From: an uncultured Fimbriimonadaceae bacterium
GTDB taxonomy: Bacteria > Armatimonadota > Fimbriimonadia > Fimbriimonadales > Fimbriimonadaceae
Assembly (NCBI GenBank): GCA_937961665.1
Contig: CALGMO010000100.1
Span: forward strand, 1-50,698
Direction: 5' to 3'
Length of the DNA: 50,698 bases
In this document: positions 1 through 50,698 of the stretch, piece by piece
Layout of the letters: each line of letters starts with the position of its first letter
Numbering within the stretch: position 1 is the stretch's first letter
Notes under the pieces: model-generated
The model's database searches: none
What the model saw: the letters and a program-made list of their open reading frames with translations, nothing else
Told to the model about the DNA's origin: nothing
Position numbers and translations under genes: made by a program

Positions 1-1
1 C

Positions 2-1303
2 ATGCACTTCTACAACTTCCCGCCCTACAGCGTGGGAGAGGTGCGGCCCCTGCGCGGCCCCGGGCGCCGCGAGGTCGGTCACGGAGCCCTCGCCGAGCGC
101 GCGCTCAAGCCCGTCGTGCCGATCGACGAGCCCGACTTCCCGTACACCATCCTCCTGCTCAGCGAGGTTCTGGAGTCCAACGGCAGCACCTCCATGGCTT
201 CCGTCTGCGGCTCGACCCTCGCGCTGATGGACGCGGGCATCAAGATTAAGGCGCCCGTCGCCGGCATCGCCATGGGGCTGATGTCCGACGGCCACCGGTA
301 CAAGGTCCTCACCGACATCCAGGGCATGGAGGACTTCTGCGGCGACATGGACTTCAAGGTCGCCGGCACGCGCAAGGGGATCACGGCGCTCCAGCTCGAC
401 ACGAAGCTCGAGGGCATCCCGGACGAGGTGCTCGCCCAGGCGCTGCACCAAGCCAAGAGGGCCCGCCTGCAGATTCTGGACGTCATCGAGGCCGAGATCG
501 CCGCTCCCCGCGAGCAGCTGTCGCCCAACGCTCCGAAGATCATCACGATCCAGATCAACCCGGAGAAGATCGGGCTCGTGATCGGGCCGAGCGGCGCCAC
601 CATCAAGAAGATCACCACCACGACCGGCACCAGCATCGACATCGGGCAGGACGGCCGCGTGCTGATCGGTGCGCCGAACCTCGAGGCCGTCGAAGAGGCC
701 ATCGCGATGATCCGCGCGCTCACGGACGACATCGCCATCGGCACGAAGTTCCGGGGACGCGTCAGCCGGCTGATGGGCCGTGGGGCGATGGTCGAGTTCA
801 TCCCGGGCCGAGAGGGTCTGGTGCCGCTCGAACAGCTCACGACCCGCAGCATCCGACGCCCCGACGACGTGGTCTCGGTCGGCGACGAGCTGAACGTGGT
901 GGTCCACGAGATCGACAGCCTCGGCCGGATCAACCTGACGGCGCTCGGAGTGCCGCAGGACCACCCGAAGCTGGCAGACAACGAGAACGCCGTGGCTCCC
1001 AAACCGACCGGCGGCCGTCCGGGCGGCGACCGCGGAGACCGTGGCGACCGCGGCGGCAGGGACCGGGGTAGGGGCGAGCGCGGCGAGCGGCGCGAGTCCC
1101 GGGGCCAGGAGCGTCGCGACGACCGCGGCAGGGGGGAGGCGCGCCAGCAGCAGACCAAGGGTCCTGAGGAGCAACCCCAGGAGAAGCCGGCGCAAGCGCC
1201 CACCCAGCAGCAGAACAAGCCGGTGGACGTTCCGGATTCGTTCCCGCAGAAGGAGCGCAGGCCGGACGACGACGTCAACGCCCGCTTCCGGCCGCGCCGC
1301 TGA
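2..1303 (+). CDS. pnp: Polyribonucleotide nucleotidyltransferase (PNPase), C-terminal part, cut by window edge
   Basis: PNPase phosphorolytically degrades RNA 3' to 5' and acts in mRNA turnover. Only the last 433 residues are present; the first RNase PH domain lies outside the window, so the true start is unknown. Visible parts are the second RNase PH core with [12 protein letters not shown] (59-70) and the catalytic GDMDFKVAG (114-122), a KH domain (about 180-240) and an S1 domain (about 243-315). The KH loop reads [12 protein letters not shown], with S where many PNPases have a second G followed by K. The tail from about 336 is a low-complexity Arg-Gly-Asp/Glu stretch followed by a Gln-rich stretch, longer than the E. 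coli tail and typical of RNA-binding extensions. Its 3' end overlaps the convergent DUF255 gene by 29 bases. Family assignment is certain. Confidence 0.97.
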
Positions 1304-3404
1304 GCGCGCGAACCTCCAGCATCCGAACGGCCTGCTCCTCCGAGAGCGGGCCGTTCGCCTTCGTTCCTTCGACCACGTAGATCCCTGGCTTCGCGTTGGA
1401 GAGGTCCGGTCGGACGGGCCCCAGGCACGGCGCGACCAATCGGAACGGAACCTTCCGGAAGAGCCTGGCCGCTCGGTCGACGCATCCGGGCCCCACGACG
1501 ACCGCATGCCGATCGTCCAAAAGGCTCCACGCCGCCGCCGCGAAACCTGCGGCGGCCGGCCCGAGGGTCTCCGCCAAGTCCGAGAAGCGCGCCAGAGCGG
1601 CCGCGGCGTCTTGGCTCAGCACCGCGGCCACCGAGGCCAGGGGGCCCTTCCCGCGAAGCAACCGACCGTAGGCGAAGGCGAGGCGCATCGCCTTGGCCGT
1701 GCAGGATTCGCCCACGTTGTCCACGATCTCGGGTGCCCGAGCGTCGGGCAGAACGGTCGCCGCCTCGGTGGTCAGCGCCCACGACCCCGGTTCGCCCGCC
1801 TCGAAGAGCTCCCTCGCTCGGAGCAACACGCGGAGGCCGCGCTCGAGGGAGAGCACGCGTCCTGTAGCCAGAAAGTCCTGCAGGGCGGCATCCGAGAACG
1901 CGAGGTAGTCGCCGAGGTATGGAGAGCCGGGGTCGGTCAGGTGCATCCCCCGAGCGACGTCGCCGCCGGTTTCCAGCACGTCCAGCCGATCCCACAGGTC
2001 GCCCACCGTCGTGAGCTTCTCGCGGTCGCCCCAAAGCCGAGCCACAACGAAGCCGGTGGCGACGGCCGTCAGATTCGCGTCGGCCATGCCCGGCACGGCG
2101 AGGGTCGGCTGTCGCTTCGAGTCGGCGATCCGGCGGAGCCAAGCCCGCGCCACCCTCAGACGGTCGCGGTCCTCCGAAACGACCGAGGGCCGCCGGAGCC
2201 TGGGCACCATCGAGGGGTTCTCCTCCACGCGCAGGCGGAGGTTCTCCCTGCACCACTCGGCCACGTCGAACGGCTCCGTGCCGAACCGCCGGAACAGGCT
2301 CGCCGGGTCTGCGGCAGAGCGCAGGTCCCGAGGCGGAAAGCTGCTCCGGGAACTCCGGCCGTTCGGCCGCTCGTCCCCCACGCGGCAGGCGGCGAGGTAC
2401 TCCCCCTGCCGCAGGCCGGAGAAGAGGAAATCGAAGCAGCCTTCGGCGACCTCCCGCGTCAGTTCGTCGGGCCACAGCGCGTCGGCCATCGCCAGCGCGC
2501 GCATCAACTCGGCGTTGTGCACCGCCACCTTGTCGTACTGGGGGATCCGCAGTTCGCCGTCCAGCGGTCGGAGAAAGATCCCGCCGTCCACCCAGTCCAC
2601 AAGAGGCGAGAGCAGCACGGGCTGCAGGGCCCGGCGCAGCGCCTCCTCGTCGCCGGCGATCTCCAGGAACCGGAAAGCCTGGGGCAGGATCTCCACCGAG
2701 CCTCCAGCGCCGACGAACCCACCCTTGGGGCCGATCGCCTCCCGGGCGCTCTCGGCGTAGGCGGCGAGGTCGAGAGGCCCGCCGCTCCCGCCGGTTCCGA
2801 GGCTCTCCAGATCGATCCTCTGCTGAACCCCCGGCGGCTCTAGGTTCCAGGGCTCCAGCCTGGCCGTCCGAAAGCGATCTCGAAACTCCACCAGCCGCGC
2901 GAGGAACCAGGAGGGGTCGATGCGCGAGGCCGGATCCCGGAAGAACAGCTCGCTGAGAATCCGTCCCTCGGAGTCGAGGAGCCACAGTTGGGCCTCCGGA
3001 AGGAAGCCGAGGCGCACCCTGCTGACCGGAAGGAACGTGTTGAACCATTCGGGCCGCTGCGCCGGATCGACCTTGACGGCGACGAAGTTGCCCTTCACGA
3101 ACGCGCGGACGTCCGCATCCCGGAACGCCCTGCGCTCCAAGTCCCGGCCTATCGCGGACCAAGGCGCGGCGACGAGCACGAGCAGGGGCCGGTCCAGCCT
3201 CCGCGCCTCCGAGAGCGCCAGAGGGCCCATCGCCATCCACGGGATTCTGTCCGCGAGCACCGCGCGGGCGTACTCCGAGGGCTCCCGGATCACGTCCGCC
3301 GGCTGCTCCGGGGGAATCAGCGGCTTGGCCAGCCGCAGCAACGCGCCGAACGCGAAGATCACCACCAGGACCGAAACGACGTACGGGTATCTGGGTCGAT
3401 CCAT
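1275..3404 (-). CDS. DUF255 / YyaL (SPATA20)-like membrane-anchored protein without the thioredoxin CxxC
   Basis: The protein has an N-terminal membrane anchor (about residues 7-25), a thioredoxin-like domain and a long alpha-helical toroid region. This is the order seen in the DUF255/YyaL/SPATA20 family, whose exact reaction is not settled. Family landmarks include the VKVD segment after the first helix, a [12 protein letters not shown] stretch matching the usual HFEKMLYDNAQL, and a DNVGES stretch near the end. Where relatives carry CHWCH this protein has PWSAIGR (about 81-87), so both redox cysteines are gone. I chose the ATG at 3404, which puts the hydrophobic anchor near the terminus; an ATG at 3434 would add ten residues. 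It is divergent from gatC and its 3' end overlaps pnp by 29 bases. Assignment is good at family level, weak for function. Confidence 0.8.
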
Positions 3405-3431
3405 CCGATCGAACCCATTATGACGGTGTGC

Positions 3432-3437
3432 CATAAT
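3432..3437 (+). promoter_or_regulatory. -10-like CATAAT before gatC
   Basis: CATAAT lies 8 bases before the gatC ATG and no Shine-Dalgarno intervenes. The geometry suggests a leaderless or near-leaderless transcript. The short region is shared with the divergent DUF255 gene. Confidence 0.5.
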
Positions 3438-3445
3438 AGCCGGGC

Positions 3446-3736
3446 ATGTCCATCTCCTTGGAAGAAGTCCGCCACGTGGCCAAGCTCGCTCGGCTCGAGC
3501 TTTCGGAGCAGGAGATGGTCGCGTTGCAGTCCGAGCTGAACGCCCTTCTCGGGCTGTTCTCCGAGATCGAGAGCCTGGACTTCGACGGGGTCGAGGGCCA
3601 GTCGCACGCCGTCAGTCTCCAGAACGTGTGGGCCGAAGACATCCCCGGAGAACCGCTCGACCGCGCGGCAGCGCTGCAGAACTCGGCGCTGTCGCGGGCC
3701 GGGCTGTTCGTGGTGCCCACCATCATCGAGGACTAG
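3446..3736 (+). CDS. gatC: Asp-tRNA(Asn)/Glu-tRNA(Gln) amidotransferase subunit C
   Basis: GatC is the small belt subunit of the GatCAB amidotransferase, which converts misacylated Glu-tRNA(Gln) or Asp-tRNA(Asn) to the amidated forms. The 96-residue product has the classic opening pattern EEVRHVAKLARLELSEQE, a central helix with LGLFSEIESLD, and the conserved tail ending in GLFVVPTIIED. Length is normal for the family. It is followed after 6 bases by gatA, as in many bacteria; gatB is not in the window. The start is fixed by the conserved N-terminus. It opens a forward run of genes that continues through the flotillins. Confidence 0.96.
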   Translation: MSISLEEVRHVAKLARLELSEQEMVALQSELNALLGLFSEIESLDFDGVEGQSHAVSLQNVWAEDIPGEPLDRAAALQNSALSRAGLFVVPTIIED

Positions 3737-3742
3737 CCAGCC

Positions 3743-5188
3743 ATGCCGGTCGACCGAACGGCCACCGAGCTGGTGAGAGACGTTCAGTCGGGTCGGCTCG
3801 CACCGTCGGAGGTCGTGCGGGCCTACGCGGAACGGGTGGATCGCTTCGGAGAGCGGCTCGGCGCGTTCCTCTGGTTCGATGCAGAAGCCGCCTTGGCGGA
3901 GGCCCGCCGCGTGGAGGAGAGGCTCGCCGCCGGAGAGAGCCTCCCCCTAGCCGGCCTGCCGGTCGCGATCAAGGACAACATCTCTACGAGGGGCATCCCG
4001 ACCACCTGCGCGTCGAAGATTCTGGAAGGCTACGTGCCTCCGTTCGACGCGACGGTGGTGGAGCGCCTTCGCCGCGCCGGAGCCGTCGTCTTCGGCAAAA
4101 CCAACCTCGACGAGTTCGCCATGGGAGGCTCGAACGAGACCTCCGCGTTCGGCCCGGTTCGCAACCCATGGGACTTGGAGCGCTCGCCCGGCGGCAGCTC
4201 GGGGGGCTCCGCGGCCGCCGTCGCGGCGCGGCTCGCACCCGCCGCGCTGGGATCCGACACCGGCGGCTCGATCCGCATGCCGGCGGCGCTCTGCGGCATC
4301 GTCGGTTTCAAGCCGACCTACGGCCGCTGCTCGAGGTTCGGGCTGGTGGCCTTCGGATCGAGCCTCGATCAGATCGGACCGATGGCGCGCACCGTGGAGG
4401 ACGCCGCACTGGTCGCCGAGGCCATCACCGGTCACGATCCCAAAGACGGCACGAGCGTGGCTTGCGGACCGGTTCGCGCCGACCTGTCCGAGGGCACGCT
4501 GAAGGGCAAGCGCCTCGCCTATTCCAAGGAGCTGACCGGAGACGCCCTCCATCCGGCTGTCGCCCGAACGTTCGAGCAGGCGTTGGAGGTGTTGCGAGCC
4601 GAGGGCGCGGAGCTTGCGGAGGTCTCCCTCCCTTCGGTCCGCCTCGCCGTGAGCACCTACTACATCCTGGCTCCGGCCGAGGCCAGCAGCAACCTGGCCC
4701 GCTTCGACGGCGTGCGCTTCGGCCCGCGCGCCGAGGGGCCCGGGCACGTGGAGACGGTCGCCCGAACGCGGGGTCGGCTGTTCGGCCACGAGGTCAAGAC
4801 GCGCATCGTCATCGGAACCTACGTGCTCTCCGCCGGCTACTACGAGGCCTACTACGCCAAGGCGCAGCAGGCGCGCACCCTCCTGCGCAGGGAGTTCCTG
4901 GAAGTGCTCGACCGGTTCGACGCGATCGTCTCCCCCACCGCGCCCGTGACGGCCTTCCGCTTGGGCGAGATGTCCGCCGACCCGGTCGCTCTCAAGATGC
5001 TGGACCTCTGCACGATTCCGGCGAACATGGGCGGTTTCTGCGCGGTCTCCATTCCTTGCGGGCTCGCCGAGGGCCTGCCCGTCGGTCTGCAGCTGCTGGG
5101 CGCCCCGATGCGCGACGAAGCTCTGCTCGGAACGGCGCACGCCGCCGAGAGGGCTCTGCCGTCCATCGGCGCTCCTCCGCTAAACTGA
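3743..5188 (+). CDS. gatA: Asp-tRNA(Asn)/Glu-tRNA(Gln) amidotransferase subunit A
   Basis: GatA is the amidase subunit that releases ammonia from glutamine for the GatB transamidation reaction. The 481-residue protein is full length for the family. The Ser-cisSer-Lys triad is intact: Lys77 in VAIKDN, Ser152 in the GGSSGGS amidase signature and Ser176 in GSDTGGSIR. The C-terminal substrate region (for example YYEAYYAKAQQ and the PTAPVTAF segment) is also present. The gene lies 6 bases after gatC. Its TGA stop overlaps a TAAACT box that could serve the next gene. Confidence 0.97.
   Translation: MPVDRTATELVRDVQSGRLAPSEVVRAYAERVDRFGERLGAFLWFDAEAALAEARRVEERLAAGESLPLAGLPVAIKDNISTRGIPTTCASKILEGYVPPFDATVVERLRRAGAVVFGKTNLDEFAMGGSNETSAFGPVRNPWDLERSPGGSSGGSAAAVAARLAPAALGSDTGGSIRMPAALCGIVGFKPTYGRCSRFGLVAFGSSLDQIGPMARTVEDAALVAEAITGHDPKDGTSVACGPVRADLSEGTLKGKRLAYSKELTGDALHPAVARTFEQALEVLRAEGAELAEVSLPSVRLAVSTYYILAPAEASSNLARFDGVRFGPRAEGPGHVETVARTRGRLFGHEVKTRIVIGTYVLSAGYYEAYYAKAQQARTLLRREFLEVLDRFDAIVSPTAPVTAFRLGEMSADPVALKMLDLCTIPANMGGFCAVSIPCGLAEGLPVGLQLLGAPMRDEALLGTAHAAERALPSIGAPPLN
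5181..5186 (+). promoter_or_regulatory. -10-like TAAACT before the 274-residue membrane protein gene
   Basis: TAAACT sits 9 bases before the ATG at 5196 and overlaps the end of gatA. It fits the TANNNT pattern repeated across the window, so transcription may restart here inside the gatCA-flotillin run. Confidence 0.4.
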
Positions 5189-5195
5189 GGCGGCC

Positions 5196-6020
5196 ATGGA
5201 CGATATCCGCTCCCAAGACCGCAGGTTGTTCCTGCTGGAGCTCCTGAACCCGAGGAGCCTGGCCAAGGAGATCGCCTTCCTGGCCGCTTGCTGGGGGGCG
5301 TACCACTGGTTCCCCGAAGCGTTCGGATGGGCGGTACCCGCCGCGGCGGCGGTAGGTTCCTTGGGCCTGTACGCCGTCCGCGCCTACAACGCCTCGGTCG
5401 CCAAGAGGTTTCGCAACCAGCGGTTCGCGGCGCTGTGGGCTGGATGCGCCGACCGTCTCGAGAGGTTCCGCAAGGTGGTCGGCAAGATGAGGCAGGATCA
5501 GGTGGCCTCCCTGCGCGAGATGCCCCGCACGGTGGAGGCCGTGGCCAAGGCTCTGTACGCGGCGCTCCGGCGGGCCGACCTCGTCTCCAGCGAGGTTCTG
5601 GCCACCGAGCGGGGCGTGTACGTCCAGCCGCCAGCCTGGAGCTCCTCGCCCACGGATCCCCAGGCCAAGGAGCTGTACCGCATCGCGGACCGCAACATCG
5701 CCGAGTACCGCAAGCTGTACGACGCCGTGATGGCCGGAGTCGGCCGCACCGAGGCGCAAGCCGCCGTGTTCATGACGACCTTGGACACCCTGCGCGTCAA
5801 GATGCTCGGCTACCGGCTCGTCGACAAGTCGCCGGAGATGCCGAGCCAAGACTTCCTCGAAGCCCTCGGCGAGGCGCGCCTGCAGCTGGACGCCATCGAC
5901 AAGGCGCTCGAGGAGCTCGATTTCTCCCATCTCCCCAAGCTGATCGCCGTCGAGTCCGGAGCTGCGGACGCCGAGACGACCGCGGAAGAGCCGCACGAGC
6001 GACAGAGCACCTCCCAGTAG
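5196..6020 (+). CDS. Unrecognised membrane protein with cytoplasmic helical domain
   Basis: I do not recognise this 274-residue protein. After a charged N-terminus it has two hydrophobic segments (about 26-43 and 47-62), which probably form a hairpin in the membrane. A long, mostly alpha-helical, Arg/Lys/Glu-rich region follows, then an acidic tail (about 250-274). No enzyme motif is visible. The gene lies between gatA and the NfeD/flotillin genes, in the same direction, with short spacing on both sides. A partner role in the flotillin module is possible but is inferred only from position. A distant relation to helical membrane-linked proteins such as XpaC was considered and cannot be supported by eye. 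Confidence 0.75.
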   Translation: MDDIRSQDRRLFLLELLNPRSLAKEIAFLAACWGAYHWFPEAFGWAVPAAAAVGSLGLYAVRAYNASVAKRFRNQRFAALWAGCADRLERFRKVVGKMRQDQVASLREMPRTVEAVAKALYAALRRADLVSSEVLATERGVYVQPPAWSSSPTDPQAKELYRIADRNIAEYRKLYDAVMAGVGRTEAQAAVFMTTLDTLRVKMLGYRLVDKSPEMPSQDFLEALGEARLQLDAIDKALEELDFSHLPKLIAVESGAADAETTAEEPHERQSTSQ

Positions 6021-6046
6021 ACGCAACCCCCGGTCCCTTCCTGCGA

Positions 6047-6052
6047 TACTGT
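6047..6052 (+). promoter_or_regulatory. -10-like TACTGT before the NfeD gene
   Basis: TACTGT lies 5 bases before the GTG start at 6058, with no ribosome-binding site between. The overlapping GATACT (6045-6050) is an alternative reading of the same element. Confidence 0.45.
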
Positions 6053-6057
6053 AAGTA

Positions 6058-6675
6058 GTGCTTGCCCTGTACCTGGTCGCGGCGATCGTGGGTGGCGGAC
6101 TGGTTCTCTTCTCCGCCCTGGGCGGCCTCGCGCACGGCGGAATGGACACGGACGGAGGCGTCGGCGCGGACCATGACGTCGGAGGGGCGGACTCGGGCAC
6201 CGAGCTCGCACCGGCGGCCGAGCACGACGCCGGATCGGACGGCGCTCCCGCTGCCGAGTTCTGGATCCCCTTCACCAGCCTGCGGTTCTGGACATACCTC
6301 GCCGCCGTGTTCGGCGTGACCGGACTCGCGCTGACGCTGTTCGCCAAGACCGGCGAGCCGTTCACCCTGATGGTCTCGATCCTCACGGGTCTGGTCATGG
6401 GGCTCGCCGCGAGCGGCATCGTGCACTGGCTCGCCAAGAACGAGAGCCAATCCGCCATCACCGAGCAGGACTTCCTCGGCGCGGAGGCGCGGGTGCTGGT
6501 GCCGGTCCGAGGAAGCCTGCCGGGAAAGGTCCGGCTTCAGGTTAAGGGGAGCACGGTGGACCTCGTCGCGGTCGCCGAGAATGACCGCGAGATCGAGGCG
6601 GGCGAAGAGGTGCTCGTCGTCGGGTTCGAAGGCAACAACGCGCGCGTCGCGCGAAAGGAAGACTATCTCAGGTGA
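6058..6675 (+). CDS. NfeD/YuaF-like membrane protein
   Basis: NfeD-type proteins are membrane partners of flotillins; B. subtilis YuaF with YuaG and E. coli YqiJ with YqiK are examples. The GTG-started 205-residue product has a first membrane segment (about 1-24) and a loop very rich in Asp, Gly, His and Glu (about 30-63). Two further membrane segments follow (about 75-95 and 103-122), then a C-terminal OB-fold-like beta domain (about 135-205) with GAEARVLVPVRGSLPGKV and VLVVGFEGNNARV. The start follows a TACTGT box by 5 bases and lacks a Shine-Dalgarno. It is followed by two flotillin genes after 4 bases, so co-expression is very likely. Confidence 0.85.
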   Translation: MLALYLVAAIVGGGLVLFSALGGLAHGGMDTDGGVGADHDVGGADSGTELAPAAEHDAGSDGAPAAEFWIPFTSLRFWTYLAAVFGVTGLALTLFAKTGEPFTLMVSILTGLVMGLAASGIVHWLAKNESQSAITEQDFLGAEARVLVPVRGSLPGKVRLQVKGSTVDLVAVAENDREIEAGEEVLVVGFEGNNARVARKEDYLR

Positions 6676-6679
6676 AACC

Positions 6680-8002
6680 ATGATTCTCCAGCTGTTGGCC
6701 CAGGAGACGGGTCTGGAAGCGCTCACCGGGTTCAGCGCGCTGATCGGCGGGGCGGTGTTCGCGCTCGGTCTGCTGATCTTCTTCGCGATCTTGGCGAAGT
6801 CGCTCCTGAAGATCTGCGCCCCCAACGAGGTTCTGATCGTTTCGGGCATCTTCCGGGGCGGGACCGTGCAGGGCCGCAGGCGGGGTTACGACACGGTGAT
6901 CGGCGGCCGCACCCTCGCCTTGCCGGGCTTGCAGAGGGTGGACCGCATGAGCCTCACGCTGATGGAGGTGCCGATCACCGTGCGGAACGCCTACTCGCGC
7001 GGCGGCATCGCGATGAACGTCGAGGCCGTCGCCAACGTGAAGATCAGCAGCGACCCGGAGGTGATCGGCAACGCGGTCGAGCGCTTCATGAACCGCGACC
7101 TGATGGAGGTGCGCCGCGTCGCCAAGGAGACCCTGGAGGGCCACCTGCGGGGCGTCATCGCCAACCTCACGCCTGAGCAGGTCAACGAGGACCGCCTTTC
7201 CTTCGCCGAATCGCTGACCAAGGAGACCGAGGTGGACCTGCGCAAGCTCGGCCTGCACCTCGACACCCTCAAGATCACGCACGTCACGGACGAGGTCGGC
7301 TATCTGGACGCCACCGGCCGCAAGGCGATCGCGAACATCATCCGAGAGGCCGAGATCGCCGAATCGGATGCCAAGAGGGTCGCGGAGAAGGCCGAGGCGG
7401 AGAACGCTGGCCGCGCCAACGTGGCCGTCGCCAACGTCGACGCAGCCGTGGCCCAGATGGCCAACGAGCTCCGTCGCTTCAAGGCGGAGCTGGAGGCGGA
7501 GGTCCGCAGCCAAGAGGAGCGCACGCTCGCCGCGGCCCGCCAAGCGCGCGCCGAGGCCGAGCAGGAGCTGCAGCAGGTGCGCGCCGAGCTCGAGGCGCTG
7601 CGCCTGCAGGTCGAGAGGGTGCTGCCCGCCGAGGCCGAGAGGCGCGCCCAAGAGCTGAAGGCCCGCGGCCAGGCCGCGATCATCCGGGAGAGGGGCCGGG
7701 CGGTCAGCGAAGCGCTCGAGCTGCTCTACCAAGCTTGGCAGCAGGCCGGGCCGTCCGCGATGCAGATCCAGCTCACCGAGGACATCGAGAAGCTCATCCG
7801 CGCCGCCGCCGAGGGCGTGCAGAAGCTGGACGTCGGCGAGATCCGCGTGATCGACGGCGGCGACGGCCGCACCCTGCCGAACTACATGGCCCAGTACCCG
7901 GCGATGCTGGAGAGGGTGTTCGAGGCCGTCCAGCGCGCCACCGGAATCGACGTGCCCGGCACCGTGTCGGGCCAGACGCCCGAGGGAGGTTCCCGACCGT
8001 GA
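6680..8002 (+). CDS. Flotillin-like SPFH protein, first paralogue
   Basis: Flotillins are membrane-bound scaffolds that organise membrane microdomains. The 440-residue protein has an N-terminal membrane segment (about 17-38) and an SPFH/band-7 domain (about 45-230). The segments CAPNEVLIVSGIFRGGTVQGR and VEAVANVKISSDPEVI lie in it. A long Ala/Glu/Arg coiled coil (about 230-350) with repeated RAEAEQELQQVRAE-type heptads follows, then a C-terminal segment ending in FEAVQRATGIDVPG. The start is set by AGGTGA, which overlaps the upstream stop, and by the position of the membrane segment. Its TGA overlaps the GTG of the second flotillin, indicating translational coupling. The two proteins are paralogues and probably hetero-oligomerise. 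Confidence 0.92.
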   Translation: MILQLLAQETGLEALTGFSALIGGAVFALGLLIFFAILAKSLLKICAPNEVLIVSGIFRGGTVQGRRRGYDTVIGGRTLALPGLQRVDRMSLTLMEVPITVRNAYSRGGIAMNVEAVANVKISSDPEVIGNAVERFMNRDLMEVRRVAKETLEGHLRGVIANLTPEQVNEDRLSFAESLTKETEVDLRKLGLHLDTLKITHVTDEVGYLDATGRKAIANIIREAEIAESDAKRVAEKAEAENAGRANVAVANVDAAVAQMANELRRFKAELEAEVRSQEERTLAAARQARAEAEQELQQVRAELEALRLQVERVLPAEAERRAQELKARGQAAIIRERGRAVSEALELLYQAWQQAGPSAMQIQLTEDIEKLIRAAAEGVQKLDVGEIRVIDGGDGRTLPNYMAQYPAMLERVFEAVQRATGIDVPGTVSGQTPEGGSRP

Positions 8003-9276
8003 CCTGGCTTTGGTTCGTCATCGGCATTCTGCTCACGTTCGGCGGGCTGTTCCTGCTCAGCCTCAAGTCGCTGCTGTACATCTGCCAGCCCAACCAGGTG
8101 CTGATCTTCTCCGGCACCACCCGGCGGATCGGAGACCGGCGGGTCGGCTACCGCATCCTCAAAGGGGGGATGGGATGGCGGCGGCCGTTCATCGAGCGCG
8201 TCGACTCGCTGGACCTCACCAACATGATCATCGAGCTCGGCGCGCAGGGCGCGTACTCCAAAGGAGGCGTGCCGCTCAACGTGCAGGGCGTGGCGAACGT
8301 CAAGATCGCCTCCCACGAGCCGGTGCTGAACAACGCCATCGAGCGGTTCCTCGGCAAGTCCCGCACCGAGATCATGGCGATCGCCAAGGCGACGCTCGAG
8401 GGTTCCCTGCGCGGCGTGCTAGCCACCATGACCCCGGAGGAGATCAACTCCGACCGAAGCCTGCTGGACGAGCGCATCGTGCAGGAGGTCGAGCAGGATA
8501 TGACCTCGCTCGGGCTCATCGTCGATACGCTGAAGATCCAGAACATCACCGACGACGTGCGGTATCTGGACTCCATCGGCCGAATCCGCAACGCCCAGCT
8601 GCTCAGCTCCGCCCGGGTCGCCGAGGCCACCGCCCGCGCCGACGCCATCGTCCGGGCCGCCGAGAACCGCGAGCAGGAGATGCAGGCCAAGATTCAGGCG
8701 GAGACCACCGTCAGCAAGGCCGACGCCGAGAAGCGCCTCCGAGACGCGCAGACCAGAATGAGCGCGCTGGTGGCGGAGGAGAGGGCTGCGGTGGCCGCGC
8801 TCGTCGCTCAGGCGAGGGCCGACTTGGACGTCCAGCGGGCGCGCATCGAGCAGGTGCGGAGGCGGCTGGAGGCCGACGTCGTCGCGCCCGCCCAGGCGGA
8901 GTGCGAGACCTTGGAGCAACAGGCCGCCGCCGCCGTCGCGCCGATCGTCGAGGAGGGCAAGGCCAAGGCCGAGGCGCTCAAGAAGCTCGCGGCGAGCTGG
9001 GCGGCAGCCGGCGACCAAGCCAGGCAGATCTTCCTGCTGCAGAAGCTCGAGCCGATCATCCGTCAGCTCACCGACAGCATCGCCGAGACGCGCATCGAGC
9101 GGGTGACCGTGATCGACAACCGGGCCACCGCGGGAGGCGGCTCCGCCACGAACCCGGCGCGCCTGCTGGCTCTCAGCGAGCAGATCAAAGAGGTGTTCGG
9201 CATCGACCTGGTGGAGAAGCTCCAGAACATCGGGCAGCGGCCAGTATCCCAGCCGTTGCGGGAAGAAGACTCCTGA
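7999..9276 (+). CDS. Flotillin-like SPFH protein, second paralogue
   Basis: This second flotillin (425 residues, GTG start) has an N-terminal membrane segment (about 2-22), an SPFH domain (about 28-215) and a long coiled coil (about 215-345). CQPNQVLIFSGTTRRIGDRR and LNVQGVANVKIASHEPVL match the same positions of the first paralogue. The C-terminal tail EQIKEVFGIDLVEKL also resembles that of the first. A GGAGGT lies 8 bases before the GTG, and the GTGA overlap couples it to the first flotillin. Its TGA abuts the convergent lipoprotein stop in a shared TGATCA. Confidence 0.92.
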   Translation: MTWLWFVIGILLTFGGLFLLSLKSLLYICQPNQVLIFSGTTRRIGDRRVGYRILKGGMGWRRPFIERVDSLDLTNMIIELGAQGAYSKGGVPLNVQGVANVKIASHEPVLNNAIERFLGKSRTEIMAIAKATLEGSLRGVLATMTPEEINSDRSLLDERIVQEVEQDMTSLGLIVDTLKIQNITDDVRYLDSIGRIRNAQLLSSARVAEATARADAIVRAAENREQEMQAKIQAETTVSKADAEKRLRDAQTRMSALVAEERAAVAALVAQARADLDVQRARIEQVRRRLEADVVAPAQAECETLEQQAAAAVAPIVEEGKAKAEALKKLAASWAAAGDQARQIFLLQKLEPIIRQLTDSIAETRIERVTVIDNRATAGGGSATNPARLLALSEQIKEVFGIDLVEKLQNIGQRPVSQPLREEDS

Positions 9277-10169
9277 TCACCGGATGGCGATGCGCTGAAT
9301 CGGGCAGGGCGATCCCTCGCTGGAGGTGAAGAGCCACTTCCCGTCGCGGGAATACGCGATCGCCTCTCCCTGCAATTCCAGGCCGGTCCGGATCTTGGTC
9401 GGCTTCGAGAGCCACCAGCCGTCGGACCTTCCATCCGGCGCCGAGAACTCGTACGCCCCGAGGTAGGTTCGCAGCACGACGCGCGGACCGTCCGGCGAGA
9501 CGTCTCCGCCCGTGATCATCTGAGCCTCCGCCAGATCCCCTCCCACTCGCACCTCGCCGACTCGCCGCAGCGTGTGCCTGCCCGGCTTCGCGCCGGCGGG
9601 AAGCCGGTAAACGCCCGATGGTCTGCCGTGAGTCTTCTCCACCAGGAAAAGCTCGCCGTTGCCGGGCCAAGCCATCAGCGCCTCGGCGTCCCTGGGTCCG
9701 TCTGGATAGACCAGCTCGAACGTCTCCACCCGGCTCACGCGCCCGTCCGCGCCGGGCTCCCGGAACCGATGCACGAACACGGAATCCCTGCGCCTCTCGT
9801 TGTCTCCGATGTCGCCGAGATAGAGGTATGGAACGCCGCCCAGCGTCGCCGAGGCCATGTCTTCGCAGTCGCGGGCGGTGACGCCCGGCAGTCCGATCTC
9901 CGCCAGCACCTTGCCGTCCATGCCGATGCGGAAAACCCGGGCGGCGTCTCCGCTGTCATTGTGCGTGTACAGCCAATCGCCGGCCGACGGGCTGGCCGCC
10001 AACCCGCTGCTCTCCTTCACCCGTTGGTCCCGAACCACGAGGAAGAGCTCGGGGTTTCCGAAGGAGCGCTCCCTTGGAGCGGCGGGCCGTGGCTGGACCC
10101 GCACCTGGGCTTCGGTGCCACACCCGGCTGCCAGTGCGAGAGCGAAGCAGGCCACTGCCAGCGGAGCCT

Positions 10170-10173
<4 letters not shown>
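9277..10173 (-). CDS. Lipoprotein with beta-propeller-like repeats, function unknown
   Basis: The ATG at 10173 gives a 298-residue product with a lipoprotein signal peptide ending in the lipobox LAAGC (Cys20), so it is probably exported and lipid-anchored. The mature part contains short beta-rich repeats: SSGLAASPSAGDWLYTHND, YLYLGDIGDNERRRDS and DAEALMAWPGNGELFLVEK. This pattern is common in uncharacterised secreted propeller proteins. A TACACT box ends 6 bases before the ATG, within the end of ogg, and there is no Shine-Dalgarno. The start overlaps the ogg stop as ATGA. The product may be co-transcribed with ligA-ogg or expressed from its own promoter. Substrate and partner are unknown. Confidence 0.8.
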
Positions 10174-15459
<5,286 letters not shown>

Positions 15460-15467
15460 GTTTCAGG

Positions 15468-15878
15468 ATGAATCTTGGACTGATCGGCGCGGCGCAGGTG
15501 GCGAGGAAGAGGGCCTACTGCCCTTACAGCGGCTACGCGGTCGGGGCTGCGCTCCTGGACGAGTCGGAACGCGTCCACACCGGCTGCAACGTGGAGAACG
15601 CGAGCCTCGGGGCGACGATCTGCGCGGAAAGGGCGGCCTTGGCCTGCCTCGTCAGCGCGGGAGGAAGGGAGGTGCGCGCGGTGGCGGTCGCGACGGAGGA
15701 CGGCTCCCCTCCCTGCGGCATCTGCCTCCAGTCCCTGCTCGAGTTCTGCCCCGATCCCAGCCTCGTGCCGGTCTACCTCAGCGACGCCCGCGGATCCGCG
15801 CGCTCGACGACGCTGGCAGCTCTGTTCCCCAGCGGCTTTCGGGGCGGGCCTAGGGCGAAGTCCGGCCCAGCATCCTGA
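15468..15878 (+). CDS. cdd: Cytidine deaminase
   Basis: The enzyme deaminates cytidine and deoxycytidine in pyrimidine salvage. The 136-residue product has the complete zinc site: Cys52 and the proton-shuttle Glu54 in TICAERAAL, and Cys83 and Cys86 in PPCGICLQ. Substrate-binding PYSGYAVGAAL and GCNVENAS are also present. Length is normal. The ATG at 15468 is 8 bases after the mutS2 stop, preceded by TCAGG, so it is probably co-transcribed with mutS2. Its 3' end overlaps the convergent amidase gene by 29 bases. Confidence 0.95.
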   Translation: MNLGLIGAAQVARKRAYCPYSGYAVGAALLDESERVHTGCNVENASLGATICAERAALACLVSAGGREVRAVAVATEDGSPPCGICLQSLLEFCPDPSLVPVYLSDARGSARSTTLAALFPSGFRGGPRAKSGPAS

Positions 15879-16713
15879 GCAGGGCCGGCAGCCTCTCCTT
15901 CAGGTCGCTGAGCAGCGGGGTCTGCGTGCGGGCGACCTCGATCAGGTCCAGGTCGAGCTCCGCCAACAGAAGCGTCTCCTCCAGGATCGGCGCGGATGCG
16001 ATCACCCGTCCGAACGGGTCGACGACCATGCTGCCGCCGATGAATCCCTTGCCCCCCTCGAACCCGACGAGCTGGGCGTTCACGCAGAACATCCCGTGCT
16101 CCTCGCACAGCCCGCGGAGCATCCGCTCGTACCGGTCGTGGTTCTCGATCTTCGGCCCCGCGAAGCCTCGAGCCGGCGAGGCCGAAGGCACGGCGAGAAC
16201 CTGGGCGCCGCGCAGGGCCGCCAACGTGGGCAGGATCGAGTGCCACACGTCCTCGCAGATCAGGTGCCCCACCCGACCGAAGCGCGCCTCCAGCACGCCG
16301 ACCTCGTGCCCGGCGCTGACGAACCGCTGCTCGTCGAACACGCCGTACGTGGGCAGGAAGAACTTCCGGTAGCTGGACAGCACCCTGGGCGCCCCGGCGC
16401 CGAGCTCCAGGTAGGCCGCGCTGTTGTACAGATCGCCCTCGAACCGCTCGTAGTAGCCCACCGTCGCGTCGATCGGTCGGTGCAGCCTGCCGGAAAGTCT
16501 GGCGCCGAGCTCGTGGGCCAGCTGCTCGGCGCGCAGCGCCAGCTCGATCACGCCTCCTTCCAGGAAGTAGCCCGTGGTGGCCGTCTCGGGAAACACCACC
16601 CAGTCCGCACCCTCATTGGAGGCCTGCTCGATCGCCTCGGCGATGCGGTCCAGGTTGCGGGCGAGCTCCCCCTTTTCCGGGGCGATCTGTGCGACGGCCA
16701 CAACGAGCGCCAT
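15850..16713 (-). CDS. Carbon-nitrogen hydrolase (nitrilase superfamily)
   Basis: Members hydrolyse amides or nitriles in the cytoplasm; the substrate here is unknown. The 287-residue protein has the full Glu-Lys-Cys triad: Glu43 in VFPETATTG, Lys117 in YRKFFLPTYGVFDEQR and Cys153 in LICEDVWH. The RKxFLPTYGVFDE pattern resembles glutaminase domains of NAD synthetases and stand-alone relatives, but no synthetase gene adjoins. The start lies 12 bases from the first base of the addA stop codon. TAAACT, which begins with that stop, ends 6 bases before the ATG. This suggests its own leaderless promoter within the addBA run. Confidence 0.9.
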   Translation of the reverse strand: MALVVAVAQIAPEKGELARNLDRIAEAIEQASNEGADWVVFPETATTGYFLEGGVIELALRAEQLAHELGARLSGRLHRPIDATVGYYERFEGDLYNSAAYLELGAGAPRVLSSYRKFFLPTYGVFDEQRFVSAGHEVGVLEARFGRVGHLICEDVWHSILPTLAALRGAQVLAVPSASPARGFAGPKIENHDRYERMLRGLCEEHGMFCVNAQLVGFEGGKGFIGGSMVVDPFGRVIASAPILEETLLLAELDLDLIEVARTQTPLLSDLKERLPALLRMLGRTSP

Positions 16714-16719
16714 GAGCCG

Positions 16720-16725
16720 AGTTTA
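16720..16725 (-). promoter_or_regulatory. -10-like TAAACT containing the addA stop codon
   Basis: The TAA stop of the upstream helicase gene is the first half of TAAACT, which ends 6 bases before the amidase ATG. The same geometry recurs at 24430-24435 and 41943-41948. Confidence 0.5.
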
Positions 16726-18978
16726 CCGGCCCTTCGGACCGTTGCCGAGCAGCCGGCGGAACGCCTGCTTCCGGACCATCCAGGCCCACGCGGTTGGCGC
16801 TCCCCTGGGCGCCGCCGGGCCGCAGAGGACCAACCTGTCCTTCGCACGCGTCAGGGCGACGTAGAGCACGCGGAGCTCCTCCTCCCGGTCCCGACCTTGG
16901 ATCGCGGCGACGGTCTTCACCCAGCAGGGTGCCTGGTTGGTGCGGAGCGACAGCACGAGGCGCCCGGCCCTGCGATCCACCACCAGCGGCCCCGGCGAGC
17001 GCGGCTTCTCGTCGAGTCCCACCACGAAAACGACGGGAAACTCCAAGCCCTTCGCCTTGTGGATGGTCATGACCCGCACCTCGTCGTCGTCCTCGTCCGA
17101 AACCGGCGCCTCTCCCTCGGCGTGGCGCATCCGCTCGATCTCCCGAATCTGGCTCGCGAACTCCCAAGGGCCCTGCTCGGGCGTCTCGGCAGCCAGCCGC
17201 AAGAGCTTGCGGACGTTCATCAGCGTCTGCCACGGGCCGTGGAACTCCGCAAAACGCTCCAGGCAACCCGAACGGGCGAACAGCTCCTTCAGCGCCTCCC
17301 AAGCCGACAGGCGGTCGGCGAAGGACGCCAGCTCCGAGAACCACTCCAAAAAGCGGTGCCAGGCTTCGCGATCCTCCTCCACCGGCGGTTCCCAGGAGCG
17401 CCAGTCCTCCGGCAGGCCGTCCAGAGCGATCGACGCGACCGAGTCCAGGCTCAGGCCGACGAGCGGTCCCCGGAGAAAGGCCAAGAAGGAGAGCCGATCG
17501 GACGGGTCCACCAGAGCGCGCAGGGCGTTCGCCATGTCGCGGATCTCCAGCCGGGTGTAGTAGTCCTCCGATTCGCCGAACAGCCGAGCCTGCAGGCCCG
17601 CTTGGCGCAGCGCCCGGTGGATCTCGGCGGCCTGCCACCGTCGTCGCGCCAGCACCGCGATGTCGCCCAAGCGGCACCCTTCCTCGGTCAGCTCCCGTAC
17701 TCGACGAACCAGCGGCCCCCAGCCCCGTTCGGCGAAGAGGAGCACCTCGACGGCGTCATACGGGGCCGCCTCTCCAGTCTCGGCCGGACTCATTCTCCCG
17801 CGGTTCGACCAGTCGTCGGCGAACAGGTCGTCGACGTACCTCAGAATGCTCTCCCGAGACCGGAAGTTCCGCGACAGGGGCAGCGCGTTGTGCTTCTCAG
17901 CGTGCCTCTCGAAGAGCGTCTTGTCCGCTTGGCGGAAGCCGTAGATCGACTGCTGCTCGTCGCCGACCAGCATCTCCTCGCCGCAGGACAGGAGCTCCAG
18001 AAGGCGATACTGCACCGGGTTCAGATCCTGAGCCTCGTCGACCAGAACGACGGGATAGGTTTCCCGGCACCTGGCCTGGACGGACGGACTCCGCTCCAGC
18101 AGATTCAGAGCGCCCGCCTCCAAGGCGGCGAAATCCAGCCAGCCTCGCGCGACCAGCTCGGCATCGTAGCTTCTCCAGACTTGGGCGACCAGACGGCCCA
18201 GCACGCAGCTGCTCTCGGCCGCGGTCCTGTCCTCGCCCGCGGCGTGCTCCGGCGACCTGGAGTTCAGCCTGCACCCGGGAGTCCTCCGAAGTCGGTCCAG
18301 AATGCTCCCGTAGTCCGGGCCTCCGTCCGCGTGGCTGGCCCAGCCTTCCCACAGATCCCGGAGCCAACGTGCGGGGTCTTCGCACGCCGCCTCGAGCGCC
18401 TCGGCGTCGACTCCCGTGCCCCGGAGGGAGTCGAAGGCCTCGCGGACCCACTGTGCGATCTCCTCGACGGCCTCCCGCTCCGACCGGTGCGGGTGCATCT
18501 CGAGCAGGCGCTCCAGGAGCCCCTGGAGCCCATCGTCCGTCTGCAGGGATTCCAGGACGGCGCCCTCGGCCAGCTCCCGAAGAAGGCGCCTCCGCTCGAA
18601 ACCCTCCTGCACTTCGAAGTCGGGGTCGATGCCTGCCGCCGCGGCGTTCTCGCGCAGCAACCTCTCGCAGAACCCGTGGATGGTCGAGATCGGGCCGGTC
18701 TCGGCGAGTTGGGCCTGGTCGGTCCGGCCGAGCTCGGTCAGGCGCCTCACGATGCGGCTCTTCATCTCGGCGGCGGCGCGCTTGGTGAACGTGATCGTGA
18801 GGATCCGATCCGCATCGAGCCCGGCCTCGAGGACGAAGCGGAGGAACCGCTCCACGAGGACCCGCGTCTTGCCCGACCCGGCGGCCGCGCGCACCACGAG
18901 CTTCGACCGGCAGGCCTCCACCACCTGCCGCTGCTCTTCGGATAGGTGGAGTGCCTCAGACGTCTCCATCGAACTCAT
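16723..18978 (-). CDS. AddA-like UvrD superfamily helicase, lacking the C-terminal nuclease domain
   Basis: This is the SF1 helicase partner of an AddAB-type double-strand-break processing complex. The 751-residue protein has Walker A AAAGSGKT (31-38), Walker B VVLVDEAQDLNP, LVGDEQQSIYGFRQAD, SRNFRS, VMTIHKAKGLEFPVVF, and motif VI LRVLYVALTRAKDRLVLCG. It ends about 40 residues after motif VI, where AddA proteins of about 1200 residues carry a PD-(D/E)XK nuclease. The 3' end is a clean stop followed by another gene. I chose the ATG at 18978, overlapping the addB end; an ATG at 18969 or 19041 is possible. The N-terminal METSEALHLSEEQRQVVEA fits the family. Confidence 0.88.
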   Translation of the reverse strand: MSSMETSEALHLSEEQRQVVEACRSKLVVRAAAGSGKTRVLVERFLRFVLEAGLDADRILTITFTKRAAAEMKSRIVRRLTELGRTDQAQLAETGPISTIHGFCERLLRENAAAAGIDPDFEVQEGFERRRLLRELAEGAVLESLQTDDGLQGLLERLLEMHPHRSEREAVEEIAQWVREAFDSLRGTGVDAEALEAACEDPARWLRDLWEGWASHADGGPDYGSILDRLRRTPGCRLNSRSPEHAAGEDRTAAESSCVLGRLVAQVWRSYDAELVARGWLDFAALEAGALNLLERSPSVQARCRETYPVVLVDEAQDLNPVQYRLLELLSCGEEMLVGDEQQSIYGFRQADKTLFERHAEKHNALPLSRNFRSRESILRYVDDLFADDWSNRGRMSPAETGEAAPYDAVEVLLFAERGWGPLVRRVRELTEEGCRLGDIAVLARRRWQAAEIHRALRQAGLQARLFGESEDYYTRLEIRDMANALRALVDPSDRLSFLAFLRGPLVGLSLDSVASIALDGLPEDWRSWEPPVEEDREAWHRFLEWFSELASFADRLSAWEALKELFARSGCLERFAEFHGPWQTLMNVRKLLRLAAETPEQGPWEFASQIREIERMRHAEGEAPVSDEDDDEVRVMTIHKAKGLEFPVVFVVGLDEKPRSPGPLVVDRRAGRLVLSLRTNQAPCWVKTVAAIQGRDREEELRVLYVALTRAKDRLVLCGPAAPRGAPTAWAWMVRKQAFRRLLGNGPKGR

Positions 18979-21799
18979 CCCGCTCGGGGAACCGCTTGGA
19001 GCGCCGGCAAAGCTCGCCGTAGGCGCATCGGTCGCACCCATCCCCCGGTTTGGGGGCGACCTCGAGGTTCCGAAGCACGCGTCCAGCCTCGCTGGCCAGC
19101 CTCTGGGCCGTGGACACCCACGACCGCGGGGTGCCCTCGATCGTCCGCCGTTCGACGCCGTGGTCCGGATCCCCGGGGCGAGTGCCCAGAGTGTCGCCCA
19201 GCGCGAACGCCCTCCGCCGGTTTCCGAAGGTCTCGAACTCGAGGTGGTAGGAGGCCCCCTTGCGAAACAGACCGACGATCAGGAGCGCCAGCAACAGCTC
19301 GTCCCGTTCCTCCAGCTTGTCCGCGTGCGGACCCGAGCCGTAGAAGGTCGCGCCCGCCGCACCCGGCGCCTCCCAGAGGACGTCGTACACGGCATCGAAC
19401 GGGAAGCGGCCGCCGTCCAGCGGCACGTACCCGTGCGTCCCGGGGGTGCCTGCCCGCACGCCGATCCCGACCACCTGCCGCGGCCACAGGCGTTGCGCCA
19501 CGCGCTCCCTCTCGAGCCACCTGCGAAGAACCCGCCTACCGACGGCGAGCAGGCTCTCAGCGAACCGGGCCCCCTCCGACCGCTCCGCCTCGCGGGCGAG
19601 CGCTGCGAGGGCATCCTCCACGATCGCCCAACCGTCATCCCTCCCGGCGGCCTCCGGCAAGCGGGCGCGCAGGGCGGCCTCGCGCACCAGGTGGCGCGGA
19701 TGCAGCCTGCGCCCGGACTCCAACCGAAGGCCGTGCCGGGCGAACGCGAGGAAGGGGCACTGGTACGCATCCAGAGCCCTTTCGTGCCATACGGCCCGCT
19801 GCCCGTCCCACGCGAGGCGGGTCCGCAGCTCCTCGGAACGGATCGCCGGCTCGGGCGACGCGCGGCGGGGAGCGGCCAGGGCCTCCGACAGCGCCCGATC
19901 CGCCTCCGGGCATACGGGGCTTTCCGCTGAGGGAAGCTCCTTCCGACGAAAGACCTTGGTCTTGGACCCTGTGAGGCGCTCCACCTCCCGCAGGTAGAAC
20001 GCCGGCACGTTGTCGCGCTCGTCGTCGGTCTGCGGGTAGCTCAGCGTGAGGCGCTTCCGAGGTGTGGAGCAGAGGGCGACGAACTCGTCCCGCTCCCTTC
20101 TCGCCGCCGCCCGCGAATCGTCGAGCGGAGGGTCCAGGCGCAACGCTTCGTTGAGGAACGCTCGGTCGGCATCCCAGAGGATCGGGTCCTCCGACCGCCG
20201 GCGCGGCAGCTGTCCCTCGAGCATCCCCATCAAGTACAGGCTGTCCACCGCCGGGACGTCCGCCGCGCGGGAGACCACCAGCACGCCGTCCTCGCGGTCT
20301 CGAACCGTCGACTCCGCGTTCTGCCAGATCTCAAGAGCCAGATCGCGAAACCGACGGACGTCCAGGGCGCCGCCGCCAAGGGCCCTGGCCACCGCGGCCC
20401 GCGCCGACAGCGTGGCCTGAAGCTGCCTCATCGCCCTCCGGTCTCGCGCGGAGAGGTGCCTCGGGCCCGAATCGTCGGCGGCCCAGTCCCCCTCGTCCAT
20501 CAGGTCCCGCAACCAGATGACCCAGGCCGCCAGCGACTTGGAGGCGCCCCCCGCCTCCCGGCGCCGCCGAAGCAAACCCGGCAGCCAGCTGGCTCGTTCC
20601 TGATTCGCGTCGGCCCAGCCTTCCAGGAAGGCCCACGGATCCGCCGTCCGCTCCGCTTCCGCCAACGCATGGCGCAGGCCCTCGCGGTCCGTTCGGCTGA
20701 GAGTCCCGTAGCGGAACGGGAGCAGCGCCTCCACGCTTCGGACCTGGTCGGAGGCGCAGACTTCCAAAACGGCCTGCACCAGCCTCGCGAAGCCGTTCGA
20801 ACGCAGCGGGACGGTGGTTGGGATCGAGATCGGCAGACCGAGCCTCGCGGCGGCCGTGTCCAGATAGGGCACCATCGCCGGGAGGTCGCGCGTCACGATC
20901 GCGATCCGCTCCGGCGGCAGGCCCTCCTGGAGGTCGGCGAGGCACCCACGCACGACCCACTCCGCCTCGAAGAACGGATCCGGGGTGCTCCAAACTCTGG
21001 CCTCGGCTCCCCCCTCCGTCGGTCGTCCGCCGAACAGCCCGCCGACCCAACCCGCCGGATCGCCGACGGCGCGGGCTTCGGCACCGAGCGAAGCCACCCA
21101 CCGGGCTGCCCCGTCGAAGCCGATCTCGCCGCCGGGATGGCGGTGGACGAGCATGCGAACGTCGCAGCCGTGGCGGACCAGCCACTCGACGAACCTCGCC
21201 CGTCGGGGCGTGTATTCCGCATCGGCCAGGAGGACGGCCGGCGGAAGCGACTGCCCGGGGTCCGGCTCGGAGGACTCCACATCGTCCAAGGTGTCGGACA
21301 GGACGGCGTACCCGATCTTCCTCAGCAGCTCCCGAAACTCCTCCTCGATCTGGAGGAGCGCCTCCAGCTTCCGGCCGAGGTCCTTCCCAGCCTGCCGGCG
21401 CGCCTGTTCCAAAAGCGTGGGGTCGACGCCCCACTCCCGCAGCTCGCTGAGCGTCCGGCACAGCGCGCGGTGAAGGCCGCCGAAGCGCCGGGACTCATAG
21501 AAGGGCGAATCGGAAGGCTGGCCGGCGCAGACCTCGGCCATGGCGGCCAGCTGCAGCTCCTCCGAGGCCAGACGCTGGGCGAAGCCCCCGCAGAACTCCA
21601 GCGTCTGACCCACCCACTCGTGGAAGGCTACGGCCGTCGCCCCGGAACCCTCGCCCAAGACGCCGCTCGCGGCCCGCAACCGACCGGCCGAGAACGCGAC
21701 CAGCAACGTGCCTTCCTTCGCACACGCCTTCACCAGCCAGTCCTGGTACCGATCCAAACCTGGCGCCGCGGCCACCACTTCCAGCAGGTTCCGAGCCAT
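18956..21799 (-). CDS. AddB-like protein with Fe-S cysteines but degenerate PD-(D/E)XK nuclease site
   Basis: The 947-residue protein matches AddB/RexB in layout: an inactivated helicase-like N-terminal half and a C-terminal nuclease-fold domain. The iron-sulfur ligands are present as Cys681 (YQCPFLAF) and Cys922, Cys925 and Cys931 (CDRCAYGELC, spacing C-x2-C-x5-C). The catalytic motif, usually IDYK, reads ATFYGSG at about 817-823, so both the acidic residue and the lysine are missing. The following Gln motif also appears lost (ELLLALLI). An acidic DAVYD (802-806) remains. The N-terminus has no intact Walker A. The ATG at 21799 has TACACT 11 bases upstream. The gene is followed, with overlap, by addA, as in genuine add operons. 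Confidence 0.85.
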   Translation of the reverse strand: MARNLLEVVAAAPGLDRYQDWLVKACAKEGTLLVAFSAGRLRAASGVLGEGSGATAVAFHEWVGQTLEFCGGFAQRLASEELQLAAMAEVCAGQPSDSPFYESRRFGGLHRALCRTLSELREWGVDPTLLEQARRQAGKDLGRKLEALLQIEEEFRELLRKIGYAVLSDTLDDVESSEPDPGQSLPPAVLLADAEYTPRRARFVEWLVRHGCDVRMLVHRHPGGEIGFDGAARWVASLGAEARAVGDPAGWVGGLFGGRPTEGGAEARVWSTPDPFFEAEWVVRGCLADLQEGLPPERIAIVTRDLPAMVPYLDTAAARLGLPISIPTTVPLRSNGFARLVQAVLEVCASDQVRSVEALLPFRYGTLSRTDREGLRHALAEAERTADPWAFLEGWADANQERASWLPGLLRRRREAGGASKSLAAWVIWLRDLMDEGDWAADDSGPRHLSARDRRAMRQLQATLSARAAVARALGGGALDVRRFRDLALEIWQNAESTVRDREDGVLVVSRAADVPAVDSLYLMGMLEGQLPRRRSEDPILWDADRAFLNEALRLDPPLDDSRAAARRERDEFVALCSTPRKRLTLSYPQTDDERDNVPAFYLREVERLTGSKTKVFRRKELPSAESPVCPEADRALSEALAAPRRASPEPAIRSEELRTRLAWDGQRAVWHERALDAYQCPFLAFARHGLRLESGRRLHPRHLVREAALRARLPEAAGRDDGWAIVEDALAALAREAERSEGARFAESLLAVGRRVLRRWLERERVAQRLWPRQVVGIGVRAGTPGTHGYVPLDGGRFPFDAVYDVLWEAPGAAGATFYGSGPHADKLEERDELLLALLIVGLFRKGASYHLEFETFGNRRRAFALGDTLGTRPGDPDHGVERRTIEGTPRSWVSTAQRLASEAGRVLRNLEVAPKPGDGCDRCAYGELCRRSKRFPERDEFDGDV

Positions 21800-21810
21800 C
21801 GGGCGTCCCG

Positions 21811-21820
21811 AGTGTATCAT
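21811..21820. promoter_or_regulatory. Overlapping divergent -10 boxes (TACACT on minus, TATCAT on plus)
   Basis: On the minus strand TACACT (21811-21816) points to the AddB-like gene. On the plus strand TATCAT (21815-21820) lies 7 bases before a GTG at 21828. The two boxes share two bases, so RNA polymerase could not occupy both at once. Confidence 0.45.
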
Positions 21821-21884
21821 GCCCCGTGTGAGCCGCGAAGACCCTCGGAGGCCGCGAGCCCGCGCATGGAACTGGAGGCGACAG

Positions 21885-22460
21885 ATGGCCGGAAACCTCC
21901 TGCCCGTCGCCTTGGCGGCGATCCCCCTGCTAATCGGAATCCGGCTCGCGATCCGCACTGGCGACACGCTGGGGCCGGCCCTCGCCTGGGTCGCGGCCTC
22001 GCCGATCGTCGGTTGGCTGGCCGCCAACCTGTTCGGCCTCGTCGGCAATGGCGCTCTGCGCCGGGAGGTGGCCCAACGGGTTCCCCACCCCCGCGCGGCG
22101 CTGTTCGTCGGCTTCGCGAGCCCCGGCCACTGGGGTCTGCTGGACGCCCACGAGGATGTGGGGTTCCTCTACTGGACCGAGGACCGGATCGTGTTCGCGG
22201 GGGAGCGAGCCCAGGTGGTGCTGCCCAGGTCGGGAGTGCGCCGGGTCGGCTTTCGACCCAACCCCCACACCTGGGCCCTCTTGGGCGGCTGGGTGTGCGT
22301 CGAGGCGGAGGTCGACGGAAAGCGCGCCCGGCTGCTGATCGAGCCGCGGGAACGGGCGACCCTGATCGGCAACGCGCGGCTTTCCCGGAGGCTGATCCGA
22401 GAGCTCAGGTCGTGGGCTTCGGCCGGAGGTGCGACGCCCACCACCGAACGATCTCGTTGA
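21885..22460 (+). CDS. Unrecognised membrane protein
   Basis: I do not recognise this protein. From the ATG at 21885 it has 191 residues with two hydrophobic N-terminal segments (about 3-22 and 28-50). A soluble beta-rich domain follows, with SPGHWGLLDAHEDVGFLYW and DRIVFAGERAQVVLPRSGV, resembling a PH-like or immunoglobulin-like sheet. GGAGG lies 6 bases before this ATG. An in-frame GTG at 21828, 7 bases after TATCAT, would add 19 Arg-rich residues and be leaderless; the choice is open. It is divergent from the AddB-like gene, and its 3' end overlaps the convergent S9 peptidase by 56 bases. Confidence 0.7.
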   Translation: MAGNLLPVALAAIPLLIGIRLAIRTGDTLGPALAWVAASPIVGWLAANLFGLVGNGALRREVAQRVPHPRAALFVGFASPGHWGLLDAHEDVGFLYWTEDRIVFAGERAQVVLPRSGVRRVGFRPNPHTWALLGGWVCVEAEVDGKRARLLIEPRERATLIGNARLSRRLIRELRSWASAGGATPTTERSR

Positions 22461-24423
22461 GCCGGTGGATCCGCAGGTCCGGCGGACCGTTGCGCGACAT
22501 CCCGTGCGAGGTGTTCCGCGGATAGCGCACGAACCGCGCCGGAATGCCCCTCTGCTTCAGCGCGACGAACACCTGCTCCGACTGCTCGACGTTGCACCGA
22601 AGGTCGCCCTCGCTGTGGATGATGAGCATGGGCGTGCGGACCCTCGCGAAGTGCGCGATCGGCGATTGCCGCCACAGCTCGCGGATGTCCGACCAAGGAG
22701 CGCCCTTCCAATAGCCGTTCTCCTGATGCGGGAAATCCGAGTTCCCCCCGAACGACACCAGGTTGCTGACGCACCGGTCCGTGATCGCCGCGACGAAGTC
22801 GTCGCAGTGGCTGACGACCCAGTTGGTCATGTACCCGCCGTAGCTGCCGCCCATGACCCCCAACCGCGCAGGATCGGCCCACGGTTGAGCCTTGATCCAG
22901 TCCCTCACGGCCTGGATGTCCACCCAGTCCTTGTTGCCCCAGTCGCCCTCGATCGCTCGGCAGTGCGCCTCGCCGTAGCCCTTGGAGCCGCGCGGGTTGG
23001 AGTACACGACGGCGTAGCCCTCGGCGGCCAGCACCTGGAATTCGTGGAAGAAGGTCCATCCGTACTGGCAGTGGGGGCCGCCATGGATCTCCAGCACCGC
23101 GGGCAGGCGGTCTCCCTCGCGATAGCCGACCGGGAGGATCGTCCACGTGTGGACCTTGGTTCCGTCGGGCGTATCGACCCAGTGCTCGCTCGGCTCCGCC
23201 ACCTCGATCTCCTCGAACAGGGCGTCGTTGAACCCCGTGAGCCGGATCGGCCCCTGGCTGTGGCGGTCCAGGTCGAACAACCCCACCTCCTGGAGGCGAG
23301 TCGCCCCGCCGAACAGGACGCCGAAGCGGGTGCCGTCGTCGCTCAAATTGCCGAAAGCGACCAGCATCGGCCCGGACGTCAGCGGCTCCACCCGCGACCC
23401 GTCGAGCGTCGCGCAGCCGATGTGGTTGGTTCCGTGCGCCGGCAGGTTCACGTAAAGAGCGCGGCTGTCCGGCGACCAGACCACCGATCCCGCCGCGCCC
23501 TCCTTCGAGTCGGAGAGAGTCGCCGCGGCCAGGCAGACGTCAGTGTCGGACGACAGGCACCGGGTCTCGCCGGTGTCCAGCGCGTGCGCGAAAAGCCTCG
23601 TGTTGCGGGCTCCCCACGACGCCTGCACGCGGTCGTCCCCGAGAAAGGCGAGCCAGCGGCCGTCCGGTGAGGCTGCAAGGGAGGCTTTGGGGCCGGGCGG
23701 GAGCCGGTCGAGCGTTCGCACCGAGCCGTCCAAGGACACCTGCTGAACGATGTCGTCCTCCGGTGAGCTCCACGGATCGTCCAGCCGCGGCCGAACGACG
23801 AACAGGCTCCGAGAGTCCGCGGCCCAGCAGAAGGCACCCATCCCGGTCGGATCCTGATGGTAGAGAAGCCTGTGCTCCCCCGTCTCCGCGTCCACCAGGT
23901 ACAGGGCGTGCCTGCGGTCGCCGAAGATGCCGTCGCCATCCAAGCGATAGAACACCGTCTCGATGACCCAAGGAGCGTCGGACAGACCCATCTCCTGGCG
24001 CCGCTTCTTGGCGGACTCGGTCCAGTCCGGATGCGCCTCTCGGAACCGCACGGCCAGCCAGCGGCCGTCCGGAGACCACTGGAACTCGGAGAGGCTCCCC
24101 TCGGGGAAATCCGTCAGCCGCGGAGCCTCGCCGCCGTCCATCGGAAGAAGGTGGACCTGCGACCCCGGCTCGCCTCGCCTCGAAAGGAAGGCGATCCGTT
24201 CGCCGTCCGGCGACCATCGGCCGTGGCTCGCTCCGCCCTCGTGGAACGTCAGCTGGCGAGGGGGCTCTCCCTGGCTCGCCACCCAGAGCTGGGACACGAC
24301 CCTGTACTTGCTCTCGACGCGCTTGAGGGTGAACAGCACCCGCTCGCCGCGGGGGTGAATCCATGGATCCGCCACCCATTGGAAGCGCAGGAGGTCTTCG
24401 GGGGTGATCGCTCTCTTCGGCAC
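22405..24423 (-). CDS. S9 family prolyl oligopeptidase-type serine peptidase
   Basis: S9 peptidases (acylaminoacyl-peptidase and DPP IV-like) cleave short peptides. The 672-residue protein has an N-terminal beta-propeller with repeated WSPDGxRIAF-type strands (for example [17 protein letters not shown]). The C-terminal alpha/beta hydrolase has catalytic Ser527 in GGSYGGYM, Asp607 in [11 protein letters not shown] and His640 in [12 protein letters not shown]. The oxyanion region [11 protein letters not shown] is also seen. No signal peptide is visible, so it is probably cytoplasmic. The GTG start at 24423 follows TAACCT by 6 bases, and that box begins with the TAA stop of the upstream hexosaminidase gene. 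The two genes may form a scavenging pair. Confidence 0.93.
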
Positions 24424-24429
24424 GGAAGC

Positions 24430-24435
24430 AGGTTA
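24430..24435 (-). promoter_or_regulatory. -10-like TAACCT containing the hexosaminidase stop codon
   Basis: The TAA stop of the GH20 gene opens TAACCT, which ends 6 bases before the S9 peptidase GTG. The 6-base spacer is gcttcc on the coding strand, which contains no Shine-Dalgarno. Confidence 0.5.
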
Positions 24436-26325
24436 CCTCTGCTTCGCCGGCCGGCTGGGCAGAAGCCACACCGCCCCGTGGGAGTCCGTTCCGCCGTCGC
24501 TTCGGATCGTCGCCCTCAGCACGACCGTGCCCTGGGGCAACTCGCGCGGAAGGCGGAGCGCGTACCGATTGGCCCTGTTCGAAGCCCCGGCGAAACCCAC
24601 GTGCCGGTCTTCCGCGACGGTCCTGCCGCCGACCTCAAGCCACACGCCCGTCACCTCCAGACCGTGCAGACCGCTCTCGTACTGGAACTCAACCACCAAA
24701 TCCCCTCCTGCCGGAACATGCCTGCGCGGCACGGGCCAGGACGCGTCGCGGGGCGTCTCGGACACCGTCTCGGGCGTCCAGTCGCCCAGGCGCACTCCGG
24801 AGGCCGACGCGAGCGCGATGCCCTGCAGCTCCATCCGTCGCCGATGCGCCGAGAGCCGGCGCTGGAAGTCGGACCAATCGCGGGCTTCCTTCTTCGTCCA
24901 GCCGACCTCCGCCAGAGCGACAAGCCTTGGGAAGGTCTGGCGGTCGACATCCTCCTCCTCGGGCGTCCGCTCGCCCCACATGTTGCCTTCCAGGCCAAGG
25001 ATGTGCCGGGCCTCGTCGGGCGTCAGTTCGGCCGGCACCGGCTCGAAGGAGTACGCCTTCTCGAGGCTGATCGCGGAAAAGGGGTAGTCCAAATAGCAGT
25101 GGGAGGTCGGCGACGCGATCACGTCGTGGCCCGCTTTGGCGGCTTGGATCGCCCCTCCCATCCCGCGCCAAGACTGCACCGTCGCTCCTTCCGCCAACCC
25201 GCCTTCCAAAATCTCGTCCCAGCCGACCAGGCGCCTCCCCTTGGAGGCCAGGTAGCGGTCGATCTGCCGGATGAACCAGCTCTGCAGCTCGTGCTCGTCC
25301 CTCAGGCCCTCCCGACGCATCCTCTCCTGGCACTTCGCGCAGGCGCGCCAGCGCGTCTTGGGCACCTCGTCCCCGCCGATGTGGATGAACGTGCTCGGGA
25401 ACAGCCCCAGGACCTCGTCCAGGACCCCCTTGAGGAACTCCAGCGTCCCATCGTTGCCCGCGCAGTACACGTCCTCGAACACTCCCCACCGGTTGGCCAC
25501 CTGAAACGGCCCGCCGGTGCAGGAGAGCTCCGGGTAGGCGGCGAGCGCGGCGACGCAGTGCCCCGGCATCTCGATCTCGGGAACGACGGTCACGTGGCGT
25601 TCCGCGGCGTACCGAACCACCTCGCGGACCTCTCGCTGGGTGTAGAACCCGCCGTATCGGAGGCCGCCCTGGTCGCGCCACGCGCCGATCTCCGTGAGCT
25701 TCGGGTAGCGACGGATCTCCAGCCGCCAGCCCTGGTCCTCGGTCAGGTGCCAGTGGAGGACGTTCATCTTGAGCGACGCGAGGCGGTCGATGGTCCGCTT
25801 CACGTACTCCACGGTTCGGAAGTGCCGACCGACGTCCAACAGGTAGCCCCTCCATCGGAAGCGCGGGCGATCGACCACGCGTCCGCAACGGACCAGAAAC
25901 CCTTCGGCCACGGGCCGGTCGCCGAAGGCCTCCGGCGGCAACATCTGACGGAGCGTCTGGACCCCGTAGAAGAGTCCCGCGGGGCGTGGGGCGCGGATGG
26001 AGACTCCTCGCGGCTCCACGACGAGCTCGTAGCCCTCCTCCCCCAGCGAGGGATCGGCGGTCTTGGTGCTCAGCCAGACCGAGGGCGGGTCCCCGGCGCG
26101 CGGCTTGCCGCTCCGGACGGGCATGCGCCCGCCCATCGCGGGTTCCAATATGCGGACGGCAACGGACGCAACGCCGCTCGCCTCGCGGGAATCCGCGAAC
26201 CAAGGGGTCTGGCGGTTCAGCTCGAAGGTACCCGCGGCGGGCTCGGCAGACTCGGGCTTGGGTATGATGTTCCAAGGAGCGGCCGCCAAGGGCAGCCCAC
26301 AGGCGATCCAAGCAGTCCACAGCAT
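24433..26325 (-). CDS. Beta-N-acetylhexosaminidase, glycoside hydrolase family 20
   Basis: GH20 enzymes remove terminal GlcNAc or GalNAc by substrate-assisted catalysis. The 630-residue protein starts with a signal peptide (about 1-16, ending near PLAAA), so it is exported. Next come the GH20b-like alpha/beta domain (about 18-150) and the TIM barrel beginning near [13 protein letters not shown]. The catalytic Asp319-Glu320 pair is in [29 protein letters not shown] and [10 protein letters not shown] are further hallmarks, and a beta-rich C-terminal domain follows. TATAGT lies 8 bases before the ATG. It could feed amino sugars to the cell, but the NanE-ROK gene is far away and any link is speculative. 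Confidence 0.94.
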
Positions 26326-26333
26326 CGCGCGGC

Positions 26334-26339
26334 ACTATA
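26334..26339 (-). promoter_or_regulatory. -10-like TATAGT before the GH20 gene
   Basis: TATAGT lies 8 bases before the ATG at 26325 in the 57-base divergent region shared with queF. No Shine-Dalgarno is present. Confidence 0.5.
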
Positions 26340-26382
26340 CCGTCTGGTTTCGGCGCCTCGCGCCAGCTCCCCAACCGCACCC

Positions 26383-26727
26383 ATGGCCTTGATCGACACC
26401 TTCCCCAATCCGGCGCCCCATCGGGACTATGTGATCACGCACGTTTGTCCCGAGTTCACCAGCGTGTGCCCCAAGACCGGCCAGCCGGACTTCGCGACGA
26501 TCGAGCTCGAATACATTCCGGACCAGCTGTGCATCGAGCTCAAGTCGCTCAAGCTGTACTACTTCTCGTTCCGGAACCAGGGCATCTTCTACGAGGCCGT
26601 GGTGAACCGGCTGCTCGACGAGCTGGCGGAGGCCTGCCGCCCGAGGTGGATGCGCGTGACGGGCCGGTTCAACACCAGGGGCGGCATCCACTCGGTCGTC
26701 GTTGCGGAGACCGGCGCAAAGCGATGA
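26383..26727 (+). CDS. queF: NADPH-dependent 7-cyano-7-deazaguanine reductase (QueF)
   Basis: QueF reduces preQ0 to preQ1 in queuosine synthesis. The 114-residue protein is the short unimodular form, somewhat shorter than B. subtilis QueF at its end. Catalytic Cys29 and Asp36 lie in [16 protein letters not shown]. The QueF motif [20 protein letters not shown] with its substrate-binding Glu and NADPH-binding region is intact. [11 protein letters not shown] near the C-terminus is also typical. The start is set by [10 protein letters not shown]. Other queuosine genes are absent here, and I see no preQ1 riboswitch in the 57-base upstream gap. Its TGA overlaps the hpt ATG as ATGA. Confidence 0.95.
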
Positions 26728-27260
26728 TCCAGTCCACTCTGATCTCCGAGGCGCAGATCCAGGCGAGGCTCGACGAGGTCGCCGACCAGATCCGTGCCGA
26801 CTACGGGGGCCGCCCCCTCCTTCTGGTGGCCGTGCTGAAGGGCAGCTTCCTCGTCGTTTCCGATCTGTGCCGGCGCCTCGGCGACAACGTCACCGTGGAT
26901 TTCGTCCAGGTGAGCAGCTACGGGAACGGACGCAAGTCAAGCGGCAACGTCCAGATCCGCAAGGACCTCGACATCAACATCGAGGGCCTGGACGTGCTGA
27001 TCGTCGAGGACATCGTGGACTCTGGTCAGACGCTGGACCACCTGCTGCAGATCCTGCGGACCCGCAACCCCAACTCGCTCAAGGTCTTCACGCTCCTCTC
27101 GAAGCCCACCGCGAGGGTGATGCACGTCCCGCTGGACTACGTCGGCTTCGAGATTCCCGACGCATTTGTGGTAGGATATGGTCTAGACTTCGCCGAGCGA
27201 TTCCGCAACCTGCGGGACATCGCCGTTCTGAGCGAAGAAGAACCTTCCTCGGCCCCCTGA
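26724..27260 (+). CDS. hpt: Hypoxanthine phosphoribosyltransferase
   Basis: The enzyme converts hypoxanthine and guanine to IMP and GMP with PRPP in purine salvage. The 178-residue protein has the PRPP-binding motif [18 protein letters not shown] (about 91-108). It also has the flexible-loop [15 protein letters not shown] segment and the purine-binding [19 protein letters not shown] near the end. Length is normal. The ATGA overlap with queF shows translational coupling. rho follows after 53 bases. Confidence 0.95.
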
Positions 27261-27313
27261 GGGCCTGCTCCGTTGAAGTCCGCCCCAGCTCCGCTCTGGA
27301 ACACAGGTCCGAT

Positions 27314-28696
27314 ATGAGCCATCAGTTCCGTCCACGCAAGTCGCAGGATGGCCAGTCCTCCCGCCGACGCGGTCGTAGTCGGGAGGGCCTGCCCAAGACC
27401 GACAACCCGTCCGATCTCGAGCAGCTGCCGGAGATCGATTACGCCTACTTCGACCGGATGTCGCCCACCGAGCTGCTGAAGGCCGCCAAGGCGGCCGACG
27501 TGCCCACCAACCTGCCCCGGCACGAGGTGATCCACCAGCTGCTCATGAAGGCCAACGCGGAGGCCGGCGCGATCTACGGTTCGGGCGTGCTGGAGATGGT
27601 CAACGAGGGCTGGGGGTTCCTGCGTCAGCCGAACTACGTTCCGACGCCGAACGACATCTACGTCTCCCAGTCCCAGATCAAGCGGTTCGGGCTTCGGCCC
27701 GGAGACATGGTGTTCGGCCTGATCCGGCCCCCGAAAGAGGGCGAGAAGTATCCGGGGATGCTGCGCGTCGAGTCCGCCAACGGCATCGGCGCGACCTCGC
27801 CCGAGATGCAGCACCGCAAGTCGTTCGACTCCCTGACGCCTCTCCACCCGGACGAGCGCTACGTCATGGAGACCTCGTCGGACAACATCATCGCCCGCGT
27901 CATCGACCTGATCTCGCCGATCGGGAAGGGGCAGCGCGGCCTGATCGTCTCTCCGCCGAAGGCCGGAAAGACCACGATCCTGAAGACGATCGCCAACTCG
28001 ATCACCAAGAACCACCCCGACGCGTATCTGATGGTGCTGCTGGTGGACGAGCGGCCGGAGGAGGTCACCGACTTCCGCCGGTCGGTGCGGGGTCAAGTGG
28101 TCAGCTCCACGTTCGACGAGCCGCCGGAGAACCACATGAGGGTCGCCGATTTGTGCCTGGAGCAGGCCAAGCGGCTGGTGGAGGCCGGGAACGACGTCGT
28201 GATCCTGCTCGACTCGCTGACGAGGCTCTCCCGCGCCAGCAACCTCACGATCAACCCCTCCGGGCGCACGCTGTCCGGCGGTCTGGACCCTTCGGCGCTC
28301 TACCGGCCGCGAAGGTTCTTCGGCGCCGCCCGCAACATCGAGGAGGGCGGGTCGCTCACGGTGATCGCCACGGCCCTGGTGGACACCGGAAGCCGCATGG
28401 ACGACGCGATCTTCGAGGAGTTCAAGGGCACCGGCAACATGGAGATCGTGCTGGACCGGGACCTCGCCGAGCGGCGCATCTGGCCCGCCATCGACGTCAA
28501 GCGCAGCTCGACGCGCCACGAGGAGAAGCTGTTCCGCCCCGGCGAGATGGAGGCCATCGTGCAACTGCATCGGCTCCTGGCCAACCAGAAGGACTCCATC
28601 GAGGCGACCGAGTCGCTCATCCGTCTCCTCAAGCGCACTCCCGACAACGCATCGTTCCTGGAGAGCGTGATCCAACGAACCCGGGCCACCGTGTAG
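27314..28696 (+). CDS. rho: Transcription termination factor Rho
   Basis: Rho is the hexameric RNA helicase that ends transcription at unstructured transcripts. The 460-residue protein has a basic N-terminal extension (about 1-40) and a helical MSPTELLKAAKAADV segment. The RNA-binding cold-shock-like domain contains GVLEMVNEGWGFLRQPNY. The ATPase core has P-loop SPPKAGKTTILKT, LLVDERPEEVTDF, the Q-loop/R-loop region with NLTINPSGRTLSGG, and the arginine finger segment. Start chosen at the ATG preceding SHQFRPRK. It is probably important here because convergent genes leave no space for intrinsic terminators. Confidence 0.97.
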   Translation: MSHQFRPRKSQDGQSSRRRGRSREGLPKTDNPSDLEQLPEIDYAYFDRMSPTELLKAAKAADVPTNLPRHEVIHQLLMKANAEAGAIYGSGVLEMVNEGWGFLRQPNYVPTPNDIYVSQSQIKRFGLRPGDMVFGLIRPPKEGEKYPGMLRVESANGIGATSPEMQHRKSFDSLTPLHPDERYVMETSSDNIIARVIDLISPIGKGQRGLIVSPPKAGKTTILKTIANSITKNHPDAYLMVLLVDERPEEVTDFRRSVRGQVVSSTFDEPPENHMRVADLCLEQAKRLVEAGNDVVILLDSLTRLSRASNLTINPSGRTLSGGLDPSALYRPRRFFGAARNIEEGGSLTVIATALVDTGSRMDDAIFEEFKGTGNMEIVLDRDLAERRIWPAIDVKRSSTRHEEKLFRPGEMEAIVQLHRLLANQKDSIEATESLIRLLKRTPDNASFLESVIQRTRATV

Positions 28697-28702
28697 CGGT
28701 GG

Positions 28703-28708
28703 TATCTT
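28703..28708 (+). promoter_or_regulatory. -10-like TATCTT before the DUF151 gene
   Basis: TATCTT ends 6 bases before the ATG at 28715, within the 18-base gap after rho. This is ideal leaderless geometry without a Shine-Dalgarno. Confidence 0.55.
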
Positions 28709-28714
28709 ACGGCC

Positions 28715-29218
28715 ATGCCGGACGATCCTGAAGATCGCGAAGAGCCCGAGAACCTCGACCAGCCGCCGTCGTTCTTCCGGTTCGACGGAGAGGAGCCGGA
28801 GCGGGAGGAGGTGTCCTACGGCGATCCCGTGGAGGTGACCGTCGAGGGCGTCTACCAGGCCGAAACCGGCAACAAGGTCGCGCAGTTCGTGGTGCTCACG
28901 GACGGCGCGCGCAAGCTGCCGATCGCGATCGGCCCCTTCGAAGCCCAGTCCATCGCGATGGCACTGGAGGGCGAGCGGCCGGACCGGCCGATCACCCACG
29001 ACTTCATCAAGAACCTGCTGGAGAGGCTCGGGGCCACCGTCGACCGGGTGCTCATCGACGACCTCTGGAGCGACGTGTTCTACGCCAAGCTCGTCTTGGG
29101 CACCGCCAAGGGCGAGATCGAGGTCGACGTGCGCCCCTCCGACGCCATCGCCGTCGGCCTGCGATGCAACGCCCCGATCTTCGTCCTCGAGGGGATTCTC
29201 GACTCGGGCTTCGCCTGA
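28715..29218 (+). CDS. DUF151 bifunctional nuclease-domain protein
   Basis: DUF151 (BFN) proteins are small domains with reported nuclease activity in plants and unclear roles in bacteria. The 167-residue protein has an acidic N-terminal tail (about 1-40). The conserved core follows with LPIAIGPFEAQSIAMALEG, RPITHDFIKNLLERLG, DLWSDVFYAKLVLG and RPSDAIAVGLRCNAPIFV. All main family motifs are present. It follows rho by 18 bases and has its own -10-like box. It is convergent with the ElbB-like gene, 10 bases apart. Confidence 0.9.
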   Translation: MPDDPEDREEPENLDQPPSFFRFDGEEPEREEVSYGDPVEVTVEGVYQAETGNKVAQFVVLTDGARKLPIAIGPFEAQSIAMALEGERPDRPITHDFIKNLLERLGATVDRVLIDDLWSDVFYAKLVLGTAKGEIEVDVRPSDAIAVGLRCNAPIFVLEGILDSGFA

Positions 29219-29228
29219 TCCCGCCGGG

Positions 29229-29870
29229 TCACCCGAGGCAGGCCAGCATGGCGTCGACCACGGCCTGAGCGTCGTCGGCGATCTCGGCCACCGTCGAGGG
29301 CAGCATGTAGCACGGAGCGGTGAACACGCGGTTCTGCTCGTCCGCCACGGCGCGTCCATGATCGCTGGGCTCGTGCCGGCCGCCCATCTTCTCGATGGCT
29401 TCGGCCGTGTCCGCGTCGTGGCCGACCGTCACCTTCGCCCCCAGCACCTTGGCGACGAGCACGGGGGCGATGCAGAGCGCGCCGATCGGCTTGCCGAGTC
29501 GGTGCGTGTCGCGGATCGCCCGCTCCACTTCGGGCCGAACGCGCATGGCGGCGCCGTCGGTGGCGAAGCTGCACAGGTTCTTCGCCGCGCCGAAGCCTCC
29601 CGGAAACAGCAGGCCGTCGTGCTCCTCGGCCTTGTACTCGGACAGAGGCCGGATCTCGCCCCGAGCCAACCGGGCCGCCTCCGAGAGCACGCTGCGCCGC
29701 GTTCCGTCGGGCTTCTTGGTTCGATGGTCGATCGTCTCGAGCTCCACGTCGGGCGCGAAGAAGCGGCACTCGCCGCCTCGCCGGGACACCGCCAGCATGC
29801 AGGCCACTGCCTCGTGGATTTCGGATCCGTCGAACACGCCGCATCCAGACAGAACGATCGCGATCCTCAT
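29229..29870 (-). CDS. elbB: ElbB-like glyoxalase, DJ-1/PfpI superfamily
   Basis: ElbB-type proteins are class I glutamine amidotransferase-like glyoxalases, historically linked to isoprenoid synthesis. The 213-residue protein has the opening RIAIVLSGCGVFDGSEIHEA, the GLLFPGGFGAAKNLCSFA segment, and the nucleophile-elbow Cys in IGALCIAPVLVAK. The C-terminal VFTAPCYML is also typical. Length is right for ElbB. The ATG at 29870 is chosen because AAAGGAGGTG lies a few bases upstream; a GTG at 29879 would overlap that ribosome-binding site. It is the clearest Shine-Dalgarno in the window. Confidence 0.93.
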   Translation of the reverse strand: MRIAIVLSGCGVFDGSEIHEAVACMLAVSRRGGECRFFAPDVELETIDHRTKKPDGTRRSVLSEAARLARGEIRPLSEYKAEEHDGLLFPGGFGAAKNLCSFATDGAAMRVRPEVERAIRDTHRLGKPIGALCIAPVLVAKVLGAKVTVGHDADTAEAIEKMGGRHEPSDHGRAVADEQNRVFTAPCYMLPSTVAEIADDAQAVVDAMLACLG

Positions 29871-29876
29871 CGCCTT

Positions 29877-29886
29877 CACCTCCTTT
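29877..29886 (-). promoter_or_regulatory. Strong ribosome-binding site AAAGGAGGTG of elbB
   Basis: A near-perfect anti-16S match lies just upstream of the ATG at 29870 and decides the start. It contrasts with the many neighbouring genes that lack any Shine-Dalgarno. Confidence 0.85.
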
Positions 29887-29952
29887 GGGAGGTTATACCG
29901 GGAGCGACGGACCGATGGTCCATCATCCGCGGTGGCTGGAACGATTACGAGG

Positions 29953-29958
29953 TACTCT
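29953..29958 (+). promoter_or_regulatory. -10-like TACTCT before the SRPBCC gene
   Basis: TACTCT lies 8 bases before the ATG at 29967, with no ribosome-binding site. Confidence 0.45.
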
Positions 29959-29966
29959 CGTATCCC

Positions 29967-30503
29967 ATGTCCACCCGGGGGCCCCGAGACTCAGAAGGCA
30001 AGCCGGTGCACGTGTGCCTGGATCACCAGATCACGGTCGATGCGCCGATCGAGAGGGTGTGGCACGCCATTTCCACCACCGAGGGCCTGCGCCTTTGGTA
30101 CTCGGAGACCGCCTTGATCGAGGGTGGCATCGGAGGTCGGCTCTACTGGAGCGACCCGAGCAGCACGCCCAAGGACCGGAACCTCATCAGCAAGGTGGTC
30201 TGCATGGACCCCCACAGGCTCCTGCTGCTCAAGGCGCATCATCTTCCGAGCACGATGCCGAACCGCCGCGCGGCCAAGGGCGTCTGGAGCGCGATCTACC
30301 TTTCTCCTCTGCCGGAGGAACGCACGCTGGTCGAGGTTCGCTGCCTGAGCACGTGCGACCCGCGTTCCTTCGCAGCCTTGGCGGAGTCGATGCGCGAATC
30401 GGCCAAGCGGTCCATCGAGCGCCTGAAGGCCGCCCTCGAACGCTTACAGGTACCAGTCGACGGGGACGGCGACCTTGAGGATGAGACGGCTCTGGAACGT
30501 TGA
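29967..30503 (+). CDS. SRPBCC / AHSA1-like domain protein
   Basis: The 178-residue protein has the START-like SRPBCC fold used to bind hydrophobic ligands or, in AHSA1, Hsp90. The hallmark opening is DHQITVDAPIERVWHAISTTEGLRLWY (about 19-45), followed by GGRLYW, beta strands and a long C-terminal helix (about 135-160). No catalytic motif is visible and the ligand is unknown. It is convergent with the DUF5916 gene, overlapping it by 60 bases. The last 20 or so residues therefore encode both proteins in opposite strands and are probably disordered. Confidence 0.85.
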   Translation: MSTRGPRDSEGKPVHVCLDHQITVDAPIERVWHAISTTEGLRLWYSETALIEGGIGGRLYWSDPSSTPKDRNLISKVVCMDPHRLLLLKAHHLPSTMPNRRAAKGVWSAIYLSPLPEERTLVEVRCLSTCDPRSFAALAESMRESAKRSIERLKAALERLQVPVDGDGDLEDETALER

Positions 30504-32396
30504 CGCGTTCGGGTCTCCGAGAACGACGAAGTACTCCGTGCCCCGATTCCCGCTCTGCCGGAAGGCCAGGTACGCGTTGGTGTCGTCGTCAGCCCGCACC
30601 AATCGGCCGCTGAGCGACTGGTCGTTCCCGAGGTCCCAGGTGGCGCTGAAGATCGTCTGTTCCCTCACGCCATCCTGCTCGACCCACTGGTGGCGAAAGC
30701 TGAGCTGAAGGCGCTGCCAAGGCCGATACAGGAAGCTCGCGACGACCGTCCGGTAGTCGGAGCCGCCGAGGCGCCCGCCGACGTAGTCGATCTGCCACCG
30801 GCGGTACGGATCCCTCCGGGGCTTCTCGATGCTGACTCGGAACGTCTCGTCGTCGAACTCGAAATAGGTGCCTCTCGTGTACGCGAGGTCCAGATCCAGA
30901 CCGTCCTGCCACGTCGCCGAGGTGGAAACCTGAACGTTGTCGCGGTAAGGGTCGCCGCCGAACGTGGAGTACGACACCCCGGAGATCGTCACGCCGGCCT
31001 CGGACAATCCGCCCAGGCTCGCCGGCCTCGTGTAGTCGACCCTCCAGTTCGCGCCCTTGAGGTCCTGCTCCGGCGAGAAGCCGACTCTCGGGAAGAAGTC
31101 CGGCGAGACCTCGACGTACTCGCCGTAGGCGCTGAGCCCTCCAGCGGAGTAGAACCCTCCGACGTTCGTCCGCTGGCCGTAGCCGCGCTCCGAGTCGTCC
31201 GTCAGCATCGTGCCGAAATACAGGTTGGTGGATCCGACCAGGCGGTTGACCTGCACCATCGCCGCTCGGTGGTCGATTCCGTCGCCGTCCTGCAGCACCG
31301 CGCCGACGTTGATATTGGTCTTCTCGTCGAAGCGCCTCCCGATTCCGGCGACGAACAGAGTCTCCTCGCCGAGGGTGGAGAGCCCGAGCGCCGATACGGT
31401 GGTCTTGTCGTCCGCCTTGCCGAAGACCTTCGCGCCGACGTCGAAGCTGCCCACCATCTGGCTGGCGAAGATCTTCTGGTCGTTGCCCATCTTCAGGTAC
31501 TCCGCGCCCTCTAGGAAGAACGGCCTGGACTCGTTGGTCAGGCGCTGGAAGTAGCTGAAGTCGAGACTGAGGATGTCGTTCTCGATGTTCCGGAAGTCGG
31601 GCCTGACCGTTGCGATCGCCTCCAGCGTGCCGGTCAGCGACATCTTGGCGTCGAGCCCGCCGTCCAGAACGCCCGCCTCGTCCTCGTACCCGGCATAGAG
31701 GAACGGCAGCAGCTTGACGGACCGCCTACGGTCGACGGGTGGGATCCGCACTCCGTCCCACCGCGCCATGTTGCCCACCTGCCCGTTGCGGGTGTCGCAC
31801 CAACGGTAGGTCCGCTGGTCGCGCGACACGTACCGATAGACGTTGATGCGGACCGTGCGCGGGCCGGGCTCCGGAAGCCGCAGGATCTCCCAAGGAATCC
31901 TGGCCTCGACCTCCCAGCCCTTCTCCGTCCGCCTGCCCTTGGCGGCGATCTCGCCCACCCACTCCCGCTTCGGCGCGCGGCCGCCAGCGATGCGGATCGC
32001 GGTGCCGCCCGAGGCGTTCATCTCGAACTCGTTGAAGTCGGCGAGCGTGCCGAAAGGGTCGATCACGACGCCCACCAGGTCGTTGCCCCTCAGGTTGGCG
32101 TTGTTTCGGTACTCGTCGGCTTTGATCCTCCCCGGCGCGGGGTCGTCCGCCTGGGCTGCGAAGTACACGTACCGGTCGTCGTAGCCGATCCAGAAGCGCG
32201 TCGGGTAAGGCTCCGGCGAGCCCGTCTCCGCATCCTGCAACCCCGATCCGCTCGCCGCCTCCGCCCACTCCGACGCCAGAACGCGTCCATCCAGGGTCGG
32301 GGGCGTCGACAACCTCCCGCCCGCGAGCTCCTGCCGCCCCAGGGCGGCTGCGGAACCCGCCAGGCAGGTGAACGCAAGAACCAAAGACCAGCGCAC
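30444..32396 (-). CDS. DUF5916 outer-membrane barrel protein with CBM9-like N-terminal domain
   Basis: The GTG-started, 650-residue protein has a signal peptide (about 1-19). A CBM9-like beta-sandwich (about 28-210) with STPPTLDGRVLASEWAEA and TRFWIGYDDRYVYFAAQADDP follows. The DUF5916 region is rich in amphipathic beta strands to the end. The segment PDFRNIENDILSLDFSYFQR and then SRPFFLEGAEYL is a family hallmark. The final VAVPVDWYL fits a terminal barrel strand, which supports this stop. Members are thought to be outer-membrane proteins of unknown transport or catabolic role. TATAAA lies 8 bases before the GTG. The 3' end overlaps the SRPBCC gene by 60 bases. Confidence 0.85.
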   Translation of the reverse strand: MRWSLVLAFTCLAGSAAALGRQELAGGRLSTPPTLDGRVLASEWAEAASGSGLQDAETGSPEPYPTRFWIGYDDRYVYFAAQADDPAPGRIKADEYRNNANLRGNDLVGVVIDPFGTLADFNEFEMNASGGTAIRIAGGRAPKREWVGEIAAKGRRTEKGWEVEARIPWEILRLPEPGPRTVRINVYRYVSRDQRTYRWCDTRNGQVGNMARWDGVRIPPVDRRRSVKLLPFLYAGYEDEAGVLDGGLDAKMSLTGTLEAIATVRPDFRNIENDILSLDFSYFQRLTNESRPFFLEGAEYLKMGNDQKIFASQMVGSFDVGAKVFGKADDKTTVSALGLSTLGEETLFVAGIGRRFDEKTNINVGAVLQDGDGIDHRAAMVQVNRLVGSTNLYFGTMLTDDSERGYGQRTNVGGFYSAGGLSAYGEYVEVSPDFFPRVGFSPEQDLKGANWRVDYTRPASLGGLSEAGVTISGVSYSTFGGDPYRDNVQVSTSATWQDGLDLDLAYTRGTYFEFDDETFRVSIEKPRRDPYRRWQIDYVGGRLGGSDYRTVVASFLYRPWQRLQLSFRHQWVEQDGVREQTIFSATWDLGNDQSLSGRLVRADDDTNAYLAFRQSGNRGTEYFVVLGDPNASTFQSRLILKVAVPVDWYL

Positions 32397-32404
32397 CGAG
32401 GGTC

Positions 32405-32410
32405 TTTATA
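32405..32410 (-). promoter_or_regulatory. -10-like TATAAA before the DUF5916 gene
   Basis: TATAAA lies 8 bases before the GTG at 32396. It is a good AT-rich hexamer in a GC-rich background. Confidence 0.45.
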
Positions 32411-32479
32411 CTCCGTTGCCGCCATGCCCCGCTGGCGGCCTTCCCGCCCTCGTCCGGAACCCGCCCGGAGCGCGACGGG

Positions 32480-32485
32480 TACAAT
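32480..32485 (+). promoter_or_regulatory. -10-like TACAAT before the small membrane protein gene
   Basis: TACAAT lies 8 bases before the GTG at 32494. GGGGG follows it, but too close to the start to be a normal ribosome-binding site. Confidence 0.45.
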
Positions 32486-32493
32486 GGGGGTTC

Positions 32494-32760
32494 GTGAGGA
32501 AGCGGAAAGAGCCTCGGCCGCCGGTGTGGTACCTGAACAGCTCGTTCTGGTTCGCGGCGATGTTGCTGGTGGTCGCGATCGTCGGCCTACCCTTCCTCGG
32601 AGGCGAGGGCGCCATCCGCGACCCCGGGCAGAAGCGCGAGAGCGGGCTCGTGTGGATGTACCTCGCCGGAGCCGCGATCATGGCTCTGAACGGCTGGCTG
32701 AGCCATCAGCACGCGGTGAAGGCGTTCGAGGAGGCCTCCTCCACGACGAAGGATTCCTGA
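32494..32760 (+). CDS. Small two-helix membrane protein, unknown
   Basis: I do not recognise this 88-residue protein. It has a basic N-terminus (RKRKEPRPP), a first membrane segment (about 17-35), a short Gly/Arg loop, and a second membrane segment (about 52-68). A polar tail ends in AFEEASSTTKDS. The GTG start follows TACAAT. It is 2 bases from the zinc-ribbon gene and most likely co-expressed with it. Confidence 0.7.
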   Translation: MRKRKEPRPPVWYLNSSFWFAAMLLVVAIVGLPFLGGEGAIRDPGQKRESGLVWMYLAGAAIMALNGWLSHQHAVKAFEEASSTTKDS

Positions 32761-32762
32761 CT

Positions 32763-32969
32763 ATGGTCTACTGTTCGTGCGGAAAACCGATCGAGAAGAT
32801 TCCGAGCTGGATGCAGCGGGTGAACGTCCAGTTTGTGTGCAGCAACTGCCCGAACCGAAGGCACCAGAACATCACCCAGGTGGACCTGACGGCCGTGCTT
32901 CCGGCGACGCCCAACCTCAGCGAACCGGAGGACCTTCCGGAGATCGACGAGGAGATGGACGCCGACTAG
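32763..32969 (+). CDS. Small zinc-ribbon protein, unknown
   Basis: This 68-residue protein has four cysteines in two pairs, Cys4-x-Cys6 and Cys26-x2-Cys29. They should bind one zinc in a ribbon. The ribbon is followed by a basic patch (NRRHQ) and an acidic tail (EPEDLPEIDEEMDAD). It may bind nucleic acid or protein; no family name can be given. AAGGA lies about 9 bases before the ATG. The gene is coupled to the upstream membrane protein gene and ends 3 bases from the convergent 82-residue unknown. Confidence 0.75.
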   Translation: MVYCSCGKPIEKIPSWMQRVNVQFVCSNCPNRRHQNITQVDLTAVLPATPNLSEPEDLPEIDEEMDAD

Positions 32970-32972
32970 CGG

Positions 32973-33221
32973 TCACCTCCTGGCCGGTTCGTCGCGCATC
33001 ACCAGGATCACGGTCGGAGCCTTCTCGTCCCCTAGCTCCCTCGCGCATCCAGAGCGGATCTCGTCCACGTTGACGACCGCGTAGCGGTGCACCACGAGGT
33101 TCGCCACCAGCCTCCCCTCGTGGTACCAGACCGAGGCGTCCAGCACTCCCTCGAGCCCTTGAAGGAACGACTCGGTCTCCCGCGTGTCCGGTCTGCCACT
33201 GTCCAAGGCGCCATTGCCCAT
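32973..33221 (-). CDS. Small conserved-looking protein of unknown function
   Basis: The 82-residue product begins MGNGALDSGR and has an alpha/beta pattern. A helix with ESFLQGLEGV is followed by ASVWYHEGRLVANLVVHR (a beta hairpin), a helix around DEIRSGCARELG and a last strand TVILVMRD. I do not recognise it. The sense-strand composition and the regular secondary structure support a real gene, and the alternatives on the other strand look worse. It lies downstream of ispE in the same direction, separated by 73 bases. Confidence 0.55.
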   Translation of the reverse strand: MGNGALDSGRPDTRETESFLQGLEGVLDASVWYHEGRLVANLVVHRYAVVNVDEIRSGCARELGDEKAPTVILVMRDEPARR

Positions 33222-33294
33222 ACTCGTTTTTCGGCAGGCAGAAATGCCGGCCTCAGGGCGACGCCGAGAGTTGGGTTCTTCGGCCCTCTTCGAA

Positions 33295-34128
33295 TCAGGA
33301 CTCCACGACGGCCCGCAGGCTGGCCTCCCGGTTCAGATACTGGACAGGCCAGCACCGCCACTCCGGCCTAGCCGCCTGGATCTCGCGCCCTGCGCGGTCG
33401 CGCGCCTGCTCGCTCGGGAACAGGCCGAACACGGCGCTTCCGGAGCCGCAGAGCAGCGCACCCTCGGCACCCGCCTCGACCAGCGCCCTCTTGGCCTCCC
33501 CGCAAGGGCCGGGCGCGACGTCCTCGAAGTCGTTCGGGCCGAGCTCCGTGTCTGGCCACGGCGCCAGGGCGCGGGGGTGCCGGTCGAGTGCCCGGTAGGC
33601 CTCGGCCGTGGACACGCGGCACTCCGGGAGGACCACGAGGATCGGCCGCTCGGGAGGGTCGGGCAGCGGATCGAGGCGTTCGCCGTACCCTTCTCCCCGC
33701 GCCCGCCCGCCGGTCAGGAAGAACGGGACGTCGGCTCCGATCGCCCGCGCCACCTCGAACAGCTCCTTCTGAGGAACCGGAACGGGCGAGAACCTCGGTG
33801 CGCAGCGCAGCACACCGGCAGCGTCGGAGCTCCCGCCCCCCAGCCCCGCCTGGGCCGGTATCCGCTTGCGGACCTCGACCCGCAGCGGCGGCACCGGAGC
33901 GATCTCCCGAAGCAGTCGCAGCGCGCGCGCCACCGTGTTGTCGTCGGGCAGGCCCTCCCAGTCGCAGACCACGCGGTCCTCGCCGTCCCGGCTCTCCTCC
34001 AGCACCAGCTCGTCCGACAGCGACACCGCCTGGAACACGGTGCGGATCGGGTGGTACCCGCGCCCGTCGATCGGGCCGACGCTCAGGAACAGGTTCACCT
34101 TGGCGGGACACGCCGCGCGGATCCGCAT
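33295..34128 (-). CDS. ispE: 4-diphosphocytidyl-2-C-methyl-D-erythritol kinase
   Basis: IspE phosphorylates CDP-ME in the MEP isoprenoid pathway. The 277-residue GHMP kinase has the N-terminal ACPAKVNLFLSVG with the conserved Lys. The ATP loop is IPAQAGLGGGSSDAAGVL (about 90-107), with the catalytic Asp in SSDAA. The C-terminal GAEGALLCGSGSAVFGLF motif is present. Length is normal. TAATCC lies a few bases before the start, close to the TANNNT pattern though not exact. It is divergent from the SurA-like gene. Confidence 0.95.
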   Translation of the reverse strand: MRIRAACPAKVNLFLSVGPIDGRGYHPIRTVFQAVSLSDELVLEESRDGEDRVVCDWEGLPDDNTVARALRLLREIAPVPPLRVEVRKRIPAQAGLGGGSSDAAGVLRCAPRFSPVPVPQKELFEVARAIGADVPFFLTGGRARGEGYGERLDPLPDPPERPILVVLPECRVSTAEAYRALDRHPRALAPWPDTELGPNDFEDVAPGPCGEAKRALVEAGAEGALLCGSGSAVFGLFPSEQARDRAGREIQAARPEWRCWPVQYLNREASLRAVVES

Positions 34129-34152
34129 GCACGAGGATTACCCCGAAACGGC

Positions 34153-34158
34153 TACACT
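34153..34158 (+). promoter_or_regulatory. -10-like TACACT upstream of the SurA/PpiC-like gene
   Basis: TACACT lies about 60 bases before the ATG at 34219. Unlike most genes here, this one has a leader and an AAGGTGG ribosome-binding site. Confidence 0.4.
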
Positions 34159-34218
34159 CCGTCCGGGCCAGGTCGAACCCGGCCCGCCCTCCCGACGTTT
34201 CACTACAAGGTGGATCCG

Positions 34219-35064
34219 ATGCAGATGCTCGCCTCCCTCCTCGCGCTCGCAGTCGCCTCCCTCGCCCAAGACCTGCCGAAGGAGCTTCTGCCCCCCAAGC
34301 CGGAACCGCAGCGCGTCTTGGCCAAGGTCGACGGCCAGCCGATCCGCGCCTCGGACGTGGAGCCCTTCCTTTGGGATTGGCGGGGCTCCGAGGTCCTGAA
34401 CGACCTGATCAGCTATCGGACGGTTCTGGCCTACGCCAAGAAGGAAGGCGTCACGGTGACGGCGGAGGAGGTCCGCGAGGAGCTGAACAAGCAGCTGGGC
34501 GAGGTGCTGCAGAGCGAGCCCAAGGGTGAGGACGTGGACGCGCGGATCCGTCGGGAGGGCTTCCCCCGCTCGCGCCTGTGGCTGCGGGTGCACAGCCAGC
34601 TCCTGGTGGATCGGATGCTGCTGCGCAGCTTCGACCCTGCCGGCTTCGTCAAGGTCTCGACCATCGTCGTGCGGAAATCGGGCGACGACGCCGACTCCGT
34701 GGCCGCCGCCGCGGCGAAGGCGAAGGACCTCCACGAGCGCCTGACGAAGGGCTTGGCGTGGGCGGACGCCCTCAAGGAGGTCACCGACGACGCCAGGGTG
34801 CTCTCCAGCGAGGGCGCCATCGGCTGGAAGCTCCTCTCCGCGTTCTCCACCTCCACCGCCGCAGAACTGCGCGCGCTCAGGCCGGGCGGCATCACCAAGC
34901 CGAGCCTCACCGCGAACGGCTTCCAGATCTTCCGCTTGGACGCGGTGGGCTCGGAGGCCCAGGGGGCGGAGCTGCAGCAGTTGAAGGCCCTCTACCTCTT
35001 CAGCGAGCGCCCCGCGTTCCTCAGGCGCATTCAGGAGGCGATCCCCGTCGAGGTGGCGCGATGA
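34219..35064 (+). CDS. SurA/PpiC-like exported peptidyl-prolyl isomerase-family protein
   Basis: The 281-residue protein has a short signal peptide (about 1-15, MLASLLALAVASLAQ). A SurA N-terminal-type helical domain follows, with RVLAKVDGQPIRASDVEPFL and TVTAEEVREELNKQL. A parvulin-like region has FVKVSTIVVRKSGDD, LTKGLAWADALKEV and LRALRPGGITKPSLTANGFQIFRL. It is likely a periplasmic folding factor, perhaps for outer-membrane proteins; isomerase activity is not certain because the parvulin core is short. AAGGTGG lies 5 bases before the ATG. Its TGA overlaps the nitroreductase ATG. Confidence 0.82.
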   Translation: MQMLASLLALAVASLAQDLPKELLPPKPEPQRVLAKVDGQPIRASDVEPFLWDWRGSEVLNDLISYRTVLAYAKKEGVTVTAEEVREELNKQLGEVLQSEPKGEDVDARIRREGFPRSRLWLRVHSQLLVDRMLLRSFDPAGFVKVSTIVVRKSGDDADSVAAAAAKAKDLHERLTKGLAWADALKEVTDDARVLSSEGAIGWKLLSAFSTSTAAELRALRPGGITKPSLTANGFQIFRLDAVGSEAQGAELQQLKALYLFSERPAFLRRIQEAIPVEVAR

Positions 35065-35669
35065 TCCTCGAGGCCCTCGCGTCCCGGCGCTCGGCGCGCT
35101 CCTTCGAGCCGGGACGTCCGATCCCCCGGGAACTGCTGGAGCGGGTGCTGGAGGCCGCCCGGCTCGCGCCCTCGGCCCTCAACCTGCAACCCATCAGCTT
35201 CGTCGTCTGCACGCGGCCCGAGACGAAGCGGGCGTTGCGGGCGGCGGCCTTCGACCAGCAGAAGATCGAGGACGCGTCCGCCGTGGTGGTCCTCGCCGCC
35301 GACCTTGAGCTGGCGGCCAGAGCGAGGCGCAGGCCGGAGCTGAGCTGCTTCGAGCCGGAGCGCCTGGCCGAGTGGACCGAGCTCGCCCGCATGGCCTACG
35401 ACGGGCGACCCGACCGGTGCCGGGACGAGGCGTTTCGATCCGGCGGCCTCTCCGCGATGGCCCTGCTCTTGGCCGCGGAAGGGGCGGGTCTGGCGTCCGC
35501 CCCCGTCGGTGGCTTCGACGCGGAGCGGGTGGCGCGGGCCGTGGGCCTTCCTCCCGCACGCCTCCCGGTGCTGCTCGTCGCGCTGGGCTATCCCGGTGCC
35601 AAGCCGCGGCTGACCCCGCGCCCTCCCCGCGCGTCGGACGGCGTCCGCTGGGAGAGCTGGTCAGGCTAG
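35061..35669 (+). CDS. Nitroreductase-family FMN-dependent oxidoreductase
   Basis: Nitroreductases use FMN and NAD(P)H to reduce nitro groups or quinones. The 202-residue protein has the family N-terminus ALASRRSARSFEPGRPIP and the FMN-contact stretch RLAPSALNLQPISFVV. A later helical segment GGLSAMALLLAAEGAGLASAPVGGFD is followed by the tail VLLVALGYPGAKP. The natural substrate is unknown. ATGA overlap with the SurA-like gene implies coupling. The stop is shared with the convergent gene in a CTAG palindrome. Confidence 0.9.
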   Translation: MILEALASRRSARSFEPGRPIPRELLERVLEAARLAPSALNLQPISFVVCTRPETKRALRAAAFDQQKIEDASAVVVLAADLELAARARRRPELSCFEPERLAEWTELARMAYDGRPDRCRDEAFRSGGLSAMALLLAAEGAGLASAPVGGFDAERVARAVGLPPARLPVLLVALGYPGAKPRLTPRPPRASDGVRWESWSG

Positions 35670-37891
35670 AGCTCCAGCACCTGCAGCAGGTTCGAGAAGT
35701 CGTCCGACCAAACCGGGCCCTCCGGTGACTCGAGCCTCTCCCAGAGCGGGTTCCGTTGGATGATCGGATCCAGATCCTTCCAGCTCGTCGCAGCGACGAC
35801 CCACTGCGAGGCCGTCTTGCCCTGAATCGACAGGTCCTCGTCCACGAAGGTGTCGTCGCGGTATGCGGCCACCATGCCCTCGGACCGGGCCGTGCGGGCG
35901 ACCACGTTGTGCAAGACCAGGTAGCGGTTGCTCACGTGGAACGCCAGCACCCCGCCGGGAGCCAACTTTCGCCGGTAGAGCCGCATGGCCTCGCGCGTGA
36001 GCAGGTGCACGGGAATCGAATCGGAGCTGAACGCGTCCAGCACGAGCAGGCGGAACGAGGCGTCGGGTTCCCGCTCCAGCATCAGGCGCGCGTCGCCGAT
36101 CACCACCCGCACATCCGCCTCGGAGTCCCGCAGGAAGGTGAAGAACCTCGGATCCCGGGCGATCCGCTCAACCATCGGGTCGATCTCGAAGAACACCATG
36201 CGCTGCCCCGGCTGGCCGTAGGCCGAAAGCGAACCGACCCCAAGGCCCACCAGCCCGATCCTGGCTCCCCGCAGGCCCGCTCCCAGCTTCTCGAAGACCT
36301 CGCCGATCGGACCCGTGGGGTGATAGTAGGTCATGGGCGTGCGGCGGTAGGCCGGCTCCAGGTTCTGCAGCCCGTGCAGCGTGTTTCCGTGCACCAGCTG
36401 CCGCAGCCGCCCGTCGCGGGACTCGACGATCCTGGTCACCCCGAAGAAGCTGCGGGCGGTGTAGGTCACGTTCCCCTTGCTGTTCACATGGAGCTGGGTC
36501 GCCACCAGGAAGAGGGCACCCAGCGACAGGCCGAACCGAAGGCGCCGGTCGACCGCCAAGAACGCCAGGATCGCGGGCACGCCCAGCATCGTTACGGTGC
36601 CCAGCGGCGCGGAGGGCACTCCCATCCGCTCCGCCCATTGCGCCACCCAGTCCGTCCGTCGGCTGGCATACCATCCCGCGAGGGCGGCCACGGCCACCAA
36701 CAGGGGATAGGCGAAGTCCAGCTTCCGGGGACCGCCCTCGCCGGGCCGCGGCGAAACCAGGAGGCAGGCCAACACGATGGCGATGGGGTATTCGGCGACC
36801 GTGGAGAACACGTTCGGCGCAACGAGAGCGTTGAACGCGCCGCCCAGCACGCCTCCGACCGACACCCAGAGGTAGAACTCCGTGAGGCGCCCAGCCGAGG
36901 GGCGGTCCTCCGCCAGCCTTCGGTGGAGGGCCAAGGCGCCGATGGCGAACAGCAACAGGTGGAGGGCCCCCAGCAGGAGCAGCGGCTCGGACGACTCGAG
37001 AACCACGGCCAGCGACATCGGAGCCACGAGCAGGGGAAACAGCCTGGAGGCGACGGAGCCCACCTTGGAAGCCCCGGTCTGGAACGCCACGATGAACGTG
37101 CCCAGGTAGACGGCCAGCGGCACGACCCACAGCAGGGGGATCGGCGTGAGGTTGCTGGTCAGGTACGTCGTGACGCCGAGCAGGAGGCTGCTGGGCACGG
37201 CGGCCAGCGCGACCCAGAACAGGCGGCGCCGCCAAGGAATCGGCTCGGCGTCCGCCGGGCGGACCACCTTGCTCATCGGTGCCGAGCGATGATGGCGCAT
37301 GGCCTGCAGAGCGCAGGCGGCCACCAACGCCACGAGCAGGACGTACCCGCAGGACCAGAGCAAGGCCTGCGTCCGCAGACGGAGCAGCGGCTCGAACAGC
37401 GCAGGGTAGCTCAGGAGGGCCAGGAGACTTCCGAGGTTGCTCGCTCGGTACAGGAAGTAGGGGTCGCCGGCCTGCGGGTCGTCGGTCTCGGCGAACCATC
37501 GCTGCAGCAGCGGCGCCCCGGCCGAAACCGCGAAGTAGGGCAGGCCGACACCCGCCGCGAGAACGAGCAGCACCATGAGCTCGGGCCGCGCGTGGCCGCC
37601 CGCCACCAGCCCGATGGGCAGCGAGATCGGCAGAAGGAGCAGGGCGCACAGCATCAGCGCGAGGTGCAGCCAAGGCTGTCGGCCTACGCCCAGCCTGGCC
37701 ACCGAGCCGTGGGCGTAGGCGTACCCGAGCAGAAGGGCCCCCTGGAAGAAGACCATGCTCGTGTTCCAGACCGCCGGGGTGCCGCCGAAAGCGGGCAGGA
37801 TCATCTTGGCGGCGAGCGGCTGAATCAGGAACAGCAGAAAGGACCCCAGGAAGATCGCCAGGGTGAACAAGGGTCGCGGGCCGAGGCGCAC
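35666..37891 (-). CDS. Fused MFS-type membrane / spermidine synthase-like protein
   Basis: The 741-residue protein joins about a dozen hydrophobic segments (residues about 5-500) to a C-terminal methyltransferase-fold polyamine-synthase domain. The latter shows LVGLGVGSLSAYG, EIDPMVERIA, GDARLMLE and VLDAFSSDSIPVHLLTREA. Such fusions are widespread and uncharacterised; the product may be an aminopropylated compound or something else. I chose the GTG at 37891, just before RLGPRPLFTLAIFLG. An ATG at 37999 would overlap the glyS end with a non-conserved, glyS-shadowed sequence. The gene lies downstream of glyS and is convergent with the nitroreductase, sharing CTAG. Confidence 0.85.
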   Translation of the reverse strand: MRLGPRPLFTLAIFLGSFLLFLIQPLAAKMILPAFGGTPAVWNTSMVFFQGALLLGYAYAHGSVARLGVGRQPWLHLALMLCALLLLPISLPIGLVAGGHARPELMVLLVLAAGVGLPYFAVSAGAPLLQRWFAETDDPQAGDPYFLYRASNLGSLLALLSYPALFEPLLRLRTQALLWSCGYVLLVALVAACALQAMRHHRSAPMSKVVRPADAEPIPWRRRLFWVALAAVPSSLLLGVTTYLTSNLTPIPLLWVVPLAVYLGTFIVAFQTGASKVGSVASRLFPLLVAPMSLAVVLESSEPLLLLGALHLLLFAIGALALHRRLAEDRPSAGRLTEFYLWVSVGGVLGGAFNALVAPNVFSTVAEYPIAIVLACLLVSPRPGEGGPRKLDFAYPLLVAVAALAGWYASRRTDWVAQWAERMGVPSAPLGTVTMLGVPAILAFLAVDRRLRFGLSLGALFLVATQLHVNSKGNVTYTARSFFGVTRIVESRDGRLRQLVHGNTLHGLQNLEPAYRRTPMTYYHPTGPIGEVFEKLGAGLRGARIGLVGLGVGSLSAYGQPGQRMVFFEIDPMVERIARDPRFFTFLRDSEADVRVVIGDARLMLEREPDASFRLLVLDAFSSDSIPVHLLTREAMRLYRRKLAPGGVLAFHVSNRYLVLHNVVARTARSEGMVAAYRDDTFVDEDLSIQGKTASQWVVAATSWKDLDPIIQRNPLWERLESPEGPVWSDDFSNLLQVLEL

Positions 37892-37922
37892 CCCCCTAGT
37901 TTGGCCCAATTCCCCGTCGGCT

Positions 37923-40013
37923 TCAGTCGCCTTCGACCACAAGCCTGCTGAAGTCGCCCGCGAGGAACAGCAGGCTTCGGCAGTGCCCGAGCAACGCAAG
38001 ACGATGGGCCCGGATCCTCTCGTCCTCCGCCATCACCAGGGTCGAGTCGAAGAACCGGTTGATCGGATCCTGGAGGTCGTCGAGCAGTCCGGCGAGTCGG
38101 TCGGCGTCATGCTCGCTCGCCGCCGCGACCGCCCTTTCCCGGATCTCGCCCATCACCGAGGCCAACTCGGCGCCCTCCTCCGACTCCAGCGCCGCCACAT
38201 CGAGGCCCTCCAGATCGATCTGTGGAACCTCGATGCCCTTCTTCTCCGCCGCGGCGAGGATGTTCAACGGCCTCGTGGCCGTCTGGATGAACGCCCGGTT
38301 TCCAGCGAAGCGCTCCATGCACCGCGTGCGCATCAGGACGGCACAGGGGTCGAGGGCCGCCAACGGGACCGACGGCAGAAGCGCCGCATCCAAGTGGTCG
38401 TGCCGGACTCCCGGGAGAAGCACGGGGTACCGAGCGGCGAAGAGGTCCGCGGCGGCCTCCGCCATCCGGTCGCGAGCCAGGTCGATGCCCTGCCGGCGAT
38501 AGAGGCCCTCGGCGATCCACAACAGGGTCGAGGCGGGCGGGAACGGTCCCGGCCAGCGCCAAGAGGTCTCGATGAACATCGTGGCGGCTCGGCGCAGGGC
38601 GAACGGATCGCTCGACCCGCTCGGCGCGAGACCCAGCCCGAGATACCCCGCGAGCTTGTCGATCTGGTCCGCGGCGACCAGCCTCAGGGCGGTGCGCACG
38701 CCTTCGCAGTCCTTGTCCGGAATCTTGGACAGGTCGTACTGCTTGCCGATGGCGCAGGCGGCCGGGTGGGGAACGCCGTCGCGCTCCGCATAGATCGACC
38801 CCACGATCCCCTGCAGGGCGGCCAGCTCGGCCACCAACCCCGTGCTGAGGTCCGCTTTGGCGTAGCGGCCGGCGAGCCGGGCGTACTCTCGCTCCCTCTC
38901 GTCGGCCCCGGTCCTCTCGGCGATCGCCTCGCAGAGCTTCTCCAGCCGCTCCGCCCGCTGGCGCACGCTGCCCAGCTTGTCCTGGAAGACGATGCCCGCG
39001 GTCTTCTCCAGGAAGTCGTCAATCGTGAGCTTGCGGTCCTCCTCGAAGAAGAAGCGCGCGTCGTTGAATCGAGCGTTGAGAACCCATTCGTTCCCCGCAC
39101 GAACGGTCTCCTCCTCGCCGCCGTTGCGGATGGAGACGAACCGGTTGGTCAGCCTCCGCGCGCCGTCCCGGACCGGGAAGAACTTCTCGTGCTTGGCCAT
39201 CGCCGAGACGAGGACCGGTTCCGGCAGCTGGAGGAACTCCGGTGCGAAGCTGCCTTGGAGGGCCATCGGCCACTCCGTCAGGAACACGTTCTCCCACACC
39301 AGGGCGTCGTCGAGGTCCGGCTTGCCGTCGGCGACGGCCACCGCGCCCTCCCGGATCCGGCGCTCGCGCTCCTTCGGATCCGGCTCCACCTGCCGATGCC
39401 GAAGGCCTTCGACGAGAGCCTCGAACGTTCGTGCCTCGAACGACTCCGGGTGGTTGAACCGGTGTCCCCGGCTGAGCACCCCGCTCCGGACCGACTCGAT
39501 CGCGAACTCCACCGGCTCGCCGTCGAAGGCCGCCAGAATCCACCGGATCGGCCGGGCGAACCGAAGCCGACCGTGGCCCCACCGCATCGCCTTCTCAAAG
39601 GTCAGGCCCGTGATGGCCGCCGGCAGGACCTCGGCCAGAACCTCTCTCGCCGGGCGCCCGGGCTCGACCTTCGTCGCCCAGACGTAGTCGCCCTCGCGGC
39701 GCACGTCGCCGGGCGACACGCCCTGCCCGCGACAGAACCCCTCCAGCGCCTTCGTCGGGTTCCCTTCCGCGTCGTAGGCCGCGCGGACCGCAGGGCCCCG
39801 AACCTCCTTCTTGCGGTCCGGCTGGCGCTCCGGGACCCCGCGATAGGCCACGATCAGCCTACGGGGCGTTCCCATCGGCTCCGCGGCCCGCTCGAAGGTC
39901 AGCCCGGCTTCGGTCAGCCCGGCCTCCACGCGCGACGCGAGCTCCTCGTAAGCCTTCCTCACGAACGAGGCCGGGAGCTCCTCGCAACCGACCTCCAGCA
40001 CCAGCTCCGGCAT
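37923..40013 (-). CDS. glyS: Glycyl-tRNA synthetase, beta subunit
   Basis: GlyS beta binds tRNA(Gly) in the alpha2-beta2 bacterial synthetase. The 696-residue protein starts with the family signature MPELVLEVGCEELPASF. It contains GTPRRLIV, FEKAMRWGHGRLRFARPIRW, NARFNDARFFFEEDRK and DDFLEKTAGIVFQDKLG, with the HD-like region and anticodon-binding tail following. Length is normal for beta. The alpha-subunit gene glyQ is not in the window. The ATG follows TACACT by 7 bases. It lies 14 bases after the NanE-ROK stop. Confidence 0.97.
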   Translation of the reverse strand: MPELVLEVGCEELPASFVRKAYEELASRVEAGLTEAGLTFERAAEPMGTPRRLIVAYRGVPERQPDRKKEVRGPAVRAAYDAEGNPTKALEGFCRGQGVSPGDVRREGDYVWATKVEPGRPAREVLAEVLPAAITGLTFEKAMRWGHGRLRFARPIRWILAAFDGEPVEFAIESVRSGVLSRGHRFNHPESFEARTFEALVEGLRHRQVEPDPKERERRIREGAVAVADGKPDLDDALVWENVFLTEWPMALQGSFAPEFLQLPEPVLVSAMAKHEKFFPVRDGARRLTNRFVSIRNGGEEETVRAGNEWVLNARFNDARFFFEEDRKLTIDDFLEKTAGIVFQDKLGSVRQRAERLEKLCEAIAERTGADEREREYARLAGRYAKADLSTGLVAELAALQGIVGSIYAERDGVPHPAACAIGKQYDLSKIPDKDCEGVRTALRLVAADQIDKLAGYLGLGLAPSGSSDPFALRRAATMFIETSWRWPGPFPPASTLLWIAEGLYRRQGIDLARDRMAEAAADLFAARYPVLLPGVRHDHLDAALLPSVPLAALDPCAVLMRTRCMERFAGNRAFIQTATRPLNILAAAEKKGIEVPQIDLEGLDVAALESEEGAELASVMGEIRERAVAAASEHDADRLAGLLDDLQDPINRFFDSTLVMAEDERIRAHRLALLGHCRSLLFLAGDFSRLVVEGD

Positions 40014-40020
40014 GGAGGAG

Positions 40021-40026
40021 AGTGTA
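40021..40026 (-). promoter_or_regulatory. -10-like TACACT before glyS
   Basis: TACACT ends 7 bases before the glyS ATG. The spacer is pyrimidine-rich (ctcctcc), the opposite of a ribosome-binding site. Confidence 0.5.
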
Positions 40027-40027
40027 C

Positions 40028-41473
40028 CTACAGAGTCTTCAGCGCCTTCGGCGGGAACAGCGCCAGGGCGGCCGCGCCGTGCAACGCCGCCTGCCCGCCC
40101 AAGGGCGACCGGAGGACGCGGAACTGCGGCCATCCCTTGCGGTAGCCGAGGTCGACCTCGATCCAGTCCGCAGAGCCGACGGGGCCGCTGAGCACCACGA
40201 TCTCCGGCAGCCAGATCGCGGCGACCGCGCGGATCGCCTCGCGAACGGCGGCGTTCGCCCGAGCCTTCTGCTCCTCCGTCGGCTTGGCAGCCGTGGACAC
40301 TCCGTCGAGAAGCTCCTCGAACGTCTGGCCCGTGCTCGTCGGCAGCTCGTGGAGCCGCGGGTGCTGGCCCATCGTGCCGACCACGAGCGACTGCTGGCTG
40401 CACAGTCCGCAGGACACGCTCTTGCCCACCAGCAGCGTCGCCACCCTCCGGCCGGCGAACTCCGGCAGGCACGCGTGGGCCCAAGCCGCCGCCAGGGCTC
40501 GGTTCAGCGACACCGTGGGCGCACCGATCGTCTCGGCCGTGAAGCGCGCGGTCCAGCCTTCCGGAACCTCCCACACGTTGCCGGAGCGTGGGTTCACGGT
40601 GCCGGGGCTCGCCACCGAGACGCATTCCACATCCCGCTGGGCCACGACGGACCGGAACCAGGCGATCCAACGGTCGGGACCACCCTCCAGCGGAGTCTGG
40701 TCGGTCTCCAAGAGCTTCCAGTCCTCGTCGAAAAGAGCGAACCGAAGCCAGTGCACGCCGATGTCGAACGCGGCGACTCGGCAGTGGCGCCGCGACGCCG
40801 CCTGGAGAAACCGGCGCGTCTGCGCCGTAGGATCGGTGATCGCCGCTCCGACCACGACGCCCGAGGCACCGATTCTCAGGGCCGCCTCGATCTGCCACTC
40901 CTCGGCGAACTGGCCCTCCGCCAGCACGGGCCGATCGGACAGCTGCACCACCCGCCGCAGGAAGTCCCAGTCCGGCCCGCCGCGCAGGCGGGGCTTGCCC
41001 GAGAAGCCGGCCAGGCCCGTGGTCACCGCGTCGCAGCCCGTGTGGATCGCGAACGCGGCCGTCTCCTCGTCGTCGCAGTCCGCCACCACCAGCCGACCGT
41101 GCGACCGGATGACCGAGACCAGGTCGCTCAGGCGCTCCCCGCGAGGCCTGGGCCTTGACGTCGCGTCCAAGGCGATCAGCTCGCACCCCGCGTCCAACAG
41201 CTCCCGGACCTCGTCGATCGTTGGGGTGGACCGCACGGGACTGTCGGGGTATTTGCGGTCGATCCGGCCGATCACGGGCAGGCCCGTCGCGGCTTTAGCC
41301 CTTCGGGCGGCCTCTGCGCCCTCGATGCGCAGCAGCTTGGCGCCGCCCTCGGCGCAAGCCCGCGCCAGGCGCACCCGGGCTTCGTGGTCATCGAGGGGCG
41401 AGCCTTCCCAGCAATGGACCGACGCCACCACCGGCGCCTCGCGCAGAAGCCGTCTCAGCGACGATCCGTCCAT
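40028..41473 (-). CDS. NanE-ROK fusion: ManNAc-6-P epimerase-like plus ROK kinase-like domains, both with altered catalytic residues
   Basis: The 481-residue protein joins a NanE-type TIM barrel (about 10-225) to a ROK sugar-kinase-like domain (about 232-478). This is the order of known NanE/NanK fusions, which convert ManNAc to GlcNAc-6-P. Barrel landmarks are LLRIEG (Arg49), PDSPVRSTPTIDEV, ADC (Asp132), VLAEGQ (Glu186) and VVVGAAIT. The family KRD motif reads DRK (72-74), so the catalytic Lys position holds Asp72. In the ROK part DIGGT is FDIGVHW, the catalytic Asp of NDANAAA is Arg325 (NRALAAA), and the zinc cysteines are missing. The tail LGGQAALHGAAALAL matches ROK. Start at the ATG 41473; an ATG at 41530 is less likely. 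A pseudoenzyme or a new specificity is possible. Confidence 0.85.
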   Translation of the reverse strand: MDGSSLRRLLREAPVVASVHCWEGSPLDDHEARVRLARACAEGGAKLLRIEGAEAARRAKAATGLPVIGRIDRKYPDSPVRSTPTIDEVRELLDAGCELIALDATSRPRPRGERLSDLVSVIRSHGRLVVADCDDEETAAFAIHTGCDAVTTGLAGFSGKPRLRGGPDWDFLRRVVQLSDRPVLAEGQFAEEWQIEAALRIGASGVVVGAAITDPTAQTRRFLQAASRRHCRVAAFDIGVHWLRFALFDEDWKLLETDQTPLEGGPDRWIAWFRSVVAQRDVECVSVASPGTVNPRSGNVWEVPEGWTARFTAETIGAPTVSLNRALAAAWAHACLPEFAGRRVATLLVGKSVSCGLCSQQSLVVGTMGQHPRLHELPTSTGQTFEELLDGVSTAAKPTEEQKARANAAVREAIRAVAAIWLPEIVVLSGPVGSADWIEVDLGYRKGWPQFRVLRSPLGGQAALHGAAALALFPPKALKTL

Positions 41474-41522
41474 CGCAACCCCCCGTTCTATTGTGCATCC
41501 GGAAACCGGTTTGCTCCAACGT

Positions 41523-41936
41523 TCAGGCAAGAAGGACCCGCTCGGCCAGGATCAACGCGACGAAGTCGTCGAAAGGTTCCGGAGGGACGAGCATGGTGGA
41601 GGGGAGCAGCCGCCTCCAGCCGCGCCGCGGGTTGTGCTCCCAATAGCGCTCGCGCGCCTGCATTGTGGTGTTCTTCTCGTCCACGATCAGGATTCCCAGA
41701 GACGGGGCCGACTCCCGCAGCACGTGCACGACCGGCTTGGAGTGTGTGCCCGACCCGACGATGGCCAGATCGGGCCTGCGGACGGCGAAAGCCTCCGAGA
41801 CGGCCGCGGCGAGCTCCTCCGTCCGAGCGATCTTCCGCCACAACAGCTGGATCTTCTGGTCCGGCCCTCGGCGCACCAGGGCCAGACCGCACTTCGCCGT
41901 CCCGGGATCCACCGCAAGAACCACCTTCTCGGGCAT
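41523..41936 (-). CDS. YqgF/RuvX-like RNase H-fold protein
   Basis: The 137-residue protein resembles YqgF/RuvX, which is tied to 16S rRNA 5'-end maturation. The opening VLAVDPGTAKCGLALVR matches the catalytic Asp strand. The IVDEKNTTMQARERYW segment corresponds to the conserved DERxTT region, and the end DDFVALILAERVLL holds the last acidic pair. The middle is divergent, so nuclease activity and substrate are not certain; a RuvC-like role is an alternative. The ATG lies 12 bases from the start of the DUF3084 stop codon, and TAGGCT, which contains that stop, ends 6 bases before it. Confidence 0.82.
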   Translation of the reverse strand: MPEKVVLAVDPGTAKCGLALVRRGPDQKIQLLWRKIARTEELAAAVSEAFAVRRPDLAIVGSGTHSKPVVHVLRESAPSLGILIVDEKNTTMQARERYWEHNPRRGWRRLLPSTMLVPPEPFDDFVALILAERVLLA

Positions 41937-41942
41937 GGAGCG

Positions 41943-41948
41943 AGCCTA
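41943..41948 (-). promoter_or_regulatory. -10-like TAGGCT containing the DUF3084 stop codon
   Basis: The TAG stop of DUF3084 opens TAGGCT, which ends 6 bases before the YqgF-like ATG. The spacer is cgctcc on the coding strand. Confidence 0.45.
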
Positions 41949-43460
41949 CCGAATCACAAAGCGGATCTTCAGCGAGTCCGCGGCCCGAAGGTCCCCGTCG
42001 GCCACAGCCCGCAGGCGAACCAGCCGGTTGGCGTCCCGAATGCGCTGGACGACATCCAGAATCTCCACGCGCCCTAGGGAGTCCTCGCGACCCCGCGCGG
42101 GGATCATCCGCTCCCTCAGGACGCGATCGACGACGGTCTGGCGCACAAAGTCGGCCACGTCCTTGGCCACTTGGTCGTCGCCGCGGGTGCCGTCGATCCT
42201 CGTCTCGGCGATCGTCTCGCCGTCGCGGAACACCACCGGGTTGCGGTAAACGCGGATCGTCAGCGGCACGTACTCCCCCCGGAAGGCGTTGAAGCTCGCC
42301 GACGCGATCAGCACCAGGTTGTCCGGATTGCCGGTCAGGCTCCGCACGATCTCGGCCTCCTGTTGGGCGGCCGTGACCACCCCCGTGGGGGTGTTCAGGT
42401 CGAAGAGCCCGGCCGGCTGGTTGAGCCCGGGAAGCGGCTGCGCTCCTCGTTCGGCGGCCCTCGTTCGGGCGCTGCGCAGCAGGCTCCGGAGCGCGGCGTC
42501 GGCCGCCTCGCGGGTGAGCCTCGGCTCCACCGGATACCTCGCCAGCTCCTCGCCGATCGCGAAGATCATCGGCTCGGTCCTGGTTCGCCCGATGCTCTGC
42601 CGCAGTTGCTCCGTGCGGGTGGCGAGCTGCTCCTCCGCGGCCTTCAGCTCGGCTTGGCGCTGGTCGCGCTGGAGCTTGATGCGCTCCAGGTCCGCCTCGA
42701 AGCCGCGCAAGGTCTGCTCGTAGGCCTCGCGCACCTTGGCCAGATCACCTTCCAACCGCTGACGGTCGGAAGCCAGCTGGGCCACCTCCTGACGGGCCTG
42801 CTCCACCTGCTTGGAGAGCCGCGCGTTCTCCTTGTCCAGCCTCAGGTTCTCCCGATAGGCGTCCTCCCGCTCCCGGTTGATGGCGTCGAACTCTCGCTGC
42901 AGCGAGGCGTACTCCTTCCGTGCCAGATCCAGTTTGCCCTGCGCCGATTGCAGCTCCGCCAGCCGCTTGGCGAGGTCGCTGGTCAGGCTGGAGATGCGCG
43001 CTTGAAGCGCCGAGGCCCGCCTGCTCGCCACCACGCTCTCCTGACGGTACCGCTCCGTCTGAACCTCTAGTTGCTTCATCCGGCTCTGGAGCGCGCCGAG
43101 CCGCTGGTTCAGCTCCGCGACCTGGCGCGCCTTGGAACCGATCTCCCGCGTCAGGGAGAGGCGCTCCTCCTCGAGGCCGCGGACCATCGTCTGGAGCCGG
43201 GCCGACTCCTCCGCCAACAGCCTTCCGCGGATCAGCCATTCCCGCGCGTCTCGGCTGGCGGCCATCACCACGAGCACGGTTACCAGAGGAATCAAAACCC
43301 CTGCCCCGACGGTCATCACCTCCGCGGTGTGGCGCGGCCTCAGTCCCAACAGGCTCAGCCTCTTCTTGCCCAAGCGCCGGCCCAGGCGGTCCGCCAGCAG
43401 GGCGATGACGCCCCCCAGCAGCACCACCAGAACTAGGAATCCGACGCTCAGAACATCCAT
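41946..43460 (-). CDS. DUF3084 membrane/coiled-coil protein
   Basis: DUF3084 proteins are known mainly from cyanobacteria and relatives and have no settled function. The 504-residue protein has two N-terminal membrane segments (about 5-24 and 48-67). A long coiled coil (about 75-285) of Arg/Gln/Glu/Leu heptads follows, including LRLDKENARLSKQVEQARQE. The C-terminal globular domain (about 290-504) contains FAIGEELARYPVEPRLTREAA, FDLNTPTGVVTAAQQEAEIV and the acidic VRIDG/DDQVAKDV-like segments. GAGGAAGG lies 7 bases before the ATG. It directly follows the lptF/G-like gene, so a role in envelope assembly is plausible but inferred only from context. Confidence 0.87.
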   Translation of the reverse strand: MDVLSVGFLVLVVLLGGVIALLADRLGRRLGKKRLSLLGLRPRHTAEVMTVGAGVLIPLVTVLVVMAASRDAREWLIRGRLLAEESARLQTMVRGLEEERLSLTREIGSKARQVAELNQRLGALQSRMKQLEVQTERYRQESVVASRRASALQARISSLTSDLAKRLAELQSAQGKLDLARKEYASLQREFDAINREREDAYRENLRLDKENARLSKQVEQARQEVAQLASDRQRLEGDLAKVREAYEQTLRGFEADLERIKLQRDQRQAELKAAEEQLATRTEQLRQSIGRTRTEPMIFAIGEELARYPVEPRLTREAADAALRSLLRSARTRAAERGAQPLPGLNQPAGLFDLNTPTGVVTAAQQEAEIVRSLTGNPDNLVLIASASFNAFRGEYVPLTIRVYRNPVVFRDGETIAETRIDGTRGDDQVAKDVADFVRQTVVDRVLRERMIPARGREDSLGRVEILDVVQRIRDANRLVRLRAVADGDLRAADSLKIRFVIR

Positions 43461-43473
43461 CGGCTGACCTTCC

Positions 43474-44583
43474 TCAATGGTTCTTCCGCCGGATCGTCGC
43501 CACGGCGAGGACCGTTCCGGCGACCACCGGCAGGAAGCTGGCCACGACCGGAGGAACGTTCCTCCCCTGCGCCAGAACCCCCATCACGTTGCTCAGCACG
43601 AAGTACCCGAGGATGATCGCCACGGACAGCACGTAACCGGCGGCCGCACCGGTGCGGTGGTTGCGGATGCCCAGCGGAGCGCCCACCAGCGCGAACACGA
43701 AAGCGGCCAACGGCAGAGCGATCTTGTTGTAGTAGCCGTACTCCAGGTTGGCCACCTGCCGGTCGTCGACCCGGTCGGCCTTGGCCCGACGGATCTGCTC
43801 GCGGAACTCCGCCATGCTGAACGAGTCCAGGTTGCGCACCCGGCTGGCGAGCAGGTCCTTCGGCTCGCGGTCCAGCTGGGGCACCTGCTTGGGCCACAGC
43901 CCGTCGGTCAGGCCGATGCGGCTGCTCCCGTCCGCCGTGACGATGGACGCGCGCCCGCGGATCCTCCACTCGCGGTCGTTCTCGAACACCATGCTGTCCG
44001 CGTTCAGATAGAAGGCCGGCTTGCCGGAGTCTCGGTTGAACACCACCACGTTCACTCCCTTCAACGTCTTGCGGGCCAAGTCGAAGTCCCTCGCGTTGAG
44101 CTGCGCAACCAACACGCCCTTTTCGAACACCGGATATCCGAGCGGGCGCAGGCGGTCCGAGCGGATCTGCTTGACGATCTCCTCCTTGAGCGTCTCGGCC
44201 CGCAGGGTGGCCGAGGGGACGACGAACTCGTTCAGCAGGAAGGTCGCCACCGCTACGGCGAGCCCGAAGGCGGCGACCGGCATCATGATCCTGCCCAGGC
44301 TCAGGCCGGCGGCCCGCATCGCCACCACCTCGCTGTCTCCGCTGAGCCGGCCGAAAGCCTGCAGGGAGGCCAGCAGCGCCGCCATCGCGAACGTTTTGGC
44401 CAACACGCCCGGCAGGAAGAGCACGGTCATCTCCAGCACGGTGCCCGGCTCGACGCCCTGGGCTAGGTACTCCGTGACCTGGAACAGATACAGGATGGTC
44501 ATGATCAGGGCGGTGAAGATCGCCACCCCGAAGGCCCAGGGTCCGATCAGCTCCCGCAGGACGAGCACCCAGAGCCGACTCAA
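43474..44583 (-). CDS. lptF: LptF/LptG-family LPS export permease
   Basis: LptF and LptG are the membrane subunits that lift lipopolysaccharide from the inner membrane onto the Lpt bridge. The 369-residue protein has the family N-terminus VLVLRELIGPWAFGVAIF. It has six predicted membrane segments in two groups of three, flanking a periplasmic beta-jellyroll (about 120-255), and the VVAMRAAGLSLGRI coupling helix. Only one permease gene is present; it could be F or G, or form a homodimer. The start is TTG at 44583, overlapping the lptB TGA as TTGA; a GTG at 44568 is an alternative. It is followed by DUF3084 after 13 bases. Confidence 0.9.
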   Translation of the reverse strand: MSRLWVLVLRELIGPWAFGVAIFTALIMTILYLFQVTEYLAQGVEPGTVLEMTVLFLPGVLAKTFAMAALLASLQAFGRLSGDSEVVAMRAAGLSLGRIMMPVAAFGLAVAVATFLLNEFVVPSATLRAETLKEEIVKQIRSDRLRPLGYPVFEKGVLVAQLNARDFDLARKTLKGVNVVVFNRDSGKPAFYLNADSMVFENDREWRIRGRASIVTADGSSRIGLTDGLWPKQVPQLDREPKDLLASRVRNLDSFSMAEFREQIRRAKADRVDDRQVANLEYGYYNKIALPLAAFVFALVGAPLGIRNHRTGAAAGYVLSVAIILGYFVLSNVMGVLAQGRNVPPVVASFLPVVAGTVLAVATIRRKNH

Positions 44584-45380
44584 CTCTCCACGTCCTCCGC
44601 GTAGCCCTCGGCCTGCGGCGCGGCGATCGGCTCGTTGGCCGCCTCGTCGATCTCCGCCACCTCTGTCGCGAACTGTCTGCCGAGATAGTGCTTCCGCACG
44701 AGCGGGTCGGCCGCGACCTCGGTGGCATCCCCCTGGGCGATGATCCTGCCGTCGATCAGGATGTAGTTGCGGTCGGTGATGCGGAGCGTCGCCCCCACGT
44801 TGTGGTCGGTGATGAGGATGCCGATGTTCCGGCTCTTCAGACGGAAGATGATCTCCTGGATCTCCTCGATCGTGACCGGATCGATGCCGGTGAACGGTTC
44901 GTCCAGCAGGATGAACTTCGGGTCGGAGGCCAGCGCCCGCGCAACCTCCACTCTGCGTCGCTCGCCGCCGGAGAGCACCGTGGCCGGAACGTCGAGCAGC
45001 CGCTCCACGTGCAATTCCTCGGCGAGCGCCCGAATCCGCTCCGGCATCTCGGATCGCGGGAAACCGCGGGCCTCCAGAGCGAGGCGGATGTTGTCGGCGA
45101 CGGTCAGGCGGCGGAAGACGCTCGGCTCCTGCGCCAGATAGCCGATCCCGGCGCGCGCCCGAAGATACATGGGAAGCCGCGTGATGTCCCTGTCGTCCAA
45201 GAACACCCGGCCCCCGTCGGGCCGAACCAAGCCCACCACCATGTAGAACGTCGTCGTCTTCCCCGCTCCGTTCGGGCCCAAAAGACCGACGATCTCGCCC
45301 TGCTCCACCGTGAAGCTCACATCCCGGACGACCGTGCGCCCGCGGTACCGCTTCACCAGCCCTTCCGCCCGGATCCTCAT
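44580..45380 (-). CDS. lptB: LPS export ABC transporter ATPase LptB
   Basis: LptB powers LPS extraction from the inner membrane. The 266-residue protein has Walker A GPNGAGKT (35-42), the Q-loop GYLAQEPSVFRRLTV, signature LSGGERRRVEVARAL, Walker B FILLDEPFTGIDP and the switch His in ITDHNVGATLRI. The YLAQEPSVFRRLTV motif is characteristic of LptB. A C-terminal extension of about 25 residues (rich in Ala/Glu) goes beyond E. coli LptB. The ATG overlaps the lptA stop as ATGA and its TGA overlaps the lptF TTG. Confidence 0.96.
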   Translation of the reverse strand: MRIRAEGLVKRYRGRTVVRDVSFTVEQGEIVGLLGPNGAGKTTTFYMVVGLVRPDGGRVFLDDRDITRLPMYLRARAGIGYLAQEPSVFRRLTVADNIRLALEARGFPRSEMPERIRALAEELHVERLLDVPATVLSGGERRRVEVARALASDPKFILLDEPFTGIDPVTIEEIQEIIFRLKSRNIGILITDHNVGATLRITDRNYILIDGRIIAQGDATEVAADPLVRKHYLGRQFATEVAEIDEAANEPIAAPQAEGYAEDVES

Positions 45381-46177
45381 CGCCCAGCCGCCGCCTTCCG
45401 TCGAACCGCGGACTCGGCGGGCGAGCCCTCCAGCTCCACACTGGTCGGGTTCTTGGCCGCATCCATGCGGATCGTCGCCTTGTTGGCCCAGGCCTCGCCC
45501 CCGTAGAAGAGGTCCTCGCCGCGCAGGTGAACGTTGCCGACCAGCACGAGCAAGCCTTGGTCAGAGTCGTAGGACAGGCGGTCCGAGGTTCCGTCCAAGT
45601 CGAGACCCGCGTCGCCCTGCCTGGCGAACCGGAACCGCACGCCTCCCTCCACCTCGAGCGTCTTCACTGCCTCGGTCGGGCGGCCTCCCGCCACTGAAGC
45701 GAGGGCCGCCGTCGCGCTCTGGCCGCGGATGTCGAACGACTGTCTGCGCACCGGCTCCTCTTGAGTGAGGCGCACTCCGCCCGTCAGCCGAAGCTGCGAA
45801 CTCGCCGACGAGTAGGACGCGCTCCCGCTCTCCACGCGCAGGGCGGTCGGCGGGCTCTGCGCCGAGCCGCGCTGGAAGGTGGCCCGCACCTGGCCCGACA
45901 GGTCGGCCGACACCAGCTCGAACGCCTCCCCCTGGCGCACTACCAACCCCTCGATCCTGTTCGCCCGCGCCTCCATCGCCTGCCGGGACCACTTGGCCAC
46001 CACGGGCTGCCCGATCCCAAGGAAGGCCAGCCGGTTGCCCTCCAGGCGACGGGTGGACCAGCTGACGAAGCCCGTCACCTCCATCGTGCCCCCCTTGTCT
46101 CGGAACACGATCCTTTGGCCCTGGAACCCCGTCAGCAACAGGGCAGCGATTGCGATCGTCGCGAGTCGTGCTTTCAT
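45377..46177 (-). CDS. lptA: LptA/OstA-like periplasmic LPS transport protein
   Basis: LptA-type beta-jellyroll proteins bridge the inner and outer membranes for LPS. The 266-residue protein has a signal peptide (about 1-20). Repeated OstA-like beta motifs follow: SASYSSASSQLRLTGGVRLTQEEPVRRQ and RLSYDSDQGLLVLVGNVHLRGEDLFYGGE. The second of these is the clearest. The order lptC-lptA-lptB-lptF is normal for Lpt clusters. The ATG at 46177 overlaps the lptC stop as ATGA, and the end overlaps lptB. The assignment rests on fold pattern and context. Confidence 0.82.
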   Translation of the reverse strand: MKARLATIAIAALLLTGFQGQRIVFRDKGGTMEVTGFVSWSTRRLEGNRLAFLGIGQPVVAKWSRQAMEARANRIEGLVVRQGEAFELVSADLSGQVRATFQRGSAQSPPTALRVESGSASYSSASSQLRLTGGVRLTQEEPVRRQSFDIRGQSATAALASVAGGRPTEAVKTLEVEGGVRFRFARQGDAGLDLDGTSDRLSYDSDQGLLVLVGNVHLRGEDLFYGGEAWANKATIRMDAAKNPTSVELEGSPAESAVRRKAAAGR

Positions 46178-46734
46178 CGCTTGTTCCAACGCTCCTTGCC
46201 TCCGCGCCCCGCCTCGAACAAGTCCGGCGTGCTGAAGTAGGTCAAGTCCGGCGTAGCCCACAGTTCCGGGAACGGACCGACGGAGTAGGCCGCTGTCTCC
46301 AGAACCACCCCGCCCCGGGCCTTGACCGTGCCCGCGGCGGCGTCCCACAGAACCTCGTCGCATCGGAGGCTCGACGGAGGATCCTGAGCCTGAAGACGCA
46401 CGCGGCCGGAGAGCTTCAGCCAATCCTCCTTCTGACGAGCCTCCGCCCGATCCGCTTCGAAGAGGCTCCTCTCGCCGCTTCTCCCGAAGAGGACTCCCCG
46501 GACCCCGACCATGGTTCCGCCGAAGGAGCCATCGGCTCCGTAGTCCAGCGAGGCCTTGGACCATTGGACGGTCCATAGCTTTCGGCCCGTTCCAGGGTCG
46601 GTCCGGGCCAGCTCTCCTCGGGAGGCCTCCATCGATCTCGGTTCGGGGGCCGGCCTTTCTCTCTTCGGCGGCTGAGGCGCGGCGCAACCGACCGCGAGCC
46701 CGCAGATCACGACGGCGACACCGGCAGTTCGGAT
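46174..46734 (-). CDS. lptC: LptC-like lipoprotein, apparent ATC start codon
   Basis: The frame carries a lipoprotein signal (RTAGVAVVICGLAVGC, lipobox LAVGC). An LptC-like sheet follows: KLWTVQWSKASLDYG, LFEADRAEARQKEDWLKLSGRVRL and VLWDAAAGTVKARGGVVL. It would anchor in the membrane and pass LPS to LptA. No ATG, GTG or TTG lies near the signal peptide in frame, except a GTG that would leave only about eight residues before the lipobox Cys. An AAGGAGG sits 5 bases before an ATC at 46734, so ATC is the likely start (187 codons including stop). The 5' end overlaps rlmN by 28 bases and its stop overlaps lptA. Confidence 0.75.
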   Translation of the reverse strand: MRTAGVAVVICGLAVGCAAPQPPKRERPAPEPRSMEASRGELARTDPGTGRKLWTVQWSKASLDYGADGSFGGTMVGVRGVLFGRSGERSLFEADRAEARQKEDWLKLSGRVRLQAQDPPSSLRCDEVLWDAAAGTVKARGGVVLETAAYSVGPFPELWATPDLTYFSTPDLFEAGRGGKERWNKR

Positions 46735-47789
46735 CGGAACCTCCTTCGAGCCAGCCTCCCTGTGTGGCGGCCCGCAAGCTGCCCGCAGGCGGCGGCGATG
46801 TCGTGCCCCCTCTCGACGCGCTGCGTCACGTTCACGCCAGCGGCCTCGAGCCGGCGCCGGAACTCGCGAACAGCCTCCCTCTTCGGCCGGGCGAAACCCT
46901 GCTCCGTGTCGACGTGGTTGAACGGAATCAGGTTCACCACGCAGGGCATTCCGCGAACGAGGCGCGCCAGCTCTTCCGCCTGTTCGGGCGTGTCGGTGAT
47001 GCCGTCCAGCAACAGGTACTCCACGGTCGCCTTGCGCCCGGTGGCCGCCACGTACCGCCTCAGGGCCGACAGCACCTCCGAGACCTTCCACTTCTGGTTG
47101 ACCGGCATCAGCTTGCCACGGATCTCGTCGAACGGCGAGTGCAGAGACAAAGCTAGGTGGATCGGCAGGCCCTCCTCGGCGAGCCGAACCATGCCCGGGA
47201 GGATGCCTACGGTCGACACGGTGATGTGCCGATAGCTGAGACCCACCTCGTCGTGGAGCAGGCGGATCGCCCGGAGCACGTTGCCGTAGTTGAGCAACGG
47301 CTCGCCCATGCCCATGAACACGACGTGGCTGATCCTCCGATCCACGAGCCGCTGCAGAGCCAAATACTCCGCGACGATCTCGCCCGCCGTCAGGTCTCTG
47401 TCGTAGCCGCCCAAGCCCGTCGCGCAGAACCTGCAGCCCATGGGACAACCCACCTGGGAGCTGAGGCAGCAACTCACCCTCTCCCGCGTGGGGAAGACCA
47501 CCGCCTCGAAAACCTCGCCGTCGCCGGAATGCACCAGGAGCTTCTGGGTACCGTCCCTCGAGACGCGGTGGTCCGCCACCGCCAGAGGCTGCACTCGGAA
47601 CCGACCCGCCAGCTCGTGGCGGAGAGCCGCGGGCAGGTCCAGCATCGCCGAGAAGTCCGTGGCACCCTTGCGATAGATCCAGTGAGCGATCTGCTTGGCT
47701 CGCCAGCGTGCGTCGTCGCGCCCGGCCAGAGCCGCCTGCGCGATCTCGGCCGTCGTCAGACCCACCAGGCTCGGCAAGGCTGCCTCCAC
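46707..47789 (-). CDS. rlmN: 23S rRNA (adenine-C2)-methyltransferase RlmN
   Basis: RlmN is the radical-SAM enzyme that methylates A2503 of 23S rRNA and A37 of some tRNAs. The 360-residue protein has CLSSQVGCPMGCRFCATG with the CxxxCxxC cluster ligands, VVFMGMGEPLLNYGNVLRA, STVGILPGMVRLAEEGL and LALSLHSP. The C-terminal catalytic Cys is in HDIAAACGQLAG. I chose GTG at 47789 because TAGAAT lies 7 bases upstream and the N-terminus then matches the usual length. An ATG at 47855 would add 22 unconserved residues. A basic tail of about 20 residues overlaps lptC. It heads the Lpt run. Confidence 0.93.
   Translation of the reverse strand: MEAALPSLVGLTTAEIAQAALAGRDDARWRAKQIAHWIYRKGATDFSAMLDLPAALRHELAGRFRVQPLAVADHRVSRDGTQKLLVHSGDGEVFEAVVFPTRERVSCCLSSQVGCPMGCRFCATGLGGYDRDLTAGEIVAEYLALQRLVDRRISHVVFMGMGEPLLNYGNVLRAIRLLHDEVGLSYRHITVSTVGILPGMVRLAEEGLPIHLALSLHSPFDEIRGKLMPVNQKWKVSEVLSALRRYVAATGRKATVEYLLLDGITDTPEQAEELARLVRGMPCVVNLIPFNHVDTEQGFARPKREAVREFRRRLEAAGVNVTQRVERGHDIAAACGQLAGRHTGRLARRRFRSELPVSPS
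46740..46746 (-). promoter_or_regulatory. Strong Shine-Dalgarno AAGGAGG before the ATC start of lptC
   Basis: AAGGAGG lies 5 bases from the ATC at 46734, inside the rlmN coding end. It decides the start of the lipoprotein gene, for which no canonical start exists at this position. Confidence 0.7.
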
Positions 47790-47796
47790 GGGTTGG

Positions 47797-47802
47797 ATTC
47801 TA
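47797..47802 (-). promoter_or_regulatory. -10-like TAGAAT before rlmN
   Basis: TAGAAT lies 7 bases before the GTG at 47789 and supports that start. It may drive the whole rlmN-lpt-DUF3084 run. Confidence 0.5.
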
Positions 47803-47849
47803 CCTGCCTGCCCAGACGTCTCACGGGAGCCCGCGAGGTCGGAGGAACG

Positions 47850-47877
47850 TTCCATAATGGGGGGAGAACCTCTCCCC
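47850..47877 (+). promoter_or_regulatory. htrA control region: TTCCATAAT and GGGGAGA/TCTCCCC inverted repeat
   Basis: TTCCATA (47850-47856) includes a -10-like CATAAT (47853-47858). A perfect 7-base inverted repeat, GGGGAGA (47861-47867) and TCTCCCC (47871-47877) with a 3-base centre, follows. The repeat would overlap the expected transcription start, so it may be an operator or, in RNA, a hairpin before translation. A related TTCCATA plus GGGGA/TCCCC element lies at 49023-49042. Confidence 0.5.
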
Positions 47878-47898
47878 GTGCCCAGACGCGAACACACC

Positions 47899-48996
47899 AT
47901 GAGAAGGCTTGCCTACGCTCTCTTCGGCGCAGCGATCGGAGTGGCGGTCGCTTGGGTCCTGTTCTCGGCGAACCGCGCGCTGCAGAGCCGCGGCCTTCCC
48001 ACGTTCGAGTGGGAGGCCTCGCCGGGCGTCGCCGCCCAGACGGTCGCCGCGCCGTTCGACTTCCGCGCGGCGGTTCGGCGCGTGATGCCCGCCGTCGTCA
48101 GCGTGGATCGGTTGGAGCGCTTCGTCAACTTCTGGTCCGAGGAGGTGCGCGTGCGGCCCACCGGCACCGGCTCCGGCGTGATCATCAGCAAAGACGGCTA
48201 CATCCTCACGAACAACCACGTGGTGGAGGACGCCGACGTGGTGCAGGTGCGTCTGCCGGACAGGCGGGTCATGGACGCAAAGGTCGTAGGCACCGATCCT
48301 CGCTCGGACCTGGCGGTGCTCAAGATCGACGCTCCCAACCTCGTGCCCGCGGTGCTGGGTTCCAGCTCGACGCTGGAGGTCGGCGAGTGGGTGATCGCCG
48401 TCGGCAATCCCTTGGGCTACGACAACACCGTGAGCGCCGGGATCGTGAGCAACAAGGGCCGAACTCTCGCGCTGGGCGGCCGCACCGTCCTGTTGGACGC
48501 CATTCAGACCGACGCCGCCATCAACCAGGGCAACTCCGGCGGAGCGCTCGCCAACGCGAGCGGCGAGGTGGTGGGCATCAACTCGGCGATCATCACTCCG
48601 AACGGCGGGAACGTCGGCATCGGCTTCGCGATCCCGATCGACCGGGCCAAGCGGATCGTGTCCGACATCGTGCGCTTCGGACGCGTCCGCTACGGGAGCC
48701 TCGGAGTGGTGGTCTATCCGCAAGGAGGCCTGCTGGCTGTGCCCCGGGTCCGACGCGTCATCGCCCAAGAGCTGGGCGTCGAACCTCCGGACCACGGCCT
48801 GCTGATCCGCGAGGCTGTGGGGCCGGGACCGTTCGGCCCGCTCGACGTCCTTCTGGAAGTGAACGGCAAGCGCATGGACGAGCCCACAGACCTGACGGTC
48901 GCCCTGGCCGACAAGCGCCCGGGAGACACGGTGAGCGTTCGTCTGTGGTCGAGAGGAAAGACGCGAGACCTTAACGTAACCCTAAAGGACCTTTGA
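47899..48996 (+). CDS. HtrA/DegP-type trypsin-like serine protease with PDZ domain
   Basis: HtrA proteases degrade misfolded envelope proteins. The 365-residue protein has an N-terminal membrane anchor (about 4-22) and a trypsin-like domain. The triad is His107 (TNNHVVEDAD), Asp137 (DPRSDLAVLKI) and Ser213 (INQGNSGGAL). One PDZ domain (about 275-360) contains LLEVNGKRMDEPTDLTVALADKRPGD. Start chosen at the ATG; an in-frame GTG at 47878 would add 7 residues and begin right after the inverted repeat. It is divergent from rlmN and the Lpt operon, which suits an envelope-stress role. Confidence 0.93.
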   Translation: MRRLAYALFGAAIGVAVAWVLFSANRALQSRGLPTFEWEASPGVAAQTVAAPFDFRAAVRRVMPAVVSVDRLERFVNFWSEEVRVRPTGTGSGVIISKDGYILTNNHVVEDADVVQVRLPDRRVMDAKVVGTDPRSDLAVLKIDAPNLVPAVLGSSSTLEVGEWVIAVGNPLGYDNTVSAGIVSNKGRTLALGGRTVLLDAIQTDAAINQGNSGGALANASGEVVGINSAIITPNGGNVGIGFAIPIDRAKRIVSDIVRFGRVRYGSLGVVVYPQGGLLAVPRVRRVIAQELGVEPPDHGLLIREAVGPGPFGPLDVLLEVNGKRMDEPTDLTVALADKRPGDTVSVRLWSRGKTRDLNVTLKDL

Positions 48997-49022
48997 TCCG
49001 TACGCTGCCGCCGAAGCGTCCT

Positions 49023-49042
49023 TTCCATAGGGGAAGCTCCCC
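49023..49042 (+). promoter_or_regulatory. TTCCATA plus GGGGA/TCCCC element before the R3H ATPase gene
   Basis: TTCCATA (49023-49029) is followed by the inverted repeat GGGGA (49030-49034) and TCCCC (49038-49042), loop AGC. It resembles the element before htrA. A further TTCCATA (49052-49058) runs into the ATG. No gene lies in the 61-base gap. Confidence 0.4.
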
Positions 49043-49057
49043 GCCTGAGAGTTCCAT

Positions 49058-50656
49058 ATGAGTCCATTGACCAGCGGCCTGAGGGAGTTCTTGGCGATCC
49101 TCCCGACGGCTGTGCGAGAGCGCCTGGAGGCCGCCAACAACTTGGAATCGCTCGTCGAGGTCGTGCTGGATTACGGCCGACCCGCGGAGGCCCGCTATCG
49201 GGACCGCGCCGACCGCATGAGCGACCTCATCGTCTCCGAGAGCGACATCGACTTCGTCGTGCGGAGCATCGGAGACTTCGGCTCGGACAACCGGGCCGGC
49301 ATCGAACGGACCCTGCACCGCATCAGCTGCATCCGGAATCGGCGCGGAAAGATCGTCGGACTGACGTGCCGCGTCGGCCGCGCCTTGGAGGGCACGATCG
49401 ACATCATGGACGACATCGTGCGTTCGGGTCAGTCGATTCTGTTGCTCGGCAAGCCGGGCATCGGAAAGACCACGAAGCTGCGCGAAATCGCCCGGGTGCT
49501 CGCCGACGAGGTCGGCAAGCGCGTGGTGATCGTCGACACGTCCAACGAGATCGCCGGCGACGGCGACATCCCCCATCCAGGCATCGGCTCGGCCCGCCGC
49601 ATGCAGGTTCGGTCCGCGCCGGAGCAGCACCAGGTGATGATCGAGGCCGTGGAGAACCACATGCCCGAGGTGATCGTGATCGACGAGATCGGCACCGAGG
49701 CCGAGGCGATGGCGGCCCGCACGATCGCCGAGCGCGGCGTGCAGCTGGTCGCCACGGCGCACGGGCAGACCCTCGAGAACCTGATGCTCAACCCGACGCT
49801 GTGCGACCTGATCGGGGGCATCCAGGCCGTGACGCTCTCGGACGACGAGGCCCGCAAGCGCGGCACCCAGAAGACCGTGCTGGAACGGAAGGCGCCGCCC
49901 ACCTTCGACGTGGTGGTCGAGCTGATCGACTTCGATCGCATGGCGGTGCACCACAACGTGCAGAAGACCGTCGACCTGATCCTGCGGGGCGTGCCCCCGC
50001 GGCCGGAGATCCGCGCCCGCACCGGCGCCGGCAGCGTCGAGGTGCTTCAGAAGGAAGCGGCTCCGGACTTGGCCGATCCGGGCTTCAACAAGCCGGTTCC
50101 CTCCATCCACCGGGTGGAGGTTCGAGAAGAGACGGCCGCCGACCTGGACCAGCCGACGCCGGCGGCACAGGAGCGCCGAGCGACGGGCCTGCTGCGCATC
50201 TTCCCTTACGGCATCGCCCGGACGAGGCTCGAGCGGGCGATCCGCGAGAAGCGGGCCCCGGCGGTCGTCGCGACGGACTCCCGGCAGGCCGATGCGGTGA
50301 TGGCGATTCGTTCGGCCTTCCAAGGGGGCAGCCGCAGGCTGCGCGACCTGCCCGGCCCATCGTTGCCAACGGTCGTCGTGAAGTCCAACACCTTCAGCCA
50401 GATCGCCGCCGCGCTGGACGAGCTTTTGGCCGGCCCGGCTCCCGCTCAGGACCTGGAGAGCGAGGCGATGGACGAGGTCCTGTCGGCGATCGAGGTCGTG
50501 CAACAGACCGGGAAGCCCGTCGAGCTGGCTCCCAGGCCCGCATCCATCCGCCGGCTCCAGTTCCAGATGGTGCAGGCCCGCCGCCTCGCCTCGGAGGGAG
50601 TCGGCGTCGAGCCGAACCGACGGGTGCGCATCCTGCCGTCGAGGGTCGGTCCGTAG
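49058..50656 (+). CDS. ycf45/SpoIIIAA-like AAA ATPase with C-terminal R3H domain
   Basis: The family spans SpoIIIAA-related ATPases and the plastid/cyanobacterial ycf45 group. The 532-residue protein has an N-terminal helical region, Walker [11 protein letters not shown] (131-140), Walker [19 protein letters not shown] and sensor-like [19 protein letters not shown]. The middle LGFDRM-like [22 protein letters not shown] segment and a less conserved linker follow. The R3H nucleic-acid-binding domain at the end contains [18 protein letters not shown] and [16 protein letters not shown]. It is not a classical sporulation gene here, since no other spore genes are present. Function in this organism is unknown. 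The ATG at 49058 follows TTCCAT directly. Confidence 0.9.
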
Positions 50657-50698
50657 ACTTCGCTGGAGCAAGACGCGGGACGGGGCGCCGCATCCTGC
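50657..50698. other. Unassigned right edge
   Basis: The last 42 bases after the R3H ATPase stop show no recognisable gene or terminator; a new gene could begin beyond the edge. Confidence 0.5.

Follow-up and report, generated by a model that had tools for sequence, protein, structure and literature searches.

The window analysed here is a 50,698-nucleotide stretch of contig CALGMO010000100.1 from an uncultured Fimbriimonadaceae bacterium. Its minus strand carries the genes of an AddB-like and an AddA-like protein, with the AddB-like gene first and the AddA-like gene overlapping its 3' end by 23 bases. Both open reading frames lie where the first-pass annotation, which described an AddA/AddB-like pair that appears to lack any functional nuclease, had placed them. 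The features of the locus are as follows.

15850-16713, minus strand: carbon-nitrogen hydrolase gene, directly downstream of the pair, position conserved
16723-18978, minus strand: AddA-like SF1A helicase gene (751 amino acids), without a C-terminal nuclease domain
16843-16863, minus strand: helicase motif VI of the AddA-like protein, YVALTRA, residues 706-712
18865-18888, minus strand: Walker A motif of the AddA-like protein, AAAGSGKT, residues 31-38
18956-21799, minus strand: AddB-like gene (947 amino acids), encoding a helicase-like N-terminal part and a nuclease-like C-terminal domain without catalytic residues
19007-19036, minus strand: codons of AddB-like residues 922-931, with Cys922, Cys925 and Cys931 as three putative Fe-S ligands
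19331-19354, minus strand: GATFYGSG, AddB-like residues 816-823, aligned with the (V/I)DYK catalytic motif
19382-19384, minus strand: codon of AddB-like D806, in the column of the upstream GxxD aspartate, the only aspartate column of the catalytic site where the window has kept an acidic residue
19757-19759, minus strand: codon of AddB-like Cys681, the first putative Fe-S ligand
21708-22460, plus strand: divergent open reading frame of about 250 amino acids at the far end of the pair, beside the AddB-like gene, position conserved

The AddA-like protein retains all helicase motifs and matches the Pfam families UvrD-helicase (E 1.2e-58) and UvrD_C (E 3.6e-32), both over the cut-off. Among 14 orthologues, the Walker A residues A31, A33, G34, G36, K37 and T38 and the motor residues K37, D314, E315, R349 and R711 are invariant. 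The earlier claim that the protein ends soon after motif VI without a nuclease was borne out, since only 39 residues follow the motif and no PDDEXK domain was matched in Pfam. Against NCBIfam models, the AddA-like protein scores 275 bits with addA_Gpos (cut-off 708) and the AddB-like protein 31.9 bits with addB_Gpos (cut-off 904); the AddB-like protein also reaches 19.5 bits with Pfam PF12705 (PDDEXK_1), below the cut-off of 22. When a profile of the nuclease-dead AddB sequences was searched against the PDB, the sole match was Bacillus subtilis AddB (E 1.4e-19), and the dead and live AddB profiles aligned with each other across their length (E 6.4e-83). A same-genus contig with an 86% identical protein comes from Armatimonadetes bacterium UBA8783. 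A structure model of the C-terminal domain (AddB-like residues 640-947), predicted with one relative, L054, was of low confidence (mean pLDDT 37.6, pTM 0.33).

In the IDYK columns of the AddB-like protein, F819 replaces the aspartate and G821 replaces the lysine, on which two separately made alignments agree. The annotation had proposed that the catalytic motif was replaced and that the acidic and lysine residues were both gone; this holds for the IDYK columns and the lysine, but D806 is kept, so that not all acids have disappeared. Substitutions have likewise removed the His, Glu and QxxxY motif residues in the window (L710, G780 and L836/L840). The four cysteines reported earlier, Cys681, Cys922, Cys925 and Cys931, were confirmed, and in the alignment they fall on the Fe-S cysteines of intact AddB orthologues. 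Because this putative Fe-S site outlived the active site, it suggests a role for the site apart from catalysis.

The conservation of this loss was followed in an alignment of 48 AddB orthologues together with canonical AddB, of which 38 belong to f1 and f5 (the window's family and a single sister family) and 10 to three other families of the order (f2, f3 and f4). None of the 38 has a complete catalytic set of two acids and a lysine or arginine, whereas D/D/K is intact in all ten of the others, which also keep H, E, Q and Y at the nuclease positions. In a second alignment limited to the C-terminal part, no f1 or f5 row carries an acid and a lysine in the DxK columns. Judged from these counts in dead and intact orthologues, the catalytic loss is more than chance or sequencing error would produce. 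All four Fe-S cysteines are nevertheless found in 37 of the 38 dead rows, the remaining one being interrupted by N's (G008). In a few dead rows IDYQ or VDYR is left, as would be expected of decay from an active ancestor. Residues of PD-(D/E)XK enzymes can migrate, and a rearranged active site is conceivable because D806 and such relics remain; 13 of the 38 dead rows, among them the window, still have D in the GxxD column. A cryptic nuclease, in which acidic and basic residues at shifted positions restore an active site, would nonetheless be very improbable, as the His, Glu and QxxxY positions were lost too and the pattern D-(8-24)-[DE]xK, sought in the stretch bounded by the Fe-S cysteines, had no match in the window's AddB-like protein and only unshared matches in other rows.

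The pair is widespread and constrained. Relatives of the AddB-like protein (P0002) occur in 59 of 61 genomes of the order, as do those of the AddA-like protein (P0001) at E 1e-20, a count in which the sole match of a few genomes is a PcrA/UvrD-type helicase. Between the window and its relative G001, dN/dS is 0.118 for AddB (0.141 for the nuclease-like part) and 0.142 for AddA over 440 codons; against G002, where dS exceeds 1, it is 0.24-0.27. The values of 0.12-0.14 show that the pair is under constraint. An order of AddB, AddA and carbon-nitrogen hydrolase, with the divergent open reading frame upstream, recurs among 20 loci (20 have AddA, 19 AddB, 15 the hydrolase and 18 the divergent frame). 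The hydrolase is not obviously part of the mechanism; the divergent frame at 21708-22460 matched no family, and its product looks membrane-bound from its sequence. In two genomes (G015 and G030), the AddA and AddB genes sit on different contigs. That the genes might be decaying pseudogenes, or encode a phage-defence helicase, is barely credible. The best PADLOC matches of the AddA-like protein are GajB-type UvrD helicases, and in Gabija such a helicase stands beside the nuclease GajA; the match, however, probably reflects the shared SF1A fold, and the conserved partner of the AddA-like protein is AddB-like. Both readings were rejected on the low dN/dS, the relatives in 59 of 61 genomes, the maintained gene order and a tree that tracks family groups, and the defence role allowed by the annotation is not favoured, given the near-universal presence of the pair in the order.

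The order in which the two nucleases were lost can be approached through AddA. In the five families of the order, AddA is about 730-875 amino acids long and has no DYK motif, apart from one longer protein whose reading frame runs upstream (L035), two cut by contig ends (L006 and L092) and one that is split (L051). Elsewhere in the phylum, the 11 AddAs fetched from f12, f13, f19 and f24 are 889-995 amino acids long and all lack DYK, whereas the eight from f20, f21, f31, f32, f34, f41 and f42 are 1175-1256 amino acids long and all have it; in f24, the short AddA adjoins an AddB with an intact TDYK. A tree of 70 AddA rows, each cut back to its helicase part if motif VI could be located, was computed quickly under LG+G4 with no bootstraps, leaving out the partial or split L006, L051 and L092; one of its five outgroup rows was placed on the wrong side. 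The short AddAs of all nine groups (f1-f5, f12, f13, f19 and f24) form one clade (SH-aLRT 96), inside which the AddB-dead pairs of f1 and f5 form one clade of their own (SH-aLRT 100). Because the AddB-dead clade is nested in this way, the simplest history would be a single, first loss of the AddA nuclease, followed by a single, later loss of the AddB nuclease in the common ancestor of f1 and f5. In B. subtilis, as described in PMC4824097 and PMC4027173, the AddA nuclease cuts the 3' strand and the AddB nuclease the 5' strand, and it is the AddA nuclease that Chi is believed to silence. By analogy, an intermediate with the AddB nuclease alone would resemble post-Chi AddAB. Separately, the AddA-like frame of one genome (L051:12043-14376, G026) is split by an in-frame TAG into frames of 489 and 280 amino acids, which may be either a sequencing error or a recent inactivation.

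The window's own genome holds further nucleases. A PDDEXK_1 search of it matched three proteins; contig C78 (L004:3254-9329) encodes an adjoining AddB of 925 and AddA of 1101 amino acids with intact nuclease motifs in both, and contig C121 a stand-alone nuclease of 259 amino acids (L001:1462-2238, minus strand). Because of this canonical AddAB, the window pair is a second and diverged AddAB-type pair in its genome. Neither the intact AddAB nor the intact nuclease motif in the AddB of sister families had been part of the annotation. The genus mate G002 has, on its contig C42, an AddA similar to the canonical one of C78. In a hand-read table, about 38 of 45 f1 and f5 genomes have no other open reading frame above 900 amino acids with a PDDEXK_1 match, among them four single-contig genomes (G009, G011, G019 and G034); the exceptions are G000, G001 (fragments), G002, G012, G013, G015 and G029. 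G029 has a single frame of 2028 amino acids (L074:4238-10324) that combines an AddA-like part with two PDDEXK_1 matches and resembles an AddAB-type enzyme fused into one chain.

These distributions bear on what the pair may act upon. It could serve another substrate, such as stalled forks, bound proteins to be cleared or gaps on which RecA is loaded, while other enzymes resect breaks. Both the window's genome and G002 keep the dead pair beside a nuclease-proficient AddAB-type enzyme, and the pair's dN/dS stays low; the window pair may do something else in its own genome because an intact AddAB is also present there. As a general account this is unlikely, since most f1 and f5 genomes have no other long helicase-nuclease, which makes the pair a natural candidate for break repair.

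If breaks are its substrate, the cutting enzyme would have to be encoded elsewhere, and candidates are present, in agreement with the earlier suggestion of a partner nuclease encoded elsewhere. RecJ was found in 57 of 61 genomes of the order (50/50 high-quality ones) and RecO in 59 (48/50); because RecJ is near-universal here, its presence does not single it out. In two f2 genomes (G056, contig C30; G058, contig C9), recJ and the short AddA gene are about 4-5 kb apart. Another candidate is the stand-alone nuclease, an Fe-S RecB/Cas4-like protein of about 260 amino acids (L001:1462-2238, minus strand), which might dock on the pair and replace its lost domains, thereby forming a split AddAB. A hand-read count shows it clearly in 57 of the order's 61 genomes (fragments or weak matches in G001, G014, G024 and G057), its catalytic motif is intact (GRIDRL, VDYKS), and in G039 and G049 no more than 20 kb separate its gene from that of AddB (L056:4769-5584 and L057:16521-17366). 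Outside the order, it accompanies 21 of 23 short-AddA genomes compared with 3 of 31 genomes with a long AddA or a weaker AddA-like match, a set in which G190, G212, G215 and G216 are included on a weaker AddA-profile match. This association may, however, represent a single event because the short-AddA genomes form one clade. The nuclease is also present in families whose AddB motif is intact, so it did not arise when AddB died, and in f10, f11 and f26, whose best matches to the AddA profile are no stronger than a UvrD would give; in the window's genome, its gene lies away from the pair, adjoining a gene that is presumably mqnA-like. Since it occurs both without a clear AddA match and with an intact AddB, docking of this nuclease was ranked second and appears rather unlikely. 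A somewhat wider proposal is offered tentatively, as possible but short of likely, namely that this Armatimonadota clade repairs breaks by a split system in which a nuclease-free Fe-S AddAB motor brings in, in trans, a separately encoded nuclease of the RecB family (or RecJ), with cutting uncoupled from unwinding, reached via a 5'-strand-only intermediate resembling post-Chi AddAB.

Among known systems, mycobacterial AdnAB is likewise a two-subunit end-resection enzyme of the same superfamily, but it has nuclease domains. The PDB chains 7sjr_B and 6ppu_B, which we take to be AdnB, match the live AddB profile weakly (E 7e-12) and were not matched by the dead AddB profile in the PDB profile search. 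B. subtilis AddAB (PDB 3u44, 3u4q and 4ceh) shares the SF1A motor of AddA, the helicase-like part of AddB and the Fe-S cysteines; unlike the window pair, with none in either subunit, it has a nuclease in each, one per strand, as described in PMC4824097. In Escherichia coli RecBCD, RecC keeps a nuclease-like domain without catalytic residues as a DNA guide, according to PMC1185551. The window's AddB-like protein differs from RecC in keeping the Fe-S cysteines, and its AddA-like motor from RecB in having no nuclease, so the pair shows neither the nuclease-bearing RecB nor the Fe-S-free RecC that mark RecBCD. Nuclease-less RecBCD enzymes (E. coli RecB D1080A; Pseudomonas syringae) are also helicases without a nuclease that work in vivo with RecJ implicated (PMC2828478 and PMC5823372), but these are laboratory mutants with three subunits and two motors, whereas the Armatimonadota pair would be a natural fixed state. 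AddAB and RecBCD were surveyed in 2009 (Cromie, as cited in PMC6452273). Searches of the open-access literature on AddAB/AddB nuclease loss, Armatimonadetes AddAB and Fimbriimonas RecB turned up no description of an AddAB that is nuclease-free in nature.

The best explanation, which we regard as fairly probable, is that an AddAB-derived complex without both nuclease sites works as an end-binding helicase, with cutting left to enzymes acting in trans. The annotation's idea of a helicase-only pair needing a nuclease from elsewhere is thus supported by the clade-wide loss, the conserved motor and Fe-S residues and the presence elsewhere of RecJ and the stand-alone nuclease. The residue loss, its conservation, the order of losses, the constraint and the presence of RecJ and RecO were established from sequence, in mostly draft genomes. 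In the proposed mechanism, an Fe-S cluster would assemble in the AddB-like protein, whose Fe-S-stapled nuclease-like fold and helicase-like scaffold may hold the DNA end and guide the strands. The AddA-like protein, as the sole motor, would then unwind the broken end. The 5' strand could be removed in trans, most likely by RecJ and perhaps also by the stand-alone RecB-type nuclease, after which RecA may be loaded via RecFOR. This arrangement would have arisen in two steps, with loss of the AddA nuclease and then of the AddB nuclease in the common ancestor of two families. The AddAB Fe-S cluster has been reported to be essential for binding broken DNA (Yeeles 2009), and a dead nuclease-like domain can serve as a DNA hoop in RecC (PMC1185551); both would fit a dead domain kept for holding DNA. 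As reported in PMC2828478, a P. syringae RecB that lacks the nuclease domain can still sustain repair, and plasmid-borne recJ restores the growth rate; E. coli recB1080 is likewise thought to resect with RecJ (PMC5823372). On the other hand, work cited in PMC2828478 holds that the E. coli RecBCD pathway needs nuclease activity.

On this reading, the pair is probably a helicase that opens broken DNA ends while a different enzyme cuts them. In the laboratory, nuclease-dead RecBCD has been used to ask if break repair can manage with unwinding and no cutting. Across f1 and f5, the nuclease-dead state seems to have become fixed in evolution, and intermediates survive in other families; for this reason, the same question may become testable in nature.

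What the first reader, a model, noticed from the sequence alone, without database searches (positions are those of the whole stretch)
40028..41473. NanE-ROK fusion with both catalytic centres rewritten
The NanE half keeps Arg49, Asp132 and Glu186, but the KRD motif that carries the catalytic lysine is DRK (72-74). The ROK half has Arg325 in place of the catalytic Asp of NDANAAA, a broken DIGGT loop (FDIGVHW) and no zinc cysteines. Changes in both domains at once suggest a coordinated change of role, such as a sugar-phosphate sensor or a new enzyme. Decay is less likely, since the rest of both folds is well preserved.
Basis: partly seen in the sequence, partly recalled or inferred. Interest (0 to 1): 0.65.

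Follow-up and report, generated by a model that had tools for sequence, protein, structure and literature searches.

The report
Doubly inactivated sugar-enzyme fusion kept by selection
In one genus of Armatimonadota bacteria a two-part amino-sugar enzyme has lost the key catalytic residues of both parts, and the next enzyme of its pathway was not found in these genomes, yet the protein is conserved as strictly as an essential neighbour, so it has probably been reused for a non-enzymatic or new job.

Summary
Observation largely confirmed. Window 40028-41473, minus strand, encodes a 481-aa NanE-ROK fusion in a Fimbriimonadales MAG (Armatimonadota). The essential NanE lysine is Asp72, Gln11 is His20, the ROK catalytic Asp is Arg325, and both ROK phosphate loops are broken. 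Two details are wrong. Missing zinc cysteines are a trait of the whole Fimbriimonadaceae family, and the "KRD to DRK swap" is only K72D, because position 74 is variable.
The loss is genus-wide and genus-only. All 3 species share it; the roughly 27 to 56 fusion orthologues outside the genus that cover each site keep Lys and Asp. Decay is unlikely: dN/dS within the genus is 0.066 to 0.155 in both halves, the same as the adjacent glyS. The change was a burst on the genus stem: NanE-ROK is the most divergent of 23 compared, while glyS is among the least. NagA, the next enzyme downstream, was not found in any of the 3 genus genomes but was found in 33 of 34 other family genomes.
Best reading: an exapted double pseudoenzyme, most likely a phospho-ligand-binding regulatory or structural protein. 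What it does, and its ligand, are inferred. A new enzyme activity is not excluded.

The parts
40028..41473 (-). NanE-ROK fusion gene, 481 aa, ATG start at 41473, stop codon 40028-40030
   Evidence: orthologues with the same start in G001 and G002
40799..41473 (-). NanE-like TIM-barrel half, residues 1-225
   Evidence: Pfam NanE E=1.2e-40; NCBIfam NF002231 194.6 bits, cut-off 189; model aligns to 5zjb_A with Z 30.2, rmsd 1.7, 209 aligned
40031..40786 (-). ROK-like half, residues 230-481
   Evidence: Pfam ROK E=4e-4, 20.4 bits, below the 22.9 cut-off; model aligns to ROK repressor 5f7r_E (Z 25.7, rmsd 2.4, 243 aligned) and NanK 6jdc (Z 25.5, rmsd 3.0, 240 aligned)
41414..41416 (-). His20, equivalent of substrate-binding Gln11 of S. 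aureus NanE (Gln in every other covering orthologue)
   Evidence: role of Gln11 from PMC8482478
41258..41266 (-). Arg70-Ile71-Asp72: Asp72 replaces the essential catalytic lysine; Arg70 replaces an invariant Leu
   Evidence: K63A and K63E undetectable in SaNanE (PMC8482478)
41228..41233 (-). Arg81-Ser82 in place of Tyr-Ile at the N-acetyl-contact position (Phe72/Tyr75 of Sa/Cp NanE)
40916..40918 (-). Glu186, retained equivalent of Glu180
40751..40756 (-). Val240-His241 replacing Gly-Thr of the DxGxT ATP-phosphate loop
   Evidence: T10V loses activity in PsNagK (PMC10031466)
40496..40501 (-). Arg325-Ala326 replacing the catalytic Asp-Gly
   Evidence: D105N abolishes PsNagK activity (PMC10031466)
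40412..40423 (-). Lys351-Ser-Val-Ser354 replacing TGVG of the second phosphate loop
37923..40013 (-). glyS (glycyl-tRNA synthetase beta subunit), starts 14 bp after the fusion's stop codon; synteny anchor and selection yardstick
41523..41936 (-). upstream RuvC/YqgF-like gene, same strand, conserved neighbour within the genus

Best explanation
It is a genus-specific double pseudoenzyme derived from a bifunctional ManNAc kinase / ManNAc-6-P epimerase type fusion that Fimbriimonadaceae inherit vertically. In the ancestor of this genus the amino-sugar route was apparently abandoned (NagA not found), and both active sites were rewritten on that same branch while both folds were kept. Since then the protein has been under strong purifying selection. 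Most likely it now works without catalysis: the barrel keeps the backbone phosphate cradle (Gly187, Gly209) and the Arg49-Asp132-Glu186 network, gains Arg70 and Arg81, and so could bind a phosphorylated or anionic metabolite, with the fused ROK half serving as a regulatory or interaction module. Shown: gene, orthology, substitutions, selection, rate burst, NagA not detected in any of the three genomes. Inferred from published mutants: no ManNAc-6-P epimerase and no sugar kinase activity. Inferred only: ligand binding and regulatory role.
For: Identical loss in all 3 species of the genus, and in none of the covering orthologues outside it. Published K63A/K63E (NanE) and D105N (ROK NagK) abolish activity, and T10V and T132V lose activity. 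dN/dS 0.066 (NanE 0.080, ROK 0.056) and 0.155 in the two comparisons, equal to glyS at 0.072 and 0.135. NanE-ROK of the genus ranks 1 of 23 in divergence with a stem of 0.91, while its glyS ranks 21 of 23 with a stem of 0.45. NagA not detected in any of the 3 genus genomes, present in 33 of 34 other family genomes. AlphaFold model confident in both halves, pLDDT 89.9, pTM 0.89.
Against: No ligand, partner or regulon was found. The gene sits between housekeeping genes, and proximity to glyS occurs in other genera with intact enzymes, so context gives no function. With three sequences it cannot be shown that the pocket itself is specially conserved: 22 of 31 fully changed conserved sites are identical in the three, about the background rate. 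MurQ-type genes remain in the genus, so GlcNAc-6-P may still be made there. The genus genomes are draft assemblies in 140-420 contigs (two titled MAG), completeness 95, 73 and 96%.
Confidence: 0.5

Rival explanations
1. A new enzyme: the TIM-barrel pocket with Asp72, Arg70, Arg81 and His20 plus retained Arg49, Asp132 and Glu186 catalyses a different reaction on another phosphorylated substrate, and the ROK half is structural.
For: The pocket is rewritten with specific charged residues that are identical in the three species rather than randomised. The barrel still scores above the NanE family cut-off. A burst then constraint fits a new function.
Against: The ROK half lost its phosphate loops and base and is unlikely to supply kinase activity. 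No pathway partner in the neighbourhood. None of the fusion orthologues found outside the genus has this residue set.
Confidence: 0.25
2. A purely structural or protein-interaction scaffold: both folds are kept for oligomerisation or binding a partner, with no small-molecule ligand.
For: Constraint is even over both halves and both catalytic centres are dismantled.
Against: Arg49, Asp132, Glu186 and the phosphate-cradle glycines 187 and 209 are retained in all three species, which a pure scaffold would not need.
Confidence: 0.15
3. Decay: a pathway lost in the genus leaves a relic gene that is drifting towards loss.
For: NagA is undetected in the same genus and the stem branch is fast.
Against: Intact ORF in all three species with 77-93% identity and dN/dS as low as essential glyS, in both halves, over dS of about 0.55 to 1.04.
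Confidence: 0.05
4. It remains a catalytically competent epimerase/kinase with relocated catalytic residues (for example Lys74 for Lys72).
For: Lys74 lies two residues from the lost lysine in two of the three species.
Against: Position 74 is Val in the third species and variable throughout the family; there is no evident replacement for the ROK Asp; published single mutants are dead.
Confidence: 0.05

Closest known systems
NanE, N-acetylmannosamine-6-phosphate 2-epimerase (PF04131; C. perfringens 4UTW, S. aureus 6VVA/7MFS)
   Same: Fold, length, Arg49/Asp132/Glu186 network, phosphate-cradle glycines 187 and 209
   Different: Catalytic Lys is Asp72, Gln11 is His20, Tyr/Phe at the acetamide contact is Arg81; Arg208 is Asp in the whole Fimbriimonadaceae family
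NanE-ROK fusion of Fimbriimonadaceae (about 50 orthologues found here)
   Same: Domain order and length, vertical descent, glyS synteny in several genera (G008, G013, G019, G021)
   Different: Orthologues outside the genus keep Lys72, Asp325 and the GGT/GTG loops; the genus has lost all of them
ROK sugar kinases NanK/NagK (H. influenzae 6JDC, human GNE kinase 2YHW, P. shigelloides NagK 7P9L)
   Same: Fold; metal-ligand Asp237 and Asn324 kept
   Different: Catalytic Asp, DxGxT threonine and second phosphate loop replaced; zinc motif absent, as in the whole Fimbriimonadaceae family and in F. nucleatum NanK
ROK-family transcriptional repressors (NagC, Mlc, Lmo0178 5F7R)
   Same: A ROK fold that works as a ligand sensor rather than a kinase; 5F7R tops the ROK structural matches, tied with NanK
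   Different: No winged-helix DNA-binding domain; the N-terminal partner is a TIM barrel

Membership tests
NanE epimerase | Sequence and fold of the family | tested here: met
   NF002231 194.6 bits vs cut-off 189; Z 30.2 to 5zjb_A, rmsd 1.7, 209 aligned
NanE epimerase | Essential catalytic lysine (Lys63 Sa / Lys66 Cp) | tested here: not met
   Asp72 in all three genus members; Lys in all 55 covering orthologues outside
NanE epimerase | Arg40, Asp124, Glu180 equivalents | tested here: met
   Arg49, Asp132, Glu186
NanE epimerase | Substrate-binding Gln11 and Arg208 | tested here: not met
   His20 (genus only) and Asp214 (whole family)
NanE epimerase | ManNAc-6-P epimerisation | not testable with these tools
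   needs an enzyme assay
ROK kinase | ROK fold | tested here: met
   Z about 25 (rmsd 2.4-3.0) to NanK and ROK repressor structures over about 240 residues
ROK kinase | DxGxT nucleotide motif | tested here: not met
   DIGVH
ROK kinase | Strictly conserved catalytic Asp | tested here: not met
   Arg325 in all three genus members, Asp in 55 of 55 covering others
ROK kinase | CxCGxxGC zinc motif | tested here: not met
   absent here and in all family orthologues aligned; also absent from F. nucleatum NanK
ROK transcriptional repressor | N-terminal winged-helix DNA-binding domain | tested here: not met
   N-terminal half is a NanE-type TIM barrel

The most novel reading that the evidence does not exclude
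A bifunctional sugar enzyme was converted on the stem of one genus into a two-module, non-catalytic metabolite sensor (barrel binds a phosphorylated ligand, dead ROK half transmits), while its own pathway was discarded, giving a class of signalling pseudoenzyme built from NanE.
Probability: 0.3. Interest if true: 0.7.

Novelty: new variant of a known kind. Interest (0 to 1): 0.5.

Why it matters
Loss of both catalytic centres of a fused two-enzyme protein on one branch, with the protein then held as strictly as an aminoacyl-tRNA synthetase, is an unusually clear case of enzyme-to-pseudoenzyme conversion, with about 50 intact orthologues as controls and a matching apparent pathway loss (NagA). 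No description of a NanE pseudoenzyme or of a ROK pseudokinase was found in the papers searched, though that search is limited. Annotation pipelines would name it a ManNAc-6-P epimerase, since it passes the NCBIfam cut-off, and so mis-assign a pathway that the genus seems to lack.

Tried and rejected
Catalytic-lysine swap (KRD to DRK): rejected, position 74 is variable and Val in the third species. Zinc-cysteine loss as evidence: rejected, family-wide. Strain-specific lesion: rejected, genus-wide. A second intact copy in the genome: not found. Genome-wide fast evolution of the genus: rejected with glyS as the yardstick. Replacement of the pathway by the AGE/PIG-L/ROK cluster on another contig (G000:C78): not supported, its ROK-like gene also occurs in NagA-positive G006 and the epimerase fits cellobiose 2-epimerase best, though below that model's cut-off. 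NagB (PF01182) and NanA searches were not informative: NagB is patchy in the whole family and NanA hits are all below the family cut-off. Amidohydro_1 search was too broad. Paper searches for NanE/ROK pseudoenzymes found nothing relevant.

Full report
What is there. The reading frame lies on the minus strand, ATG at 41473, stop at 40028-40030, 481 aa. Residues 1-225 are a NanE-type TIM barrel (Pfam 1.2e-40, NCBIfam NF002231 above its cut-off), and residues 230-481 are a ROK-type half that scores just below the Pfam ROK cut-off. The AlphaFold model is confident in both halves (pLDDT 89.9, pTM 0.89). It aligns to V. cholerae and C. perfringens NanE at Z about 30 and to NanK and ROK repressors at Z about 25. 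The gene is flanked upstream by a RuvC/YqgF-like gene and downstream, 14 bp after its stop, by glyS, all on the same strand.

Where it comes from. Record titles of the orthologues place it in Fimbriimonadales/Fimbriimonadaceae, Armatimonadota. The fusion is found in most members of the family: 32 of 37 family genomes match P0001. Outside these Armatimonadota records the hits cover only the NanE half. The genome has a single copy.

The residues. In S. aureus NanE the pocket residues are Gln11, Arg40, Lys63, Asp124, Glu180 and Arg208; K63A, K63E, R40A and D124A are undetectable, Q11A keeps 12% and R208A 4% (PMC8482478). The window protein has His20, Arg49, Asp72, Asp132, Glu186 and Asp214. Asp214 is shared by all family members, so it is not part of the lesion and suggests that the whole family binds its sugar somewhat differently from textbook NanE. 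In the ROK NagK of P. shigelloides, D105N and D6N/A abolish activity and T10V and T132V lose activity (PMC10031466). Here the equivalents, by motif, are Arg325, Asp237 (kept), His241 and Lys351. The missing zinc cysteines are a family trait, and F. nucleatum NanK is zinc-free with its active-site features conserved (PMC5458393).

Orthologue test. Two overlapping genome collections were aligned: 30 orthologues and 58 fusion loci plus the window. Every orthologue outside the genus that covers the site has Lys at 72, Gln at 20, Asp at 325, Gly at 326, Thr at 241 and Gly at 352. All three species of the genus (window, G001/UBA8783, G002/SKW193) have Asp, His, Arg, Ala, His and Ser. Position 74 is variable and is Val in G002, so a moved catalytic lysine is excluded as a shared solution. 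Counted at columns conserved at 85% or more, the genus departs at about 35 of 130 sites, spread over both halves; other members depart at about 2 to 21.

Decay or new constraint. Nei-Gojobori dN/dS is 0.066 between the window and G001 (NanE 0.080, ROK 0.056) and 0.155 between the window and G002 (0.145 and 0.163). Neighbours over the same pairs give 0.043 to 0.080 and 0.072 to 0.153; glyS gives 0.072 and 0.135. The gene is therefore held about as tightly as glyS. On the stem of the genus the picture is reversed. Among 23 compared members (the window's genome and 22 outside the genus), the genus's NanE-ROK is the most divergent while its glyS is among the least (rank 21), and the stem is 0.91 against 0.45 substitutions per site (family tree). 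A burst of change followed by strong constraint is the pattern expected of a change of function. These are simple estimators, not a formal branch-site test, and dS near 1 for the second pair is approximate.

Pathway. NagA, which consumes the GlcNAc-6-P made by NanE, is found in 33 of 34 family genomes outside the genus and in none of the three genus genomes; the other genome without it, G030 (1.5 Mb), also lacks the fusion. With completeness of 95, 73 and 96%, three independent misses are unlikely. A non-homologous deacetylase is not excluded, and MurQ-type genes are still present in the genus, so GlcNAc-6-P could still arise there.

Synteny. The fusion is adjacent or nearly adjacent to glyS in G008, G013, G019 and G021 as well as in the genus, and beside HIT and uracil-DNA-glycosylase genes in several others (gene names there by eye from the translations). 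This supports vertical descent rather than a recruited paralogue, and it says nothing about function.

Interpretation. It is very likely that the protein is neither a ManNAc-6-P epimerase nor a sugar kinase (about 0.9, from published mutants of equivalent residues, not measured here). That it is selected for something else is strongly supported. What that is remains inference: the barrel keeps the phosphate cradle glycines 187 and 209 and the Arg-Asp-Glu network and gains two arginines, which fits binding of a phosphorylated or strongly anionic metabolite, and non-catalytic ROK domains acting as sugar sensors are well known in NagC and Mlc (own knowledge). A new enzyme activity is the main rival.

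Noticed in passing
Whole Fimbriimonadaceae NanE-ROK family, window residue 214 (codon 40832-40834, minus strand): Arg208 of canonical NanE (sugar hydroxyl contact) is Asp in every family member, within an N/T-D motif, so even intact members may prefer a different substrate.
   Followed up: partly
L043 22-4761 (another contig of the same genome, G000:C78): An AGE/cellobiose-2-epimerase-like gene, a PIG-L-type deacetylase and an atypical 476-aa ROK-like protein lie together; the ROK-like protein has orthologues only in G002 and G006 among 19 family genomes searched and matches no NCBIfam model at 1e-5.
   Followed up: partly
G000:C120:3-1490 and orthologues G001:C237, G002:C91: All three genus genomes carry an additional 586-610 codon open frame with two MurQ/SIS-like matches, beside a normal MurQ match; comparable second matches were not seen in the other family genomes searched.
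   Followed up: no
G034:C1:790707-791731: NagA of this relative is split over two reading frames, possibly a frameshift or a sequencing error.
   Followed up: no
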